Shown here in pieces: positions 1 to 64,000 of a DNA stretch of 64,000 nucleotides. The stretch spans positions 3,968,001 to 4,032,000 of the forward strand of contig NZ_CP049868.1 in assembly GCF_011303555.1 (NCBI RefSeq), in the 5' to 3' direction. Each line of letters starts with the position of its first letter. Position 1 is the stretch's first letter. Position numbers and translations under genes: made by a program. The DNA is from Pedobacter sp. HDW13 (GTDB lineage: Bacteria; Bacteroidota; Bacteroidia; Sphingobacteriales; Sphingobacteriaceae). Under the pieces are notes generated by a model. It saw only the letters and a list, made by a program, of their open reading frames with translations, had not been told where the DNA came from and did no database searches.

Positions 1-28
1 ACATCCTTTTTTGTTATGGTTTAGATCT

Positions 29-589
29 TTACGCAATCGCAAGGCTTTCTAATTGCTCTTCTTCCAGTTTTTTTAATAGCCCGGGTACTTCGTTCCAATG
101 GTTTATCCGTTGGTGGTGATCTTTCTCTACATTGTGAAATGCAGTAAACATAAGTGGTTTCCCTTTGCAGAAATCGAGGTTTTTGCAATGATCGTCTATT
201 AAATAATCGGTGTCGATAATGCTTTTATCACCACAAAAGATAATGTTTCTCCAGCTAATAAAAGGGAAGTGTTCGGCGAGCCATTCGCGTTTTTCAAACA
301 ACGATAAAGGGAATTCCATTGCGGCCGAAACGATATACACTTCATAATCTTCCATTAGTTTTTTTACAGTTTCAACGGCGCCATCCATCAGGGGCAGGTT
401 TCTGAAAAAGCCCGCTTTATTGCAAATTTGCATTACCGTTTCCCTGTCGGGGAAAAGTTCTTCTTCCGATTTACCTTTTATATCATCCCTGGTAAGTACA
501 ATACCAGTTTGTGCCGCATACGATTGTAATATGTGGTCTTCTATATCGGCGAGTACGCCATCCATATCAATGCCTATTGTTCTTTTCAT
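29..589 (-). CDS. 5'(3')-deoxyribonucleotidase-like HAD phosphatase
   Basis: Cytosolic HAD-superfamily phosphatase of the NT5C (5' nucleotidase, deoxy) type, 186 aa, expected to dephosphorylate (deoxy)nucleoside monophosphates. The N-terminus carries the catalytic HAD motif DMDGVLAD at residues 8-15, with two aspartates two residues apart (nucleophile and acid/base); a later segment around residues 125-135 (DTDYLIDDH) fits the metal-binding motif with paired aspartates. The length is normal for the family. It is divergent from the DeoR regulator at 686 and shares its operator-like intergenic region; a TAnnTTTG match on the minus strand (bases 609-616) fits as its -7 box. The substrate cannot be read from the sequence. 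Confidence 0.85.
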   Translation of the reverse strand: MKRTIGIDMDGVLADIEDHILQSYAAQTGIVLTRDDIKGKSEEELFPDRETVMQICNKAGFFRNLPLMDGAVETVKKLMEDYEVYIVSAAMEFPLSLFEKREWLAEHFPFISWRNIIFCGDKSIIDTDYLIDDHCKNLDFCKGKPLMFTAFHNVEKDHHQRINHWNEVPGLLKKLEEEQLESLAIA

Positions 590-608
590 GGTTTGCTATA
601 TTTTGCAA

Positions 609-680
609 CAAAAATATTAAATATTGCAATATATTGCAAATTTGTTTCGCTTTGAAATTTTATATTTGCAGTATATTGCA
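609..680. promoter_or_regulatory. Divergent promoter/operator with repeated TATTGCA words
   Basis: The 96-bp gap between the two divergent genes holds two pairs of near-identical 10-bp units: ATATTGCAAT/ATATTGCAAA at 621-640 and TATATTTGCA/GTATATTGCA at 661-680. A plus-strand TATATTTG (661-668) is a good -7 box for the DeoR gene, and CAAAAATA at 609-616 is a minus-strand TATTTTTG box for the nucleotidase. One repeat pair overlaps the deoR -7 box; the other lies between the two promoters. This arrangement fits autorepression by the DeoR-type protein, which is an inference. Confidence 0.55.
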
Positions 681-685
681 GTAAT

Positions 686-1435
686 ATGGTAAAAGAAGAA
701 CGCTTACAGATTATTATCGATACGCTTGAAAAAGACAATAAAGTACGCCTGGATCAGCTGAGTAGTTTGCTCAAGGTATCAGAAGATACAGTAAGGCGCG
801 ACATTAAAGAACTCGATACACAAGGTTTGCTCAGGGCGGTGCGGGGAGGGGCAATTGCACGCTCGCCTATTCCGCAGCATTACAGAGAAAGGGAAAAGTA
901 CAATCAACAGCACAAGCAAATCATTGCAGCCAAAGCTTTACAATTTTTAAAAGATGGTCAGGTAGTTTTTTTTGATGGTGGTACCTCAGTTGTAGCGCTG
1001 GCAGCCGCTTTGCCAAAAGATTTAAAAATTACCATTATTACCAATAGTTTTCCGGTGGCCAATATTTTAGAAGATCACCCCTGTGCCGAAGTAATATTTG
1101 CGGGAGGAAAATTGCATAAAACTGCATTTACGACTATGGGGCAGGAAACCATCGATACCTTCAGGAAAATACGTGCTGATATTTGCATGCTCGGAATTTG
1201 CAGTTTACACCATAGCATGGGGATTACCTCTATCATATATGAAGATGCACAGCTAAACAATACCATGATTAACCAGGCGCAGAAAACCATTGCACTTTCG
1301 GCCCTCGAAAAGATTAATACCGTAGAGCCTTATTATGTATGCCCTGTTACCGATGTTGATGTAATTATAACTGAAACCGAGCCAGCTAATGCTGCTTTGG
1401 ATGCCTACAGGCATTTGGGGATTGAGGTGGTGTAG
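686..1435 (+). CDS. DeoR/GlpR-family transcriptional regulator
   Basis: 249-aa regulator of the DeoR/GlpR family. Residues 1-57 form the winged-helix DNA-binding domain with the typical recognition segment SEDTVRRDIKEL followed by a wing ending in VRGGA. Residues about 75-235 are the DeoRC effector-binding domain, related to ribose-5-phosphate isomerase folds, with the DGGTS loop near residue 97; such domains bind phosphorylated sugars. The neighbouring divergent nucleotidase and the repeated TATTGCA words in the shared promoter suggest it controls itself and that gene. It is followed directly by a dispersed hairpin repeat. The inducer is not deducible. Confidence 0.9.
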   Translation: MVKEERLQIIIDTLEKDNKVRLDQLSSLLKVSEDTVRRDIKELDTQGLLRAVRGGAIARSPIPQHYREREKYNQQHKQIIAAKALQFLKDGQVVFFDGGTSVVALAAALPKDLKITIITNSFPVANILEDHPCAEVIFAGGKLHKTAFTTMGQETIDTFRKIRADICMLGICSLHHSMGITSIIYEDAQLNNTMINQAQKTIALSALEKINTVEPYYVCPVTDVDVIITETEPANAALDAYRHLGIEVV

Positions 1436-1440
1436 TTAGT

Positions 1441-1545
1441 CATCGTCCGCGTTTGTAACGCGGATGAAAGAGCTATACATTTGTAATGTGTGGCGATACA
1501 ATCGCCAGTCTCACTTATCCTCGTTGCAAACGAGGACAATAAAGA
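1441..1545 (+). repeat. Multi-hairpin dispersed repeat, copy 1 (full length)
   Basis: About 100 bp made of four consecutive perfect hairpins, each with a three-base loop: CCGCGTTTGTAACGCGG (1447-1463), ACATTTGTAATGT (1477-1489), TGGCGATACAATCGCCA (1491-1507) and TCCTCGTTGCAAACGAGGA (1518-1536). Related copies lie at 2066, 3136 and 4403 in the same orientation. It begins six bases after the deoR stop codon. No transposase or integrase is encoded nearby. It resembles a REP/MITE-like unit; the family is not recognised. Confidence 0.8.
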
Positions 1546-1575
1546 GTGTATCACCTTAAATCTGCGGGAGAAAAA

Positions 1576-2064
1576 ATGGCGATTAAGAATGTTCTGTATG
1601 TGTTTGGCAATATCAAGAAAACGAAACTGTTGTATTTTGTATTTCCTCTGTTTTTGAGTTGTAAAACAAAACAAGTTTTACTCCCGCCTATGGTGATTTC
1701 AGAATATGAATTCACGAACTTCTGCGAGCTGCCTAAAATGGAAAAAGAGCTTGTTTATATCAGCGCAATTTACAGAGGGGTAGAAGAGTACTGGGCTTTG
1801 ACATCAAGAGATAAAAATTGTATAGATTTACGTGTAGAACTGGAAATACCAGAGAGCTTAGTTATTTACCCTAAATTTGAAAAACTACTTAAAGATGTAC
1901 AGGATAAATACTGGCAAAAATATTTAATAATTGATGCCATAGGAGAATATGAAGTTGGGAATGAACACGGTTATGGGCATTTAGGTACTAATAAAGCGAA
2001 GTTTACAGTTAAAAAGTTGATTAATGTACAATTGATTGATAGAAAAAGGAAATTCCTTTATTGA
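1576..2064 (+). CDS. Hypothetical lipoprotein
   Basis: Unrecognised small protein. The reading frame is open from 1546, but the start at 1576 gives a positively charged N-terminus, a hydrophobic stretch (LLYFVFPLFL) and a lipobox-like LFLSC, so a membrane-anchored lipoprotein of about 162 aa is likely. The mature part is soluble, mixed alpha/beta in composition, with no motif I can name. It lies between copies 1 and 2 of the hairpin repeat, and its stop codon abuts copy 2. The AT-rich sequence differs from the flanking housekeeping genes and suggests an accessory gene. The start choice is uncertain. Confidence 0.6.
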   Translation: MAIKNVLYVFGNIKKTKLLYFVFPLFLSCKTKQVLLPPMVISEYEFTNFCELPKMEKELVYISAIYRGVEEYWALTSRDKNCIDLRVELEIPESLVIYPKFEKLLKDVQDKYWQKYLIIDAIGEYEVGNEHGYGHLGTNKAKFTVKKLINVQLIDRKRKFLY

Positions 2065-2065
2065 G

Positions 2066-2166
2066 GTCCGTGTTTGAAACGCGGATGGAAGAGCTATACG
2101 TTTGTAATGTGTGGGCGATACAACCGCCAGTCTCACTTATCTTCGTTACAAACGAGGACAATAAAG
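2066..2166 (+). repeat. Multi-hairpin dispersed repeat, copy 2
   Basis: Second, nearly full-length copy of the element at 1441. Hairpins are retained with substitutions mostly tolerated by G-T pairing: first stem CCGTGTT/AACGCGG, second ACGTT/AATGT, last TCTTCGTT/AACGAGGA. The third stem has one A/C mismatch. It starts immediately after the stop codon of the upstream lipoprotein gene. An apparent upstream extension of the next gene's frame through this repeat is not coding. Confidence 0.75.
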
Positions 2167-2219
2167 GATTTGCTGCATTTAAATTAGATATAAGAATATT
2201 AACGCCCTGTACTTTAATC

Positions 2220-2966
2220 ATGAAGCGCTGCTTAAATATATTAACGCTATTTTTAATAATATCGGGCTGCATTAATAAGCAGCCCCAAAAAGTTAAAGTA
2301 AGCTCAGGAAAGGCTAATCTAAACTGTAACTGCGAAAAGGATTCGATATTGTCTCATATTATTTCTTGTGAACCTAAAACTTTAACCAATGGGTCAAAAC
2401 TATACTGGAGTTATAATTGCGATTCTTCCTGGATAACATTCGAAGGTAAGAACAGGACAAAAAGAATCATTTTCACTTTGGGTGATGGATTAGTACAGCT
2501 TACTAATCGACTTGGTCATACCGGTTTTAAAGAATTTAAAACGACTTTCCTTTACACAAACAGAGTTATCTCAGGTTGTTGCGATCCTGACAACTATTAT
2601 CTTTACAGCAAAGCCACAGGTAAATTATTAAAAGTAATAGATGGAGTCATTTATGTTCCTGACAGCAGCCGAATACCTTTTGTAGTCTCTATTGCCAATT
2701 ATGATTACGATCACGGCTCGAAATTTAGCTATAATTCATTAACGCTCTATAATATCGACAGTCAAAAATCTTATAAGATTGCTATAAAAAAGGGTGAAAT
2801 TGAAAAAGGAATGAAAAATAATAAATATTTGTTCCCTGAATATATTTTTGATACATCACTATTTGACAGTCGAATACTTATTGTCAAGTACTTTACAGAA
2901 AAATATAGTAAAGGGGTGAAGCTAAAATATAAAACCATCAAGATTGACTTAAAAGCGTATAGCTAA
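2220..2966 (+). CDS. Hypothetical lipoprotein
   Basis: Unrecognised protein of 248 aa. The start at 2220 was chosen because it gives a textbook lipoprotein signal: MKRC, a hydrophobic run, then the lipobox ISGC with cysteine at residue 18. An upstream in-frame extension to 2061 only reads through the hairpin repeat. The mature part has several cysteines near its N-terminus (NCNCEKD), many aromatic residues and a beta-rich look, but no named domain. It sits between repeat copies 2 and 3 in the AT-rich accessory stretch. A periplasm- or surface-facing location is inferred. Confidence 0.7.
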   Translation: MKRCLNILTLFLIISGCINKQPQKVKVSSGKANLNCNCEKDSILSHIISCEPKTLTNGSKLYWSYNCDSSWITFEGKNRTKRIIFTLGDGLVQLTNRLGHTGFKEFKTTFLYTNRVISGCCDPDNYYLYSKATGKLLKVIDGVIYVPDSSRIPFVVSIANYDYDHGSKFSYNSLTLYNIDSQKSYKIAIKKGEIEKGMKNNKYLFPEYIFDTSLFDSRILIVKYFTEKYSKGVKLKYKTIKIDLKAYS

Positions 2967-3135
2967 TGGTTTAAATTTATCATAAAAAATATTGTGTTTA
3001 GCTGATCATTTAGACTTTTTAGGGATCATGTCACTTATAGGTACTTATAAACATAAATTGCTGGGTTTTGTAGAATGCCCATCTACCTATAATTTTGTCA
3101 ACTTTAATGAGAAGACTAGAAGAATTGCAGTGTAT

Positions 3136-3212
3136 AGAGCTATACATTTGCAATGTGTGGGCGATACAATCGTCAGTCTCACTTATCATCGTTACAAACG
3201 AGGACAATAAAG
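3136..3212 (+). repeat. Multi-hairpin dispersed repeat, copy 3 (5' truncated)
   Basis: Third copy of the element at 1441, lacking the first hairpin. It keeps the second hairpin exactly (ACATTTGCAATGT, 3144-3156), the third with one G-T pair (about 3160-3174) and the fourth (TCATCGTTACAAACGAGGA) with one mismatch. It ends in the same AGGACAATAAAGGA tail as copy 2 and precedes the WG-repeat gene by about 50 bp. The rest of the 2967-3264 gap is AT-rich with no supportable gene. Confidence 0.7.
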
Positions 3213-3264
3213 GATAAAGAAAGAATAATGCAAGATGCTTTTGTTTGAAAGTAAGTAATTCAAC

Positions 3265-3939
3265 ATGGAGATAATATATTTTCAGAGTAATACCTATGGT
3301 GCTCCTCAGGGGAAATGTTTGCGCTATAGAAAGGTGGTTGTTGATTGCGAGGAAGATGATTTGGCTTTGGTAGGAAATGATATGGTTTGCTATAAAGGTA
3401 AATGGGGGATGTTGGATGGCGATGGTAAATTGATCATTCCGGCAGAGTATGATTTTATCGATTGCATCTGTAGTGAGACTCAATTTAAAGTTGCTTTAGG
3501 AGATTTGGTGATTGACCTTTGTAAAAGTCAGATCGGTGGTGAAATAACTTATATTGCTAAAGGGGCAAAATGGGGTATTATAAACGAAAACAATGAAATA
3601 TTGGTTCCGATTCAGTATGATTGGGTTGAGGAGCTTGCTTTAAATAATTATGCTGTAAATATAGGTTGTACGTTAGAATATAACGACAATTATCAGGAAG
3701 AGTATTGGTTTGCCCAAAATGGCAAATGGGGTGTGGTAGATGCTAATCATAAAATTATTGTTCCTATTGAGTATGATTCATATTATAATACAGCAAAGAA
3801 ATACGAAGATTTAATCTTTGTTCAAAAAGGAAGACCTTATTTTGATGAACAGGAGCCATACGATGTCTTTGATTATGGCGGTAATCTGCTTTATAGTAAC
3901 ATACAAGGTTTTGTGGTTAGGATATTCGGTAGTCCGTAA
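3265..3939 (+). CDS. WG-repeat protein
   Basis: 224-aa soluble protein with at least three WG (KWG) repeats: KWGMLDGDGKLIIPAEYD (about residues 47-64), KWGIINENNEILVPIQYD (about 110-127) and KWGVVDANHKIIVPIEYD (about 153-170). WG repeats form beta-hairpin-rich, often surface or accessory proteins of unclear function in Bacteroidota. No signal peptide is visible, so a cytosolic location is suggested. It follows repeat copy 3 and is the last gene before a long non-coding stretch. The function is unknown. Confidence 0.8.
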   Translation: MEIIYFQSNTYGAPQGKCLRYRKVVVDCEEDDLALVGNDMVCYKGKWGMLDGDGKLIIPAEYDFIDCICSETQFKVALGDLVIDLCKSQIGGEITYIAKGAKWGIINENNEILVPIQYDWVEELALNNYAVNIGCTLEYNDNYQEEYWFAQNGKWGVVDANHKIIVPIEYDSYYNTAKKYEDLIFVQKGRPYFDEQEPYDVFDYGGNLLYSNIQGFVVRIFGSP

Positions 3940-4080
3940 CTTAATAAATATTGATATTTGATATCTGAGAATGTTAAAAATGCTTAATAAACAACTTAGA
4001 TTCTAATTAGTAAGTTCATAAATAAGCTAATATCTATGTAATAGTTTAAAATTATAAAGGGATACGCACAATCGTACTTG

Positions 4081-4374
4081 GAACATATATCTTTTAGCAA
4101 ATAACTTATAATTATAAGCTCAGAACATATATCATTTAAAAAATAACCTATAATTATAGGCTCGGAGCATATATCGTTTAGCAAATAACCTATAATTATA
4201 GGCTCGGAGCATATATCGTTTAGCAAATAACCTATAATTATAAGCTCGGAGCATATATCATTTAAAAAATAACTTATAATTATAAGTCCGGAGCATATAT
4301 TGTTTAGCAAATAACCTATAATTATAAGCTCTGAGCACATATCGTTTAGAAAATAACCTATAATTATTGATTCG
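4081..4374. repeat. Tandem satellite: seven 42-bp units with central palindrome
   Basis: Seven contiguous units with exactly 42-bp spacing; the GA(A/G)CA(T/C)AT word recurs at 4081, 4123, 4165, 4207, 4249, 4291 and 4333. Each unit carries an AT-rich palindrome, CCTATAATTATAGG or CTTATAATTATAAG; units 1, 2, 3 and 5 are perfect, 4 and 6 mix the two versions and 7 is degenerate. Since 42 bp is a multiple of three, the minus strand is open across the array with a 14-residue repeat, but there is no sign that it is translated. 42 bp is about four helical turns, so all palindromes face the same side. Confidence 0.9.
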
Positions 4375-4402
4375 GAGTAAAGTAGGTTGTTTAGTTAATC
4401 GA

Positions 4403-4450
4403 CTTCGTTTGTAACGCGGATGGAAGAGATATACCTTTGTAATGTATACC
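4403..4450 (+). repeat. Multi-hairpin dispersed repeat, copy 4 (3' truncated)
   Basis: Fragment matching the first half of the element at 1441: it keeps the CGTTTGTAACGCGGATGGAA part of hairpin 1 and a diverged hairpin 2 (CCTTTGTAATGTATACC), then similarity stops. It has the same orientation as the other copies and lies about 30 bp after the 42-bp satellite. Confidence 0.6.
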
Positions 4451-4529
4451 GTGCAATTAGCGCTCTTATCTTATTTCCTTAGTAAAGACGGTTTTTGATG
4501 TCGCTGCGGGTAAGGAACAAAAAACCCGT

Positions 4530-4690
4530 ATAAAAGAAAAGAGATACTCCATCCAGACGTATCTCTTTTTTCTAACCAAATATAAACCTGTTATGAGCCA
4601 GGCTTTGTCTTTAACCTTCTTTCTAAACCGGGGTTTATCCAGAAAGTGATTTATCTTTTTTTATTGATAACAAACATCGTTCCGTTTATT
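4530..4690 (-). ncRNA. Candidate small RNA with its own promoter, operator and terminator
   Basis: On the minus strand a perfect TATATTTG -7 box (bases 4697-4704) lies just downstream of a palindromic operator (4718-4736), and a strong hairpin with a T-rich tail (4537-4570) follows about 130-150 bases later. No open reading frame longer than a few codons with a start is present (the best begins MFVINKKR then stop). A small RNA or a tiny-peptide transcript is inferred. No known RNA family is recognised; the opposite direction is possible because the terminator hairpin works on both strands. Confidence 0.3.
4537..4570. terminator. Bidirectional intrinsic terminator
   Basis: Stem AAAAGAGATAC (4537-4547) pairs with GTATCTCTTTT (4559-4569) around an 11-base loop, with T-rich sequence on both sides. 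No annotated gene ends within 500 bp upstream on either strand, so it probably ends a non-coding or very short transcript. Confidence 0.75.
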
Positions 4691-4717
4691 ATGATACAAA
4701 TATAGTAAAAAATTTGA

Positions 4718-4736
4718 TAGTGTAAAAAATACACTA
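4718..4736. promoter_or_regulatory. GTGTA-N5-TACAC operator, site 1
   Basis: Perfect inverted repeat TAGTGTAAAAAATACACTA, the most symmetric of three such sites in the window (others at 7975 and 9895). It lies about 14 bp upstream of a minus-strand TATATTTG box. The likely binder is the Nudix-type regulator encoded at 8070, because the second site is in that gene's own promoter region. This assignment is inferred from position and repetition. Confidence 0.6.
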
Positions 4737-5049
4737 AGAAAATTTTAAGTATTTTTTTTGTCATTTTTTATTTCCTGTTCCTTTTCTGGAGGCTTTTAGG
4801 ATTTAAAATGATCGTACCACAAAGATAAGGCAAAAATTTGTTAACTAATTGTTAAATATTGACAATTTATAGTACGATTTAGTCAAACGTTTGTTTAGTT
4901 TTTGCTAAAAAATATGTTTTACTGAAATTTTGTATAGATTTTTGTGTTTTTTGAGATGTTTAGTCGGATTATTTGCTTTTAAATTAAATAAAGTTGAATT
5001 TTTGATTGATTTTAAAATAAAATTTATAGGTGAAAATGCTGTTTAAAAC
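4737..5049. other. AT-rich intergenic stretch, no gene seen
   Basis: About 310 bp of strongly AT-rich DNA between the operator at 4718 and the gapA terminator. No reading frame with a plausible start and ribosome site, no RNA gene and no clear repeat was found on either strand. Confidence 0.6.
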
Positions 5050-5085
5050 AAAAAGGTAGCATTAAATTAATAATGCTACCTTTTT
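5050..5085. terminator. Terminator of the pfkA-kinase-gapA operon
   Basis: Perfect stem AAAAAGGTAGCATTA (5050-5064) and TAATGCTACCTTTTT (5071-5085) around a six-base loop, 35 bp beyond the gapA stop codon. The A and T tracts allow termination in both directions. Confidence 0.85.
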
Positions 5086-5119
5086 AGTAGTATAATGATG
5101 CGCTTAGCGCTATTTTTTA

Positions 5120-6969
<1,850 letters not shown>

Positions 6970-6970
6970 A

Positions 6971-7957
6971 TTATATAGAAAGTACTTCGGTCATTTCCAA
7001 TAAATCGGGTTCAAGTTTAAAGGAATGCGCGGTTAAAGCGTCCTTAATGCTGGTTAATTTAATTTCGTTACCTTTTAAGCCTACCATTTGTTCAGTTTGG
7101 CCTGCAATTAACGCATTTACTGCGGCAAAACCTAACCTGCTGCCTAAAATACGGTCAAAACTGCTCGGGCTACCACCGCGTTGAAGGTGACCAAGTATGG
7201 TAACTTTGGTGTCGTAATGATCAAAAGTTTCCTTTACTTTTTTTGCTATATCATAAGCACCGCCTTGTTTGTGCCCTTCGGCTACAATTACAATGCTTGA
7301 TGATTTTTTAGTTGCTGCACCTAAAGCAAGTTTATCGATCAGTTCGTTTACACTGGTTTCCTTTTCAGGTAGTAATACCGCCTCGGCACCACTCGCAATC
7401 GAACTTCTTAAAGCTATACATCCCGAATCGCGACCCATTACCTCAATAAAGAACAAACGGTCGTGCGCATCGGCAGTATCTCTGATTTTATCTATCGCTT
7501 CAATTACAGTATTAATTGCTGTATCGTAACCCAGGGTAAAATCTGATCCGGCAAGATCATTATCAATTGTGCCGGGAATACCGATTACTTTAACACCAAA
7601 ATTTTCCGAAAAACGCTTGGCCCCGGTAAAAGTTCCGTCGCCACCAATCACCACCAGGGCATCGATATCGTTTTTCTTTAAATTGTTGTACGCAATCTGC
7701 TGACCTTCGTCTGTTTTAAACTCTAAGCAGCGTGCGGTTTTCAATATGGTTCCGCCCAGGTGTAGTATATTACTCACCGAACGGGCATCCATTGGTTTTA
7801 TGTTGTCGGTAATTAAACCCTGATACCCTTGCATTACACCATACATATTTATGCCATGGTAAATTCCGGTACGAACAACAGCTCTGATCGCAGCATTCAT
7901 TCCGGGGGCATCGCCACCAGAAGTTAATACGGCTATATTTTTAATATTTGGCTCCAT
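6971..7957 (-). CDS. pfkA: ATP-dependent 6-phosphofructokinase
   Basis: 328-aa bacterial-type PfkA, phosphorylating fructose-6-phosphate to fructose-1,6-bisphosphate in the cytosol. Visible motifs: GGDAPGMNAAIR near residue 14 (ATP site), GGDGTFTGA near 105, the catalytic PGTIDND loop near residue 128, MGRDSG near 173 and GHLQRGGSPSSFD near 252. The length matches the family. It is the first gene of the pfkA-kinase-gapA operon. The minus-strand box TATATTCG (bases 7969-7976) touches the operator at 7975-7995, which would leave a very short leader before the ATG at 7957. Confidence 0.97.
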   Translation of the reverse strand: MEPNIKNIAVLTSGGDAPGMNAAIRAVVRTGIYHGINMYGVMQGYQGLITDNIKPMDARSVSNILHLGGTILKTARCLEFKTDEGQQIAYNNLKKNDIDALVVIGGDGTFTGAKRFSENFGVKVIGIPGTIDNDLAGSDFTLGYDTAINTVIEAIDKIRDTADAHDRLFFIEVMGRDSGCIALRSSIASGAEAVLLPEKETSVNELIDKLALGAATKKSSSIVIVAEGHKQGGAYDIAKKVKETFDHYDTKVTILGHLQRGGSPSSFDRILGSRLGFAAVNALIAGQTEQMVGLKGNEIKLTSIKDALTAHSFKLEPDLLEMTEVLSI

Positions 7958-7974
7958 CTTATAATATACGAATA

Positions 7975-7995
7975 TAGTGTGTAATTTTTACACTA
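7975..7995. promoter_or_regulatory. GTGTA-N5-TACAC operator, site 2 (pfkA / Nudix regulator divergon)
   Basis: Core GTGTAATTTTTACAC (7979-7993) with 6-bp perfect arms and TAGT/TA flanks. It lies between pfkA and the divergent Nudix-type regulator, overlapping the probable pfkA -7 box, which fits repression of the operon and possible autoregulation. The same word occurs at 4718 and 9895. Confidence 0.7.
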
Positions 7996-8069
7996 AGTAA
8001 TTTTTTTTATTTTTTTTACTTAATATTGAAAGTCATACCTTTATCTGCTTAAAATAACTAATTTTTACT

Positions 8070-8759
8070 TTGGAACAAATTTTACCTCATTTAGATTCTG
8101 TATTCTCGATAGATTGCGTTTTGTTTGGATTTGATGGTAAGGAGTTAAAAATCCTGCTAATCGAAAGGAATGAAGAACCGTTTAAAGATTGGTGGGCCTT
8201 GCCCGGTAACATTGTTGGTCCAGACGAGAGTTTAGATCAGTCTGCCTCTCGGATTTTATACGAACTTACGGGGTTGCGCGGAATATACATGGAGCAGTAT
8301 TATGCTTTTGGAGATCCGTACAGGCACCCTCAAGGTAGGGTAATTACCCTGGCTTATTATGCATTGATCAGGTTAGGTGGCGATAAAGAGTTACGGCCGA
8401 TTAGCACTTATGCCAAACGTGCCAATTGGTTGCCCATTACCGATCTGCCTAAACTGGCTTTCGACCACCAGAAGATATACGATAAAGGTTTAGAAAAAAT
8501 TAAGCGCCGGATTAAACACCAGCCGATTGCTTTTGAACTTTTGCCCGAAAAATTTACGCTTACCCAGCTACAACATGTATATGAACTGGTTCTGGGAAAA
8601 AAATTGGATAAACGGAATTTCAGGAAGAAGATTGTAAGCTTCGGTGTATTGAAAGAATTGGATGAGAAACAAAAAGGCGTTTCTTACCGTGCAGCTACTT
8701 TATACCGTTTCGATAAACGAAAATACGCTAAGCTTTTTGGTAAGGAGATTTCGTTCTAG
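8070..8759 (+). CDS. Nudix-domain transcriptional regulator (NrtR/AraR type)
   Basis: 229-aa protein with an N-terminal Nudix fold (about residues 10-140) fused to a C-terminal winged-helix domain (about 150-229), the layout of NrtR and of Bacteroidota sugar regulators such as AraR. The Nudix box is degenerate: the REUXEE core reads RILYEL, so catalytic glutamates are missing and the domain is likely a ligand sensor rather than a hydrolase. The start is a TTG; no ATG is available before the conserved N-terminus. It is divergent from the pfkA operon across a palindromic operator. The probable ligand is a sugar or sugar nucleotide, not determined here. Confidence 0.85.
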   Translation: MEQILPHLDSVFSIDCVLFGFDGKELKILLIERNEEPFKDWWALPGNIVGPDESLDQSASRILYELTGLRGIYMEQYYAFGDPYRHPQGRVITLAYYALIRLGGDKELRPISTYAKRANWLPITDLPKLAFDHQKIYDKGLEKIKRRIKHQPIAFELLPEKFTLTQLQHVYELVLGKKLDKRNFRKKIVSFGVLKELDEKQKGVSYRAATLYRFDKRKYAKLFGKEISF

Positions 8760-8846
8760 CGAAAGAGCGAGGAGCGGAGGGCGTTGAGCAGAGAGACCAA
8801 AGCTTAAAGCGAAAATACTAAAACACAAATAATATTTATAAAAAAG

Positions 8847-8879
8847 AAAACCCGGATTTGAATTTCAAATCCGGGTTTT
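8847..8879. terminator. Bidirectional terminator between convergent genes
   Basis: A 16-bp perfect stem, AAAACCCGGATTTGAA (8847-8862) with TTCAAATCCGGGTTTT (8864-8879), and a single central base. It separates the Nudix regulator gene from the oppositely transcribed kinase gene. Confidence 0.85.
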
Positions 8880-8927
8880 TTGTTCTTTGTGTTTCAGTCC
8901 TGGCAACTCCAAACTGAAAACTCCCAA

Positions 8928-9788
8928 CTATGCTTTAGGCGCTAGCTCTAAGTGATAATGTACTAAATCATCTATAGGTGAGCGGATAATTTTACCCACG
9001 CCCATTTCGTAACGGTCGGCAACAATACTTAAAATATCGCGGAAACTATAGCCTACAGAACCCACGCAATTTAATTTGTGGTCCTTGTAGTTTGGATAGT
9101 GGATAACCAAAGCTTCGAAAAATGCAGTAAATGCATAATCGATAGTGCTGAAAGCATAATCTTCGTAGTTATCTTTAAAATCATATAAGAATTTACTAAA
9201 GCTGGCACAAAAACGATTTGGCAAAGGCTTGTTGTAAATGTTGTCGAAAATATCTTCGTTGGTTAATGCGTAGTTATCGTAAAAAGCTTCACGTAATCCT
9301 TTTGGCATGTAACCTTTCATGTAATCGCTTAAAATACGTTTACCAATGTACGAACCGCTACCTTCATCGCCCAGGAAATAACCCAAAGAATCGATGTTCA
9401 TGGTAATTTCGTTTCCATCATATAGGCATGAGTTTGTACCTGTACCTAAAATAGCTGCAAATCCTGGCTCGTTTCCAAGAAGTGCTCTGCAAGAGGCAAG
9501 TAAATCATGACCTACAAAAATGGTAGCATTGGTAAAAATCTGTTGCATGGCATCGGCCACAATTTTTACATTTGCCGGTGTAGAACAGCCCGCGCCGTAA
9601 TAATAAACTGCTGTTAGTTTTTCTCTTTCCAAGTGGTCTGGAAGAGTCTCATTCAAAGACTTTACAATGTACTCTCCTTTGGAAAAATATGGATTGTAAC
9701 CTTCAGTGTTAAAGTAAATTTTTCTGCCGGCCTCGTTAATCAGACACCAATTTGTTTTGGTCGATCCGCCGTCTGCAATTACTATCAT
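8928..9788 (-). CDS. BadF-family N-acetylglucosamine kinase-like protein
   Basis: 286-aa ASKHA kinase of the BadF/NAGK family, expected to phosphorylate an amino sugar or other hexose with ATP in the cytosol. The motifs are intact: phosphate-1 DGGSTKTNW (residues 6-14), the central aspartate in GHD near residue 101, phosphate-2 GTGTNS near 122 and the adenosine motif GDEGSGSYIGK near 145. It is a diverged paralogue of the protein at 6127, which has lost several of these residues. It is transcribed alone; a GTGTA-N5-TACAC operator lies about 105 bp upstream of its start, suggesting the same regulator. Substrate specificity is inferred from family only. Confidence 0.85.
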   Translation of the reverse strand: MIVIADGGSTKTNWCLINEAGRKIYFNTEGYNPYFSKGEYIVKSLNETLPDHLEREKLTAVYYYGAGCSTPANVKIVADAMQQIFTNATIFVGHDLLASCRALLGNEPGFAAILGTGTNSCLYDGNEITMNIDSLGYFLGDEGSGSYIGKRILSDYMKGYMPKGLREAFYDNYALTNEDIFDNIYNKPLPNRFCASFSKFLYDFKDNYEDYAFSTIDYAFTAFFEALVIHYPNYKDHKLNCVGSVGYSFRDILSIVADRYEMGVGKIIRSPIDDLVHYHLELAPKA

Positions 9789-9894
9789 TTTTATTTATTT
9801 TTGGTTTTAGCACGATAAAAGTATAAAAAGTCTTATATTTTGTATCCTTTTTTTTAATAATTTTTTAACAATTTGTTGTTGCTGAAAATTAAGT

Positions 9895-9909
9895 GTGTAA
9901 AAAATACAC
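9895..9909. promoter_or_regulatory. GTGTA-N5-TACAC operator, site 3
   Basis: GTGTAAAAAATACAC with identical spacing to site 1, in the gap between the kinase gene (minus) and threonine aldolase (plus). It is about 105 bp from either start codon, so which gene it controls is not clear; the kinase is the more logical target. Confidence 0.55.
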
Positions 9910-10009
9910 TATATAGAGCGTTTAATGGCCGAAAAACCTTAAAATTATACCAGAAAGGGCATTGGTCTTTTTTTTTAACATCAAGAATTTTTTACAATCG
10001 AATAGCGAA

Positions 10010-11032
10010 ATGAACAACAGATTTTTAGATTTCAGAAGTGATACGGTTACCAAACCAACAGCCGGAATGCTGGAAGCCATGATGACTGCAAAAGTGGGAG
10101 ATGACGTTTTTGGTGAAGACGAAACGGTGCATGCATTGGAGACAAAACTGGCTTTGGCTTTTAATATGGAAGCAGGATTATTTTGCCCTTCGGGAACCAT
10201 GACCAACCAGATCGCCATTAAGTGTTTTACCCAGCCGATGGATGAGGTAATCTGTGATCAGACTGCACATGTTTACCGTTACGAAATTGGTGGCATTGCT
10301 TTCCACTCTGGTGCATCGGTAAGGTTGTTGCATGGCGAGCGTGGTATTTTAACACCCGAGCTCATTGAACCTGAAATTAATGATGACAACATTCATTATC
10401 CCAATTCGAGTTTGGTGGTTTTAGAAAATACGGTAAATAAAGGCGGTGGTAGTTGCTATACCTTATCGCAGATTGCGCCAATTCACCATTTATGCAATAT
10501 AAAAGGTTTAAAGCTGCATTTAGATGGCGCCCGCATCTTTAATGCCTTAGCGGCAACCGGCGATCATGCAAGCGCATATGGTAAATACTTTGATGGCATT
10601 TCGGTGTGCCTCTCAAAAGGTTTAGGCGCTCCGGTAGGTTCGGTGCTGTTGGGAACCAAACAAATGATTAATAAAGCCCGAAAAATCAGGAAAGCTTTTG
10701 GTGGCGGTATGCGTCAGGCAGGCTTTTTAGCTGCAGCGGGTATTTATGCACTCGATCATCATGTCGCCAGGTTAAAAGATGATCATGCGCATGCAAAGGC
10801 TTTAGCTGTGGCCCTGGCCCGTACAGCTTATGTAAAAGCGATTATGCCGGTTGAAACCAATATTGTCGTTTTTGAGGTTGAAAAAGGTACTGCAGAGAAA
10901 ATTGTGCACCAGTTAAAGGAAAAAGGATTGCATTGCAACACCACCAGTGCAAGCACAGTGCGGTTGGTTACGCATTTAGACCTTACTCCTGCAATGATAG
11001 ATCAGGCTATTGAAATAATTTTGCACCTTTAA
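10010..11032 (+). CDS. ltaE: Low-specificity L-threonine aldolase
   Basis: 340-aa PLP-dependent aldolase cleaving L-threonine or L-allo-threonine to glycine and acetaldehyde. The start at 10010 gives the family's usual N-terminus with FRSDTVTKPT; an upstream extension to 9962 has no homology-like content. Further signatures are VGDDVFGEDETV (about residues 28-39), HLDGARIFNA near 170 and the PLP lysine in the SVCLSKGLGAPVGS segment near 200. The length is typical. Single-gene transcription unit; the upstream gap contains a copy of the local operator, but there is no direct reason to link this gene to sugar control. Confidence 0.93.
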   Translation: MNNRFLDFRSDTVTKPTAGMLEAMMTAKVGDDVFGEDETVHALETKLALAFNMEAGLFCPSGTMTNQIAIKCFTQPMDEVICDQTAHVYRYEIGGIAFHSGASVRLLHGERGILTPELIEPEINDDNIHYPNSSLVVLENTVNKGGGSCYTLSQIAPIHHLCNIKGLKLHLDGARIFNALAATGDHASAYGKYFDGISVCLSKGLGAPVGSVLLGTKQMINKARKIRKAFGGGMRQAGFLAAAGIYALDHHVARLKDDHAHAKALAVALARTAYVKAIMPVETNIVVFEVEKGTAEKIVHQLKEKGLHCNTTSASTVRLVTHLDLTPAMIDQAIEIILHL

Positions 11033-11079
11033 GCAGAAACTCATATTTTACCTTTTATAATCAAATATTAAAGTACTAC

Positions 11080-11862
11080 ATGAAGACAATAAGGTTTATG
11101 GCAATGCTTTTGTTGGTTGTATTTTCAGCTAAGGTTAAGGCACAAGAGCGTGCTCAGGCAAATTTTTTAGTTCGTAGTGCAAAATATGATTTCTCAAAAA
11201 TATGGGTTAGGGATTGCATTGCTGATTTATATTTCGAAAATGAAAATAAAAACCAAAAAATTAAAACTCCCGAACCTCTTGGCTTTATTGGCGATAATTA
11301 TCAGCGATTTTATATTCATTTGATTTCTGTTGTTAAGGATTTGGAAAATCCGAATGAATACTTTGCTTATGGAAAAACTAAGGTGAAAAATAATATATGT
11401 GCCTTTCAGGGAAAAATTAAGATTACCAGTGCACAGTTCGGTAAAGAAAGCGATAATCCTAAATTTAAGCAAGGTACTATCATTGCAGATATTTTGTTTT
11501 TTGAAGATCAAAGTAACATTTCCTCAGGTGTACTAAAAGGGAAAATAAAGACAAATTTTGTTTTAGATACAAAAGGGAATATGTTCTATGATTCTGTAAA
11601 TGCTGTAGCCGATGGTTTTTCAAATAATACATTCGAAGGAATATGGACGAGTTATAAAACCAACGTTGCTAAAAAATGTAACTGGGGTGATTTTAGAATC
11701 CCAAACTCAGGCGATCTTGATATTGGTGCAGCTGAATTTAGTGTAAACGATAAATATCTTAAGAATGGTTGGGAAAGTTATAGATTAGCCTATGGTGGTA
11801 ACAATAACACCGACGCATACAAAATAGCCAATAGAAAAGAATCTGAAAAGTGGTGGAAATAA
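11080..11862 (+). CDS. Hypothetical secreted protein
   Basis: 260-aa protein with an N-terminal signal peptide (MKTIRFMAMLLLVVFSAKVKAQ, cleavage after KVKAQ or nearby), so periplasmic or surface exposed. The mature part is rich in aromatic and lysine residues and looks beta-rich (for example KTKVKNNICAFQGKIKI), with no catalytic motif I can name. It lies 47 bp after the threonine aldolase gene and 6 bp before the biotin carboxylase gene, so it may share their transcript, although function gives no link. I do not recognise a family. Confidence 0.7.
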   Translation: MKTIRFMAMLLLVVFSAKVKAQERAQANFLVRSAKYDFSKIWVRDCIADLYFENENKNQKIKTPEPLGFIGDNYQRFYIHLISVVKDLENPNEYFAYGKTKVKNNICAFQGKIKITSAQFGKESDNPKFKQGTIIADILFFEDQSNISSGVLKGKIKTNFVLDTKGNMFYDSVNAVADGFSNNTFEGIWTSYKTNVAKKCNWGDFRIPNSGDLDIGAAEFSVNDKYLKNGWESYRLAYGGNNNTDAYKIANRKESEKWWK

Positions 11863-11868
11863 AATATT

Positions 11869-13380
11869 ATGCCTAACAACTCCAAACTAATAACTCCAAT
11901 CTCCAAATTGCTAATCGCCAACCGTGGCGAAATAGCTTTACGTATTATGCGCTCAGCAAAAGAAATGGGGATTAAAACGGTTGCTGTTTTTTCTGAAGCT
12001 GATCGCAATGCGTTGCATGTACGTTATGCCGATGAGGCGGTTTTTATCGGACCAGCGCCTTCCAATCAAAGTTATCTGGTAGGGGAGAAAATTATAGAGG
12101 CTTGTAAACTTACAGGTGCACAGGCCATTCATCCGGGTTATGGTTTTTTATCCGAGAATGCAGGTTTTGCGCAAATGGTTGCCGATGCAGGTTTAATTCT
12201 GGTTGGTCCTTCGCCGCAGGCTATGGAAACCATGGGCAATAAACTATCTGCAAAGGCTGCAGCATTAAAATATAACATCCCAATGGTTCCGGGCACGGAA
12301 GAAGCCATACAGGATGTAAACGAAGCCAAACAGCGCGCCATTGAAGTGGGTTTTCCGATTTTGATCAAAGCAGCTGCCGGTGGTGGTGGTAAGGGCATGC
12401 GTATTGTAGAACAAGCTGCCGATTTTGAAGAACAGATGCAACTGGCGGTAAGTGAAGCAACCTCTGCCTTTGGCGATGGAGCGGTTTTTATAGAACGTTA
12501 TGTTACTTCGCCCCGTCACATCGAAATACAGGTGCTGGGCGATACACATGGCAATATTGTTCATCTTTTTGAACGCGAATGCTCCGTGCAACGCCGTCAC
12601 CAGAAAGTGGTAGAAGAAGCGCCTTCATCTGTGCTCACCGAAGAAATCAGGCAGCGGATGGGGAAATGTGCGGTAGATGTAGCTCGTTCGGTAAACTATA
12701 CCGGTGCCGGAACAGTTGAATTTATCCTTGATGAAAACCTCGATTTTTTCTTCCTCGAAATGAATACCCGTTTGCAGGTAGAGCATCCGGTAACCGAACT
12801 GATTACGGGGATCGATCTGGTAAAAGAGCAGATTAAAATTGCTTGCGGCGAAAAATTAAGTTTTAATCAGGACGATTTAAAAATCAATGGGCACGCCATC
12901 GAACTTCGGGTTTATGCAGAAGATCCGGCTAATAATTTCCTTCCTGATATTGGTAAACTTCAAACCTACGTAACCCCGCAGGGAAATGGTGTAAGGGTGG
13001 ATGATGGCTTTGAACAAGGAATGGATATACCCATTTATTACGACCCGATGATTGCCAAACTGATTACTTATGGCAAGGATAGGGAAGAAGCAATGGAGCG
13101 TATGGTGCGGGCAATTGAAGAATATGATATTACGGGGATAGAAACTACTTTAGGTTTTGGTAAATTTGTAATGCAGCACGAAGCTTTTAAAACCGGAAAT
13201 TTTGATACGCATTTTGTCGCAAAATATTTTAAACCTGAAAGTTTAAAGGTACAAGACGAAACTGAAGCCTTAATTGCTGCGGTTATTGCTGCCAGGCTGT
13301 TCCAGAAAAAGGATGTGCAGGTTAGCGATACAACAAAGCAAAATACTTCGGACTGGAGGAAAAACAGGTTGAAATATTAA
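11869..13380 (+). CDS. accC: Biotin carboxylase (acyl-CoA carboxylase subunit)
   Basis: 503-aa ATP-grasp biotin carboxylase that carboxylates the biotin of a carrier protein with bicarbonate and ATP. Visible: N-terminal LLIANRGEIALRIMRSA (about residues 14-30), the glycine-rich ATP loop AAAGGGGKGMRIV near 168-180, the FIERYV segment near 205 and MNTRLQVEHPVTE near 298-310, followed by the C-terminal domain with RVYAEDP. There is no biotinyl-carrier or carboxyltransferase gene beside it, so it could serve acetyl-CoA or propionyl-CoA carboxylase. The extended C-terminus (after residue about 450) is a variable part of this family. Confidence 0.92.
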   Translation: MPNNSKLITPISKLLIANRGEIALRIMRSAKEMGIKTVAVFSEADRNALHVRYADEAVFIGPAPSNQSYLVGEKIIEACKLTGAQAIHPGYGFLSENAGFAQMVADAGLILVGPSPQAMETMGNKLSAKAAALKYNIPMVPGTEEAIQDVNEAKQRAIEVGFPILIKAAAGGGGKGMRIVEQAADFEEQMQLAVSEATSAFGDGAVFIERYVTSPRHIEIQVLGDTHGNIVHLFERECSVQRRHQKVVEEAPSSVLTEEIRQRMGKCAVDVARSVNYTGAGTVEFILDENLDFFFLEMNTRLQVEHPVTELITGIDLVKEQIKIACGEKLSFNQDDLKINGHAIELRVYAEDPANNFLPDIGKLQTYVTPQGNGVRVDDGFEQGMDIPIYYDPMIAKLITYGKDREEAMERMVRAIEEYDITGIETTLGFGKFVMQHEAFKTGNFDTHFVAKYFKPESLKVQDETEALIAAVIAARLFQKKDVQVSDTTKQNTSDWRKNRLKY

Positions 13381-13402
13381 TACATTTTACTATTGCGCTG
13401 AC

Positions 13403-13486
13403 CGTCATTCCCAACTTGATCCGATAGCTATCGGATGGGAATCTTAAACCAATAGCTTTAAGGTTCCCGCCTGCGCGGGAATGACG
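13403..13486. repeat. REP-like intergenic repeat with nested hairpins
   Basis: Bounded by CGTCATTCCC (13403-13412) and its complement GGGAATGACG (13477-13486). It contains the perfect palindrome ATCCGATAGCTATCGGAT (13419-13436) and the hairpin TTCCCGC-CTGC-GCGGGAA (13464-13481). A partial relative with the same GGGAATGACG end lies at 48845. It probably acts as a terminator-like element after the biotin carboxylase gene. Confidence 0.75.
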
Positions 13487-13510
13487 TTTAGAAGAAAAAA
13501 ATAAACACCA

Positions 13511-14095
13511 ATGTTCACAGGAATTATAGAAACCCTTGGCGAAGTTACCGCCATCAAAAACGATCATACCAACATCCATTTCACCATTTCATCGACCATT
13601 AGTCATGAGCTGAAAATAGACCAAAGCGTTGCACACAACGGCGTGTGTTTAACAGTCGTGGCTTTAAATGATGGTACACATACCGTTACAGCAATAGATG
13701 AAACACTGAATAAAACCAATTTGGATGCATTAAAAGTGGGCAGCAAGGTAAACCTGGAGCGCTGCATGCAAATGAACGCTCGTTTAGATGGTCACATTGT
13801 TCAGGGCCATGTAGACCAAACTGCAGTTTGCGTTAAGCGCGAAGAATTGGATGGAAGCTGGGAATACCGCTTTAAATACGACGCATCTGCAGGTAATGTA
13901 ACTGTAGAAAAAGGTTCGGCCTGTGTAAATGGCATCAGCTTAACTGTGGTAAATTCTGCTGCCGACGAATTTTCTGTTTTCATTATTCCTTACACTTTCG
14001 AACATACCAATTTACAGGAAGTAAATGTAGGCGATACGGTAAACCTCGAGTTCGATATTATTGGCAAATACGTGGCGCGACTGATGAGCCGGTAA
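13511..14095 (+). CDS. ribE: Riboflavin synthase, alpha subunit
   Basis: 194-aa riboflavin synthase, which dismutates two molecules of 6,7-dimethyl-8-ribityllumazine to riboflavin. The N-terminus MFTGIIETLG is diagnostic. Two lumazine-binding repeats are visible, each beginning with a GxV-type turn and carrying the SVAHNGVCLTV (about residues 38-48) and GSACVNGISLTV (about 136-147) segments. The length is normal. No other rib genes are adjacent. The start follows a REP-like repeat by about 25 bp. Confidence 0.95.
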   Translation: MFTGIIETLGEVTAIKNDHTNIHFTISSTISHELKIDQSVAHNGVCLTVVALNDGTHTVTAIDETLNKTNLDALKVGSKVNLERCMQMNARLDGHIVQGHVDQTAVCVKREELDGSWEYRFKYDASAGNVTVEKGSACVNGISLTVVNSAADEFSVFIIPYTFEHTNLQEVNVGDTVNLEFDIIGKYVARLMSR

Positions 14096-14111
14096 TTTTA
14101 ATATTTACTGC

Positions 14112-14810
14112 ATGACAATAATTGGAACGATTTGGCTTGTTGCTGCTGTCATTTTTTTTGGATTTATGATTGCACTGTATTTCGGGATTAAAATCGAAAG
14201 AAAAAAAGCGGAAGAAATTCAAAAAGTATACGATAAAATAAATGCAGTAAATAGTACAATTAAGCATCTGGGTAAAATAGGGGCAACAACCAATGCTCCC
14301 GTGGTATCAGCAACCTCTTCAACATTTTTATCTTTAAAAGTGCTAATGGGTATAGAGCGGTTTTCAAGCAGTGAACATGATTATTGGATCGAGTTTCATT
14401 TAGAAAAACTAACCGAAATGGAGCTTAATTTTAGGCTGGAAAAAGTTGAGGTTTATTTAGATGACGTTAAGTTTGACTCCAACTTATCTGTGCTTTATGA
14501 GAAAGTACCCGAATATTTATCGCCACCTTATGGAAATAGGTATTATAATACACAATATTTCAACAATTACTTTCTTGGTGTAAACGCACAACGTTTCTTT
14601 ATTTTTAAAAGTAAAATTACCCTTGATCAAAATAATCCTGTTTTCAAGGATTCAGATTTTATCAAAATTTACGTTTCCTACAATAAAATAAATCCTGATT
14701 CAGGTAAGTACGAAGAATTTTCAGAAACTGTTTTTACAGAATCATTTAAGAAAATGAAATTTCAGGATATAATTTCCATCGATGAGCAATTAGATTGGAT
14801 CGATGATTAA
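14112..14810 (+). CDS. Hypothetical single-pass membrane protein
   Basis: 232-aa protein with one N-terminal transmembrane helix (about residues 3-26, IIGTIWLVAAVIFFGFMIAL), then a short charged, probably coiled segment (ERKKAEEIQKVYDKI) and a soluble C-terminal domain of about 180 residues. No family is recognised. It begins 16 bp after the ribE stop codon, so the two are probably co-transcribed, but nothing connects them functionally. Confidence 0.7.
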   Translation: MTIIGTIWLVAAVIFFGFMIALYFGIKIERKKAEEIQKVYDKINAVNSTIKHLGKIGATTNAPVVSATSSTFLSLKVLMGIERFSSSEHDYWIEFHLEKLTEMELNFRLEKVEVYLDDVKFDSNLSVLYEKVPEYLSPPYGNRYYNTQYFNNYFLGVNAQRFFIFKSKITLDQNNPVFKDSDFIKIYVSYNKINPDSGKYEEFSETVFTESFKKMKFQDIISIDEQLDWIDD

Positions 14811-14946
14811 TTATTTGTTTATGAGTATTTTGTGTATTTTTTAACGTTGCTGTAACGCTTAACTTTTCATAACAGTGCAGGATAGTTGAGCGGATAATAT
14901 TGCTGATTATTACTGTGAAACACAAAAAACCTAACACTAACCATTT

Positions 14947-17598
14947 ATGAACAAAATCTTACGCGCGCCGGGCGCACTATGTACTCTCGCATTGCTATTC
15001 TCGATCGTTACTCACGCAGTAGCGCAGAAAATTGCTGTAAAGGATTTAACCGTTGAGCATTTAGTAAATCCTTTTAGTATAGATAATCCCAAACCACGCT
15101 TTAGCTGGAAACTGGTATCTGCAATTAAAGGCACCAAACAAAATAATTACGAAATCAGATTGGGAACCTCAGCCACAATCGATAATAAAGCGTTGTGGAA
15201 AGCAAATGTAAGCAATGATCAATCGGTGTTGGTTAGTTACGATGGACCACAATTATCATCCAAAACCAGGTATTACTGGCAGGTTAGGGTAAAAGATAAC
15301 CATGGTAATACTTCGGCCTGGTCTCCGGTTCAGTACTTTCAAACCGGTTTAAAACCCGAAGACTGGAGTGCCAAATGGATCGCTGTTGATGGAAAAGATA
15401 CCACTCTGGCCAGCCCCATGTTCAGAAAAGAAATCAACCTGAAAAAAGATGTCCGCTCGGCAATGGCCTACATTACCGCAAAGGGTCTATATCAGGCCGA
15501 GCTAAATGGTAAGCGCATCAGTAATGCTTATTTCGCCCCCGGTTGGACGAGCTACAAAAATCATATTCAATACCAGGCTTACGAGCTCGGCACATCACTT
15601 AAGAAAGGTGCCAACGTAATTGGTGTATCATTGGGTGATGGCTGGTACAAAGGCCGTATTGGCTTTGGCTGGCAAAAACAATTCTACGGCGATACACGGG
15701 CACTATTGCTACAGCTAGATGTAGTGTATACCGATGGAACCAAAGAAACCATTGTTACCGATAATAGCTGGAAAAGCAATTACGGACCAATACGCGCTGC
15801 AAATATTTATGATGGCGAAAATTACGATGCCAGGTTAGAGATTGCAGGCTGGAACAATATCGGCTATAAAGAAACGGCAGACTGGAAGCCTGTGCGCACG
15901 CTCGAAAACGGACCAGAAAAACTGGTAGGCATGAGCGGGCCACAGGTAACCAAACACGAAGAATTTAAAGCCCTAAAGATTTTTAAAACGCCACTTGGCG
16001 AAACCGTTGTAGATTTTGGACAGAATCTGGTAGGTTGGGTAATGCTGAAAGCCAAAGGGCCTGCAGGCACTAAAATTACCATTAGCCATGCCGAAGTTTT
16101 AACCAAAGCAGGTAATTTTTATACCACTAATCTGCGTACAGCCAAACAACAAAATAATTATACTTTAAAGGGTGGCGATGAACAGGTTTTTGAGCCACAT
16201 TTCACTTTTCAGGGTTTTAGGTATGCTAAAATAGATGGCTATCCCGGCGAGTTAAAGCTTGACGATTTGACGGCCGTTGCGGTTTACTCAGATATGCAAA
16301 CCAGCGGTAAGTTTAGCACCTCTAACCCTTTGTTAAATCAGTTGCAGCATAACATCAGCTGGGGACAGAAAGGGAACTTTGTAGATGTACCTACCGATTG
16401 TCCGCAACGCGACGAACGCCTCGGCTGGACGGGCGATGCCCAGGCTTTTGCCAATACTGCTGCTTACAACATGGATGTTTCAGGCTTTTTTACCAAATGG
16501 TTAAAAGATGTAGCTGCCGATCAGTTGCCGAGTGGTAGTGTACCTTTTGTGGTGCCCAATGTACTCAACAGCACAGATGCGGGTTCGGCGGGCTGGGCAG
16601 ATGTGGCTACCATCATTCCCTGGGATCTGTATGTGGTTTACGCAGATAAAGGTTTGCTCGAAACACAGTATGGAAGCATGAAAAAATGGGTCGATTATAT
16701 TTCATCAGTAGCTAAAAATAATTTGTGGAACAGTGGTTTCCACTTTGGAGACTGGTTATTTTACCGTCCTAACGATGATAACGATGGTCGTGCCGCCGTA
16801 ACCGATAAGTACATGATTGCGCAAACATTTTATGCCCACTCTACACAATTGCTCATTAATGCCGCAAAAGTTTTAGGTAAAACAGACGATGTAACGAAAT
16901 ACAGCGATTTGCTGGCTAAGATAAAAGCAGCCTACCTGGCCGAAAATATGACCGCTAATGGTAAACTGATCTCGAATACACAAACGGCTTACGTTTTGGC
17001 GTTGCAATTTGATATGCTGCCCGAAAACCTGCGTGCGCAAGCTGCACAACGCCTGGTAGATAATGTGCGTGATTACGGTAACCACCTTACCACCGGTTTT
17101 TTGGGCACACCATATCTCTGCCATGTATTAAGCCGCTTCGGGCACGAAAATGTAGCCTACGATTTGTTGATGCAGGAAAAATATCCATCGTGGCTTTACC
17201 CTGTTAAAATGGGCGCTACTACCATTTGGGAACGTTGGGATGGTATTAAACAAGATGGTTCTTTCCAAACGGCCGATATGAATTCTTTTAACCACTATGC
17301 TTATGGCGCAATTGGCGATTGGATGTACAAAAATATTACGGGTATTAATCCGGTTGTAGCCCAGCCAGGTTACAAAGCAATTTTAATTGCGCCTAGGCCT
17401 GGAGGTAATTTAACCAGCGCATCAGCTGAACTCGAAACGGTTTACGGAACTGTAAAGTCTTCATGGATTTTAAGCGATGGTGTTTTTAAGCTTGATGTAG
17501 TGGTGCCAGCCAATGCCACAGCTACGGTGGTATTACCGAAAACCGATAAAAAAGAAGAAATCGGATCGGGAAGCTATCATTTTGAAACCAAATATTAA
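14947..17598 (+). CDS. GH78 family alpha-L-rhamnosidase
   Basis: 883-aa secreted glycoside hydrolase of family 78, releasing terminal alpha-L-rhamnose from plant or microbial glycans. A signal peptide ends near residue 26 (THAVAQ). Domains in order: an N-terminal fibronectin-III-like beta domain (about 30-130) with NPFSIDNPKPRFSW, a beta-sandwich carbohydrate-binding domain (about 160-310), a beta domain, then the (alpha/alpha)6 catalytic barrel from about 450 containing DCPQRDERLGWTGDA (about 484-498) with the acidic catalytic residues, and a C-terminal beta domain. It is a single gene with no SusC/SusD pair nearby. The length is normal for GH78. Confidence 0.93.
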   Translation: MNKILRAPGALCTLALLFSIVTHAVAQKIAVKDLTVEHLVNPFSIDNPKPRFSWKLVSAIKGTKQNNYEIRLGTSATIDNKALWKANVSNDQSVLVSYDGPQLSSKTRYYWQVRVKDNHGNTSAWSPVQYFQTGLKPEDWSAKWIAVDGKDTTLASPMFRKEINLKKDVRSAMAYITAKGLYQAELNGKRISNAYFAPGWTSYKNHIQYQAYELGTSLKKGANVIGVSLGDGWYKGRIGFGWQKQFYGDTRALLLQLDVVYTDGTKETIVTDNSWKSNYGPIRAANIYDGENYDARLEIAGWNNIGYKETADWKPVRTLENGPEKLVGMSGPQVTKHEEFKALKIFKTPLGETVVDFGQNLVGWVMLKAKGPAGTKITISHAEVLTKAGNFYTTNLRTAKQQNNYTLKGGDEQVFEPHFTFQGFRYAKIDGYPGELKLDDLTAVAVYSDMQTSGKFSTSNPLLNQLQHNISWGQKGNFVDVPTDCPQRDERLGWTGDAQAFANTAAYNMDVSGFFTKWLKDVAADQLPSGSVPFVVPNVLNSTDAGSAGWADVATIIPWDLYVVYADKGLLETQYGSMKKWVDYISSVAKNNLWNSGFHFGDWLFYRPNDDNDGRAAVTDKYMIAQTFYAHSTQLLINAAKVLGKTDDVTKYSDLLAKIKAAYLAENMTANGKLISNTQTAYVLALQFDMLPENLRAQAAQRLVDNVRDYGNHLTTGFLGTPYLCHVLSRFGHENVAYDLLMQEKYPSWLYPVKMGATTIWERWDGIKQDGSFQTADMNSFNHYAYGAIGDWMYKNITGINPVVAQPGYKAILIAPRPGGNLTSASAELETVYGTVKSSWILSDGVFKLDVVVPANATATVVLPKTDKKEEIGSGSYHFETKY

Positions 17599-17650
17599 TC
17601 GCTTAATATTGCAGCACGGTTAAAAGGAGGCTGTACCATTTATTTTGTTT

Positions 17651-17723
17651 TGTCATCCTGAGCCTGTCGAAGGACTATAGTTTACTTGTAGGCTAAAGCG
17701 TTTCGACAGGTTCAACGTGACAG
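17651..17723. repeat. Inverted-repeat intergenic element
   Basis: A 73-bp element with arms TGTCATCCTGAGCCTGTCGA (17651-17670) and TCGACAGGTTCAACGTGACA (17703-17722), which pair imperfectly; the inner 9 bp CCTGTCGAA/TTCGACAGG is perfect. This word is a common dispersed intergenic repeat in Bacteroidota and other bacteria. It lies after the rhamnosidase gene and may act as its transcription end. Confidence 0.7.
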
Positions 17724-17765
17724 ATCTAAATGATTCGCTTCCTTAACCGATGACTTAAAAAATAA

Positions 17766-18227
17766 ATGTACAGTAAAGAAGAATCAGCGAGGTTACGTCA
17801 ACAGTTTTGGATTAGTTTCGGGCAATACATGAAACCCGTGCCCTCGGCTAGCGGATCAACCGTAAACTGGACCAATTACAAAACAGGAGTTAAAAATATC
17901 TTCTTTAAAATGGATGTCGATAAAAAAAAGGCTTTTATTAGCATCCAGCTGTCACATCCCGATGCAGATATCAGGCATTTAATATTTGAGCAGTTCGAAG
18001 AGTTTAAGCTTATGTTTAGCAATCAGGTAGGCGAAGAGTGGGAATGGATTAAGGATGCAACCGATGATTTTGGTAAAACCGTAAGCCTGATTTCGATATC
18101 CATTAGTGGTGTAAGTATTTTTAACCAACAGCACTGGCCTGAACTGATTTCCTTTTTCAAGCCCCGAATTATTGCACTCGATGATTTTTGGGACAATGTA
18201 AAGCCTGTATTCGAAAACCTGGTTTAA
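17766..18227 (+). CDS. DUF4268-like protein
   Basis: 153-aa soluble protein resembling the DUF4268 domain, which is often found with restriction or nuclease-like folds but has no settled function. The visible core is FWISFGQYMKP followed by NWTNYKTGVKNIFFKMDVDKKKA and a C-terminal ISFFKPRIIALDDFWDN. No signal peptide or membrane segment. It is tail-to-tail with the TPR gene: the two stop codons overlap within TTAA at 18224-18227. No restriction system lies nearby. The family assignment is from memory of its sequence style. Confidence 0.65.
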   Translation: MYSKEESARLRQQFWISFGQYMKPVPSASGSTVNWTNYKTGVKNIFFKMDVDKKKAFISIQLSHPDADIRHLIFEQFEEFKLMFSNQVGEEWEWIKDATDDFGKTVSLISISISGVSIFNQQHWPELISFFKPRIIALDDFWDNVKPVFENLV

Positions 18228-19372
18228 TCGGCCAGGTTCAGTTGTGCTACCCTGTCTTTTGCAAACTTAATTTCTTCCTTATCATCTGTTACATTGGGCT
18301 TGCTCTTAAGGTACAGATTATAGTACTTTAAAGCATTTTCCGCATTTTTTAGTCTGGTGTCGTAAAATACAGCGAGGCGGTAATAGAGGGTAGAAGTGGC
18401 ATTAAACTGCAGGCCTTTTTTGTAAGCCGCGTTAGCCAGGCTAAGCTGATTATTTTCTTCGTAAACCAGTCCCAGCAACGAATAATAGCTCGATGTATTG
18501 GGCGAAATCGCCTCGTCTATCGTTTTTTTGGTGTAAATGGCAGCTTGTGGATAATTTTTCAAAGCCCGGTAACTCAATGCGGTATAATACAAAGTCGCTT
18601 CGTTTTGCATAGCCACTTTCTCCAGCATTTTAAACAGATCAATCGCTTTCTGGTATTTTTTGGTGTAATAGTAAGCTTTTGCCACATCTTTTACCACGCC
18701 GGCATCGGCTCCGTCTTTTAATAGTTTTTCGCCCGAGCCAATTACTTCATTGTATTTCTTTAACTGGTTGGCAACCGGAAGTTTCTCTTTTTGTAAAATC
18801 AGGTTATCAGTATCGGCTTTGCTGGCAATATCGAGTACCTGGTAGGCTTTTTCGTGATCCTGTTTTACGGAATAAATGTTGGCGAGGTCTATGGCAACAT
18901 CGCCTTCTGTAGGGTTAATTTTATTGGCTTTTAATAAATATAACAGCTTAAGCGAATCGGTAGGAATGTTATAGAGATTGGCCAGTAGTTTATACACATT
19001 AAAATTATTGCTGTCTATTTTTGCGATTTCACCATAATATAACCGGGCCTTTTCGGTATTGCCGCGTTTGGCATTAATGCTGCCTAAACTAAACAGGATA
19101 GGGAGGCTTTGCGGCTGAAGGGTATAAGCTTTACTGTAAAATTTTTCTGCTTCTACATTATTCCCGGCCATTAAAAAGCAATAACCCATTTGGCTAAGTA
19201 CTTTAATGTCGTTCACATTTTCGCCATAAACCTCTTTCAGGTATTGTGCCGCATCGGCATAGCGCTGGGTTTGGTAAAAATCGAAAAGTTTTTCTTTATC
19301 CACCACTACATTTTGACTGTACGCTGCATTAGCAAAACAGAATAATACAAATGATATAAACAGCTGTCTCAT
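18224..19372 (-). CDS. Secreted/periplasmic TPR-repeat protein
   Basis: 382-aa protein with a signal peptide (residues 1-19, ending AAYSQ) and tandem tetratricopeptide repeats through the rest. Recognisable units include VEAEKFYSKAYTLQPQSLPI, TEKARLYYGEIAKIDSNN, and toward the C-terminus NAENALKYYNLYLKSKP. TPR proteins are protein-interaction scaffolds; in Bacteroidota secreted ones often assist outer-membrane or cell-surface machineries. The partner is unknown. It is transcribed alone, and its stop overlaps that of the convergent gene at 17766. Confidence 0.85.
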   Translation of the reverse strand: MRQLFISFVLFCFANAAYSQNVVVDKEKLFDFYQTQRYADAAQYLKEVYGENVNDIKVLSQMGYCFLMAGNNVEAEKFYSKAYTLQPQSLPILFSLGSINAKRGNTEKARLYYGEIAKIDSNNFNVYKLLANLYNIPTDSLKLLYLLKANKINPTEGDVAIDLANIYSVKQDHEKAYQVLDIASKADTDNLILQKEKLPVANQLKKYNEVIGSGEKLLKDGADAGVVKDVAKAYYYTKKYQKAIDLFKMLEKVAMQNEATLYYTALSYRALKNYPQAAIYTKKTIDEAISPNTSSYYSLLGLVYEENNQLSLANAAYKKGLQFNATSTLYYRLAVFYDTRLKNAENALKYYNLYLKSKPNVTDDKEEIKFAKDRVAQLNLAD

Positions 19373-19526
19373 AATAAGGAATTATAAAACTAATTTATTA
19401 GTTGTTTTTGTTAATTCCAAATTTGTTTTTAAACATGAGCATATTTATCGCTGCCGAAAACCTTAAATAAAAACAAAATAAAGCTTAAGGGGTTTATAAG
19501 GAATAGTTTAACTAAAATAAGAACCT

Positions 19527-19823
19527 ATGAACACTTTAAAGAAGTTTGAATTAATGGAAAAGATTGTGCGTGAATTGGAAGATCTACAAAATTCTCAACA
19601 GGCCCTTATTCAAAAAATCGGTAAAATTGAAGTAGATAACATCGAACTTGGCGATAGCCGTCTGGAAAAAGATTTACCCGATATTCACCAAAATTTAGGT
19701 GATAACTTAGATACTATTTCGGGAATTTTAGATTACTTTGCAGGTAAAACACAAACCTTTGGTGATAAAAACAATGTGGATGCCTTAAAAGAACAGGAAG
19801 CCATAAACAATGCCACCAGCTAA
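19527..19823 (+). CDS. Hypothetical small protein
   Basis: 98-aa hydrophilic protein, helical and partly heptad-like at the N-terminus (FELMEKIVRELEDLQNSQQALIQKI), acidic overall, without cysteine, signal peptide or membrane helix. The start ATG is preceded by an A-rich leader. It lies 12 bp before the outer-membrane protein gene at 19836, so the two are likely one transcript. No family is recognised. Confidence 0.6.
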   Translation: MNTLKKFELMEKIVRELEDLQNSQQALIQKIGKIEVDNIELGDSRLEKDLPDIHQNLGDNLDTISGILDYFAGKTQTFGDKNNVDALKEQEAINNATS

Positions 19824-19835
19824 ATTTAATCGCAT

Positions 19836-20423
19836 ATGAAATTTTTATCTTTAACCGTTGCTTTCTTACTTGTTGGTCTGTTAGCCAGTGCACAAGTATT
19901 ACCTTCATTCCAGCTGGGCATTAAAGCTGGTGCAAATTTTTCGAAATTTGATAGTGAAAACACTTTTAACAGTGAAAACCGTGCAGGTTTTTACGGAGGG
20001 CTATGGGCCAGGCTAGGAGCTGCCGGCATTTACTTTCAACCAGAACTCTACGTTTCTGGCAAGAAAACAAATTTGGTAAGCAATGCGGGAGAGGTAAATA
20101 AAGTAACCTTTACAAGTTTAGATGTGCCTTTACTGGTAGGTACCAAATTTGGTGCTGCAGGCGTAGGTTTACGTTTAAACACCGGACCTATGTTTTCGTT
20201 AATTTTAGATGAAAACCAAAGCTTTAGTCAGGCAGCTGGTAGCGTTTTCAAAGCCGATTTTAAAAATCAGGCTGTGGCATGGCAGTTTGGAGCAGGTTTA
20301 GACCTTAAAAAGTTAAGTTTCGATGCGCGTTATGAACTTGGCTTGTCTAAAATCAACAAATCGGGCTATCCGGGTACTAAGTTAAACTTATTTACAGTTG
20401 GCTTAGGGTACAGGATTTTGTAG
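19836..20423 (+). CDS. PorT-like outer-membrane beta-barrel protein
   Basis: 195-aa protein with a signal peptide (cleavage after LLASAQ near residue 20) and an eight-strand-barrel-like pattern of alternating hydrophobic residues ending in an aromatic/hydrophobic C-terminus (TVGLGYRIL). It begins with LGIKAGANFSKF, typical of the outer-membrane beta-barrel (OMP_b-brl_2/PorT-like) family of Bacteroidota. The role is structural or unknown; no type IX secretion genes are nearby. It follows the small hypothetical gene at 19527. Confidence 0.8.
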   Translation: MKFLSLTVAFLLVGLLASAQVLPSFQLGIKAGANFSKFDSENTFNSENRAGFYGGLWARLGAAGIYFQPELYVSGKKTNLVSNAGEVNKVTFTSLDVPLLVGTKFGAAGVGLRLNTGPMFSLILDENQSFSQAAGSVFKADFKNQAVAWQFGAGLDLKKLSFDARYELGLSKINKSGYPGTKLNLFTVGLGYRIL

Positions 20424-20431
20424 ATAAATGA

Positions 20432-20500
20432 TTTCAGTCGCTATAGAAATGCGATGCTGAAAGGCTCGGCTAATGGCCGGGAGGAAGTCCGGAATAATGT
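20432..20500 (+). other. Structured intergenic stretch resembling the 5' end of RNase P RNA
   Basis: The stretch CAGTCGC...GCGATGCTG followed by GGAGGAAGTCCGG resembles the start of bacterial RNase P RNA, whose conserved core is GAGGAAAGTCCGG. However, only about 120 bases separate the preceding gene from a terminator, far too short for a functional rnpB, and other conserved regions are missing. It may be a decayed fragment, an unrelated structured RNA or chance. Confidence 0.25.
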
Positions 20501-20512
20501 TAACAATTATAC

Positions 20513-20550
20513 AAAAGGCAGGTCGAATTTAGAATCATCTGCCTTTTGTT
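20513..20550 (+). terminator. Intrinsic terminator
   Basis: Stem AAAAGGCAG (20513-20521) with CTGCCTTTT (20539-20547), followed by GTT. It lies about 90 bp beyond the outer-membrane protein stop codon. The remaining gap to the fic gene (20551-20691) is AT-rich without other features. Confidence 0.7.
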
Positions 20551-20691
20551 ATTTCAATCGGGCATTAATAGTGAGCTCAGGGCATGAATGAGGAAACTTT
20601 AATTATTACCGAAATTTAATTCATAAAGCTTGATATTTAAAGGATATATTTGTTATATTAAATACAGAAAAGGCCGCTAAAATTTAAAGAA

Positions 20692-21486
20692 ATGGACTTA
20701 AGGTTAATTGAAAGGTACAAAGCTTTGGATATAGCTAAGGTTATAGACCATGAGAAATTCAACAATATTTCAATAGTCCACCATTCTACTGTTTTGGAGG
20801 GCTCTACACTAACGGAAGTTGAAACCCAGGTTTTGATAGACGAGGGATTAACTCCAAAAGGGAAGCCCCTTACGCATAGTTTAATGGTTACCGATCACTT
20901 TTCTACCCTGCAATTTGCATTAAAAGAAGCCAATAATAAAAGGCCGGTTACAGTATCATTCATTCAGGAGTTAAATGCGATGCTTATTCGCAATACAGGG
21001 TTGGTTTATAATACCATTTTTGGCACTGTTGATGCAACAAAGGGAGAGTTTAGAAAAGGAAATGTTACTGCTGGAGGCACCTACTTTCCAAATTATGATA
21101 AAGTTGTTTACCTTACTGAAAACCTTGCTGATGTAATCTATAAAGCAATGCAGGCTGATTTGTCAGTATCAGAGCAGATTCAATTATCATTTGATGCACA
21201 CTATAACCTGGTTAGTATACATCCATTCTACGATGGCAACGGACGGACTTCGAGGCTGCTCATGAATTATATACAGGCCTATTACAAGTTACCTCTTGCC
21301 ATTGTTCACCAGCAATCAAAAGTTGATTATATAGAAGCTTTAAAAGAAACCAGAGCAAAAGAAGATATCAATATTTTCAGGGATTTCATGAGCAGGGAAT
21401 ATACTTTGCTTTTGAAAGATGAAATTAAAAAGTTTGAGGAAACTACCAAACCAAAACAAGGTAAAGGCTTTCATCTGCTGTTTTAA
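20692..21486 (+). CDS. Fic-domain protein (probable AMP-transferase), class II
   Basis: 264-aa Fic protein. The catalytic motif HPFYDGNGR occupies residues 177-185, with the active histidine at 177 and the adjacent TSRLLMN helix, so the protein should transfer AMP (or a related group) to hydroxyl side chains of target proteins. A canonical inhibitory motif STVLEG is at residues 32-37, with Glu36 able to block ATP placement, making it an autoinhibited class II enzyme with no need for a separate antitoxin; indeed none is adjacent. Cytosolic. The target is unknown. Confidence 0.9.
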   Translation: MDLRLIERYKALDIAKVIDHEKFNNISIVHHSTVLEGSTLTEVETQVLIDEGLTPKGKPLTHSLMVTDHFSTLQFALKEANNKRPVTVSFIQELNAMLIRNTGLVYNTIFGTVDATKGEFRKGNVTAGGTYFPNYDKVVYLTENLADVIYKAMQADLSVSEQIQLSFDAHYNLVSIHPFYDGNGRTSRLLMNYIQAYYKLPLAIVHQQSKVDYIEALKETRAKEDINIFRDFMSREYTLLLKDEIKKFEETTKPKQGKGFHLLF

Positions 21487-21546
21487 ATCTAATTTATACA
21501 GAAGATAGTGTCACTATCTGACTATATATTTAACCTTAACGTTTTC

Positions 21547-22470
21547 TCAATCTCCTTTTTCCAGCTCTACCTCAGTAAGCTCATAAGCAAACGATCCTTT
21601 TTTGGGTACAATAGGTGTTGCCCTGCCAATGCTGAGCGCTTTAATAAAAGAAGCCCCAAAATAAAAGATCAGCGATGAATAAAACACAAAAAGCATAATT
21701 ACAATAATAGAGCCGGCTGAGCCGTAAATGTTGCTGATATTGCTAAGTGGTAATAAAATCCTTAAAATATACTTACCCGCTGTAAATAAACATCCGGTTA
21801 ACAGGCCGCCCGAAATTGCTGCACGCCAGGTTGGCCTGCCGTTGGTTAAAAACCTGAACAGCATAGTGAACCAGGTAGTTACAATAATTACAAAAACCAA
21901 CTGGTTAATGATAGAAGTTAAAATCAGACTGAAAGAAGGTGAATTTGTTTTTAAATAGGCACCAATAAAAGCTTGCACACTATCAGCCAATAAGCCGATA
22001 AAAAACAATATACCCGCCAGCAAGATAATAATAACCGATACGGCCCGCGATTTAAGGGTGTAAATGAGTCCCTTTTTATCTTTCTTGCCGATGTTCCAGA
22101 TTTGCTCTAAAGAGTTTTTAATTACATTGAAAAGGGTTGTAGCTACAAACAGAAAAAATATAAAACTGAAGAGTGTAACATACCATGCCTGATCAATGCC
22201 CCTGATATTCCTTAACGTTGTTCTGATCTGTGCGATGCTCTCATTATCGAGAATATTGGCCAGCCGCTCGAACAAATGGGTTACAAACAGCCTTCTATCG
22301 GTAAACATCCCAAATAACCTGATGAGGATAATAAGGATGGGGGGCAAAGCGAAATTGGTGAAAAAAGCAGTAGCACCTGCTAAGCGTAGTGGATCATTTT
22401 GCTGAAATAAACTAAATGCTTTTCTTATGGTAGAGAAAAAAAACTTCAGGTCTTCTGTTATTGATGGCAT
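21547..22470 (-). CDS. YihY/BrkB family inner-membrane protein
   Basis: 307-aa polytopic membrane protein of the YihY/virulence factor BrkB family (formerly mislabelled ribonuclease BN). About six transmembrane helices are visible, including the conserved first segment LAGATAFFTNFALPPILIILI and the FNVIKNSLEQIWNI loop after helix 2, then hydrophobic segments near 140-165, 185-210, 220-240 and 245-275 containing NIYGSAGSIIVIMLFVFYSS. It sits in the inner membrane; the substrate, if any, is unknown. Transcribed alone. Confidence 0.88.
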   Translation of the reverse strand: MPSITEDLKFFFSTIRKAFSLFQQNDPLRLAGATAFFTNFALPPILIILIRLFGMFTDRRLFVTHLFERLANILDNESIAQIRTTLRNIRGIDQAWYVTLFSFIFFLFVATTLFNVIKNSLEQIWNIGKKDKKGLIYTLKSRAVSVIIILLAGILFFIGLLADSVQAFIGAYLKTNSPSFSLILTSIINQLVFVIIVTTWFTMLFRFLTNGRPTWRAAISGGLLTGCLFTAGKYILRILLPLSNISNIYGSAGSIIVIMLFVFYSSLIFYFGASFIKALSIGRATPIVPKKGSFAYELTEVELEKGD

Positions 22471-22544
22471 CGCTACTGCATTAAACTAAAAGGCGCGAAA
22501 TTAACAAAAATACTTTGTCACCGCCCTTTGTATCGTTAAAGTTT

Positions 22545-22943
22545 CTAATTTGTTTTGGTGAAAACAAGTAGTGTTTTATCGCCATTTAACAGATAGAGCT
22601 TGTTATCAGTTACTTTTGCATTATTTACCTGGTTTAGCGCATGCAGATAAGCACGTTCTGCCGCATCAGTTTCCTGACAAAACATTTTGGTGCCAAAAAC
22701 ATTTTTTACGGAGATTTTATTGTCTGCAATCTCGGCTTTACCACCATAGTTATTACAAAATGATTTTCCGCTCAATTTTAGGCTATCGGCAATGTTTAAG
22801 GTTGCCTTAGCTGATGTAGGGAGTACTAAACCCGGCAGTTCTGTGAGTTCCCATTTGGTGTTTGTAAATTTCGCCGGATCTATTTTTTCGTTACACGAAC
22901 TAAATAGAAATAATAGCAGGCCAATAAAGATTAAGTTTTTCAT
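22545..22943 (-). CDS. META-domain lipoprotein (HslJ-like)
   Basis: 132-aa lipoprotein. The start at 22943 was chosen because it gives MKNLIFIGLLLFLFSSC, a signal peptide with lipobox FSSC (an earlier in-frame start adds 11-12 charged residues). The mature protein is one META domain with the typical opening FTNTKWELTELPG, a central CNNYGGKAEI turn and CQETDAAERAYLHALNQV. META/HslJ proteins are envelope proteins linked to stress or antibiotic resistance in other bacteria; the role here is unknown. Probably a single gene. Confidence 0.82.
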   Translation of the reverse strand: MKNLIFIGLLLFLFSSCNEKIDPAKFTNTKWELTELPGLVLPTSAKATLNIADSLKLSGKSFCNNYGGKAEIADNKISVKNVFGTKMFCQETDAAERAYLHALNQVNNAKVTDNKLYLLNGDKTLLVFTKTN

Positions 22944-22982
22944 GTTCTTAGTTTTTAATGATTCGCTTTTTTGCATCAAAAA

Positions 22983-23522
22983 CTAAACCAATTGTTTTGC
23001 TGCGGGGTTTTTCATTTCCATCCAATGGTGTTTTATGTCTTGATAATCGAAAAGTGAAATGCGTTTCAGCCCAACTTTTTGCAGTACGTGGATAGAACCC
23101 GAATTATTGATATCGGCAATACCGATAATTTCTGCTAGTTTTAAGGTATCAAAAGCATAATCTTTTGCTGCAATGGCCGATTCGGTAGCGTAGCCTTTTC
23201 CCCAGTATTTTTTACTAAACCGATAACCTAAATCGTGGTAATTAATTCGGTTATTGGTTGTTTCGGTAATTAATTTTAAACCAGCCCAACCCACAAAATT
23301 ATTGGTTTCCTTTTCAATCACAGCCCAGCGGCCAATGCCGTTTTCTATATATTGCCTGCGAATAAATTCGATATTGGCCTGGCTTTCTTCAATAGCGCTA
23401 TAGGGTTTATTCCCCAAATAACGGTGCACTTCGGGGTCACTATCCATTTCAAACATGCCGGCTGCATCAGCAGATAACAACTCTCTTAAAATCAATCGTT
23501 CCGTTTCTACAAAAATTTTCAT
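22983..23522 (-). CDS. GNAT acetyltransferase, RimJ/RimL-like
   Basis: 179-aa N-acetyltransferase of the GNAT superfamily with the opening ETERLILRELLSADA and the acetyl-CoA loop region YRFSKKYWGKGYATESA (about residues 122-138), both typical of the RimJ/RimL/AT-3 group that acetylates ribosomal protein N-termini or small molecules. Cytosolic. The substrate cannot be told. It ends 40 bp before the META lipoprotein start on the same strand and follows the DinB-like gene. Confidence 0.85.
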   Translation of the reverse strand: MKIFVETERLILRELLSADAAGMFEMDSDPEVHRYLGNKPYSAIEESQANIEFIRRQYIENGIGRWAVIEKETNNFVGWAGLKLITETTNNRINYHDLGYRFSKKYWGKGYATESAIAAKDYAFDTLKLAEIIGIADINNSGSIHVLQKVGLKRISLFDYQDIKHHWMEMKNPAAKQLV

Positions 23523-23563
23523 TGAATAATAAAGTACCTAATTTTTAAGCTAATGTATAAAAT

Positions 23564-24064
23564 CTATTTAATTCCATCTTCATAAATTGGCCCGTAAATA
23601 CTGGGAACTTTATGGCCGGTAGCGCGCAGATAAATAATCATTTCGCCACGATGATGGTAGATGTGGTTCATTAAAAAACTGCGAACTACTTTGATACGCT
23701 CCATTGGGGGCAGTACGGTTTTGCCCCTTGCTGTCATTTTCCAGTCTTCAAGCATGCTTTCGTCGGTAGCCGATTCAATACTTTCTTTTGCCCGGTTAAA
23801 TGCGCGCTCAAATTTTGCTATTATATTTTCTATATCGTTTAGAGCTACCTCATCGCGCTGGTAAGCATCCATATTAAATTCGCTACCATGAAAAGTACCC
23901 GGGTACCAGTCGTAAATTTCGGCGATGTGTGAGGCCAGTTGCGCTGTAGTCCACGAATGTGGTGAGGGTTTATAATCTAAAATAGCATTCGGTATTGCTT
24001 TTAGCAATTTACGGGTGCTTTCTGCCTCAAGAAGAAATTCGCCCAATAGTGATTTTACCAGCAT
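23564..24064 (-). CDS. DinB-family protein (putative metal-dependent enzyme)
   Basis: 166-aa four-helix-bundle protein of the DinB/YfiT group. Family members bind a metal through three histidines; candidates are the histidine in SWTTAQLASHIAEI (about residue 46) and the paired ones in LMNHIYHHRGEM (about 133-140). Some relatives are thiol transferases for bacillithiol or mycothiol, others are of unknown function. It lies 41 bp upstream of the GNAT gene and may share its transcript. Confidence 0.82.
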   Translation of the reverse strand: MLVKSLLGEFLLEAESTRKLLKAIPNAILDYKPSPHSWTTAQLASHIAEIYDWYPGTFHGSEFNMDAYQRDEVALNDIENIIAKFERAFNRAKESIESATDESMLEDWKMTARGKTVLPPMERIKVVRSFLMNHIYHHRGEMIIYLRATGHKVPSIYGPIYEDGIK

Positions 24065-24242
24065 AATTTTATTTTTTGAGAATCCCGGAGCGGATGGTAC
24101 TTAATAAAATCAGTTTAAATCATTTTTGTTTTAAAAAAAGGATATTGTTGTTAATATCTGGTAAAATTCAAATTAGCTGTTGCTGGAATGTAAATACCCA
24201 CATAGGTTGATAAGACAAGCCCATGTGGGTATAGCCATTTGA

Positions 24243-24785
24243 TTAAGCCACCTGGGCAGATAATGGCGTGCCAGGCTTTCTTTTCAAAATGAGTGCGGCT
24301 ATTAACGATACAATAATGCCAACTGGTAAAATTTCCAGATAGGTAAACAATACTACCATGATCGGGTTTTTATACAATTGCTGATTGTAGGCCAGTTCTT
24401 TGGCTTGTTTTGCCAGCTCAGCTACGGATGCACCACTATCTTTAGCTTCTTTCAGCATATGGGCTACGTACTTATCCATAAAATCGGGTATGAAAACATA
24501 ATAATCAATCAGCCAGGTTATTACATATATGGTTGAGGCAATTAAACTGATGTAAAGACCGATTTTAAATGCTTTGCCAAAGGTAATTGAACCATTGTTG
24601 TATTTATCACGGTAGTTTTTTATACCTACAAAAATAAAGGAGAATGCCAGCACCATTGAGGCATAGCCCAAAAGCATGCTGTGTTCAAAGTTAGCGTCGC
24701 TGTTACATCTGGCCATCGAGATTACCATCAGCACGGATACAATTACGCCGGCAATTAATCCGAATACAATTACATTCTTTTTCAT
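24243..24785 (-). CDS. DUF4199 membrane protein
   Basis: 180-aa inner-membrane protein of the DUF4199 family, common in Bacteroidota. Four transmembrane helices are visible: residues about 5-24, 37-55, 70-95 and 145-167. A conserved NGSITFGKAFKIGL loop precedes helix 3 and an amphipathic helix (about 100-135) precedes helix 4. The function is unknown. It is followed, reading upstream, by a LuxR-type regulator on the same strand, but the 115-bp gap does not prove an operon. Confidence 0.8.
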   Translation of the reverse strand: MKKNVIVFGLIAGVIVSVLMVISMARCNSDANFEHSMLLGYASMVLAFSFIFVGIKNYRDKYNNGSITFGKAFKIGLYISLIASTIYVITWLIDYYVFIPDFMDKYVAHMLKEAKDSGASVAELAKQAKELAYNQQLYKNPIMVVLFTYLEILPVGIIVSLIAALILKRKPGTPLSAQVA

Positions 24786-24900
24786 CTTTTTTAGTTTAAG
24801 GGTTTACACAACAAAATTGGTTCGATTATTCTTTTTGGCCCTCATACTTTAGGGTGATTTTGAAAAGAAGCAGTTATTTAATACTAAAGTAGTAATGCGA

Positions 24901-25374
24901 TTAGGGAATAAGGCTTAATCTTTTGGCAGTTTCTATTGCTTGCGTTCGGCGTTTAACTTCGAGTTTTTCGAAAAGCCTTGCATTATGTGTTTTTATCGTA
25001 TTTAAAGAAACAAATAACTTTACTGCAATTTCCTGGTTACTTAATCCGGCCGACATGAGTTGCAAAACTTCCAGCTCTCTTTTACTAATGTTGAGTTTGG
25101 TCAGTTCCTTTTCATTGAGGATAAATGTTTCAGGCCTGGGGGTAAAAACCTCTTTTTCGATGAGTATGGTTTTAGGTTTAGTTAATTTTAGTGCCAGCCA
25201 AATGCCCAGTGCCGTAAAAAGAACTGCTATTGCTCCCGCATAAATTTCGAAAGCATGGTTAATGATTATGAAACGAAGTTCGAGCCATTTAAGCAGAAAA
25301 AGTAATGCTGCAAGGAAAACACCGTATAGGATGGTGCTTTTATTTTTAGCTAAAAAGTTAACAGCGTTTGGCAT
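24901..25374 (-). CDS. Membrane-anchored LuxR-type transcriptional regulator
   Basis: 157-aa protein with two N-terminal transmembrane segments (about residues 13-30 and 38-62) and a C-terminal LuxR/NarL helix-turn-helix (about 90-157) carrying LNISKRELEVLQLMSAGLSNQEIAVKLFVSLNTIKTHNARLFEKL. There is no receiver domain, so it is not an ordinary response regulator; such small membrane LuxR proteins are frequent in Bacteroidota. The signal is unknown. The nearby DUF4199 membrane gene on the same strand is a candidate partner. Confidence 0.85.
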   Translation of the reverse strand: MPNAVNFLAKNKSTILYGVFLAALLFLLKWLELRFIIINHAFEIYAGAIAVLFTALGIWLALKLTKPKTILIEKEVFTPRPETFILNEKELTKLNISKRELEVLQLMSAGLSNQEIAVKLFVSLNTIKTHNARLFEKLEVKRRTQAIETAKRLSLIP

Positions 25375-25573
25375 GGGGAATGATTCTTCAGTTCAAAAAT
25401 AAGGAATAAACCCGGAAATTAGGAGGCCTGATCTACCCGAATTGCAGGCCAGGCATTCTCTCTGATATGAATAGTTAATTTTTAGTTAAAGTGGTAATTT
25501 TCTGGTGACTTTGATAAATAAAACGCCTGAAAGATTTTAAATTCGCGAAAAACAAATTAAATAGCAATATCCT

Positions 25574-26368
25574 ATGAAAATTACGCTTTATGCACTCTTA
25601 CTTTCCGTTGTTCTGTTTGGCTGTGGGGTAGGAAATTCCGAAAAAACCTACAAAGCAAGACCAGTTGCTGCCAACGATGATTTTAATGTTTTTCCTAAAT
25701 CGAAGAAAAACGTACTTACTATTGTAAAAACAGATTCGGGCGCCTTGGCCTATGCGGATCGCTTTGCCATTAATTATAAAGATACCACCATTACCATTGA
25801 TGATGCACCTAATGCGGCTTCAAAGAAATTTTTGAGTGCCTCATTTATCAATACCCAAAAAACTGCCGTGTTGGTACAGGTTGCAAACGAAAGCGGTAAA
25901 AAAGCACCTTTTTATATCATTTACTTAAATGATGGCAATACAGAAGTAGTGAGTTTAAATAAACCATCTAAAGGTGCTGAAGATAAAAAATATACCAATG
26001 GTCTTGAAGAACTTACGCGTACCAGTTTGCTTATCAACAACGATTACTTTATTAACACGGTTAATTCGAAAGTTTACCCGGTTAAAAGGCAAAACGATGC
26101 GGAACGCATTCAAGGTAAATTTTTCATGTATTCAAGTGATAAAACCACACTAGTTTTTTTAACAAAAGATGCTTTATATCAGGCGAATGTAGCTAATGGC
26201 GAAACTTTTACACTGCCTTTACCAGCCTCACTTATCGGAGAACCGGAAACATTGGTGGGCAATATTCAAAGAGACTACACTTGGGTACCTAGTGCGAATG
26301 GAACACCTTTTTTAAAGAAAAATGCCGATGATAACCGTATTGTAGATATTAAAGAGTTTAAGCATTAA
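25574..26368 (+). CDS. Hypothetical lipoprotein
   Basis: 264-aa lipoprotein: signal MKITLYALLLSVVLFGC with the lipobox cysteine at residue 17. The mature part is beta-rich, with no recognised domain; repeated short strands such as KNVLTIVKTDSGALAYADRFA hint at a propeller-like or sandwich fold. The start codon follows an AT-rich region with no clear promoter. A terminator hairpin follows at 26391. The function is unknown. Confidence 0.7.
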   Translation: MKITLYALLLSVVLFGCGVGNSEKTYKARPVAANDDFNVFPKSKKNVLTIVKTDSGALAYADRFAINYKDTTITIDDAPNAASKKFLSASFINTQKTAVLVQVANESGKKAPFYIIYLNDGNTEVVSLNKPSKGAEDKKYTNGLEELTRTSLLINNDYFINTVNSKVYPVKRQNDAERIQGKFFMYSSDKTTLVFLTKDALYQANVANGETFTLPLPASLIGEPETLVGNIQRDYTWVPSANGTPFLKKNADDNRIVDIKEFKH

Positions 26369-26390
26369 ACTTAGATACGATAATCTTATT

Positions 26391-26422
26391 AAAAGGCAGC
26401 TATATTTTTGTAGCTGCCTTTT
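26391..26422. terminator. Bidirectional intrinsic terminator
   Basis: Perfect stem AAAAGGCAGCTA (26391-26402) and TAGCTGCCTTTT (26411-26422) with an eight-base loop, between the lipoprotein gene and the convergent AlkB-like gene. Confidence 0.85.
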
Positions 26423-26451
26423 GCATTTTACGGTATTGATTGTTGGCTTGC

Positions 26452-27081
26452 TTAAGAATTAGAAGAAAGGGCAGAAAGATCCATTGTCCTAAAAGTTAAG
26501 TTTACCCTTGGCCGGGTTATTTTCTTGGTTGGTGGGAGCCGGTGTAGCCAATTCGTTTGTGTCTCATCCTTCATCACCAGCAAACTGCCATGCTCTAAAA
26601 ACAGGGTAACTGTTTCTTTGCTTTGTTTGTGTTTAAAAAGGAAGCGCCTTTCTGCACCAAAACTTAAAGAGGCAATGGCCGAATCTTTAGCCAGGGCTTT
26701 TTCATCATCACTATGGTAGGCCATGCCCTCCTCGCCGTTGTGATACAGGTTAAGCAGGCAAGAATTATAGCTATGACCTGTTTGCGTTTCGGCCAATGTT
26801 TTTAACTCCAGCAACTCCGGCGTCCAGGGGAGGGCCAGTTTAGAACGATTAGAATAGGTATAAGAATAAGCTTCGTTGCCATACCAGGCTACTTTTCTTT
26901 TGGTAATGATGTGCTTGCCCATAATAAAGGCTTCGTCGTTTTTCCATTCGATGGTGTTCATCAGTACGTCGAAATAATGATCAGCCTCTTGCCGGCTAAA
27001 TAATTTACCATAATAGTTTACGGTTCCCCCGTAAGGAAGCAGGTTTTGGTCAATGTTGAGTTCGGTGCTGAATAAATCCAT
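26452..27081 (-). CDS. alkB: AlkB-like 2-oxoglutarate/Fe(II) dioxygenase
   Basis: 209-aa dioxygenase of the AlkB family, oxidatively removing methyl groups from alkylated DNA bases. The iron ligands are visible as His123 and Asp125 (YHSDDE) and His180 (NWLHRL); Arg192 and Arg198 in RPRVNLTFR fit the 2-oxoglutarate-binding arginines, and NLYHNGEEGMAYH is the usual strand before the metal site. The length fits the ALKBH2/3-like bacterial group. It starts 6 bp after the stop codon of the Ada-like gene, so the two form an alkylation-repair operon. Confidence 0.92.
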   Translation of the reverse strand: MDLFSTELNIDQNLLPYGGTVNYYGKLFSRQEADHYFDVLMNTIEWKNDEAFIMGKHIITKRKVAWYGNEAYSYTYSNRSKLALPWTPELLELKTLAETQTGHSYNSCLLNLYHNGEEGMAYHSDDEKALAKDSAIASLSFGAERRFLFKHKQSKETVTLFLEHGSLLVMKDETQTNWLHRLPPTKKITRPRVNLTFRTMDLSALSSNS

Positions 27082-27087
27082 AATTGA

Positions 27088-27936
27088 TTATTTAAACTGT
27101 ACATCCATCTTTGCTGCTTCCCAGCCAATCATGGCGGTTTTTCTGTTCAGTCCCCAGTGGTAGCCACCCAAAGCGCCACTCGATTGAATTACGCGATGGC
27201 AGGGGATAAGGAAAGCTACCGGATTATCGCCAATGGCTGTGCCTACCGCCCGCGATGCATTTGGGTTTTGCAGTTGCTTGGCGAGCTTACCATAAGTGGC
27301 CAGCTTTCCCATTGGGATTTTTAGCAACGCTTCCCAAACTTTTAACTGAAATTCGGTTCCTTTTAAATGTAGTTTAACCTGATTCAACTTGCTCCAGTCG
27401 TGGTTGAAAATATATAAGGCATTCTGCTGCTGCATATCAAATATCTGCTGGTAGCTTGCGGCAGGAAACTTACCTTGTAAATTAACCAGGGCCGCCGATT
27501 GATCATCGTAAAAAGCCATATGGCAGATTCCTTTAGGCGTGGCGGCTACAATAATATTCCCAAAAGGACTTTCAGCAAAGCTGTAATTGATCTGAAGGTT
27601 CTCTCCACCATTTTTATATTCGCCGGGTGTCATGCCTTCAATGTTCACAAACAGATCGTGTAAACGGCTGGTTCCTGATAAACCTGTTGCCAAAGCGGTA
27701 TCAAATAAACTCTGGTTTTCTTTTAGCATTTCTTTAGCGTGGCCAATGCTAATGTATTGTAAAAAACGTTTTGGGGTAGTGCCTGCCCACTCGCTAAATA
27801 AACGCTGAAAATGAAAAGGACTTAAATTTACATTTTCAGCAATTTCTTCTAAGCTGGGCTGATTTTTATAATTGTCCTTAATATAACCTATGGCTTCTGC
27901 TATCCTATTGTAATTGATTTCTTCTTGTGCTTTCAT
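27088..27936 (-). CDS. Ada-like regulator/O6-methylguanine-DNA methyltransferase
   Basis: 282-aa fusion of an AraC-type DNA-binding domain (about residues 8-107, with NVNLSPFHFQRLFSEWAG and TPGEYK) and a C-terminal methylated-DNA-protein cysteine methyltransferase domain (about 115-280). The acceptor cysteine is Cys246 in the PCHRV motif; GNPVAF-like DNPVAFLIPCHRV and the ALGGYHWG segment are typical. The N-terminal zinc/phosphotriester domain of full Ada is absent, so activation by DNA phosphotriesters is not expected. It heads the operon with alkB and probably controls it; how it senses damage is open. Confidence 0.92.
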   Translation of the reverse strand: MKAQEEINYNRIAEAIGYIKDNYKNQPSLEEIAENVNLSPFHFQRLFSEWAGTTPKRFLQYISIGHAKEMLKENQSLFDTALATGLSGTSRLHDLFVNIEGMTPGEYKNGGENLQINYSFAESPFGNIIVAATPKGICHMAFYDDQSAALVNLQGKFPAASYQQIFDMQQQNALYIFNHDWSKLNQVKLHLKGTEFQLKVWEALLKIPMGKLATYGKLAKQLQNPNASRAVGTAIGDNPVAFLIPCHRVIQSSGALGGYHWGLNRKTAMIGWEAAKMDVQFK

Positions 27937-28069
27937 GGTTTTGAATAATTATATCCAAAAGTACCTGGTAAAGAAAGGGCAAACTACCCGAAACTTGCTA
28001 AGTTTAATTTAATGATAATTGCAAAGATGGCGCTTTCTTTTAATTATTCTATTGGTTACCGTAACCAGT

Positions 28070-28606
28070 TTACGGGTTTAAAAGTTTTTTGGTGAGTGAA
28101 ACAGCCAATGGAGATTGATTTGAAATAAGTAAAAAATATTTGTTCTGCCATTGTTGTGTTTTAATGGCTTGCTTACTGGTCGGCATATCCCAGGGCGGAT
28201 AAAGGCGGATTCCTCTTTTACCTGTTACTTTATTATGTGTTATTATCTTCTGTTGTATTAATATTGCTTTTGGGAAAATAAACTGCCCGCTCAAGTCTTC
28301 GTTTTCTACTGAAATAATCAACAAATCGAAATCATCTGAAGCATTAAATGGAGCGGTAATGCTTTTTTCATCCCGTTTCCAGATACTCACAAACTGCCCG
28401 GTTTTTGTAGGGGTAATTTTAGCTTCGCGGTACTTAACCTTTAACTGGTTTAACCCGAAAGTTGCAGCGCAATATACTTTGCTCTCTGCTTCCTGGCGGT
28501 AGTTACTGATTTGGTAACCTAGGGGACTGTATGCCCTTTTTATTGCGGCTAACAGTGCTGGAGGAAGGATGGTTAAATTCCCTTTACACGCATAATTAAT
28601 GCACAT
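28070..28606 (-). CDS. mepB: MepB-family protein
   Basis: 178-aa cytosolic protein matching the MepB family (named from the Staphylococcus aureus mepRAB locus; function unknown). Conserved segments: VKYREAKITPTKTGQFVSIWKR, DDFDLLIISVEN, GQFIFPKAILI, and GKRGIRLYPPWDMPTSKQA near the C-terminus. The start at 28606 is preferred because the longer frame (to 28696) would overlap the upstream gene; with this start the two genes are 7 bp apart. No MATE transporter or MarR regulator, the usual mep partners, is present. Confidence 0.85.
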   Translation of the reverse strand: MCINYACKGNLTILPPALLAAIKRAYSPLGYQISNYRQEAESKVYCAATFGLNQLKVKYREAKITPTKTGQFVSIWKRDEKSITAPFNASDDFDLLIISVENEDLSGQFIFPKAILIQQKIITHNKVTGKRGIRLYPPWDMPTSKQAIKTQQWQNKYFLLISNQSPLAVSLTKKLLNP

Positions 28607-28613
28607 CGATTTT

Positions 28614-28952
28614 TTATTGTTCTTCAATAATTGATTCCCCGTTTGAACAATCACCTGAGGTCCATTGCCATGTTTCATGCAGCCTGATTTTGCCATTTGG
28701 CAGGTACTCAGGTTTAGAATTGCAGATTCCGGTCATTAATGTACCGGCATCATTTACCTGATGATAACGCATATCAATATTTCCATTTTCATCAACTAGG
28801 CCAATTAAATGGCCGTATTTAATTTTCCCGCCAAAATATTCGGCGCTAAGCAAATGGCCGTTCTGTTTATATTTAAAAACAGTTTGATCTGATGTTTCTC
28901 CGTTCTCAGTATTGCTAACCGCCCTGAAAATTCTGTCGTTGTAGTTTATCAT
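28614..28952 (-). CDS. Conserved hypothetical protein, often labelled N-acetylglutamate synthase
   Basis: 112-aa soluble protein with a repetitive antiparallel-beta look (FKYKQNGHLLSAEYFGGKIKYGHLIGLVDENGNIDMRYHQV), a fold resembling MORN/WG-like hairpins. Similar Bacteroidota and Bacillota proteins carry the database name n-acetylglutamate synthase, but no GNAT acetyl-CoA motif is visible, so I do not endorse that activity. It lies immediately upstream of mepB (7 bp) and is probably co-transcribed with it. Confidence 0.7.
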   Translation of the reverse strand: MINYNDRIFRAVSNTENGETSDQTVFKYKQNGHLLSAEYFGGKIKYGHLIGLVDENGNIDMRYHQVNDAGTLMTGICNSKPEYLPNGKIRLHETWQWTSGDCSNGESIIEEQ

Positions 28953-29305
28953 AAAGCCATAAAACTAGCAATCTCTTGAGCAATAAAAAAAAATATTTAT
29001 ATCATCAGGCCAGCCAAATTTTTTCTCCTCTTTTTACACAAAAAAATAAAAACTTTATTTGTAATCTTTAAACGCATATTTTCCGTGTATAAACGTTTAT
29101 AATCGACTATAAATATTTAGATTCCGACTGAAGTCTCCTCCTGTATGCAATTTTGTGTTGTCGGTTGCCGCGGTGGCAGCTGTTCGTTAAAAGATTAGAA
29201 ACTTAAATTTTACTGAACTGGCTATTAAAGACACGGGTGCAAAAAAAGCATTTTAATGATGGCGTTCGCTATAGCATCATGTAGGTAATACATAATGCTA
29301 TTTTA
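28953..29305. other. Intergenic region, no gene seen
   Basis: 353 bp between the small hypothetical gene and the TonB receptor stop codon. It is AT-rich, with a short G/C-rich patch near 29160-29185. No frame with a supported start, RNA gene or strong terminator was found; a weak TGATGGCG...CATCATG dyad near 29258-29281 may be the receptor gene's transcription end. Confidence 0.5.
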
Positions 29306-31396
29306 TTACAGTTTTACAGATAAACCCGTATAAAAATTAATGCCAGCTGCCGGGTTAAAATATCTGCCGTTCGCAGCATTTAAGTCGTTGCCTAAACTGT
29401 AATTTACATTGAGGAGGTTATTTACTCCGCCGAACAATTCTAAATGAGTTTTAGCTATCCTTAAGTTTCTGATACCTGCTTTGGCTTCTACCAGATGATA
29501 CCGTTTGGCAAATACCGTATTGGCATCGTTTAATGGGATGCTGGAGGTGTAATTATGTTGCACAAAGAGGTAAAAATCTTTTGGAAAGTTAAATTCGAGA
29601 CTATTTACCACAGTGTGTGCTGGTACCCCTGTGAGTTTATTGCCGCTGTAAACCGAAGTGCCGTTGATAAAATTTTCAAACCTGAAATGGCTGTAGGTGT
29701 AATTGCTTCTCAACTGTAAACCGGTCAGGAAAGAATGCTGGTTTTTAACGATCCAGATGGTTGTTTCGAGCTCAAGCCCCTGTTGTTTAGTGCCGCCTGC
29801 GTTAATAAAATATTCTGCATCATTCTGATTTAGCCTTCTAACAATTGCATCTTGTAAACGATAGCCGAAAATATTACTATTAATATAAATACGGTTGTTT
29901 TTTGTTTTGTAACGGAGGCCAAGCTCATAGTTCCAGCCTCGTTCGGCCTGCAAGTCGTTATTGATATTATTGTCTGAGGAACGTACTTCAGCAATAGTAG
30001 GCGGAGAATAGCCTCTGCTGACAGAAGCCCTGGCCGAGAGGTTTTGGCTGATCAGATAAGATAATGCCACTTTAGGCATAAACTGTGGGGCAAATTTCCG
30101 ACTTTTAGTAGCGATGGTTAAAGGGAAATAACTTTCATAGTTGTAATTGAAGAAATTTAAACTGGAAGCAAGCTCAACTAATAATTTATTGTTGAAATCG
30201 AAATTTAAGCGGAGGTAAGCAAAGTCCTGATTCGCTTTTAGGCGATCGGAAGCTAGCATGGCTGCTGGTTCCCCGGCATTATTGTTGAAGTTTTTAATTT
30301 GGCTTTTTGTTCCAGAACTTTCTACACCTATTTGTACACCAAATTTGAAGCCTTCCTTTTCTGCATCATAAGCTAAAAATGTCCTCAGCCCAAGGGTGCT
30401 TTCATAACGTTGCTCGTAGTTGGTAATAAAAGGATTTTTAAAATCAGTATAGGTGGTGAATAATGCAATTACGTGTTTTAAATGCGAATTAATTTGATAG
30501 GAATTAGAAAGTCCTCCAAAAGCAGTTTTGTTATAAATAGCTGCTTGCTGTGTAATAGCGCCGGGTAGAGTAGGGGTTGCCGGCCTGGCCAGTTTAGGGT
30601 CCTGTTCCAATTGCGCGGAAGTTAAGCCTCCCGGTGTTTTGTAATTAAGATCGCTGTAAAAAATAAATGCTTTTAAACTACCAAAAGGGTTATAATTCCA
30701 CTGTTGTTGCATTTGAATATACTTGCGGTTTAATGCACTATTCTGACGAAAACCTGTGCTTTTTTGATATCCTTCGCTAATACTAAAACTGTAATTTTTA
30801 AACTGTCGTTTAATTGAAGCTGTTTGGTGAAAAAGGCCGTAAGATCCTGCTTGTACAACGGCATAGATTTCGTTACTATTAATGTTTGGAGGGGTAATCA
30901 GTATAGCGCCTCCCGTACTTGCACCAAATATGCTGGCCTCCGGACCTTTGTAAATTTCCAGATTACCTACTGCAACTACATCGAGTGCATTTAAATAAGT
31001 ATTGCCGCCTGCATCGGTTAATGGAAAATCGTCTACATAAATTTTGATATTGCGAATCCCAAATGGTGAGCGAAGTAAACTTCCTCGGAGCGACAGGCGG
31101 TAACTACCAGGCGAGCGTTCTTCCATGCGTACACCAGTAACCGTGTTTAAGGTGCTTACCAGCGAATTGCCAGACTGGTTTTTAATCTGGTTGCTATCAA
31201 CAAGGCTTACGGCTGATACAGATCGTAGTAAAGGTTGGTGGTTGTAATATCCTTTAACAGTTATTTCTTCTAACTTTTTGGTTGAATCGGGTTTTAGGGT
31301 TTGCGCAAGGCTGGTAAAAGAAATTAAACTTAGCAATAAGATAAGGTTCGGTTTCAATGAAATTGGTGCTTGAAGGTTTAGCCATACATTGGCCAA
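29306..31396 (-). CDS. TonB-dependent outer-membrane receptor
   Basis: 696-aa TonB-dependent receptor. A signal peptide ends near residue 32 (SFTSLAQ); a plug domain follows (about 45-165), with the TonB-box-like KLEEITVKGYYN and plug signature GVRMEERSPGSYRLSLRGS; the remainder is a beta-barrel with many aromatic-rich strands and a terminal FYTGLSVKL. There is no N-terminal CarboxypepD domain and no SusD partner, which favours a siderophore, metal-complex or vitamin substrate over polysaccharides. The start is taken at the first ATG, but a shorter signal peptide is possible. Transcribed alone. Confidence 0.9.
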   Translation of the reverse strand: MANVWLNLQAPISLKPNLILLLSLISFTSLAQTLKPDSTKKLEEITVKGYYNHQPLLRSVSAVSLVDSNQIKNQSGNSLVSTLNTVTGVRMEERSPGSYRLSLRGSLLRSPFGIRNIKIYVDDFPLTDAGGNTYLNALDVVAVGNLEIYKGPEASIFGASTGGAILITPPNINSNEIYAVVQAGSYGLFHQTASIKRQFKNYSFSISEGYQKSTGFRQNSALNRKYIQMQQQWNYNPFGSLKAFIFYSDLNYKTPGGLTSAQLEQDPKLARPATPTLPGAITQQAAIYNKTAFGGLSNSYQINSHLKHVIALFTTYTDFKNPFITNYEQRYESTLGLRTFLAYDAEKEGFKFGVQIGVESSGTKSQIKNFNNNAGEPAAMLASDRLKANQDFAYLRLNFDFNNKLLVELASSLNFFNYNYESYFPLTIATKSRKFAPQFMPKVALSYLISQNLSARASVSRGYSPPTIAEVRSSDNNINNDLQAERGWNYELGLRYKTKNNRIYINSNIFGYRLQDAIVRRLNQNDAEYFINAGGTKQQGLELETTIWIVKNQHSFLTGLQLRSNYTYSHFRFENFINGTSVYSGNKLTGVPAHTVVNSLEFNFPKDFYLFVQHNYTSSIPLNDANTVFAKRYHLVEAKAGIRNLRIAKTHLELFGGVNNLLNVNYSLGNDLNAANGRYFNPAAGINFYTGLSVKL

Positions 31397-31481
31397 TAAA
31401 TTTACAGGTTATTCTATCAAAATATAAGTTTATCAGGTATTTTGTGACTGGAACAAGTTTAAAGTGATCAATAAACAATAA

Positions 31482-31508
31482 AGGAAAGTACCATTAGGCA
31501 CTTTCCCT
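31482..31508 (-). terminator. Probable terminator in the 31397-31735 gap
   Basis: GGAAAGT (31483-31489) pairs with ACTTTCC (31500-31506), with an inner CC/GG pair and an ATTA loop; on the minus strand it is followed by T-rich sequence, so it may end the transcript of the lipoprotein gene at 31736. The rest of this 339-bp gap is AT-rich and shows nothing else. Confidence 0.45.
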
Positions 31509-31735
31509 GAGAGCGTATATATTTATTTAGATATGGTTTATGTGGATGGCTAACTAATCTGATTACTGAATTGATCTGATTGAAAGATCGTTAGCTGGTA
31601 TTTTGAATTTTACAATAGTGATCTAAGAGGTTATGTAAATGATTAGTTAAACTAAATTAGAGCATTGTAACCAAATATTTAGTTAATGAAATGTTAAAAT
31701 GTTTTCTGTAGCTTAAATTGTTGAAATATAACAGA

Positions 31736-32308
31736 TTACTTAACCAGGTTTTCGAGTAATTTTTTTTCAATCTCTTTGTTGTTGAGCAATAAGGCTGAAA
31801 ACTGAGGATCGGATTTTACCAGAAGGAATTTTCCGGTAGGGAGGATAATGGCCGAAGTGCCGCAGGTAGTTACCTCATTAAAAAACATCTTTTTTAGAAA
31901 TCCTGAATCAGTTTCTATTTCCAACCCTTTTGATTTTACCTGACTGAAGTTTTTGCCAACCTGGCGATATTGGTATATGGCAACTTTTGGACGGGCCTGT
32001 GCTTTTTCGATAATATTTTTCTGAAATGTCCATCTCACATTGTTCAAAAAATCGGCATTCTGATAATTTAAATCTCTCCAGCAATCATCGTTATTAAAAT
32101 CGTACTTAATGATAATGGTATCTTTTAGGACAACGCGCTGGTTTTCTTTGAGATAAAGATGTAACGAATCTACCTGGGTATCGGTTAACGATCCGGCTTC
32201 GTAACGTTTGCTTTCATCTACATACAATTTAGGCGAGCAGCTGTAAATAAACAGCGAAAGTAGGAGCAAAGCGAAAAACAATGCACTAAATTTTTGATTT
32301 TTTTTCAT
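31736..32308 (-). CDS. Hypothetical lipoprotein
   Basis: 190-aa lipoprotein with a long hydrophobic signal and lipobox IYSC (cysteine at residue 24, followed by SPKL). The mature part contains two further cysteines (DDCWRDL and TTCGTSA) and is mixed alpha/beta. I do not recognise a family. It is flanked by the TonB receptor gene (same strand, 339-bp gap) and the divergent isocitrate dehydrogenase gene. Confidence 0.7.
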   Translation of the reverse strand: MKKNQKFSALFFALLLLSLFIYSCSPKLYVDESKRYEAGSLTDTQVDSLHLYLKENQRVVLKDTIIIKYDFNNDDCWRDLNYQNADFLNNVRWTFQKNIIEKAQARPKVAIYQYRQVGKNFSQVKSKGLEIETDSGFLKKMFFNEVTTCGTSAIILPTGKFLLVKSDPQFSALLLNNKEIEKKLLENLVK

Positions 32309-34940
<2,632 letters not shown>

Positions 34941-34960
34941 GCATTATTAACATTTAGAAG

Positions 34961-34990
34961 AAGCGCCCCGATATTATTATTGGGGCGCTT
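34961..34990 (+). terminator. Intrinsic terminator of the isocitrate dehydrogenase gene
   Basis: GC-rich stem AAGCGCCCC (34961-34969) with GGGGCGCTT (34982-34990), followed by TTGTTTT, 21 bp after the stop codon. Confidence 0.88.
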
Positions 34991-35117
34991 TTGTTTTAAA
35001 GCTGCAGTAATAAAGTATCTCAGCTTTACCCAAATAATTTTAAGATTGTGCTTGCATTAACAAACCTTATTCCTATCATTTTGTTATATTCATATTAAAT
35101 TATAGGAGACCCATCAC

Positions 35118-35519
35118 ATGGCAAATAATAAACCTTCACGCGATAAACTGCATAGTACTACCGAGCATGGTGGAATTAACAGGGAGAACTTATCATATAA
35201 CGAAAGCAAGCAGAGTTACGAGCTTGATGTAAAAGGTACAGATGAAGATTACGATCACCCGATGGGTTATGAAACAGTAGCGGCCGGTGCCCGTGATGAT
35301 GATTCTACCTACGATGAGGCCAATCCTTATGTAGGTGATGAATATGCACGCGATGAAGAAATTGCCAACGATGATCTGGAAGAACTGGGTATGCACGTAG
35401 ATGAAGGACAAAGCGTAAAGCTAAGCCCTGAAGATAAAATTCTTGCCCGTACACCAGAAGATAGCCGCGATGATTTGGATGAGGAAGGTTATCCGGTTAA
35501 CGATATGCCTCAAAAATAG
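35118..35519 (+). CDS. Small acidic hydrophilic protein
   Basis: 133-aa, very acidic and hydrophilic protein with no hydrophobic core segment, no cysteine and no signal peptide, probably disordered. It has runs such as RDDDSTYDEANPYVGDEY and NDDLEELGMHVDE, plus KLSPEDKILARTPEDSRDDLDEEGYPVND toward the end. A GGAGA ribosome-site-like word stands about 12 bp before the ATG. Similar acidic proteins occur in Sphingobacteriaceae; a stress-related role is only a guess. Terminator hairpin at 35574. Confidence 0.75.
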   Translation: MANNKPSRDKLHSTTEHGGINRENLSYNESKQSYELDVKGTDEDYDHPMGYETVAAGARDDDSTYDEANPYVGDEYARDEEIANDDLEELGMHVDEGQSVKLSPEDKILARTPEDSRDDLDEEGYPVNDMPQK

Positions 35520-35573
35520 TCAATAGCACACCATCGTGAGTATGGTGATTTGACGAAACAATCATATAAATGG

Positions 35574-35608
35574 AAAAGCAGGGTTACTTCAGTGTAGTCC
35601 TGCTTTTT
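35574..35608. terminator. Bidirectional terminator
   Basis: Stem AAAAGCAGG (35574-35582) with CCTGCTTTTT (35599-35608), between the acidic-protein gene and the convergent membrane-protein gene at 35623. Confidence 0.8.
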
Positions 35609-35622
35609 GTTTGAATACAAAC

Positions 35623-36147
35623 CTATTGAATGAATTGTTCGATATGTTGTTTCCAGATGTTCCTATTGTTGACTACAAATTTTTCAATTGCACCGTCTTT
35701 TAACGTAAGCTGCAACCCATTTTTAACTATTCCCAGCGGACTAAAAAATGAAACTTCATTTATATTATCGATTTGAATAGAAAGGGTATGGTTCTGGATA
35801 TTTAAACTATGGGATTTAAATACTAAACGATCGTTTAGCAAGTACAACTTTCCTCCTACAGCCTCCCGTTTTATAAAATGATTTGAAGCACCTGCGTAAA
35901 CGATATCAGTTTCGTTAACTCCCTCTAATTTTGTCTGATCATTTACTTTTTTCGATTTTGAAAAAAAGTAAAGCATTAATCCCATGAACAATCCGAATAT
36001 TAGTCCACTAATGGGGCCCATTATTAATGCGGCATGTAAGTCGTAAAGGAAGGTTGATGCAATGCCAAAAAAGAAGCAAAAAAACAGACCAGCCAATAAG
36101 CCTATCTTTATAAAAGCTTTGGTGTCAGGTTTTTTTTCGTAATTCAT
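35623..36147 (-). CDS. Membrane protein with GRAM-like domain
   Basis: 174-aa protein with two adjacent N-terminal transmembrane helices (about residues 10-33 and 37-62) and a soluble C-terminal part (about 75-172) that looks like a GRAM/PH-like domain: FIKREAVGGKLYLLNDRLVFKSH, then short strands and NIWKQHIEQFIQ. GRAM-type domains bind lipids or proteins. It begins 1 bp after the dnaX stop codon, so it is translated from the dnaX mRNA, although no functional link is known. Confidence 0.75.
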   Translation of the reverse strand: MNYEKKPDTKAFIKIGLLAGLFFCFFFGIASTFLYDLHAALIMGPISGLIFGLFMGLMLYFFSKSKKVNDQTKLEGVNETDIVYAGASNHFIKREAVGGKLYLLNDRLVFKSHSLNIQNHTLSIQIDNINEVSFFSPLGIVKNGLQLTLKDGAIEKFVVNNRNIWKQHIEQFIQ

Positions 36148-36148
36148 G

Positions 36149-37978
36149 TTAAGGGTTAATATCTAAATTAAACCTCCTGCGCAACTCATCTAGTTTTGGA
36201 TTTTTATTGACCAGGTAATCGTATTTTTCGCGGTTACCGTACAGCCTGTTTTCCAGTTTGCGTTCTACTTGTTTGTAAGTAACCAAAATCCCGAAATTTC
36301 TAAGCTCGTTTCTTAAATAATTTAAAAGTTCAACAGATTCCTGCTGGATCAGGTGCTCCTGGGTTTTACTTTCTACTGAGATTTCAATCAGCTCAGGCTT
36401 TAAAAGTACCGGAGCAAAATTATTCAGAATCGTAAACAGGTTAATTTTATCGGCGGCTTTAAGAATCTGTATGTAATTGTTCCATACTTCCAGCAAACGG
36501 TCGTAGCTAAACATTTCCCGTGCTTCGCCGGTTATGGCTTTTGGCTTACCATCATCGTCTGCATCTGCTATACGTTCAAAATCATTTAAAGAGGGAATTA
36601 AGGTACCGGCCGCGCTGGGCTTCGGAATATTAATGCTGATGGAAGTAGCCGTAGGCATGCTAGTTGCCCTTGGTGTTTCGCTGGGTTTATTTAAAGGTAT
36701 GCTGGCTGGAACTTCAGCCTTAGGGATATTTACCGTTGCCGGAGCAGCACTTTCACTTACAGTTTTCGGCTGTATGCTTTCTGCTTGTGCCGCTTTTTCA
36801 GCTACGACATTAGTTTTTTTTTTATCCTGATCTTGGTCAGTTGCTGTGTTACTAGGGTTTAAGGGTTGTTGTGCTAAATTGACGACCGACCGGATATGGC
36901 ACATTTTAATTAATGCCAGCTCTACCTGTAAACGTTGGTTTTTAGAGTTTTTATAATTTAAATCGCAGGTATTGGCCAGATTTAAAGCTGTTAACAGAAA
37001 CGACAATTCTGTTTGCCTGCACTGATCTAAGTATTTTTGTTTGATGTTTTCGCTAACCTCTAAAAGTTTAATGGTAGCATTATCTTTACCCACCAGCAAA
37101 TTACGGAAATGGCTGGCTAAACCGTTGATAAAATTATTGCCATCGAAACCATTGTTCAATATTTCATCAAACAAAAGCAGTGTTTGGCTAACTTCGGCAG
37201 CGGTTAAAAAAGAGGTAAGTTTAAAAAAGTAATCGTAATCTAAAATGTTAAGGTTGTCGATTACCGCTTTATAAGTGATGTTCTTATTGGCATAACTGGC
37301 AATCTGATCGAACATCGAAAGGGCATCACGTAAACCACCATCAGCTTTTTGTGCAATAATATGTAAACCATCACTTTCAAAAGCAATGTTTTCGCGATTT
37401 GCAATGGTTGATAAGTGATTGGCAATATCTTCTACCTGGATCCTATTGAAATCGAAAATCTGACAACGTGATAAAATAGTTGGCAGGATTTTGTGTTTCT
37501 CGGTAGTAGCCAGAATAAAAATAGCATACGAAGGCGGTTCCTCCAAAGTTTTCAGAAAGGCATTAAATGCACTTTGCGATAACATGTGAACCTCATCAAT
37601 GATATAGATCTTATATTTTCCGGCTTGTGGCGGTATGCGCACCTGCTCAATTAAACTACGGATATCATCAACCGAGTTGTTTGATGCCGCATCGAGCTCA
37701 TGCACATTAAAAGAATGTCCGTTCTGGAAAGAAAGGCAGTTGTCGCAAGTACCACAGGCTTCCATTTCCGCTGTAGGGTTAGTACAGTTAATGGTTTTGG
37801 CGAGAATACGTGCACAAGTGGTTTTACCCACACCACGCGGACCGCAAAATAAAAATGCCTGTGCCAGTTGGTTGTTTTTGATGGCGTTTTTTAAAGTACC
37901 CGTAATGTGCTGCTGGCCAACTACGGTTTCGAACGTGGCTGGGCGGTATTTACGGGCAGAAACGATAAAATTTTCCAT
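36149..37978 (-). CDS. dnaX: DNA polymerase III subunit gamma/tau
   Basis: 609-aa clamp-loader ATPase. The start at 37978 (ATG) gives MENFIVSARKYRP; a GTG two codons upstream is the alternative. Domain I-II AAA+ ATPase (about residues 1-240) has Walker A GPRGVGKTTCA, a four-cysteine zinc site in the segment from NCTN to CGTCDNC, DEVHMLSQSAFNAFLKTLEEPP (Walker B) and an SRC-type arginine-finger motif. Domain III (collar) ends near residue 365. A proline/alanine-rich linker and the tau-specific C-terminal domain (about 490-609) follow. An A10 run lies at codons 386-388, just after domain III; see the separate entry. The downstream membrane-protein gene is 1 bp away. Confidence 0.96.
   Translation of the reverse strand: MENFIVSARKYRPATFETVVGQQHITGTLKNAIKNNQLAQAFLFCGPRGVGKTTCARILAKTINCTNPTAEMEACGTCDNCLSFQNGHSFNVHELDAASNNSVDDIRSLIEQVRIPPQAGKYKIYIIDEVHMLSQSAFNAFLKTLEEPPSYAIFILATTEKHKILPTILSRCQIFDFNRIQVEDIANHLSTIANRENIAFESDGLHIIAQKADGGLRDALSMFDQIASYANKNITYKAVIDNLNILDYDYFFKLTSFLTAAEVSQTLLLFDEILNNGFDGNNFINGLASHFRNLLVGKDNATIKLLEVSENIKQKYLDQCRQTELSFLLTALNLANTCDLNYKNSKNQRLQVELALIKMCHIRSVVNLAQQPLNPSNTATDQDQDKKKTNVVAEKAAQAESIQPKTVSESAAPATVNIPKAEVPASIPLNKPSETPRATSMPTATSISINIPKPSAAGTLIPSLNDFERIADADDDGKPKAITGEAREMFSYDRLLEVWNNYIQILKAADKINLFTILNNFAPVLLKPELIEISVESKTQEHLIQQESVELLNYLRNELRNFGILVTYKQVERKLENRLYGNREKYDYLVNKNPKLDELRRRFNLDINP
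36814..36823 (-). promoter_or_regulatory. A10 slippery run in dnaX, candidate recoding site
   Basis: Ten consecutive A residues on the coding strand encode Lys386-Lys388 and the first base of the next Thr codon. With one A gained the frame reads AAC TAA; with one A lost it reads CTA ATG TCG TAG. Either slip ends translation within four codons and gives a product of about 390 aa, matching a gamma subunit. Thermus thermophilus dnaX makes gamma by slippage at an A9 run, so a similar mechanism is inferred. Confidence 0.6.
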
Positions 37979-38091
37979 CGGCACGAAAATAGGAATTTTT
38001 TATGAGTTGAAATGTGGGCTAACTGGAATGTGGAAAAGTTATAAAACGTAAGATTGGAATAAGATAAAAGCTGAATGACCAAATTAAACTG

Positions 38092-38850
38092 TTATTGGTG
38101 ATAATTGTAAAATAGTTTATAGCTTTCTTCGAACGACTCAAAACTGCCAAAAACCTGCGCTATGGCTTTTTCTGTGTCGTAGCCCTGGTTGGTAAGCCTG
38201 ATGATTTTTTTTAAAATCTCGGTTCTTTTACCTTTAACGAAAAAATAAATAATACTATAAGCAGTGTTGTAATTATCGCGAACCTCGTGCCCATAAAATG
38301 AACCGCCATAAATATTGAAAAACTTTTTTAACCGCTCGCTGTCTTTTAAATCTATACCTGCTTTTATGCTTTTAATACGCATGCTCTGTGGGTAAGCATA
38401 TAAATTGCCTTCGCTGTCAAAATCGAGTGTTTCGAAAAATTCGGCAAGTCCTTCGTTTAACCATCTGGGCGATTTTTTAAAATTAAACTGAAAAATACTG
38501 TGGCTGGCTTCGTGCAGGGCAACCGATATAAAATCACGGTTCTTGTAAACAAAGGCCTCATTAATGGCATCGATATAAAAGCCATCGCTGCTGGCAGGTA
38601 CATTGTATTTTTTCTGTTCTAAGCGGTAATCTTTACTCTTTCCATAGAGGTTTATTTTTACCGGCGCAGTAGTGTTCTGGTGGGTTTCGAAAATTTCATT
38701 GCAGAACATGCGCTCGTAGGCAATCAGCTTCTCTATTTTCTTTTGCTCGGTATCGCTTATTTTGCAGTTTACCTGGTTAATCTCTATATATTGGGCAAAG
38801 GAGGCGAGACTGATCAAATTAACCAATAAAAATAGAAAACGTTTTTTCAT
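38092..38850 (-). CDS. Secreted gluzincin-like metallopeptidase (DUF1570-like)
   Basis: 252-aa protein with a signal peptide (cleavage after ASFAQ, residue 19). A zinc-peptidase motif HEASH is near residue 119 (SVALHEASHSIFQF), followed about 20 residues later by WLNEGLAEFFE whose glutamate fits the third zinc ligand of gluzincins. These two motifs resemble the peptidase MA/DUF1570 family. The catalytic Glu of HExxH is present, so activity is likely in the periplasm or outside. The substrate is unknown. It precedes the AraC regulator (same strand, 36-bp gap). Confidence 0.75.
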   Translation of the reverse strand: MKKRFLFLLVNLISLASFAQYIEINQVNCKISDTEQKKIEKLIAYERMFCNEIFETHQNTTAPVKINLYGKSKDYRLEQKKYNVPASSDGFYIDAINEAFVYKNRDFISVALHEASHSIFQFNFKKSPRWLNEGLAEFFETLDFDSEGNLYAYPQSMRIKSIKAGIDLKDSERLKKFFNIYGGSFYGHEVRDNYNTAYSIIYFFVKGKRTEILKKIIRLTNQGYDTEKAIAQVFGSFESFEESYKLFYNYHQ

Positions 38851-38885
38851 GTTGCAATATACCTTCTTTAAACAGCGTTTTTGAT

Positions 38886-39749
38886 TTATTTCATAATCGC
38901 TTTCAGTTCGTGCCTGTATTCAGATGCACTTTTACCCGTAAATTCTTTAAACAACTTATTAAAGTGACTAAAATTGTTAAAACCACTTTCGTAGGCAATA
39001 TTGGCTATGCTTACCGGTTTTTCTGCCAATAACTTGGAAGCGTGCACCACGCGGTACTCGTTTACAAAATGGGTAAAAGTTTTTTTTGTAATTTTTTTAA
39101 AATACCGGCAAAATGACGGGACAGTCATGCTCGACATTTCTGCAATATCGTGCAAACTGATGGGTTCCTGAAAATGGTCTTTCACAAAGTTGAAGATCAT
39201 GTTAATGCGGTCGTTATCCTGTACCTGCATTTCCATCGAAAAGCCCCGGGCATTTAAAATTTTATAGTCCTTTGCGTTTTCGAGCACTTTTAATACATAT
39301 AATAAGGATAGCAAGCGTTCAAAAGGAGGCTGGTCATCCATCATTTCTATTTTATCGCCCACAAGGGCTTTGGTTTCATTACCAAATGCAATACCACCCT
39401 TTGCTTTATCAAATAATTCCTGAATACCTTTAGTTTCCTGAAGGCCTAAAAAACCGGAGCCCAAAAACTCGGGCTTCATCTGGATTACGGTTTCGTTTTT
39501 ATTGCCTGTATTGGTATCGGTGAAACCGCAATGAGGCAAATTACTGCCAATTAAAATCAAATCACCTTCGGTGTAGTAAGAAACATGACTGCCGATTTGC
39601 CTTTTGCCCGTACCACCGTTTACAAAAACCATTTCAATTTCGGGATGATAGTGCCACAAATGGGCCATGTTGTTTTCATTAGCGATGTATTTCGAGTAAT
39701 AAAAAGAACTCCCGAAAGAAGGTTCGACAACTTCAAAACTTGGTTTCAT
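38886..39749 (-). CDS. AraC-family transcriptional regulator with cupin domain
   Basis: 287-aa regulator. The N-terminal cupin-type ligand domain (about residues 20-110) contains HYHPEIEMVFVNGGTGKRQIG and DLILIGSNLPHC; the C-terminal AraC domain (about 185-285) has two helix-turn-helix units, ISLHDIAEMSSMTVPSFCRYFKKITK and PVSIANIAYESGFNNFSHFNKLFKEFTG. The ATG at 39749 is preferred over a TTG at 39758. AraC-cupin proteins of this type usually respond to sugars and control carbohydrate genes; no such cluster is adjacent. It is divergent from the gene at 39931. Confidence 0.92.
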   Translation of the reverse strand: MKPSFEVVEPSFGSSFYYSKYIANENNMAHLWHYHPEIEMVFVNGGTGKRQIGSHVSYYTEGDLILIGSNLPHCGFTDTNTGNKNETVIQMKPEFLGSGFLGLQETKGIQELFDKAKGGIAFGNETKALVGDKIEMMDDQPPFERLLSLLYVLKVLENAKDYKILNARGFSMEMQVQDNDRINMIFNFVKDHFQEPISLHDIAEMSSMTVPSFCRYFKKITKKTFTHFVNEYRVVHASKLLAEKPVSIANIAYESGFNNFSHFNKLFKEFTGKSASEYRHELKAIMK

Positions 39750-39930
39750 GCTGATCAATTTTATTTACTAAAATACATCAAAAATATGCTGAATTATGTG
39801 TTTTACGAAAATATGACTGAATTGGGGGTAATATAGCATAGATATAGGCCAATATGCAATCGTCTAAACATTAATGCTATATCTACCTTAGTACCATCAT
39901 ATAGTAATTAACTCTTTAAAATATTTGGTT

Positions 39931-40524
39931 ATGAAAAAGTTCTTAAAAATCGGTTTAATAGCAGCGTTATTTTTTACTGCTACGGGTGTACACGCTAACG
40001 ATGATGATTTTACTTTAAAAGTAAAAGGTGAAAAGGAAAAGTTTATCCGTTTTTCTGCAGACAAAGCAGAAGATCTAAATTTATCATTGGTAGGTGCCGA
40101 TGATGAAGTATTGTTCGAAGAAAGCATTCATGCTTCTGCAACAACAAGTAAAGTATATGATTTAAATGCACTTCCTGATGGGAAATATGTGCTAAAAGTA
40201 GAATCGGAATCTAAACTTGCAAAATATAATGTAGTAATTGAAAATGGTGAGGCAATTGTTTCTGAGCCAAAAATTGCAAATGTATTTAAACCGGTTTATA
40301 CTAAAACAGACGATGTAGTTACGCTTAGCTTAAACAACCTGGATAAAAGCCCAATCGAAGTAAAAGTTTACAACGAATACAACGACGAGGTTTATGCAGA
40401 ATCATTTAAAGATAAAGCTCAGTTAACTAAAAAGTTCAATATCAGCAAAACAGATTCAAGATCGTTAACTTTCGTAGTAAAGTTTAAAGATGAGAGTTTT
40501 GTTAAAACGATCGAAACTTACTAA
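39931..40524 (+). CDS. Hypothetical secreted protein
   Basis: 197-aa protein with a signal peptide (MKKFLKIGLIAALFFTATGVHA). The start at 39931 is the first ATG; a TTG six bases earlier is less likely. The mature part is two beta-sandwich-like halves, about residues 25-105 with DFTLKVKGEKEKFIRFS and DLNALPDGKYVLKVES, and 106-197 with VVTLSLNNLDKSPIEVKVYNE. It resembles DUF3244-like or T9SS-sorting-domain-like beta modules but lacks a clear sorting motif. The function is unknown. It is divergent from the AraC gene. Confidence 0.7.
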   Translation: MKKFLKIGLIAALFFTATGVHANDDDFTLKVKGEKEKFIRFSADKAEDLNLSLVGADDEVLFEESIHASATTSKVYDLNALPDGKYVLKVESESKLAKYNVVIENGEAIVSEPKIANVFKPVYTKTDDVVTLSLNNLDKSPIEVKVYNEYNDEVYAESFKDKAQLTKKFNISKTDSRSLTFVVKFKDESFVKTIETY

Positions 40525-40577
40525 AAACTAACAGCTAATTGATTAGGGAGATTGTCGGATAGATAATCTCCTTTTTT

Positions 40578-41174
40578 TTAGCCCAGCCTTTTCCAGGACC
40601 CTTTGTCATCAAGAATTTTTAAGTAACTCTTATAGGGCTCCTTGGCGTGATAAAGTTGATACAGCTGATCGGTTAGAGCTGTGAGAAAGTTGAAGAAAAT
40701 GGAGAAGTCTTCTTGCAAGTTGTAAAGCCCACCCCACTCATTCAATATTAAACTTAATATTCTTTCATCCCTGGTGGTGATCGAAAATTCAAGATTAGGT
40801 GAATCAGCATCCGTTTTTTTGTAATAGTCGTGCTGTAGTCCACCCAATTGTCCTATTTCCCTCACAGGTACCTGAATGGAATGTATTTCAGAAAATAGGA
40901 CGGTTCCAAAACTAGCACTATTAAAGCCTTCTTTGCTTAGAGAAATAGTTTCTGTCGACTGTCTTTCGGAGGCTGCTTTAAACAATTTGTAAATGGCTAT
41001 TAATGTTAATGGTAAGTAAATTAGCAATAGCCAAGCTGGGAAAATCGGGTGCGAATTTGGTAATAAAACAAGGGTGGTACCAGTTAGTGTAACAGTGAGC
41101 AAGGCAGCAAAAAACCAAAGCAGTATAGCTGGAGTTTTTTTGCTGTTGTTAAAACGGAAACGATAGCTTTTCAT
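40578..41174 (-). CDS. Hypothetical two-helix membrane protein
   Basis: 198-aa protein with two transmembrane helices close together (about residues 16-38 and 45-66) and a cytosolic C-terminal part of about 130 residues with the helix-rich LQEDFSIFFNFLTALTDQLYQLY. No recognised family. It is transcribed alone; the stop codon lies about 55 bp from the convergent gene at 39931. The 41175-41398 part of the next gap is AT-rich with no gene. Confidence 0.65.
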   Translation of the reverse strand: MKSYRFRFNNSKKTPAILLWFFAALLTVTLTGTTLVLLPNSHPIFPAWLLLIYLPLTLIAIYKLFKAASERQSTETISLSKEGFNSASFGTVLFSEIHSIQVPVREIGQLGGLQHDYYKKTDADSPNLEFSITTRDERILSLILNEWGGLYNLQEDFSIFFNFLTALTDQLYQLYHAKEPYKSYLKILDDKGSWKRLG

Positions 41175-41398
41175 AAAATAAAATTCGACATAATTTTTTG
41201 ATTCCTTTATCAGAATTAACGTATGACAGTTTTATTTAGCCTGCATCTTTAGATTTAATAGCATTTGATGGAGGTCTGAAAGGTGTCTTATTACTCATCT
41301 TCAATAGTTTCTTTACATATTACTTCGTAAAATAAGATGATTTTTCGCGGTGCTATAGGGGCACATTCATCCAGTACCTCATATATTCTGATTAATCG

Positions 41399-41429
41399 TT
41401 TGATTTTAAGAAATATATTGTTACTTTTG
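41399..41429 (+). promoter_or_regulatory. Promoter of the rpsF-rpsR-rplI operon
   Basis: A -33 box TTTG (41399-41402), a 19-base spacer and a -7 box TACTTTTG (41422-41429) match the Bacteroidota primary sigma factor consensus TTTG / TAnnTTTG. Transcription would start near 41435, 47 bases before rpsF. Confidence 0.8.
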
Positions 41430-41432
41430 CAT

Positions 41433-41452
41433 CCCCGTAATATACCTCGGGA
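41433..41452 (+). promoter_or_regulatory. rpsF leader hairpin, candidate S6:S18 binding site
   Basis: Immediately after the predicted start site, CCCG (41434-41437) pairs with CGGG (41448-41451) around a TAATATACCT loop; an extra ATCC/GGGAT pairing is possible. Leaders of rpsF operons in many bacteria bind the S6:S18 complex through a hairpin with a conserved CCG and A-rich/ACC loop bases, and autoregulate the operon. The match is by structure and position only. Confidence 0.45.
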
Positions 41453-41481
41453 TTAAAAAATTAAAAACATAATTTATAACA

Positions 41482-41838
41482 ATGAATCAGTACGAAACTG
41501 TTATCGTTCTAACCCCGTTGTTATCTGAAGAAGCTGCGAAAGAGGCATTAGCTAAATTCAAAGCGATTCTTACTGATAACGGTGCCGAAATTATCCAGGA
41601 GGATAATTGGGGTTTGAGAAAATTAGCGTATCCAATTGACAAAAAGTCAAATGGTTTCTTCAACTTAACTGAATACAAAGCTTCAGGTGATTTGATCGCA
41701 AAATTAGAGCTTCAATTAAAACGCGATGAGCGTGTGTTACGTTTCTTAACTATCCGTTTAGACAAACACGCTGTTGCTTACAATGAGAAAAAGCGTAGTG
41801 GTGCTTTTAACAAAAAAACTAAGGAGGTTGCAGCGTAA
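41482..41838 (+). CDS. rpsF: 30S ribosomal protein S6
   Basis: 118-aa ribosomal protein S6, which binds the central domain of 16S rRNA with S18. The opening [22 protein letters not shown] and [21 protein letters not shown]-like core, then [22 protein letters not shown], are diagnostic. It is the first gene of the rpsF-rpsR-rplI operon; its stop codon overlaps the rpsR start in TAATG. Confidence 0.97.
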
Positions 41839-42101
41839 TGGCAAGAGAACAAATTCAATACGTAACTGCCCCTAAAGTAGAGGATAACCGTAAAAAATAT
41901 TGCCGTTTCAAGAAAAACGGAATTAAATATATCGATTACAAGGATGCAAACTTCTTGTTGAAATTCATTAACGATCAAGGTAAATTATTACCACGCCGTT
42001 TAACTGGTACTTCGTTAAAATTCCAACGTAAAGTGGCTCAGGCTGTAAAACGTGCCCGTCACATCGGTTTGTTACCTTTCGTTGCTGATCAATTAAAATA
42101 G
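41838..42101 (+). CDS. rpsR: 30S ribosomal protein S18
   Basis: 87-aa ribosomal protein S18, partner of S6 on the 30S platform. It contains [39 protein letters not shown] and the basic C-terminal [17 protein letters not shown], both standard. There is one cysteine near residue 18 but not a full zinc-binding set. The start ATG overlaps the rpsF stop; rplI follows 12 bp later with a GGAGG-like ribosome site. Confidence 0.97.
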
Positions 42102-42113
42102 GAGGCTAGAGAT

Positions 42114-42557
42114 ATGGAAATTATTTTAAAACAAGATATTAAAGGCCTTGGTGAGAAAGATGATGTAGTTACAGTAAAGCCAGGTTTTGGCCGTAACTAT
42201 TTAATCCCTCAAGGATTTGCTGCATTGGCTACTTCTTCTGCTAAAAAAGTATTAGCAGAAAACTTAAAGCAAGCTGCTTTTAAACAAGATAAAATTAAGA
42301 AAGATGCTGAAGGTGTTGCTGAGCGTTTAACTGCTGTTAAACTTTCAATCGGTGCTAAAGCTGGCGAAAGCGGAAAAATCTTCGGAGCGGTTAACACCAT
42401 CCAGATTGCTGAAGCATTAAAAGCTCAAGGCTTTGATGTAGACCGTCGTCGTATTACTTTCGAAACTGAACCTAAATTTGTTGGCGAATATGTTGCTAAC
42501 TTAAACTTACACAAAGAAGTTAAAGTTCAAGTTCCTTTCGAAGTAGTTGCTGAATAA
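42114..42557 (+). CDS. rplI: 50S ribosomal protein L9
   Basis: 147-aa ribosomal protein L9. The N-terminal rRNA-binding domain has MEIILKQDIKGLGEKDDVVTVKPGFGRNYLIPQGFA; a long connecting helix (about residues 45-78) and the C-terminal domain with KIFGAVNTIQIAEALKAQGFDVDRRRI follow. The length and domain order are normal. Last gene of the operon, with a strong terminator at 42577. Confidence 0.97.
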   Translation: MEIILKQDIKGLGEKDDVVTVKPGFGRNYLIPQGFAALATSSAKKVLAENLKQAAFKQDKIKKDAEGVAERLTAVKLSIGAKAGESGKIFGAVNTIQIAEALKAQGFDVDRRRITFETEPKFVGEYVANLNLHKEVKVQVPFEVVAE

Positions 42558-42576
42558 GCATTCTTTAAAGAATCAT

Positions 42577-42616
42577 AAAAAAAAGGCTTTTGAGTTTTCT
42601 CAAAAGCCTTTTTTTT
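42577..42616. terminator. Terminator of the ribosomal protein operon
   Basis: Perfect stem AAAAAAAAGGCTTTTGAG (42577-42594) and CTCAAAAGCCTTTTTTTT (42599-42616) with a TTTT loop, 19 bp after rplI. It also serves the convergent SDR gene. Confidence 0.9.
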
Positions 42617-42674
42617 ATGAATAGATGTGAGATTTGAGGAATGCCAACGCGTGCTAAATCTTTAATCTCAAATC

Positions 42675-43382
42675 TCAGATTTTCCTATCCCTTCGGGTTG
42701 TTGGCCTTATTTCTACCTTACTTGGCAAGGTTCTGGCTGGCATGGACAATAAATCTACCAGGAGCTTGCCCATATCTTCAGGCTGTATTTTCCAGGAATC
42801 GGCCTCCGCATCGGGGTTGTGGTCGTTAAAATGACTGGCTACCGAACCCGGCATAATGGTGCTTACCTTAACGCCGTATTTTCTTAAATCTAACATTACT
42901 GCCTGTGTAAAGCCGGTTAAACCAAATTTACTGGCATTGTAAGCCGAACCGCCTGCAAAGAAGTTAGTGCCTGCCAAACTCGAAATGGTGAAAATATGCC
43001 CCTGTGTTTTTTTGATTTCCTCTACACTGGCTTTAATACTGTAAAAAACACCGGTTAAGTTGGTATCAATAATTTCGTTCCATAAATTGATGTCCAGTTC
43101 ATCAATGGGAGCGAAGTGTCCCACACCTGCGTTGGCAATCAGTACATCCAGCCGCCCCCATTTCTGAATAATCAGGCTTACTGCTTCCTGTTGCGATTTA
43201 AAGTCTTTAACATCGGCTTCAATAGCCAATATATCGCCATGAGCTACTAAACTGGATGCCGCCTTATTGGCTGCGTCAATTGTTCTGCTGGTTATGGCTA
43301 CTTTATAACCGTCTTTTAAAAGGGCTTCGGCAATACCGAGCCCAATTCCTTTACTTCCTCCTGTAATTAATGCAACTTTCAT
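42675..43382 (-). CDS. Short-chain dehydrogenase/reductase
   Basis: 235-aa classical SDR oxidoreductase. The nucleotide-binding motif TGGSKGIGLGIA is at residues 7-18, NAGVG near 85, and the catalytic Ser and YxxxK appear as SSLAG...YNASKFG (tyrosine about 148, lysine about 152). The C-terminal TTRRDRKI tail is short. The specific substrate is not readable; Bacteroidota homologues are often annotated as sepiapterin- or 3-ketoacyl-ACP-reductase-like. It starts 30 bp after the stop of the DUF1080 gene on the same strand. Confidence 0.9.
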   Translation of the reverse strand: MKVALITGGSKGIGLGIAEALLKDGYKVAITSRTIDAANKAASSLVAHGDILAIEADVKDFKSQQEAVSLIIQKWGRLDVLIANAGVGHFAPIDELDINLWNEIIDTNLTGVFYSIKASVEEIKKTQGHIFTISSLAGTNFFAGGSAYNASKFGLTGFTQAVMLDLRKYGVKVSTIMPGSVASHFNDHNPDAEADSWKIQPEDMGKLLVDLLSMPARTLPSKVEIRPTTRRDRKI

Positions 43383-43412
43383 GTTCTCTTAACGTATATC
43401 TCTCAAAAATGT

Positions 43413-44225
43413 TTACTTAGATTTTGTGGTGGCAGGTATCGGGAGCTGTATGATTTCGATATCTTTAAAATCAACTGGTTGCCCTTCGCTTTGCAGGGCG
43501 ATAAAACCTGATTTAAGTGCTTTACCGTCTATCTTAATTTTGGGGTCGAAGCGGTTAGCTACGCCTCCGCCAATCTGGGGTTTGCTGTATTGCAGCACGG
43601 TATCGCCGTTAATGATGTGGGTAACCAGCGAATCGCCCAATACAATCAGCTCTGCCGATACCCACTGGTCGCCATCGTAAGTTTTTGATCTCGAATCTAA
43701 ACAATGACCAGCGAACATTTTGCCGTTATAAAAAATTTCAGTGCCTGGTGAACACATGTTGCCGGTAGGGCGTGGCCTGCCATCGCTCAAACCACCTAAA
43801 AACTGCATTTCAATTGAAATTGGCCAATCCTGTTCTTTAGGCATTGTTTTTGGATCCTGCGAATGGAACATCACACCGCTATTGCGCAAGGTATAACTGG
43901 GTGCACCTTTTTGCAGCTCACCAACCATGCGGTATTTTAATTTTAAATGATAGTATGAAAAAGGTGTTTTATAGTAAAGGTGGCCAAACTGATCGTTAAA
44001 ATCGCCGTACTGATCGTAACGCACTTTAATAATGCCATCTTCTACGCGGAAAGTATTCCCGAAGTTTACATTGTAATCATGGTGGTGGATTTTAACGTTC
44101 CAGTCTTTAATGTCTTTCCCATTGAAAAGTGAAGTCCACTTGCCATTGCTGGTGCTTGTGTTTTTTGTGGTGCTGCAACCCCATAAAAGAGTCAGCATAA
44201 AAAAAAGGTATCCGAGTTTCTTCAT
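43413..44225 (-). CDS. DUF1080 (3-keto-disaccharide hydrolase domain) lipoprotein
   Basis: 270-aa lipoprotein. The start at 44225 gives MKKLGYLFFMLTLLWGC with a lipobox; an ATG at 44252 would add nine residues. The mature part is one DUF1080 domain (concanavalin-like sandwich; 3-keto-disaccharide hydrolase family) opening with WTSLFNGKDIKDWNVKIHHHD and containing YRMVGELQKGAPSYTLRNSGVMFHSQ and a C-terminal GFIALQSEGQPVDFKDIEI. Such proteins act on 3-keto-glycosides in the periplasm or at the surface. It may be co-transcribed with the SDR gene. Confidence 0.87.
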   Translation of the reverse strand: MKKLGYLFFMLTLLWGCSTTKNTSTSNGKWTSLFNGKDIKDWNVKIHHHDYNVNFGNTFRVEDGIIKVRYDQYGDFNDQFGHLYYKTPFSYYHLKLKYRMVGELQKGAPSYTLRNSGVMFHSQDPKTMPKEQDWPISIEMQFLGGLSDGRPRPTGNMCSPGTEIFYNGKMFAGHCLDSRSKTYDGDQWVSAELIVLGDSLVTHIINGDTVLQYSKPQIGGGVANRFDPKIKIDGKALKSGFIALQSEGQPVDFKDIEIIQLPIPATTKSK

Positions 44226-44363
44226 CTGTGTAAATTTGAATCCAAAATACATAAAATCGGGTCATTTAATTTTATTCCAGTATTTAATTTACAAATGAGA
44301 AGATGATTAATAAATCTTTCCGCTTACATTTTCCTTTTCCATACCTTTAATTACCTTTGCGCT

Positions 44364-45092
44364 ATGGCGAAAACCCGGACAACCAAAACGAAAAGTAAAG
44401 CAAAACACCCGCTTTTAAAGAAGATTACCAACATTGCATCGAAGGTGTTTTTATACTTTTTGCTGGTTTCTGTTCTTTGGGTCATTGCACTTCGCTTTAT
44501 TAACCCACCCATCACCTTGCTGATGGTTTTACGCAACATTGAGCGTAAAGCTGATGGAAAGCCTTTTAAAACCGAAAAAAAATGGGTTGATTTCGATGAG
44601 ATTTCGGATAATATGAAACGTGCAGCGGTATCGGCCGAAGATCAGTTATTTTTAAAACATATCGGCTTTGATATGAAAGCAATCGAAAAAGCTTTTGCCA
44701 GTAATGCAAAAGGTAAAAAAGTAAAAGGAGGGAGTACCATTTCGCAACAGACAGCTAAAAATGTATTCCTGTGGCCAGGTCGTTCTTGGATTAGAAAAGG
44801 GTTTGAAGCTTATTTTACACTATTAATTGAATTGTTCTGGAGCAAAGAACGCATCTTAGAGGTTTACCTCAATGTAATCGAAATGGGTGATGGCGTTTAC
44901 GGCGCTGAGGCTGCTGCACAAGAATATTATGGCAAATCGTGCACTAAATTAACCAAAAAACAAGCTGCCTTGATTGCTGCATGCTTTCCTAACCCTTTGC
45001 GTTGGACACCCAAAAATGCAACTCCTTACATCAGGCATCGCCAGTATCTGATATTAAGAAATATGAATAGGCTGGGGCCGCTTGATTTCTAA
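44364..45092 (+). CDS. mtgA: Monofunctional biosynthetic peptidoglycan transglycosylase
   Basis: 242-aa GT51 glycosyltransferase that polymerises lipid II into glycan strands. A basic N-terminus (about residues 1-22) is followed by a transmembrane anchor (about 27-53) and the GT51 domain with the catalytic AEDQLFLKHIGFD (about 90-102), GGSTISQQTAKNVFLWPGRSWIRKG, and SKERILEVYLNVIEMGDGVYGAEAAAQEYYGKS. There is no transpeptidase domain. The length is standard for MtgA. Divergent from the DUF1080 gene and convergent with the AsmA-like gene. Confidence 0.95.
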   Translation: MAKTRTTKTKSKAKHPLLKKITNIASKVFLYFLLVSVLWVIALRFINPPITLLMVLRNIERKADGKPFKTEKKWVDFDEISDNMKRAAVSAEDQLFLKHIGFDMKAIEKAFASNAKGKKVKGGSTISQQTAKNVFLWPGRSWIRKGFEAYFTLLIELFWSKERILEVYLNVIEMGDGVYGAEAAAQEYYGKSCTKLTKKQAALIAACFPNPLRWTPKNATPYIRHRQYLILRNMNRLGPLDF

Positions 45093-45161
45093 AATGTAAG
45101 ATGTGAAATATAATATGGATAATCGAAATGCAGTTTTCTTCCATCATCCATTATACATCAT

Positions 45162-47581
45162 TTAATCATGATCCTTATTCCATCGGATTTTGATGCCGCC
45201 TTTTTCATCGTCTACTGCTTTTAGGTGCAGCACTATACCACGCATACGGGCTTCTCTTTTTTCCTGTCTGGTTAGGTTTTCATCTCCTTTAGGGTTTCTA
45301 AGCGGAATATCCATGGCTACATTTGTTCCCGAACCTAAAGCATAGGTTCCTTTTACGTTAAAGTTTAATGCACTCGAGCTTATCTGCATTGGGCTGATTT
45401 CTACTTTATCGCCGTTGATGTTTAAGGTGCCATCCAGGTTTTTAATTTCTACATTAGATAAATTACGGTTGGCAAAGGCGAATTTGCCTACTTTGACCAT
45501 CGGCTCGAAATTAACGAGCGCAGCATTATTGAGGTTAAAAACGACCTTACCATTGATAGAGCGGGGCAATATTTTGCCGGTATGCGATATGCGGCCGGAG
45601 ATATTTACCAAAGAAGATAAGTAGCCTTTAAGGTTTTTATTCGTAATGGTGTTTTGCCCGAAATTATCAAAAGAGTAAAAGAAATCTTTAACACTTACAT
45701 GGCTGATTTTGGAGTTAATTTTAAAGCTGTTTGAAGCTGCCTGCTGAATGATATTCCCATCCAAGGATAATTGACCTCCGGCATGAGCCACACTGATTTT
45801 ATTGAAGAAAATGCCACCTCCCCGAAGCGATATGTCGGCATCGAGGTTTTTAGCCATAAACTTCTCATAAATAGCCTTATTAACCGTTAAGCGGATATTC
45901 ATTTGCGAGAGCTCTAAAACATTACTCAACTCTTTAGAAACCACCTGTTTATTTCCGCTGGATTTTGTTTTTTTAGTTGTTCTGGGGCCCAAAAAAGGTA
46001 AAAACTCTTTTAAATATAGCTGTGGACTGGTCATCTTCAGGTTAACCAGTATTTTTTCGGGAGCGGTATAATACAAGTTAGCAAAATTAGCAATATTGCA
46101 GTTTACGTTGAGCTCGCTTTTGCCTAGCTGGAAGTGTCCGTTTTGTATAGATAAGTTGTTTTGGTTGAAATCGATATCTAATGCACTTTTTATCAGATGC
46201 AGGTTCCGTGGTATGTAAAGGATATCGGCATTAGCAATCCTGATTTTACCTGAAACCACTGGTTTGGTGAATTTGAAATTATCGATATCGGCTTGGCAAT
46301 AAAGTTTTAAATCTGCTGTTCCGTTTTTAAATTCAAAGTCGTTTGTGCCTAATGAATTATTGAGGTTAGAAAGCGGAAACTGCGAAGTAACCAAGCCCGT
46401 GGCAATGGGGCGTGATAGATTATTAACCGTAAAAGTGTCGATTTTTAATGGTGCGTTGAAATATTTTGCAGTGAGTTTATGGAACTTGATGGAAGAGTTA
46501 TCATCGCCAATAATGCCGCCAACTGTATCTCGATTGGTAAACGAACCATCAAAATTACAGGCTGTTAATCTACCTGCTGGGATTGAAACCACATTATCCC
46601 TTACGGTTATACCAACCTTAATCAGCGGGTCGCCATACTTTCCAGATCCATCATCAATAATATTCCCCTGATGTTGATTGGTTTTTCAATGCCAAATTTT
46701 AACAATTTTGAAGAAATATTGGGTGCAAGAAGCAGGGCTACATCTCTGAATAAAATATCGTCAACGGCAATGCTAATGGCAAAAGCCGATTTATCCAGTT
46801 CTATTTTAGCACCGATTTTGAAGGGATGTCCGCCAATATTTAATATTTCAGGATCTAAAATTACCGCATCCAATGCTTTGCTGTAATGTGCAGAGAGTGT
46901 GCCATCTAAAGTTTTGTCTTTTAAAAAACTTCCTTTCCGGGTATTGAAAGCAAAGCTGTTTACCTTGGTTTTTAGCTTAATTTTGCCAGTCCAGCCGCTA
47001 TCGGGGTATTCCATCCGGCCTTGTATCTGATCGATATTAAAGTTGAAGAGCTTGTGCCGCTTTTTGTTATCGAGTACCAGACTTACCCTATTAAAATCAA
47101 TTTTCTTGACTTCAAGCGCCGATGATTTAGTGGATGTTTTTTTCTCGGCAGAAGGTTTACTTTTAAAAATACTGGTATTGCTGTAACCTGCAGAATCGGT
47201 ATAGATATAAATAGCTGCATTGTTAATGGCAATCTGCTTAATGTTTACGTTGCCAACAATAAGCGAAAGTACATTTAGCGATACGTCAATATCCTGTGCT
47301 TTTAAAAGGTCGTGTTTGTGTTGTACCCATAAGCTATCTCTCAACAACACACCATTTAACGATACCGAAACTCCTGGAAAACTTTTCAGGAGGGTAGGCT
47401 CCATGCTGGTAGCCGTTATTTCGCCGTTTAAATTTTTGTTTAGTTGCGATAGGATAGAAGTAAGCACTTCTTTTTTATTGCGGCTAATGTAAAATGCACC
47501 AGCCAGCCAGGTTAAAATAACCAGCACAACCAGAGCAGCTAATATCTTTAAGGAAATTTTGAGCCAGCGTTTCATACACAT
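45162..47581 (-). pseudogene. AsmA-family envelope protein gene, frameshifted
   Basis: A gene for an AsmA-like protein of about 806 aa, which in related bacteria is a large inner-membrane-anchored periplasmic protein linked to lipid transport or outer-membrane assembly. The first part (47581 down to 46622) has one N-terminal transmembrane helix and AsmA repeats (NGVLLRDSLWVQHKHDLLKAQDIDVSLN), ending by running off into LLMMDLESMATR and a stop; the second frame (to 45162) continues the same protein. The frames join near 46665-46668 (a CCCC run on the plus strand) by a single-base loss: the second frame reads GNIIDDGSGKYGDPLIKVGITV. The rest is intact, so this is either recent decay or a base-calling error. 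Confidence 0.85.
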
Positions 47582-47763
47582 TATTTTGATTTAACCAATA
47601 TAATGCTTTTTGGCTGCTAATTGTTTGCCTGTAAACTAAAATTAACTAAAAATAGAGTTACAGGTTTTAAGAATTTTGATTAGCATTTGGGTTTATTCTC
47701 CCATTAGTTGTACTTATAAAAAGGTATATTAAGTACAGCATACCGCTATAGCTTTAAATATGT

Positions 47764-48243
47764 TTAAAGCAAGTGTGCAAAAACTGTAGAGTGCCAGCTA
47801 TTTTTAAAGGGAACTTCCCATTTGCTCTCCAAATCTGCCAGTGTTTGCACCATGTTGTTAAAAACAATCGTTTCTGGTGTAATCTGCTTAATGTTTACCA
47901 ATGTTTCGAAATCTTCCTTGCCCTGAACTTTCACCTCATCGTCAATGCGGTAAGCAATATTGAAACGATTAAAAAGATCAACGTGGTATTCGCTTTCGAT
48001 CTCCTTAATTAACCTAACCGAGCTATCGATAGAGCATCCGGTAACACCGGCCTGGCTTTCATCAACAGTGAGGATAATAAAAAAGCCATAACGAATTTCT
48101 GCCTTTGCCAGCAATTCATTACCATGTGCTTTCCATTGGTTGGTAAAAGCTGCTAATTTATTCAGGATCTGGTTTTCTTCAATTGAAGAAAACTTGCGAT
48201 CGCTTTGGTATATCCAAACTCTTGATTGTGGAGAAAAACTCAT
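47764..48243 (-). CDS. Conserved hypothetical protein
   Basis: 159-aa cytosolic protein of a Bacteroidota-specific family that databases often mislabel as an ABC transporter ATPase; no Walker motifs are present. Typical segments: FSPQSRVWIYQSDRKFS, FTNQWKAHGNELLAKAEI, FIILTVDESQAGVTGCSIDSSVRLIKEIE and a C-terminal NSWHSTVFAHLL. The start at 48243 (ATG) is preferred over an upstream TTG. Divergent from the secreted-protein gene at 48294. The function is unknown. Confidence 0.8.
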   Translation of the reverse strand: MSFSPQSRVWIYQSDRKFSSIEENQILNKLAAFTNQWKAHGNELLAKAEIRYGFFIILTVDESQAGVTGCSIDSSVRLIKEIESEYHVDLFNRFNIAYRIDDEVKVQGKEDFETLVNIKQITPETIVFNNMVQTLADLESKWEVPFKNSWHSTVFAHLL

Positions 48244-48293
48244 ATACAAATTTATGATTTTAATTAATTTGGTGTGTTTAAAACGCTAGCCAT

Positions 48294-48797
48294 ATGAAAA
48301 AGTTTACACTTTGCTTGAAAATGTCGCTTGTTTCGGCGCTTTGTGTGTTTTTTTATGCTTTTTCCAATCCCGATCCCTTAGAACAATGTGCTGGTTTTCT
48401 ACAAAAAACCTTCTCCGACCATTACGATGTTGCACAGGAAAGTAACCAGATTAAGCGTTATGAACTAAATGTTACTAACAATGGCTTTTGTCGTTACAAG
48501 CGATACTTTAATAACGGAAAAACGGAGTATTTCGCATTTAAGTTATCGAAATTTAAAGATATGGATTATTATGGTAATACCGTATCGGGTAAACTCTATC
48601 TATATACCAAGGGTGATGATGTAATTGTACAGACCTATAAAGATAAAGGGGGAGATGTAGATTCGATGGCAACACAAATTATTATCCCGCTCAAAAATAT
48701 GGAGGCTGAAGATTTAAACCAGATTCGTGATAATTTAGAGCAGATTGTTAAAATACCGGCGCAGCCAGCTAAGGATGCGGTGAAGCTTGGGGATTAG
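48294..48797 (+). CDS. Hypothetical secreted protein
   Basis: 167-aa protein with an N-terminal hydrophobic signal (MKKFTLCLKMSLVSALCVFFYAFS). The mature part starts with DPLEQCAGFLQKTF, has a second cysteine in NGFCRYKRYF, and a beta-rich middle (GKLYLYTKGDDVIVQTYKDKG). The C-terminus is helical (DLNQIRDNLEQIVKI). No known domain. Transcribed alone, followed by a repeat and a bidirectional terminator. Confidence 0.7.
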   Translation: MKKFTLCLKMSLVSALCVFFYAFSNPDPLEQCAGFLQKTFSDHYDVAQESNQIKRYELNVTNNGFCRYKRYFNNGKTEYFAFKLSKFKDMDYYGNTVSGKLYLYTKGDDVIVQTYKDKGGDVDSMATQIIIPLKNMEAEDLNQIRDNLEQIVKIPAQPAKDAVKLGD

Positions 48798-48843
48798 TAT
48801 TTATCATTTCTGCACAGCGAGATCGTTCTGCATAAGCTTTAAG

Positions 48844-48868
48844 ATTCCCAGTCAAGCTGGGAATGACG
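48844..48868. repeat. Short hairpin repeat related to the element at 13403
   Basis: ATTCCCAG (48844-48851) pairs with CTGGGAAT (48857-48864) and ends in GGGAATGACG, the same end as the REP-like element at 13403. A further ACCCGTCAT follows. It is a partial copy. Confidence 0.55.
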
Positions 48869-48908
48869 ACCCGTCATATAATTCTGCTGCCAGGATATTC
48901 CTTTCAAT

Positions 48909-48946
48909 AAAAAGTAAGTCTTAGCGGTGTGCCAAGACTTACTTTT
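48909..48946. terminator. Bidirectional terminator
   Basis: Stem AAAAGTAAGTCTT (48910-48922) with AAGACTTACTTTT (48934-48946) around an 11-base loop, between the secreted-protein gene and the convergent iron-sulfur protein gene. Confidence 0.85.
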
Positions 48947-48976
48947 CTTTAATGAATTATATGGTTAATTCAAAGG

Positions 48977-49765
48977 TTAGAGGCCATTCGCTCTTGCGGT
49001 AATTTCTGCAATATCCAATACCTTAACTTCCTGTTCTTTATCTTTCAACTTAATCCCATCGCTTAACATGGTCATGCAAAAAGGGCAGCCTGCAGCTATC
49101 ACCTGAGGATTGGTTTGTAAGGCTTCGTCAACACGTTCTACGTTAATATCTTTATTGCCTTTTTCGGGTTCTTTAAACATTTGTGCTCCGCCGGCTCCGC
49201 AACATAAACCATTGCTTTTGCAGCGTTTCATTTCTACCAGCTGGGCATCTAAAACTTCGAGTGCTTTTCGTGGCGCTTCATAAATGCCATTGGCACGGCC
49301 CAGGTAACAAGGATCGTGGTAGGTAATTTTTTTACCCTTAAAACTTTCGCCACCTTCAGCTTTCAGTTTCCCTTCGCTAATTAAATCCTGAATCAACTGT
49401 GTATGGTGGATAACCTCGTAGGTTCCGCCCAGGCCTGGATATTCGTTTTTGATAGTATTAAAGCAGTGCGGACAGCCAGTTACGATTTTTTTAATATTGT
49501 AGGCATTCAAAACCTCAATATTGGTCATGGCCTGCATCTGGAATAAAAACTCGTTACCTGCACGCTTTGCCGGATCGCCTGTACAGCTTTCTTCGGTGCC
49601 TAAAACAGCGTATTTAATGCCCACATGATGTAAGATTTTGCAGATATCGCGGGTTATTTTTTGCGCCCGTTCATCGTAGCTTCCGGCACATCCAACCCAA
49701 AATAGTATTTCCGGTTCTTCGCCAGCAGCCATTAATTCGGCCATTGTAGGTACTTTAAATTCCAT
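48977..49765 (-). CDS. CCG-domain iron-sulfur protein (HdrB/GlpC-like)
   Basis: 262-aa protein with two cysteine-rich CCG domains as in heterodisulfide reductase subunit B, GlpC and LutA. Cysteine motifs in order: WVGCAGSYDERA (about residue 25), CPHCFNTIKNEYP (about 99-111), CYLGR, then LCCGAGGAQMF (about 190-200) and GCPFCMTML (about 230). These can hold a non-cubane [4Fe-4S] cluster that handles disulfides or electrons. It is the downstream partner of the membrane iron-sulfur gene (49869, about 100-bp gap, same strand). The physiological substrate is unknown. Confidence 0.88.
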   Translation of the reverse strand: MEFKVPTMAELMAAGEEPEILFWVGCAGSYDERAQKITRDICKILHHVGIKYAVLGTEESCTGDPAKRAGNEFLFQMQAMTNIEVLNAYNIKKIVTGCPHCFNTIKNEYPGLGGTYEVIHHTQLIQDLISEGKLKAEGGESFKGKKITYHDPCYLGRANGIYEAPRKALEVLDAQLVEMKRCKSNGLCCGAGGAQMFKEPEKGNKDINVERVDEALQTNPQVIAAGCPFCMTMLSDGIKLKDKEQEVKVLDIAEITARANGL

Positions 49766-49868
49766 GTTTACTCGTATTTTAAAGGTTAACCGTTTAAATT
49801 GTTAACTGTTTAATTGTATTGTTAAATTGCTCATTCGTTTTGAATATTCCTCGACTCAGGACTTTAGA

Positions 49869-51164
49869 CTAAGAGCCTTCTGCCCAGTTAAAACGGTCGG
49901 CTGGAGAGTATTTCCATGGCGCCTGGTTGTTTTCAATGTTACCCATCATGGCATTGATACTTGCAGGTGCCTGCGATTCTTCCATTACTGCAAAACGACG
50001 CAACTCTACAATAATCTGTAAAGGATCGATATTAACAGGGCAAGCTTCGGTACAAGCGTTGCAACTGGTACAGGCCCAGATCTCTTCTCTGCTAATGTAA
50101 TCATCTAACAAAGATTTACCATCCTGATGTTCTGCGCCATGTTTATCGATGTTTTGGCCAACTTCCGTAATCCGGTCGCGGGTATCCATCATAATCTTAC
50201 GTGGTGATAAAAGCTTGCCTGTAATATTTGCCGGACAAACTGAAGTACACCTTCCACATTCAGTGCAAGTATAGGCATTCATTAAGTTTACCCAGGTCAA
50301 ATCTGTCACATCTTTTGCCCCAAATTTACCAGGTTCGCTTTCTGCTGGTACAAAAGACGGATCGAGCATGGCTTTAACCTCATTAGTTACTGATGCCATG
50401 TTGGTAAACTCACCCTTAGGCTCAAGATTAGAAAAATAGGTGTTTGGAAAAGCAAAAATGATATGGAAATGCTTTGAATATGGTAGGTAGTTTAAGAAAG
50501 CTAAAATACCGATAATGTGGAACCACCAGCAGCTGCGTTCAATAATCACCAAAGCGCTTTCGGTTGATGGTAATAAATTTATCAAATACTGGCTAACCGG
50601 AAATGCACCTGCTTGTACGTAATGACCTGCGCCGATGCTTTGTAATTTTGCATCAGCAGCATTCATCAGCAGGAAAGCAGTCATTAATAATATTTCGGTA
50701 ATGAGGATATAGTTGGCATCAGATTTTGGCCAGCTTTTCATTTCTACCCCGCTGAAACGCTTTAATTTTAAGATGTTTCTGCGGATCAGGAAGATGGCAC
50801 ACGATACCCAAACGGTAAAAGCCAGGATTTCAAACGAGGCAATTAAAAAGTTATATAAACCGCCAAGGCCGTTAAAAATGCGGTGTGTGCCGAAAATTCC
50901 ATCGATCATGATTTCGAGCACCTCGATGTTGATGATGACAAAGCCAATGTATACGAAGAAATGGAGGAATGCCGGAATGGGGCGTACCACCATTTTAGAC
51001 TGACCAAATGCCACACGTAACATCGTTATCAAGCGCTTTGCAGGCTGATCGTTGCGATTAACCGCTTTCCCCAACCGGATATTACGGATAATTTTACGGA
51101 GGTTAACTGTAAACAGCGCAATTGCTGCAAGTGTAAGTACTAGAAAAAGGATCTGTGCTACCAT
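49869..51164 (-). CDS. Membrane-bound 4Fe-4S dicluster protein (HdrD/NarI-like)
   Basis: 431-aa membrane protein. The N-terminal half has about six transmembrane helices (nitrate-reductase-gamma/HdrE-like, probably haem-b-containing, with a TM at residues about 2-22 and others at about 65-85, 105-125, 150-165, 205-230); the C-terminal half carries two [4Fe-4S] motifs, CTECGRCTSVCP (about residue 293) and CTSCNACTEACP (about 361). It passes electrons between the quinone pool and the CCG-domain protein encoded next. In Bacteroidota this pair is common and conserved, but its role is not settled. Confidence 0.88.
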   Translation of the reverse strand: MVAQILFLVLTLAAIALFTVNLRKIIRNIRLGKAVNRNDQPAKRLITMLRVAFGQSKMVVRPIPAFLHFFVYIGFVIINIEVLEIMIDGIFGTHRIFNGLGGLYNFLIASFEILAFTVWVSCAIFLIRRNILKLKRFSGVEMKSWPKSDANYILITEILLMTAFLLMNAADAKLQSIGAGHYVQAGAFPVSQYLINLLPSTESALVIIERSCWWFHIIGILAFLNYLPYSKHFHIIFAFPNTYFSNLEPKGEFTNMASVTNEVKAMLDPSFVPAESEPGKFGAKDVTDLTWVNLMNAYTCTECGRCTSVCPANITGKLLSPRKIMMDTRDRITEVGQNIDKHGAEHQDGKSLLDDYISREEIWACTSCNACTEACPVNIDPLQIIVELRRFAVMEESQAPASINAMMGNIENNQAPWKYSPADRFNWAEGS

Positions 51165-51393
51165 GCAATATTAGATTGTTAACGCTAAATTAGGATATTA
51201 ATCTAAATAAATTACTATGCATGCATAAAAAAATAGATAAAATTGTTTGTTTGTATTCATTCTAAGCAGGTATTAGGGCCTTTTTTCAAATGCACAAAAA
51301 ATTAATTCACTGATAATCAGTTGAGCAGTGAAATAATAGAAAAAAAGTTTTGCTTTTGAAAAAAGAACACTACATTTGCAATCCCAAACGGAT

Positions 51394-51466
51394 GGTGCCA
51401 TAGCTCAGTCGGTAGAGCAAAGGACTGAAAATCCTTGTGTCCCTGGTTCGAATCCAGGTGGCACCA
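51394..51466 (+). tRNA. tRNA-Phe (GAA), copy 1
   Basis: Cloverleaf with acceptor GGTGCCA/TGGCACC, D-arm AGCTCAGTCGGTAGAGC, anticodon loop CTGAAAA with anticodon GAA, variable arm and T-arm GGTTCGAATCC; discriminator base A, CCA not encoded. A promoter of the Bacteroidota type, TTTG (51349-51352) and TACATTTG (51371-51378), lies directly upstream. Identical to the gene at 53364, 1970 bp away, including most flanking bases. Confidence 0.96.
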
Positions 51467-51471
51467 CTTCC

Positions 51472-51499
51472 AAAAGCCTTTCAGAAATGAAAGGCTTTT
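51472..51499 (+). terminator. Terminator of tRNA-Phe copy 1
   Basis: Stem AAAAGCCTTTCA (51472-51483), GAAA tetraloop, TGAAAGGCTTTT (51488-51499), then TT; six bases after the tRNA end. Confidence 0.88.
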
Positions 51500-51633
51500 T
51501 TGGTTTTAAAGCTTTTAATAAAAAGTTTTACGTAACAATATAAATAATCAATCGTTTGCGCTTTATTTAGTTTTGGTTTAGTAGTTGGTGTAGGCTAAAT
51601 TAGTTGCAACCACCTCATTTAGGGTGCCTATCA

Positions 51634-53183
51634 ATGTCATCTAAAACAATCATGTTGAACTATAGAGCCAAAAACAGCCGCAAGCACGCATTTCAGAAAT
51701 TTTTTAATGGTATATTAGGTAAAATGATTTTAACTGGTTTACCTCTCTCATTTTTAAGCAGTTTGCCTTGCCTTGTTTCTGCTCAGCAAAAGCCAAATGT
51801 TGTGCTTATTTACATAGATGATTTGGGCTACGGAGATTTAAGTTGTTACGGGGCTACAAAAATTGCTACACCAAATGTCGATCTTATTGCCAAAAGAGGC
51901 TTGAAATTTACAAATGGGCATACTACATCTGCTACCTGTACACCGTCGCGGTACGCATTAATGAGTGGCGAATATCCCTGGCGCGAAAAAGGCCGTAATA
52001 TTTTGCCTGGTGATGCGGCACTAATCCTTTCGACCAATAAAACCAGTTTACCTAAAGTATTTAAAGCAGCAGGGTATCAAACGGCAATTGTGGGTAAATG
52101 GCATTTAGGTCTTGGTGATAAAGTAAGTAAAGACTGGAATGGTGATATCAGCCCAGGACCTAACGAAATTGGTTTTGATTATTCTTTTATTTTTCCAGCT
52201 ACTGCAGATCGGGTGCCAACTGTATTTATGGAAAACCATAGTGTAATTGGTTTAGAAAAAGGTGATTCGATTGAGGTTGATTATGGTAAAAAGGTTGGCG
52301 ATGAACCAACCGGAAAAGAGCATCCCGAGTTGTTAAAACTCCCTCCTCAGTAGGACATAATAATACAATAGTTAACGGCATTGGTCGTATTGGTTATATG
52401 AAAGGAGGCAAAAAAGCGAGGTGGACAGATGAAGAACTTGCCCCAACTTTTCTGACCAAAGCGATGCAGTTCATTGAAAAAAATCAGAAAAAACCTTTCT
52501 TTTTGTATTATGCGCTAAATGATATCCATGTTCCGCGTATGCCTGCTACCATGTTTAAAGGAAAGAGCGAGATGGGATACAGAGGCGATGCCATACTGGA
52601 AATGGATTGGGCGGTAGGTGAAATTACCAAGCAGTTAGATGAATTGGGTTTAACCAAAAACACCATTATTATTTTTAGTAGCGATAACGGGCCTGTATTG
52701 GATGATGGTTATGCAGACGAAGCTATTGCTAAACAAAACGGGCATTTGCCTGCGGGACCATTAAGAGGAGCTAAAACGAGTGTTTATGAAGGTGGTACGA
52801 GAGTTCCGTTTATTGTTTCATGGCCAGAAAAAATTAAACCCGGGCAGTCTGATGCACTGGTTAACCAGATAGATTTGCTGGCCTCTTTTGCAGGCTATTT
52901 TAAGGTACCCATTAAAAATGGGGAGGCTGGCGATAGTGAAAATCAATTTGCTGCATTTACGGGAGCAGATCGGGTAGGGCGGAAAATGATGATAGAAGAG
53001 GGATACAATAATCTGGCTGTAGTAAAAGGCAATTGGAAATATATTGCCCCATTTGGCAAAAATGGCGATCAGTTGTTCGATTTAAAGGCTGATATTGGGG
53101 AAAAAAATAATGTTGTGGCTAAATTTCCAGAAAAGGTGAGTGAACTAAAGTCTTTACTTGCTACAGAGACAAGTAAAAAATAG
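51634..53183 (+). pseudogene. Type I sulfatase gene, frameshifted
   Basis: Gene for a secreted arylsulfatase-type enzyme of about 515 aa. The formylglycine motif CTPSR (Cys codon 51937-51939) is intact, as are KPNVVLIYIDDLGYGD near the mature N-terminus, GKWHLG, SSDNGPV and a KGNWKYI segment near the end. A signal peptide ends at LVSAQQ; the start is uncertain (51634, 51652 or 51724). At 52340-52353 the first frame runs into a stop after LKLPPQ, while the next frame (-1) continues from SSVGHNNTIVNGIGRIGY. One base has been lost near CTCCCTCCTC. It lies alone between two tRNA-Phe copies. Confidence 0.87.
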
Positions 53184-53363
53184 CCTAAAAGATATTGAAG
53201 TGAGTAGACCAGATATTTTCTTGAAAAATAATTTTTATGCATCTGCTTGCTTATCAGAAAGATCTGCGTTTTTTGTCGGTTAAACGGTTTTTTAAAGCAG
53301 AAAAACTCAAATTATTTTTTGCATTTGTGAAAAAGAACACTACATTTGCATTCCCAAACGGAG

Positions 53364-53436
53364 GGTGCCATAGCTCAGTCGGTAGAGCAAAGGACTGAAA
53401 ATCCTTGTGTCCCTGGTTCGAATCCAGGTGGCACCA
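53364..53436 (+). tRNA. tRNA-Phe (GAA), copy 2
   Basis: Identical 73-base sequence to copy 1 at 51394, with the same upstream TACATTTG box (53341-53348) and a near-identical terminator after it. The flanks match for roughly 35 bases upstream and 35 downstream, so the unit was duplicated as a whole. Confidence 0.96.
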
Positions 53437-53441
53437 CTTCC

Positions 53442-53470
53442 AAAAGCCTTTCAGAAATGAGAGGCTTTTT
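53442..53470 (+). terminator. Terminator of tRNA-Phe copy 2
   Basis: AAAAGCCTTTCA, GAAA loop, TGAGAGGCTTTTTT: same hairpin as after copy 1 with one change tolerated by G-T pairing. Confidence 0.85.
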
Positions 53471-53507
53471 TATTATACGGTTATTTTGCTACTATTAGTA
53501 TTTATTT

Positions 53508-53539
53508 GGATCAAGCGGAAAAGGGATCAAGCGGAAAAG
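53508..53539. repeat. 16-bp perfect tandem duplication
   Basis: GGATCAAGCGGAAAAG occurs twice back to back (53508-53523 and 53524-53539), just upstream of the gene remnant at 53558. It looks like a recent slippage duplication. Confidence 0.85.
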
Positions 53540-53557
53540 TTGGGGGTAAAGGAATAA

Positions 53558-53758
53558 TTTATTTCTTTTGTAGCTTTAACACAAATTGAACTTTCCCTGG
53601 CTGTTGCCGAACAAACCCTAATTAGTTTTTTGTTGACACAAGGCATCCTAGATTATTTCGAACTTACTAAAGCCGATAAAGCAATAAAGGAATTGCATAT
53701 TTATCTTGAAGAGAAGAATATAGCACCCGATTGTAATGTTGTGAATTTAGGCTTTTAA
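53558..53758 (+). pseudogene. Coding remnant without start codon
   Basis: An open frame of 66 codons ending at 53758 with protein-like content (IELSLAVAEQTLISFLLTQG, then LDYFELTKADKAIKELHIYLEEKN), but with a stop at 53555 and no ATG, GTG or TTG that would retain the body. A strong terminator directly follows, as expected after a real gene. It is probably the 3' part of a decayed gene; the family is not recognised. Confidence 0.45.
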
Positions 53759-53762
53759 CAAG

Positions 53763-53805
53763 GGATAAACACAAATATTGACCAATATCTGTGTTTATCC
53801 TTTTT
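53763..53805. terminator. Strong intrinsic terminator
   Basis: Long hairpin: GGATAAACACA (53763-53773) pairs with TGTGTTTATCC (53790-53800), with an inner ATATTG/CAATAT stem and one A-C mismatch, followed by TTTTT. Ends the remnant at 53558. Confidence 0.85.
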
Positions 53806-53858
53806 ATCTGTGGTTAATGTTTTCTCGTTAGCCAACGCAACGAAGCATTACTGGCCAA

Positions 53859-54299
53859 TTAGGTTTCCACATGGTATTCACTTTCTGACATGCCTTTTAC
53901 CTTTTTTAAAGCCGCAGGCCAGGTTTCATTAAAATAATCCTTCCATTCGTCGATAATGTTCATATCAATAGTGAGTTCTGTGAGCCCGTCTTTTTCTTTT
54001 AAGGTATAATTCTCCAGCGATTCACCCCAATCATGCACTACTTCTTTACCGTCTTTTATCTCGCCCACGTGCTTGATGGACATAAATTGATTGGGGATGT
54101 TCTCTGCAATAACCGCCACCATTCCTTGTCCTTTACCATCCCCAAATACTGCTCTGCTTCCTTTTTTCCAGTCGGTTTCTACTGACGATCCTTCAGCAAA
54201 AACCGAAGTCCATTTAGGATAGCTTTCCACACCGAACAGTATATCCCAAACTTTTTCGGCACTGGCATTAATTGTGGTTTTAAATTCAATCTTTTCCAT
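53859..54299 (-). CDS. SRPBCC/AHSA1-like domain protein
   Basis: 146-aa protein with a single START/SRPBCC (AHSA1-like) fold: an opening EFKTTINASAEKVWDILFGVESYPKWTSVF, then strands leading to the C-terminal long helix NETWPAALKKVKGMSE. These proteins bind hydrophobic ligands or act with stress or polyketide systems. No catalytic residues can be assigned. Probably co-transcribed with the DUF1801 gene 11 bp upstream, a frequent pairing in Bacteroidota. Confidence 0.85.
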   Translation of the reverse strand: MEKIEFKTTINASAEKVWDILFGVESYPKWTSVFAEGSSVETDWKKGSRAVFGDGKGQGMVAVIAENIPNQFMSIKHVGEIKDGKEVVHDWGESLENYTLKEKDGLTELTIDMNIIDEWKDYFNETWPAALKKVKGMSESEYHVET

Positions 54300-54310
54300 G
54301 GTTTTATATT

Positions 54311-54673
54311 TTATTTACTGGTTTCCATTAAGTTTATCCAGGCATTTACAGCTTTTGTGAGTGCTTCAGTATGCTGCTCTACATCGGCCATCGTGTAAAA
54401 TTTGGCGTAAGCCTTTCCTTTGGTTTGTTCTTCTAAAAAGCCAAAATCATTGTTCAGTAACGAGGCCTTATGAAAAACTACAACTACATAGTTTTTTATT
54501 TTGGGGTTTAAGGTGGCCATATCCTCTTTATACTTAAAGCTTGGTCCACCCCATTTAATATCGCTTTCTATTTTTGGGCTGGCAGCTGTAATTATTTCGA
54601 TTACCTTTTCCATTTCCTTTTTTAAAGGATGATCCAGCGTATCCATAAACGCCTTAACTTTTACAATACTCAT
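54311..54673 (-). CDS. DUF1801 family protein
   Basis: 120-aa cytosolic protein of the DUF1801/YdhG family, with the typical LDHPLKKEMEKVIEIITAASPKIESDIKWGGPSFKY and a C-terminal helix EALTKAVNAWINLM. The start at 54673 (ATG AGT ATT) fits better than a start three codons upstream. The function is unknown, although some members are linked to iron. It heads a two-gene unit with the SRPBCC gene (11-bp gap). Confidence 0.85.
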   Translation of the reverse strand: MSIVKVKAFMDTLDHPLKKEMEKVIEIITAASPKIESDIKWGGPSFKYKEDMATLNPKIKNYVVVVFHKASLLNNDFGFLEEQTKGKAYAKFYTMADVEQHTEALTKAVNAWINLMETSK

Positions 54674-55086
54674 AATAAACAATTTATACTACAAAGTTGT
54701 TTAGTATTTAGTTGCTTTTTGCGGTGCAAAGGCGACAATTTAAGGGGGTGGAAGGACTTAACTTTCCATTTATTTTTTGAGCCGATTCATTTTAGGTGCC
54801 CACATTTTATAGCAGTCAACCAATCAGCAGGCTTATTAAAACAAGCATCAATATTTAACATATTTTCACTATAATAATCTCATAAATAAGTAATTTAATC
54901 GGTAGATTTACGTAATTCAACGATACATCTGCGTAGCTGCACAATATTTTGAATTAAATTTAGTTGTTGGTTGGTGGGTTTTCAGTTAACAGTTCTCAAT
55001 AGGGAGTTTTTTTAGGGCTGTTTTCGGGGCTAACCATAAACCAATAAAAACAACTTTATTACAACACGTTACGTATATACAACACC
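54674..55086. other. Intergenic region, no gene seen
   Basis: 413 bp between the divergent DUF1801 and S41 genes. No frame with a convincing start, RNA gene or repeat was found; the right half is AT-rich and probably holds the S41 gene promoter, but no clear -7 box stands out. Confidence 0.5.
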
Positions 55087-55101
55087 ATGTTACCAACTTC
55101 C

Positions 55102-56700
55102 ATGAAAAATAATAAATTTAACAGGCTGTTAATAATTGGCTTTTTGAGCCTTATGGTAGTTACTGCCTGTAAAAAAAGCAGTATTGTACCCGATGAGCCC
55201 GTTACGCCGACTACAGTTACACCTGCAGGAACCCGTGAAGAGCTGACTAAAGATTCGATCTTTTTGTATTCCAAAGAACTATACTATTGGAATACATCGT
55301 TACCTACTTATGAGGTTTTTAATCCGCGTAGCTTTGGCTCAAATGAGGCCGAGCTTTATGCCCTGACCCAATACTCTAACGATCCGACAACCGGAAAGCC
55401 TTATGAATATGTGAGTAGTTCGGCAGAGCCCAAATATTCGTTTTTTGATTATACCGCGGCCACTTCCGGAAAAACAGGTGCTTTAAAGGCTGATGTAAAT
55501 GGTTCGGCCAACGATTATGGCTTTTCAATAAATTACAGTACTACTGATGATTTAAGGGTAAAATATGTATACCCCAATTCTCCGGCTGCACAGCAGGGCT
55601 TAACCCGTGGCTGCAGGATAACGAGCGTAAATGGCCGTACCAGTCTCAGTTACAGCACTGCCAATGTAAGTTTTCTGTACAATGCTATTTTGGGCACAAA
55701 TGCGAGTGTGAGTCTCGTTTTTACCGATTTAAATAATAACACCAAAAGCGTGGTCGTATCCAGCGCTTCCTATACAGTTAATCCAATCTTGTATACCCAC
55801 GTATACACTGTTGGAACAAAAAAAGTAGGTTATATTGTTTTTAACAGCTTTACCAATAATGCAACCGCAGGTTTAAACAGTGCTTTTGCTAATTTTGCCA
55901 CACAGGGTGTAAGTGAACTTGTTGTCGATTTACGTTATAATGGTGGAGGATATGTATCCACCGCCACCCAAATCATCAATCTGGCAGCACCTATTGCTCA
56001 AAATGGTAGCATCATGTTTACCTCTTATTACAACAGTTACTTACAAAATATTACTACTGCCCAGCGTAAAGCTTCTATTTTGGCTCACCAGCCTTTATTA
56101 GATGATGCAGGTAAATTGCAGACTTTTACTACAGGGGTTAATGGAAAATATGCCACCTATGCCGATTTAAATTATTCGTCAACCTCTGCCGATAATATAG
56201 AGCGTTTTGCAAAATCGGGTAACCTGGCTTTAAGCCGGATTTATTTTATCGTAACAGGGGCTACCGCTTCGGCGAGTGAGTTAACCATTAATAGTTTAAA
56301 GCCTGTAATGGATGTAAAACTGATTGGCAAAACTACTTATGGTAAGCCTGTAGGCTTTTTCCCGATCAGGATTGATAAACTCGATATGTATATTCCGGAG
56401 TTTGAAACCAAAAACCAGGCAGGTGCCGGAGGATATTATTCGGGATTAACAGTTGATAAAGATGCCTATGAAGATTATAAAAAAGATTGGGGCAATGAAA
56501 CCGAAACTTATTTATATTATGCATTGGCTTATGCCAATACCGGTGCTTTTCCGCTTACTGCGCCAAAAACGGCAAGTTTAAAAACAAGTACTTTACCGCT
56601 TTCTTCAAGCTTATCAACAGAAGAAATTAAATCGGTTGATGCCCATTTAGACCCGAACGGATTTAAAGGAATGATAATGACCCCACATGGGAAAATGTAA
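55102..56700 (+). CDS. S41-family C-terminal-processing-like peptidase, lipoprotein
   Basis: 532-aa lipoprotein protease. The ATG at 55102 gives MKNNKFNRLLIIGFLSLMVVTAC with lipobox VTAC; an ATG at 55087 is the alternative. A short N-terminal domain precedes a PDZ domain (about residues 140-220, with SPAAQQGLTRGCRITSVNG), and the S41 catalytic core follows (about 230-500). The likely catalytic serine is in GATASASELTINSL (about residue 393), with KTTYGKPVG providing the lysine about 25 residues later, as in CtpA/Tsp-like enzymes. It acts in the periplasm or at the surface; targets unknown. Confidence 0.88.
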   Translation: MKNNKFNRLLIIGFLSLMVVTACKKSSIVPDEPVTPTTVTPAGTREELTKDSIFLYSKELYYWNTSLPTYEVFNPRSFGSNEAELYALTQYSNDPTTGKPYEYVSSSAEPKYSFFDYTAATSGKTGALKADVNGSANDYGFSINYSTTDDLRVKYVYPNSPAAQQGLTRGCRITSVNGRTSLSYSTANVSFLYNAILGTNASVSLVFTDLNNNTKSVVVSSASYTVNPILYTHVYTVGTKKVGYIVFNSFTNNATAGLNSAFANFATQGVSELVVDLRYNGGGYVSTATQIINLAAPIAQNGSIMFTSYYNSYLQNITTAQRKASILAHQPLLDDAGKLQTFTTGVNGKYATYADLNYSSTSADNIERFAKSGNLALSRIYFIVTGATASASELTINSLKPVMDVKLIGKTTYGKPVGFFPIRIDKLDMYIPEFETKNQAGAGGYYSGLTVDKDAYEDYKKDWGNETETYLYYALAYANTGAFPLTAPKTASLKTSTLPLSSSLSTEEIKSVDAHLDPNGFKGMIMTPHGKM

Positions 56701-56718
56701 CAGCCTGAGTTAATCAAT

Positions 56719-56758
56719 AAAAAAGCGCGGTTGCCTATCAAGGTAACCGCGCTTTTTT
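56719..56758. terminator. Bidirectional terminator
   Basis: GC-rich stem AAAAAAGCGCGGTTGCC (56719-56735 region) with GGTAACCGCGCTTTTTTT (56742-56759 region), loop TATCAA, between the S41 gene and the convergent LEA-like gene. Confidence 0.88.
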
Positions 56759-56773
56759 TGTGCGAGCTAAGTG

Positions 56774-57376
56774 CTACAACAATATTTTACTGCTGATATC
56801 TTTATTGATGGTAATGTAGCCAGGATATTTGAAAGGCGTATTACCCAGCATAAAAGTAGGTTTAATTTTAATGGTTAATAAACCCAGTTTTTCATCTTTA
56901 GCCGATGAACCTTTTTGAGCAGCTTTTACAATATCGTTAAATACATTGCCGTTGGATACCAGACCATAAATATTGCTCACCAATTGCACCGGCACGGTTA
57001 CAGTTTGACCTTGTGCAATGCTTACACTTTGGTTAACCAAGCCTTCGGCCAAATCGGTATTGTTTACCAGTATTTTATATTCGAACTGGTTTATAGCTGC
57101 CACATTGCTTGAAGGATTGCTGATTTCTAAATTGAGGTTAGCTTTTAATGGAATATCCTTGCGCAATAAGCCCAGTGCTACACCCGGTAGGCTGGTAAGG
57201 CTAAAACTTTGCTGATCCATTAATTTCTTTACATCGGTGCCTGCAATAGATACCTGCTGAACCCCGGTAATTTTATAAGTACAGTTTTCCAGCGCTTTTA
57301 TTTGCTGGGCCTGTTTGTTAATGCCGCAACCCAACGCAGTAGTTACAAGCAGGCAAATCATTAGTGTGTTTTTCAT
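56774..57376 (-). CDS. LEA14/WHy-like lipoprotein
   Basis: 200-aa lipoprotein; the start at 57376 gives MKNTLMICLLVTTALGC with lipobox ALGC. The mature part looks like a late-embryogenesis-abundant type 2 (LEA14/WHy) beta-sandwich: KANLNLEISNPSSNVAAINQFEYKILVNNTDLAEGLVNQSVSI is the characteristic pattern. Such domains occur in bacterial envelope proteins of unknown role. Transcribed alone. Confidence 0.75.
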   Translation of the reverse strand: MKNTLMICLLVTTALGCGINKQAQQIKALENCTYKITGVQQVSIAGTDVKKLMDQQSFSLTSLPGVALGLLRKDIPLKANLNLEISNPSSNVAAINQFEYKILVNNTDLAEGLVNQSVSIAQGQTVTVPVQLVSNIYGLVSNGNVFNDIVKAAQKGSSAKDEKLGLLTIKIKPTFMLGNTPFKYPGYITINKDISSKILL

Positions 57377-57529
57377 GTTAATCATAACGCCAAAATACTA
57401 AAACTATTTTAGTATGATATTGGTTAACTGTTTAAATTGGTAAAGAAGGGTGAGAACTACAATTATTAAGTTTCTGCGGATTTGGCAATTAACAAGGTTT
57501 TGAGTTATTTTGACAAGAAATTTAACAGC

Positions 57530-58012
57530 ATGGCCATTACAATAAGGAAGATAGTAGCAGAAGATAATGAGGCTACTGCAGAAATGATCAGGACAATTTT
57601 ACGCGAATTTAAAATAGACAAGCCTGGTACCGTTTATACCGACCCAACAACCGACCAGTTGTCTCGGTTATTTGAACAGGCTGGATCAGCTTACTGGATT
57701 GCCGAAGAGGATGGAGAGATTATAGGAGGTTGCGGCATTTATCCAACCGATGGCTTGCCTGAAGGTTGTGTAGAATTGGTTAAACTTTACACTGCTGCAT
57801 CGGCAAGGGGAAAAGGAGTTGGCAGGATGCTGATGGAGAAAAGTATCGAATCGGCACAACACTTTGGTTATAACGAAGTATATCTCGAATCATTTCCGGA
57901 GCTTACAACAGCCATAAGCATGTATCAAAAAGCAGGTTTTGTTAAACTTCCTGCTCCTTTAGGCAATTCAGGACACTTTGCCTGCAATGTGTGGATGTTG
58001 CTGGTATTGTAG
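57530..58012 (+). CDS. GNAT family N-acetyltransferase
   Basis: 160-aa acetyltransferase. The start at 57530 gives MAITIRKIVAEDNEATAEMI; an upstream TTG-initiated extension is unlikely. The GNAT core is clear: GEIIGGCGIYPTDGLPEGCVELVKLYTAASARGKGVGRMLMEKSIE, with the acetyl-CoA pyrophosphate loop RGKGVG at about residue 100, and YLESFPELTTAISMYQKAGF. The substrate is unknown. Convergent with the outer-membrane barrel gene across an inverted repeat. Confidence 0.88.
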   Translation: MAITIRKIVAEDNEATAEMIRTILREFKIDKPGTVYTDPTTDQLSRLFEQAGSAYWIAEEDGEIIGGCGIYPTDGLPEGCVELVKLYTAASARGKGVGRMLMEKSIESAQHFGYNEVYLESFPELTTAISMYQKAGFVKLPAPLGNSGHFACNVWMLLVL

Positions 58013-58013
58013 G

Positions 58014-58082
58014 TTGGTTAATTGTTGAAACTGGTTAATTGGTTAACCGTAAGTTTATCCAAACAATCCAACAATTAACCAA
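58014..58082. repeat. 14-bp perfect inverted repeat between convergent genes
   Basis: TTGGTTAATTGTTG (58014-58027) and CAACAATTAACCAA (58069-58082) with internal copies of the GGTTAA word. It sits between two convergent stop codons and could fold into a cruciform or act as a bidirectional transcription end. A related, less perfect one is at 62485. Confidence 0.75.
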
Positions 58083-58091
58083 TACACACCT

Positions 58092-60506
58092 TTAATTTTT
58101 GCCCACCCTGTTTTCCTCTTCGCTGGTACCTGTACTTCTGCTACGGGCAGTTTTTATTTTCATATTGCCGAACTTATAAGTGAAACTTAAGTTTACTCTA
58201 CGGCTTTCCCATTCATTTCTCCAGTAAGTTTTAATGTTGTTGTATTCCAGGTTTGCCCTAAAAGAATTCGTATTAAAAATATCATTAACCTTTAAAGCAA
58301 GTGTTGCATTCTTTTTCCAGAATGTTTTTTTAGCACCAATATTTAACTGGTAACTGCCTAAACTCTGAAACAAACCCGAAACCGAGGGCGAATCGTAATA
58401 GGCATAAGTAGTTAAGCTATAGTTTTTAGGTAAAGTAATGGTGTTATCCATCATTACCGACCAGTTCCACGAAAAAGCATTAAAGCCATTTCCCTGCACT
58501 GCCGATTGTGTGCGGTTAAATCCAGCCGAAACCTCGGTATTGTTGTTCCACCATTTGGTTATATCAACCGGACTACCCGTGGCCATGTAAAAATTGGTAG
58601 TGCGGTTCAGGTTTTCGGGTCTCGATATACTTTCTTTAGTAGCATCGTTCTGATACACCACTTCCCACATCGAACCATTGTTAACCGAATAGCTTAAAGT
58701 TAACACCCTGAAATTTTTGATCGAATAATTCAATTCGAAACTGTTTGCAAAAGAAGGTTGTAACAAAGGGTTCCCTTGTAATGCGGTGTAAGGATCGCTA
58801 TAGAAAGTAAAGGGATTTAAGCTGCTGTACGAAGGGCGGTTAATGCTTTTTCGGTAAGCCGCGGTAAGCAGGTTGTTCGAATCAATTTTTAATGAAACAA
58901 AAACGGTTGGAAAAAGCTTCCAGTATTTTCTGTCGATTAGCGTATTGGTACCCGATGAGCTACCATTTCCCAGCGTTTGTTCGGCCCGAAGACCTGCCTT
59001 GATTTGTATATTTTTGAAACTCTGATCCGATGAAAGGTAGATGGCATTGATGTTTTCGTGATATAAAAACTGGTTTGTACGTCGAGCATCATTAATCCAT
59101 CCCGCCGTTTTTAACGAATCGAAACGCACATCGCTCTGCGATTTTACCCAGCTGCTTTTCCAGCCGGTTTCCATTTTAAATGTTTTATTAAAGTTTAAAG
59201 TATAGTCGGCCTTTACCGAATAGATGGCTACATTGCCCATTCCCATATTGCGTAAATCGATAGGATTGCCAATCACATTATCGCTTGCATCGAGGTAGGT
59301 GTTGGTAAAGGTTTCGTTTTTGCTGTTATCGTAACGCACGTAATCAGCATCAAAGCCCAGCTCGCCGCCTAAACTATCGGTTTTATAGCGGTAATTGATG
59401 TTAAAAGCATGGTTTTTCTCTGTATTGGATTGCGGATTAAACATCGATGTTGCACCCATTTTTGTGCCTGCAGCATTGTAATTAATCGAGTTGCTGTTTA
59501 CTTTGGTTTCTTCAGGAGCAGTAAAGCCTTTTACCATTATACCTAAAGTATGCTTCTCGTTCATAAAATAATCGGCTCCGGTAGAGTAGTTGAGGCTATT
59601 GGTAACCGGATGCCAGAAATTAAGCTGGTTATATTGTTCTTCGCCAATGCTGCGGTTTAGGGTTAAGCGGTTGTAAGAATTGTAATGGCCAGCATTTAAA
59701 CGGAGATAGGTACTCACCTTACCAATATTGTAGTTGAGGTTGGTTCCTCCGTAAACCTTTTCGTAACGACCATAACCCCCGCCCAGGTTCATGTTGCCAT
59801 TAAAACCCTGCATTTTGTTCCTTTTCAGTTTAATGTTGATAATCCCGGCGGTGCCAGCTGCATCAAAAGAAGCAGGAGGGTTAGAAATCAGCTCGATTTT
59901 ACTCAGTACCGAACCAGGCAGCGATTTCAGGTAAGTGGTTAACTCCTGGCCGCTCATGTAGCTCATTTTACCATCAATCATCACATTGATGCCGCTTTTA
60001 CCTTTTAACACAATATTATCGTCCTTATCAAGCTTTACACCCGGCGACCGGCTAATGACTTCAAGAGCATTATCGCCCGCGGTATTCATCTGTTCTACAT
60101 TTACAATTACCCGGTCGGCTTTTTGATCGATAACCGGCATTTTGGATACAATGTTTACTTCTTTTAAGTTTTGCGAGTGGTCAGTTAATACAATCACCGG
60201 TACTTTTACAGTGGTTGCTTTTACCTCAAAACTTGCCGATTGATTTTTATCATAACCCATCATCAATGCTTTGATTAAATACCGGCCTGCCTTAACATCA
60301 TTAAACGCGTATACGCCTTGCTGGTTGGTAGCCTGTAAAGCAACCGAAGCCGAATCGGGCAAGTGGATCAGTGCTACTGATGCATAATCTAAAGCTTTGT
60401 TGCTTTTATCGGTGATTGTTCCCGATACCTTGGTAGTTTGCGCCAGGGCAGTTTGAATGCCTGAAATAAATAATATAAAAAGAGCAGTCTTAAATAAGCG
60501 GTTCAT
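58092..60506 (-). CDS. Outer-membrane beta-barrel family protein (TonB-receptor-like)
   Basis: 804-aa outer-membrane protein. The start at 60506 gives the signal peptide MNRLFKTALFILFISGIQTALAQ; an upstream TTG adds ten residues. A CarboxypepD_reg-like domain (about residues 23-105, TKVSGTITDKSNKALDYASVALI) precedes a plug domain (about 120-220, with SGINVMIDGKMSYMSGQEL) and a long barrel (about 230-790). It lacks SusD partners and belongs to the outer_membrane_beta-barrel family of Bacteroidota rather than classical SusC. It is divergent from lytS-lytR, and the shared region holds LytTR-like repeats, so it is probably under their control. Confidence 0.9.
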   Translation of the reverse strand: MNRLFKTALFILFISGIQTALAQTTKVSGTITDKSNKALDYASVALIHLPDSASVALQATNQQGVYAFNDVKAGRYLIKALMMGYDKNQSASFEVKATTVKVPVIVLTDHSQNLKEVNIVSKMPVIDQKADRVIVNVEQMNTAGDNALEVISRSPGVKLDKDDNIVLKGKSGINVMIDGKMSYMSGQELTTYLKSLPGSVLSKIELISNPPASFDAAGTAGIINIKLKRNKMQGFNGNMNLGGGYGRYEKVYGGTNLNYNIGKVSTYLRLNAGHYNSYNRLTLNRSIGEEQYNQLNFWHPVTNSLNYSTGADYFMNEKHTLGIMVKGFTAPEETKVNSNSINYNAAGTKMGATSMFNPQSNTEKNHAFNINYRYKTDSLGGELGFDADYVRYDNSKNETFTNTYLDASDNVIGNPIDLRNMGMGNVAIYSVKADYTLNFNKTFKMETGWKSSWVKSQSDVRFDSLKTAGWINDARRTNQFLYHENINAIYLSSDQSFKNIQIKAGLRAEQTLGNGSSSGTNTLIDRKYWKLFPTVFVSLKIDSNNLLTAAYRKSINRPSYSSLNPFTFYSDPYTALQGNPLLQPSFANSFELNYSIKNFRVLTLSYSVNNGSMWEVVYQNDATKESISRPENLNRTTNFYMATGSPVDITKWWNNNTEVSAGFNRTQSAVQGNGFNAFSWNWSVMMDNTITLPKNYSLTTYAYYDSPSVSGLFQSLGSYQLNIGAKKTFWKKNATLALKVNDIFNTNSFRANLEYNNIKTYWRNEWESRRVNLSFTYKFGNMKIKTARSRSTGTSEEENRVGKN

Positions 60507-60571
60507 GGGTTGTTGTTTTATAATTGATTGATCCAAAGATGCAGCGGCCGCAGGAGCCTGAAAATTAAATC

Positions 60572-60672
60572 ATCCCAACCCCTCAAAATATTATCCCAAC
60601 CGGCTTTGAGACTTTAAATGCCTTTCGTACTAAAAAAGGAGGGGTTGGGATAATTATTTATAGGTTTGGCAT
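60572..60672. promoter_or_regulatory. Paired direct repeats, probable LytTR regulator binding sites
   Basis: GTTGGGAT-like words occur four times in two mirror-image pairs: ATCCCAAC at 60572-60579 and 60593-60600 (21 bp start to start) facing the barrel gene, and GTTGGGAT at 60644-60651 with TTTGGCAT at 60665-60672 (again 21 bp) facing lytS. A 13-bp perfect inverted repeat (60572-60584 with 60639-60651) links them. LytTR proteins such as AgrA bind 9-bp direct repeats about 21 bp apart, so these are probable sites of the regulator at 61761. Confidence 0.65.
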
Positions 60673-60714
60673 AAGAAAATAGGCCGTTAAAAAAGCTTTG
60701 TATAGTTTTAGGGC

Positions 60715-61721
60715 ATGAAAACATTAAAAACGGTTGCACTACATATACTTTGCTGGGTACTGGTTCTGGGTTATTTTTACGGTGGTTCACTGATAGAAGG
60801 CACTACTTTAAGGGCATCGGCCTTTACCATTTCCATGAATTTTATTCAAATTATGGAGTTCTATATCTGTTACCTGTGGGTATATCCCCGTTTTTTAAAA
60901 AAGGGTAAAACCCCGTTTCTAATTGGGGGATCGTCCTGACTATTGCAATTTTTATCGCTTCCAGATACCTGATTGAAGAGGTTTTGTATTTAAAATGGTT
61001 CGGTTTTCATAACTATGCCGAAGGTACAACGGCCTGGCACTATATTTCTGATAACATTTATTGGAGTTTAGCCTTTATTGTAGTTCCTGCTGCGGTTTAT
61101 GGGATAGAAAAAAGCTTTTTGGCCGAACGGATGAACCTTAAACTCAAAGACGAAGTGGTAAAAGCAGAACTATCTTTTTTAAAATCGCAGATTAACCCAC
61201 ATTTTTTGTACAATACCTTAAATTATGTGTATTCGCTGGCCATTCCTGTTTCGGATAAACTGGCTAATGCGGTTTTGCGACTATCTGATTTGATGCGCTA
61301 TACTTTAAACGATAGCCCGGATGGCAAAGTGAGTTTGGATAAAGAAGTAGGCTACTTAGAGAGTTATGTAGAGCTGTTCAAGATGCGTTTCGAGCCTAAT
61401 TTTTATGTTACGTTTACAACTGAGGGCATTGGCGACCAGAAAATTGCTGCACTGATACTGATTCCCTTTGTCGAAAATGCATTTAAGCACGGCGCGGTAA
61501 ACGATGAAGCACAACCGGTACGCATTAAGCTTAAAGTACAGCAGAAACGACTGAGTTTTGAGGTCAGCAATAAGATCAGTCACGCACAAAAAGACCACAG
61601 CAGTGGGGTAGGTATGGTAAACGTACACCGTAGGCTGGATCTGATTTATCCTGATAAGCACGAACTGTTGGTTTCTAACAACGGCAATACCTATAAAAGT
61701 ACGTTGATTTTAAATTTGTAG
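60715..61721 (+). pseudogene. LytS-type sensor histidine kinase gene, frameshifted
   Basis: Gene for a membrane sensor kinase of about 335 aa: N-terminal transmembrane helices (two in the first frame, LHILCWVLVLGYFY and FTISMNFIQIMEFYICYLW, more after the break) and a His_kinase/HATPase pair with FLKSQINPHFLYNTLNYV (phospho-accepting His in the HFLYN motif) and VENAFKHGA (ATP-binding N box), then GVGMVNVHRRL. The first frame stops at 60937 after LIGGSS, while the -1 frame continues as NWGIVLTIAIFIASRYLIEE; the loss of one base lies between 60909 and 60935, near a run of five G. The kinase part itself is intact. Its response regulator follows 39 bp later. Confidence 0.87.
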
Positions 61722-61760
61722 CTTTACCTTTAAACCCGAATTACCTTCAAAATCTTAATT

Positions 61761-62492
61761 ATGATCCGTTGCCTCGCTGTTGATGATGAATCTTATGCTT
61801 CCGATATTATTTCGGCTTTTATTAATAAAACGCCTTTTCTCGAACTGGTAGGTACCACGACAAATGCCTTTGAGGCCTTAAATATGGTACAGGAAGGAAA
61901 AGTTGACTTGGTGTTTCTGGATATCCAGATGCCAGAATTAACCGGCATCCAGTTTTTAAAAATATGTGGAGGCAAATGCAAGGTAATTTTAACTACTGCT
62001 TATCCCGAATATGCATTGGAGGGCTTTGAACTCGATGTGGTAGATTACCTGTTAAAGCCTATCTCTTACGAGCGGTTTTATAAAGCAGCCCAAAAGGCAC
62101 AGCAAATCTTAGCTCCTGTACCTACAGCACAGCCCGAAGTGATTCAGCAGCCTGCACCAGGCAACGACTTTATTTTTATAAAAGGAGATACCAAAAATAA
62201 ATTCATCAAAGTAAATTACGACGATATTTTATACATAGAAGGGCTTAAAAACTATGTTTCGGTGTACACTGCTACTCAGCGGATCATCACCTATCAGGCC
62301 CTGCGCGAGCTGGAAACGCAATTGCCAAAACCACCTTTTTACCGGATCCATAAATCGTACATCATTTCTATCGAGAAGATTAAAATGATCGATGGCAATA
62401 CCGTTTTTATTAACGATGAGGCCATTCCCGTTGGCGAAACTTATAAAGAAGAGTTTTTTAAGGTGGTAAGAGAAGGGAAGAAGCAAGGATAG
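61761..62492 (+). CDS. lytR: LytTR-family response regulator
   Basis: 243-aa regulator with a receiver domain (residues about 1-118; phosphoacceptor aspartate in VFLDIQMPE at about 55, conserved DD near 8-9 and the K in LLKPIS near 105) and a C-terminal LytTR DNA-binding domain (about 137-240) with FIFIKGDTKNKFIKVNYDDILYIEGLKNYV and FYRIHKSYIIS. It is the partner of the LytS kinase upstream (operon, 39-bp gap) and probably controls the divergent outer-membrane barrel gene through the 21-bp-spaced repeats at 60572-60672. Confidence 0.92.
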   Translation: MIRCLAVDDESYASDIISAFINKTPFLELVGTTTNAFEALNMVQEGKVDLVFLDIQMPELTGIQFLKICGGKCKVILTTAYPEYALEGFELDVVDYLLKPISYERFYKAAQKAQQILAPVPTAQPEVIQQPAPGNDFIFIKGDTKNKFIKVNYDDILYIEGLKNYVSVYTATQRIITYQALRELETQLPKPPFYRIHKSYIISIEKIKMIDGNTVFINDEAIPVGETYKEEFFKVVREGKKQG

Positions 62493-62577
62493 GTTAACTG
62501 TATAAATTGGTTAACTGGTTAATTGTTAGGATGCGTTTACAGTTAACCATTTTCAATAATTAACCGATTAACCAACA
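62485..62577. repeat. Imperfect inverted repeat after lytR
   Basis: GGTTAACTGT (62493-62502) and TTGGTTAACTGGTTAATTG find complements ACAGTTAACC (62540-62549) and AATTAACCGATTAACCAA downstream. It is built from the same GGTTAA words as the element at 58014, and shorter versions occur near 49786 and 57422. It probably ends the lytR transcript. Confidence 0.55.
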
Positions 62578-62658
62578 CTAGCCTCCCAAGTGTGCATAAA
62601 ATCTCCCAAATATTTCTCCCGTTTTTTTTAAGTTTGCTGCATAAAGATTAAATTGAAC

Positions 62659-63135
62659 ATGAGCATGCAAGAAACCAATTCACTTAACCAGGTTGCCGAA
62701 TTCCACACTACTTTTAAACACCCTATTCTCGAAAACCCGGTTATTCCATCTAAGCAAAGAGCTAACCTGCGTATTTCGCTTTTGACCGAGGAGCTGAAAG
62801 AATTACAGGAAGCAGTAGAAAACGATGATCTGGTAGAAGTTGCCGATGCACTGTGCGATTTACAGTATGTTTTGGCCGGTGCTATACACGAATTTGGCCT
62901 GGGCGGAAAATTTAAAACTTTATTTGATGAGGTGCATCGCTCTAACATGAGCAAGGCCTGCAAAACTGTAGAAGAGGCCGAAAATACCATTCAGTTCTAC
63001 TTAGATAAGGACGGAACAGAGTCTTACTACAAAGAAATCGATGGATTGTTTCTGGTATTCCGCAAATCGGACGACAAGACTTTGAAATCGATCAATTATT
63101 CTCCGGCAGATTTAAAATCGCATTTAATTTACTAA
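62659..63135 (+). CDS. MazG-like NTP pyrophosphohydrolase fold protein
   Basis: 158-aa all-alpha protein of the MazG/PRA-PH-like superfamily. The metal-binding signature is visible as EELKELQEAVENDDLVEVADALCDLQYV (about residues 41-68), with the glutamates and the aspartate of the EExxE...ExxD pattern. Members hydrolyse NTPs or phosphoribosyl-ATP to monophosphates; many in Bacteroidota are annotated as phosphoribosyl-ATP pyrophosphohydrolase-like or house-cleaning enzymes. The ATG at 62659 is preferred over a TTG at 62653. The C-terminal 60 residues resemble this family's usual extension. It is followed by a hydrolase gene 3 bp later. Confidence 0.82.
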   Translation: MSMQETNSLNQVAEFHTTFKHPILENPVIPSKQRANLRISLLTEELKELQEAVENDDLVEVADALCDLQYVLAGAIHEFGLGGKFKTLFDEVHRSNMSKACKTVEEAENTIQFYLDKDGTESYYKEIDGLFLVFRKSDDKTLKSINYSPADLKSHLIY

Positions 63136-63138
63136 TCA

Positions 63139-63990
63139 TTGAAAAGGCTAAAGCAATTAATTGGTGATTTGAAGCAGCAGCCGGATAAGCCCGATGAGGC
63201 TTTAATGCGCGAGTTTATTTTTTATTCACCTAAAATGCCGTTACGCCAGCACCAGGAACAGCTGATAGCGGAATCAAAACAATTTAGTCTACCGGTTTTC
63301 GACACCTATTTTACCCGTTCCGAAATCAGTATCAACTGTTTTAGCTGGGGTAAGGGCAAACGGAAAGTATTGCTTACCCATGGCTGGGCTTCTAAGGCAT
63401 TGGATTTCTACGAACTTATTGTCGAGCTGTTAAAAAACGACGATCTGGAGATAATCGCTTTTGATGCACCCGGAAACGGAAGTTCTGTTTCTGAATTTTC
63501 GAACCTGATGCTTTATGCCGATTCGGTTAAATCGATAGCGCTCAATTATGCACAGCCTGATATACTCATTGGTCACTCACTGGGCGGAATGGCCAATGTT
63601 ATTGCCCTGCAGGAGTTGGGTATACAACCAGAACTACTGATTAGTATTGCACCTTTAATCAGGCTCAAAGAGAATTTTGAACAAAGTCTCGATTCAGTTA
63701 GCATTACCAGCAAAGACCAGGAAGTTTTCTTTACCAATTTTGAACAAGAGTTCCCGGTTCCGGCAAGTTATTTTAACCTAACCAGTTTATACCAGTTAAA
63801 AAACGATACCAATCATTTCCTGGCTTTCGATCCCGAAGACCATATTTCACCCTATTCTTTTTTGCAGGAGTTTTTAATTCAAAACCCTGCAATTGTAGCT
63901 CAGTCATTCGAACATGTTGGGCACTATAAAATCCTTAAGTCGGTTGATGTAATTGAGGATATTGCACAGCGGATTCAAATACAGAGCTAA
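63139..63990 (+). CDS. Alpha/beta hydrolase
   Basis: 283-aa alpha/beta-hydrolase-fold protein. The oxyanion segment LLTHGWASKALDFYELI (about residues 76-92) and the nucleophile elbow GHSLGG (about 148-153, Ser150) are clear; the acid is likely in the FDPEDHIS region (about 233-240) and the catalytic histidine in EHVGHYKIL near 267. The start is a TTG (63139), 3 bp after the MazG-like stop, so the two genes are translationally close and co-transcribed. Probable carboxylesterase-like enzyme with unknown substrate. The stop codon is 10 bp before the window end. Confidence 0.87.
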   Translation: MKRLKQLIGDLKQQPDKPDEALMREFIFYSPKMPLRQHQEQLIAESKQFSLPVFDTYFTRSEISINCFSWGKGKRKVLLTHGWASKALDFYELIVELLKNDDLEIIAFDAPGNGSSVSEFSNLMLYADSVKSIALNYAQPDILIGHSLGGMANVIALQELGIQPELLISIAPLIRLKENFEQSLDSVSITSKDQEVFFTNFEQEFPVPASYFNLTSLYQLKNDTNHFLAFDPEDHISPYSFLQEFLIQNPAIVAQSFEHVGHYKILKSVDVIEDIAQRIQIQS

Positions 63991-64000
63991 TTTTCTGTTT

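Follow-up and report, generated by a model that had tools for sequence, protein, structure and literature searches.

Two genes are read away from each other at this Pedobacter locus, an outer-membrane barrel gene and lytS, and the question raised is whether the mirrored pairs of words lying between them are operators of the LytTR regulator encoded next to lytS. The window, that is the whole stretch of 64,000 nucleotides which was analysed, has a 208-bp gap from the barrel start (60506, minus strand) to the lytS start (60715, plus strand), and this gap holds all four words. The features are given below, where N26 stands for 26 bp counted from the 12-mer around the second half-site to the -7 box.

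58092 to 60506, minus strand: outer-membrane barrel gene (CarboxypepD_reg domain and OMP_b-brl_3, PF14905)
60534 to 60541, minus strand: predicted -7 box CATCTTTG of the barrel promoter (consensus TAnnTTTG; best -7 match at N26 in 38 of 38)
60570 to 60599, minus strand: candidate barrel-side operator TTGGGATAA-N12-TTGGGATGA (octamers at 60593-60600 and 60572-60579; pair in 38 of 38 barrel divergons)
60572 and 60593 (starts), minus strand: octamer ATCCCAAC, which is GTTGGGAT on the minus strand, as a pair 21 bp apart
60644 (start), plus strand: octamer GTTGGGAT, perfect
60645 to 60674, plus strand: candidate lytS-side operator TTGGGATAA-N12-TTGGCATAA (octamers at 60644-60651 and 60665-60672; pair in 64 of 65 distinct regions)
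60665 (start), plus strand: octamer TTTGGCAT, a 6/8 match 21 bp from the word at 60644
60703 to 60710, plus strand: predicted -7 box TAGTTTTA of the lytS promoter (best or joint-best at N26 in 36 of the 37 barrel-class regions scored)
60715 to 61721, plus strand: lytS (His_kinase, PF06580), frame broken at a G-run, ATG predicted at +1 (leaderless)
61761 to 62492, plus strand: lytR, with a response regulator receiver and a LytTR DNA-binding domain

Each pair is oriented like its own gene, which gives a mirrored arrangement at two back-to-back promoters. The word positions, the 21-bp spacing and the count of three perfect words and one 6/8 word in the original prediction were exact on recheck. 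The octamer count in the 64-kb window on both strands is 4, and 3 of these are in the gap. The imperfect fourth word is genuine, as near relatives carry the form TTTGG[CA]ATAA. The half-site is really about 9-10 bp long, TTGGNATAA, with a 12-bp gap between the copies. By the definition in PMC11347149 and PMC4847170, the copies of a LytTR direct repeat measure 9-11 bp and are separated by 10-13 bp, and TTGGNATAA-N12-TTGGNATAA lies within these limits. In the canonical LytTR sites described in PMC11347149, direct repeats of 9 bp are spaced by 10-13 bp, and most of these sites activate from a place upstream of -35; the 9-bp repeats, the 12-bp gap and the upstream place are common to these and the present sites, whereas the fixed 26 bp to a TAnnTTTG-type box differs here. 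The LytTR-type reading of the repeats, already proposed in the original prediction, is well supported. The regulator which it placed in the divergon is also encoded there, the lytR product having a LytTR domain over the cut-off by profile match (PF04397, 78.8 bits, cut-off 22.6; PF00072, 64.4 bits, cut-off 30.2).

By its relatives the genome belongs to Pedobacter, and the nearest named relative found is P. ghigonis (LytR 98% identical). Only 39 bp separate lytS from lytR in the window. The lytS frame is interrupted at the G-run 60925-60929 in the window strain and intact in close relatives; either faulty assembly or genuine inactivation may lie behind this break. The barrel scored 350.3 bits against PF14905 (cut-off 27). 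Sequence search of the barrel against solved structures gave no relative, with one chance match (E 0.39), and its AlphaFold model built from 15 sequences was poor (mean pLDDT 54.7) and was discarded. In some relatives a serine-hydrolase gene (Beta-lactamase family, PF00144) was seen between lytS and lytR (L035:5989-7188, L040:6159-7361, L042:1609-2805); the two genes have no such gene between them in the window.

The signal was compared with chance. For the single locus with free word choice, 2 of 1000 first-order Markov shuffles reached the observed mirror score; from one locus alone the mirror pattern is suggestive and not overwhelming. Base composition predicts 0.015 perfect matches to TTGGNATAA-N12-TTGGNATAA in the 6.4-Mb genome; two were found, one on the lytS side and one at a distant gene, and the barrel-side operator is one mismatch away from this pattern. 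A slightly looser word together with a -7 box at fixed distance gave three perfect genome matches (lytS, barrel and the distant gene); no one-mismatch match to this operator plus -7 pattern was found in the whole genome, and beyond that there is background. The mirrored pairs are beyond chance, which is ruled out because the operator is so rare genome-wide and because of its conservation across the 65 distinct regions upstream of lytR orthologues. When the -7 box was left out and up to 2 mismatches were allowed, the scan of the own genome gave 39 matches against 28 in the backwards control, mostly noise, and therefore weaker extra targets cannot be claimed.

Conservation was analysed across relatives. 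An lytR orthologue at E <= 1e-100 was found in 56 of the 119 genus genomes searched, and these with named genomes (LytR identity about 65% or more) gave the 65 distinct upstream regions. Two contigs without lytS (L031, L256), a barrel contig without lytR (L244, which has both pairs at 12/12), duplicates with identical 230-bp upstream sequence and loci below 65% LytR identity were dropped before counting. According to the gene facing lytS, the regions were classed as barrel (38), none (15), DUF5694 (10), barrel remnant (1) and S41 (1); an acetyltransferase gene reads towards lytS instead in the partnerless class. The DUF5694 calls were made four by tblastn and seven first by eye, with 1 of the 11 names duplicating a counted region; the by-eye cases L046, L224/L263, L234/L282, L277, L281 and L284 are over the Pfam cut-off and L230 was assigned by eye alone. 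The S41 cut-off (Peptidase_S41) is passed by L287.

The pairs recur before orthologous barrel-lytS divergons, as the original prediction implied. With a score of at least 10/12 at 21 bp, the lytS-side pair was present in 37/38 barrel, 10/10 DUF, 15/15 partnerless, 1/1 remnant and 1/1 S41 regions, and the divergent-side pair in 38/38, 9/10, 0/15, 1/1 and 1/1, respectively; the two misses, L237 and L242, have 9/12 each. First-order Markov shuffles reached 10/12 in 2.7-7.0% (barrel, DUF and partnerless classes). Wrong spacings in the barrel class also scored at 10/12 (20 bp in 22/38 on the lytS side; 22 bp in 21/38 and 17 bp in 17/38 on the divergent side), because one true half-site gives 6 and relatives share chance matches. 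At 11/12 or more the 21-bp spacing is specific, being found in 34/38 on the lytS side and 35/38 on the divergent side of the barrel class, with at most 1/38 and 2/38 respectively at other spacings from 16 to 26. The information per column is 1.70-1.94 bits in the half-sites and 0.63-0.77 in the linker, and the 12-bp spacer holds 1.05-1.37 bits in barrel and DUF promoters and 0.68 in lytS promoters; since the spacer is fairly conserved in barrel and DUF promoters, the half-sites are not distinct from all surroundings. The related genomes are non-independent and therefore counts and p-values overstate the evidence.

More distant loci were also scored. Four Chitinophaga loci (52-54% LytR identity) have a divergent barrel of 33-35% identity with the barrel-side pair at 9-10/12, near chance, and the -7 box at N27; the lytS-side pair is absent there (7-8/12). 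In Chitinophaga skermanii the divergent gene is DUF5694 and a clear pair is lacking (8/12). An S41 gene is the divergent one in Mucilaginibacter straminoryzae (L288, 64%), where the divergent pair scores 11/12 and CATCTTTG stands at N26.

The gene facing lytS is thus variable, and the barrel as universal partner was rejected, as it faces lytS in 38/65 regions only. The divergent-side operator is present wherever a partner gene is present. At least 8 changes of partner state (barrel, DUF5694 or none) are required on a 65-row tree of LytS+LytR, which came from a quick search and has some long branches; the remnant was taken as barrel and the S41 row excluded. Well-supported branches alone force fewer changes (barrel 3, none 2, DUF5694 4). 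The occupant of the divergent slot (barrel, DUF5694, S41 or nothing) has changed several times, with the operator kept. The idea that the barrel had merely relocated was not borne out: its sequence was searched against 12 genomes, and the seven without a lytS-facing barrel (G003, G007, G014, G021, G025, G030, G035) gave a best identity of 37% or less, the other five having it at 57-100%. In L217 (G074) the barrel is cut to a 63-residue remnant, with the divergent pair kept at 11/12 and the -7 box lost. This locus is a natural decay experiment for the divergent promoter.

The original prediction had suggested that the divergon is a self-contained unit, LytS/LytR controlling itself and the barrel. 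This did not hold, as a third operator-promoter is located 2.27 Mb away, at G000:C1:1757796 by whole-genome pattern scan. A further amendment is that other genes can take the place of the barrel as partner. Downstream of the third operator-promoter is encoded a 358-residue signal-peptide protein over the Pfam DUF5694 cut-off, with ChaN and TraB Pfam matches just under cut-off. The DUF5694 gene was found at E <= 1e-60 in 41 of the 119 genomes, 40 of which also have lytR (Fisher p ~2e-17, ignoring shared ancestry). The upstream DNA was checked in 37 of the 41; the remaining four copies (G088, G014, G061, G121) face lytS, are counted in the DUF class and have pair scores of 12, 11, 9 and 11 of 12. 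The operator pair is 11 or 12 of 12 upstream of DUF5694 in 36/36 checked genomes having lytR, with a TTTG-ended octamer at N26 in 35/36 (exception G125). The pair is absent (8/12) in G008, which has the DUF5694 gene without lytR at threshold; the contrast between genomes with and without lytR is this one case, because the trans target occurs in a single genome lacking lytR. The 13 partnerless genomes among the 119 all retain the trans target. Among the matches listed, further one-mismatch operators lie before S41 protein genes in G107 and G125, the G107 gene being split in two frames.

The model of the DUF5694 protein (pLDDT 68.7) gave no Foldseek match at E <= 0.001; ranks 4-5 were HopBA1 and ChaN, which fit the sub-cut-off Pfam ChaN/TraB matches and prove nothing. 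No literature match was obtained for Pedobacter DUF5694 in a search without most subscription journals. Directly before the trans DUF5694 gene, the window genome has a gene (L195:3576-4715) for an M28-type peptidase whose start resembles a signal peptide. Another PF14905 barrel gene was seen after the trans DUF5694 gene elsewhere (L204:5965-8478, L206:5622-8399, L209:6036-8807) and may share its operator; such a barrel is absent beside this gene in the window genome (L195).

The promoter geometry was analysed at these sites. Both operators of the divergon have an identical 26 bp to a Bacteroidota-type -7 box match. This box is TAnnTTTG at -12 to -5, with a -33 TTTG, in the text available of PMC6847099; from this published place the half-sites would fall at -70 to -62 and -49 to -41. 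The -7 match at N26 was found in 36/37 (lytS side) and 38/38 (divergent side) of the barrel class, 9/10 and 9/9 of the DUF class and 13/15 of the partnerless class, and 19/37 regions have a tying match 10 bp upstream of the lytS-side box. TTTG in a 10-nt window around -33 was seen in 0/64 lytS, 3/37 barrel, 1/10 DUF-divergent and 1/29 DUF-trans promoters, the last being drawn from 30 loci and not all 36 later checked; the L049 row was shifted by hand to another register in this and the information-content analysis. The sigma-A promoter features are thus, for predicted starts only, a -7-like octamer at a fixed place with the -33 mostly missing. The distance from the lytS -7 box to the ATG is exactly 4 nt in 59/64 distinct sites and 3 nt in three, with no ATG within 12 nt in 2/64; from the 4-nt distance a leaderless lytS mRNA is therefore predicted. 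For most LytTR activators the operator lies a short way upstream of a core promoter that is weak, according to PMC11347149 and PMC4227749. The operator lying 26 bp before the -7 box with the -33 mostly missing is an activator-type layout.

The sequence, the spacing, the fixed -7 distance, the conservation, the loss of the divergent pair without a partner and the co-occurrence with lytR are directly established. The reading that we hold with high confidence is that the four words would form two LytTR operators, one per divergent promoter, the pairs being very probably the landing sites of the neighbouring LytR. Most likely, two protomers of phosphorylated LytR occupy each 21-bp-spaced pair on the same helix face and, positioned at about -70 to -41, would assist RNA polymerase at promoters having a -7 box and mostly no -33. 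LytR would in this way activate the lytSR operon to which it belongs, together with the divergent barrel gene, and the secreted DUF5694 gene in trans; on this simplest account, with all three promoters activated, LytS/LytR would amplify itself and switch on envelope and secreted proteins together. We infer the binding, activation and not repression, phosphorylation by LytS, the transcription starts and the envelope or uptake role of the targets.

Repression by LytR, or activation of one promoter with repression of the other, is an unlikely alternative but the best surviving one. Repression by the LytTR protein CoxC comes from repeats that overlap the -35 box (PMC11347149), whereas the operators here would end at about -41, upstream of -33, and the equal -7 distance at three promoters with the -33 mostly missing is the layout of activated promoters.

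It is less likely still that a regulator other than the adjacent LytR binds the repeats. The window genome encodes 29 LytTR domains over cut-off, which leaves room for such a regulator, but the operator tracks the lytR orthologue, the lytS promoter having it in 64/65 regions and the trans target in 36/36 genomes with lytR and 0/1 without. Moreover, a 54% paralogue and a second LytSR family have different words before their own operons, which also speaks against another regulator. The second family (L198-L202, L207, L208) has mirrored pairs of a different word, TTGGTATAA, and its seven loci were chosen, among the matches listed, for a pattern match on at least one side. A related LytSR pair is encoded at 7/7 loci, L208 being the most distant (38% and 48%). 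The TTGGTATAA pairs lie on both sides in 7/7 loci with 12-14 of 14 positions, where the first side was selected and the second unselected, except that both sides were selected in L208. The selected side has a TTTG-ended octamer at N26 in 7/7, and the other side has a looser -7 match, TTTCTTTG-like in most; no other-side -7 match was found for the best pair in L198 and L199. Three tandem TTGGTATAA copies were observed on one side in L199.

In the upstream regions of the genome's own LytTR genes, 21 bp is an outlier spacing, with words matching in at least 8/9 positions in 7/30 regions, and other spacings from 12 to 40 reach at most 4/30. The 21-bp excess across the own LytTR operons is a trend, and some of the seven resemble coding or simple sequence. 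Pairs of GTTGGTAG or GTTGGTCTA type 21 bp apart were also seen at L174:2204-2463 (the 54% LytR paralogue of the window genome), L296-L299 and L307-L309; several of these operons face a small membrane peptide gene, and L174 has an ABC-transporter-like gene next to it.

A hairpin or terminator-like structure, in place of protein sites, is a highly improbable reading of the inverted arrangement: the first lytS word is the reverse complement of the outer barrel word and the match in the window extends several bases, but the arm match past the core word is 0-3 bases in 35/38 barrel divergons (5-6 in three), and partnerless divergons and the trans DUF5694 promoter have one pair only, still kept, so that an inverted repeat cannot form there.

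With the pairs read as activating LytR operators, the divergon would resemble the S. aureus agr P2/P3 pair in its working, and is not an agr system. In the accessible text of PMC4227749, the LytTR regulator AgrA likewise activates its own operon and a divergent transcript, as proposed here, with its own direct-repeat pair per promoter; the centre is at about -60 there and would be at about -55 here, as placed from the -7 box, and the core promoters are suboptimal in both. An own pair per divergent promoter was found in 37/38 and 38/38 of the barrel-class regions at 10/12 or more. The divergent product of the agr quorum-sensing system is a regulatory RNA, whereas here the divergent gene is protein-coding, for an exchangeable envelope or secreted protein (barrel, DUF5694 or S41). 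An agr operon also contains genes for a pheromone precursor and its processing; the gap between lytS and lytR in the window is the 39 bp given above. Unlike those of agr, the promoters here are of the Bacteroidota -7 type, and no SarA-like partner is known.

The targets of BtsR and YpdB are inner-membrane transporters. The E. coli systems BtsS/BtsR and YpdA/YpdB are also LytS/LytTR two-component systems, which respond to pyruvate and drive transporters, and a mirrored divergon is absent from their descriptions in the available parts of PMC5552118 and PMC4847170. The YpdB operator, likewise a direct repeat ahead of a transporter gene, has another word, GGCATTTCAT (PMC4847170). The best NCBIfam match of LytR is BtsR (NF008677) with 127.9 bits, under the 246 equivalog cut-off, showing that it is not BtsR by score. 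The pyruvate and transporter precedent would suit an uptake barrel. In literature covered outside most subscription journals, no LytTR binding site for Pedobacter was among the matches listed, and no match was obtained for Pedobacter and LytTR together.

The same promoter design, judged from its predicted parts, is shared by dozens of soil-dwelling relatives and is used once more at a distant gene. The word, the promoter frame, the auto-regulation and the three-promoter regulon, all of them predicted, make this system a ready target for EMSA and knockout studies, and the second LytSR family with its other word is a natural pair for studying the DNA choice of LytTR proteins. It is an evenly balanced possibility that Bacteroidota possess a promoter socket in which each LytSR family reads its own word in an operator-N26-(-7) frame at mirrored divergent promoters, the slot being refilled by envelope or secreted genes with the operator kept; the specificity of LytTR proteins would then be decodable for dozens of regulators. 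The partner swap behind a retained operator is a clean case of rewiring, in which the cargo is exchanged and the switch is kept.
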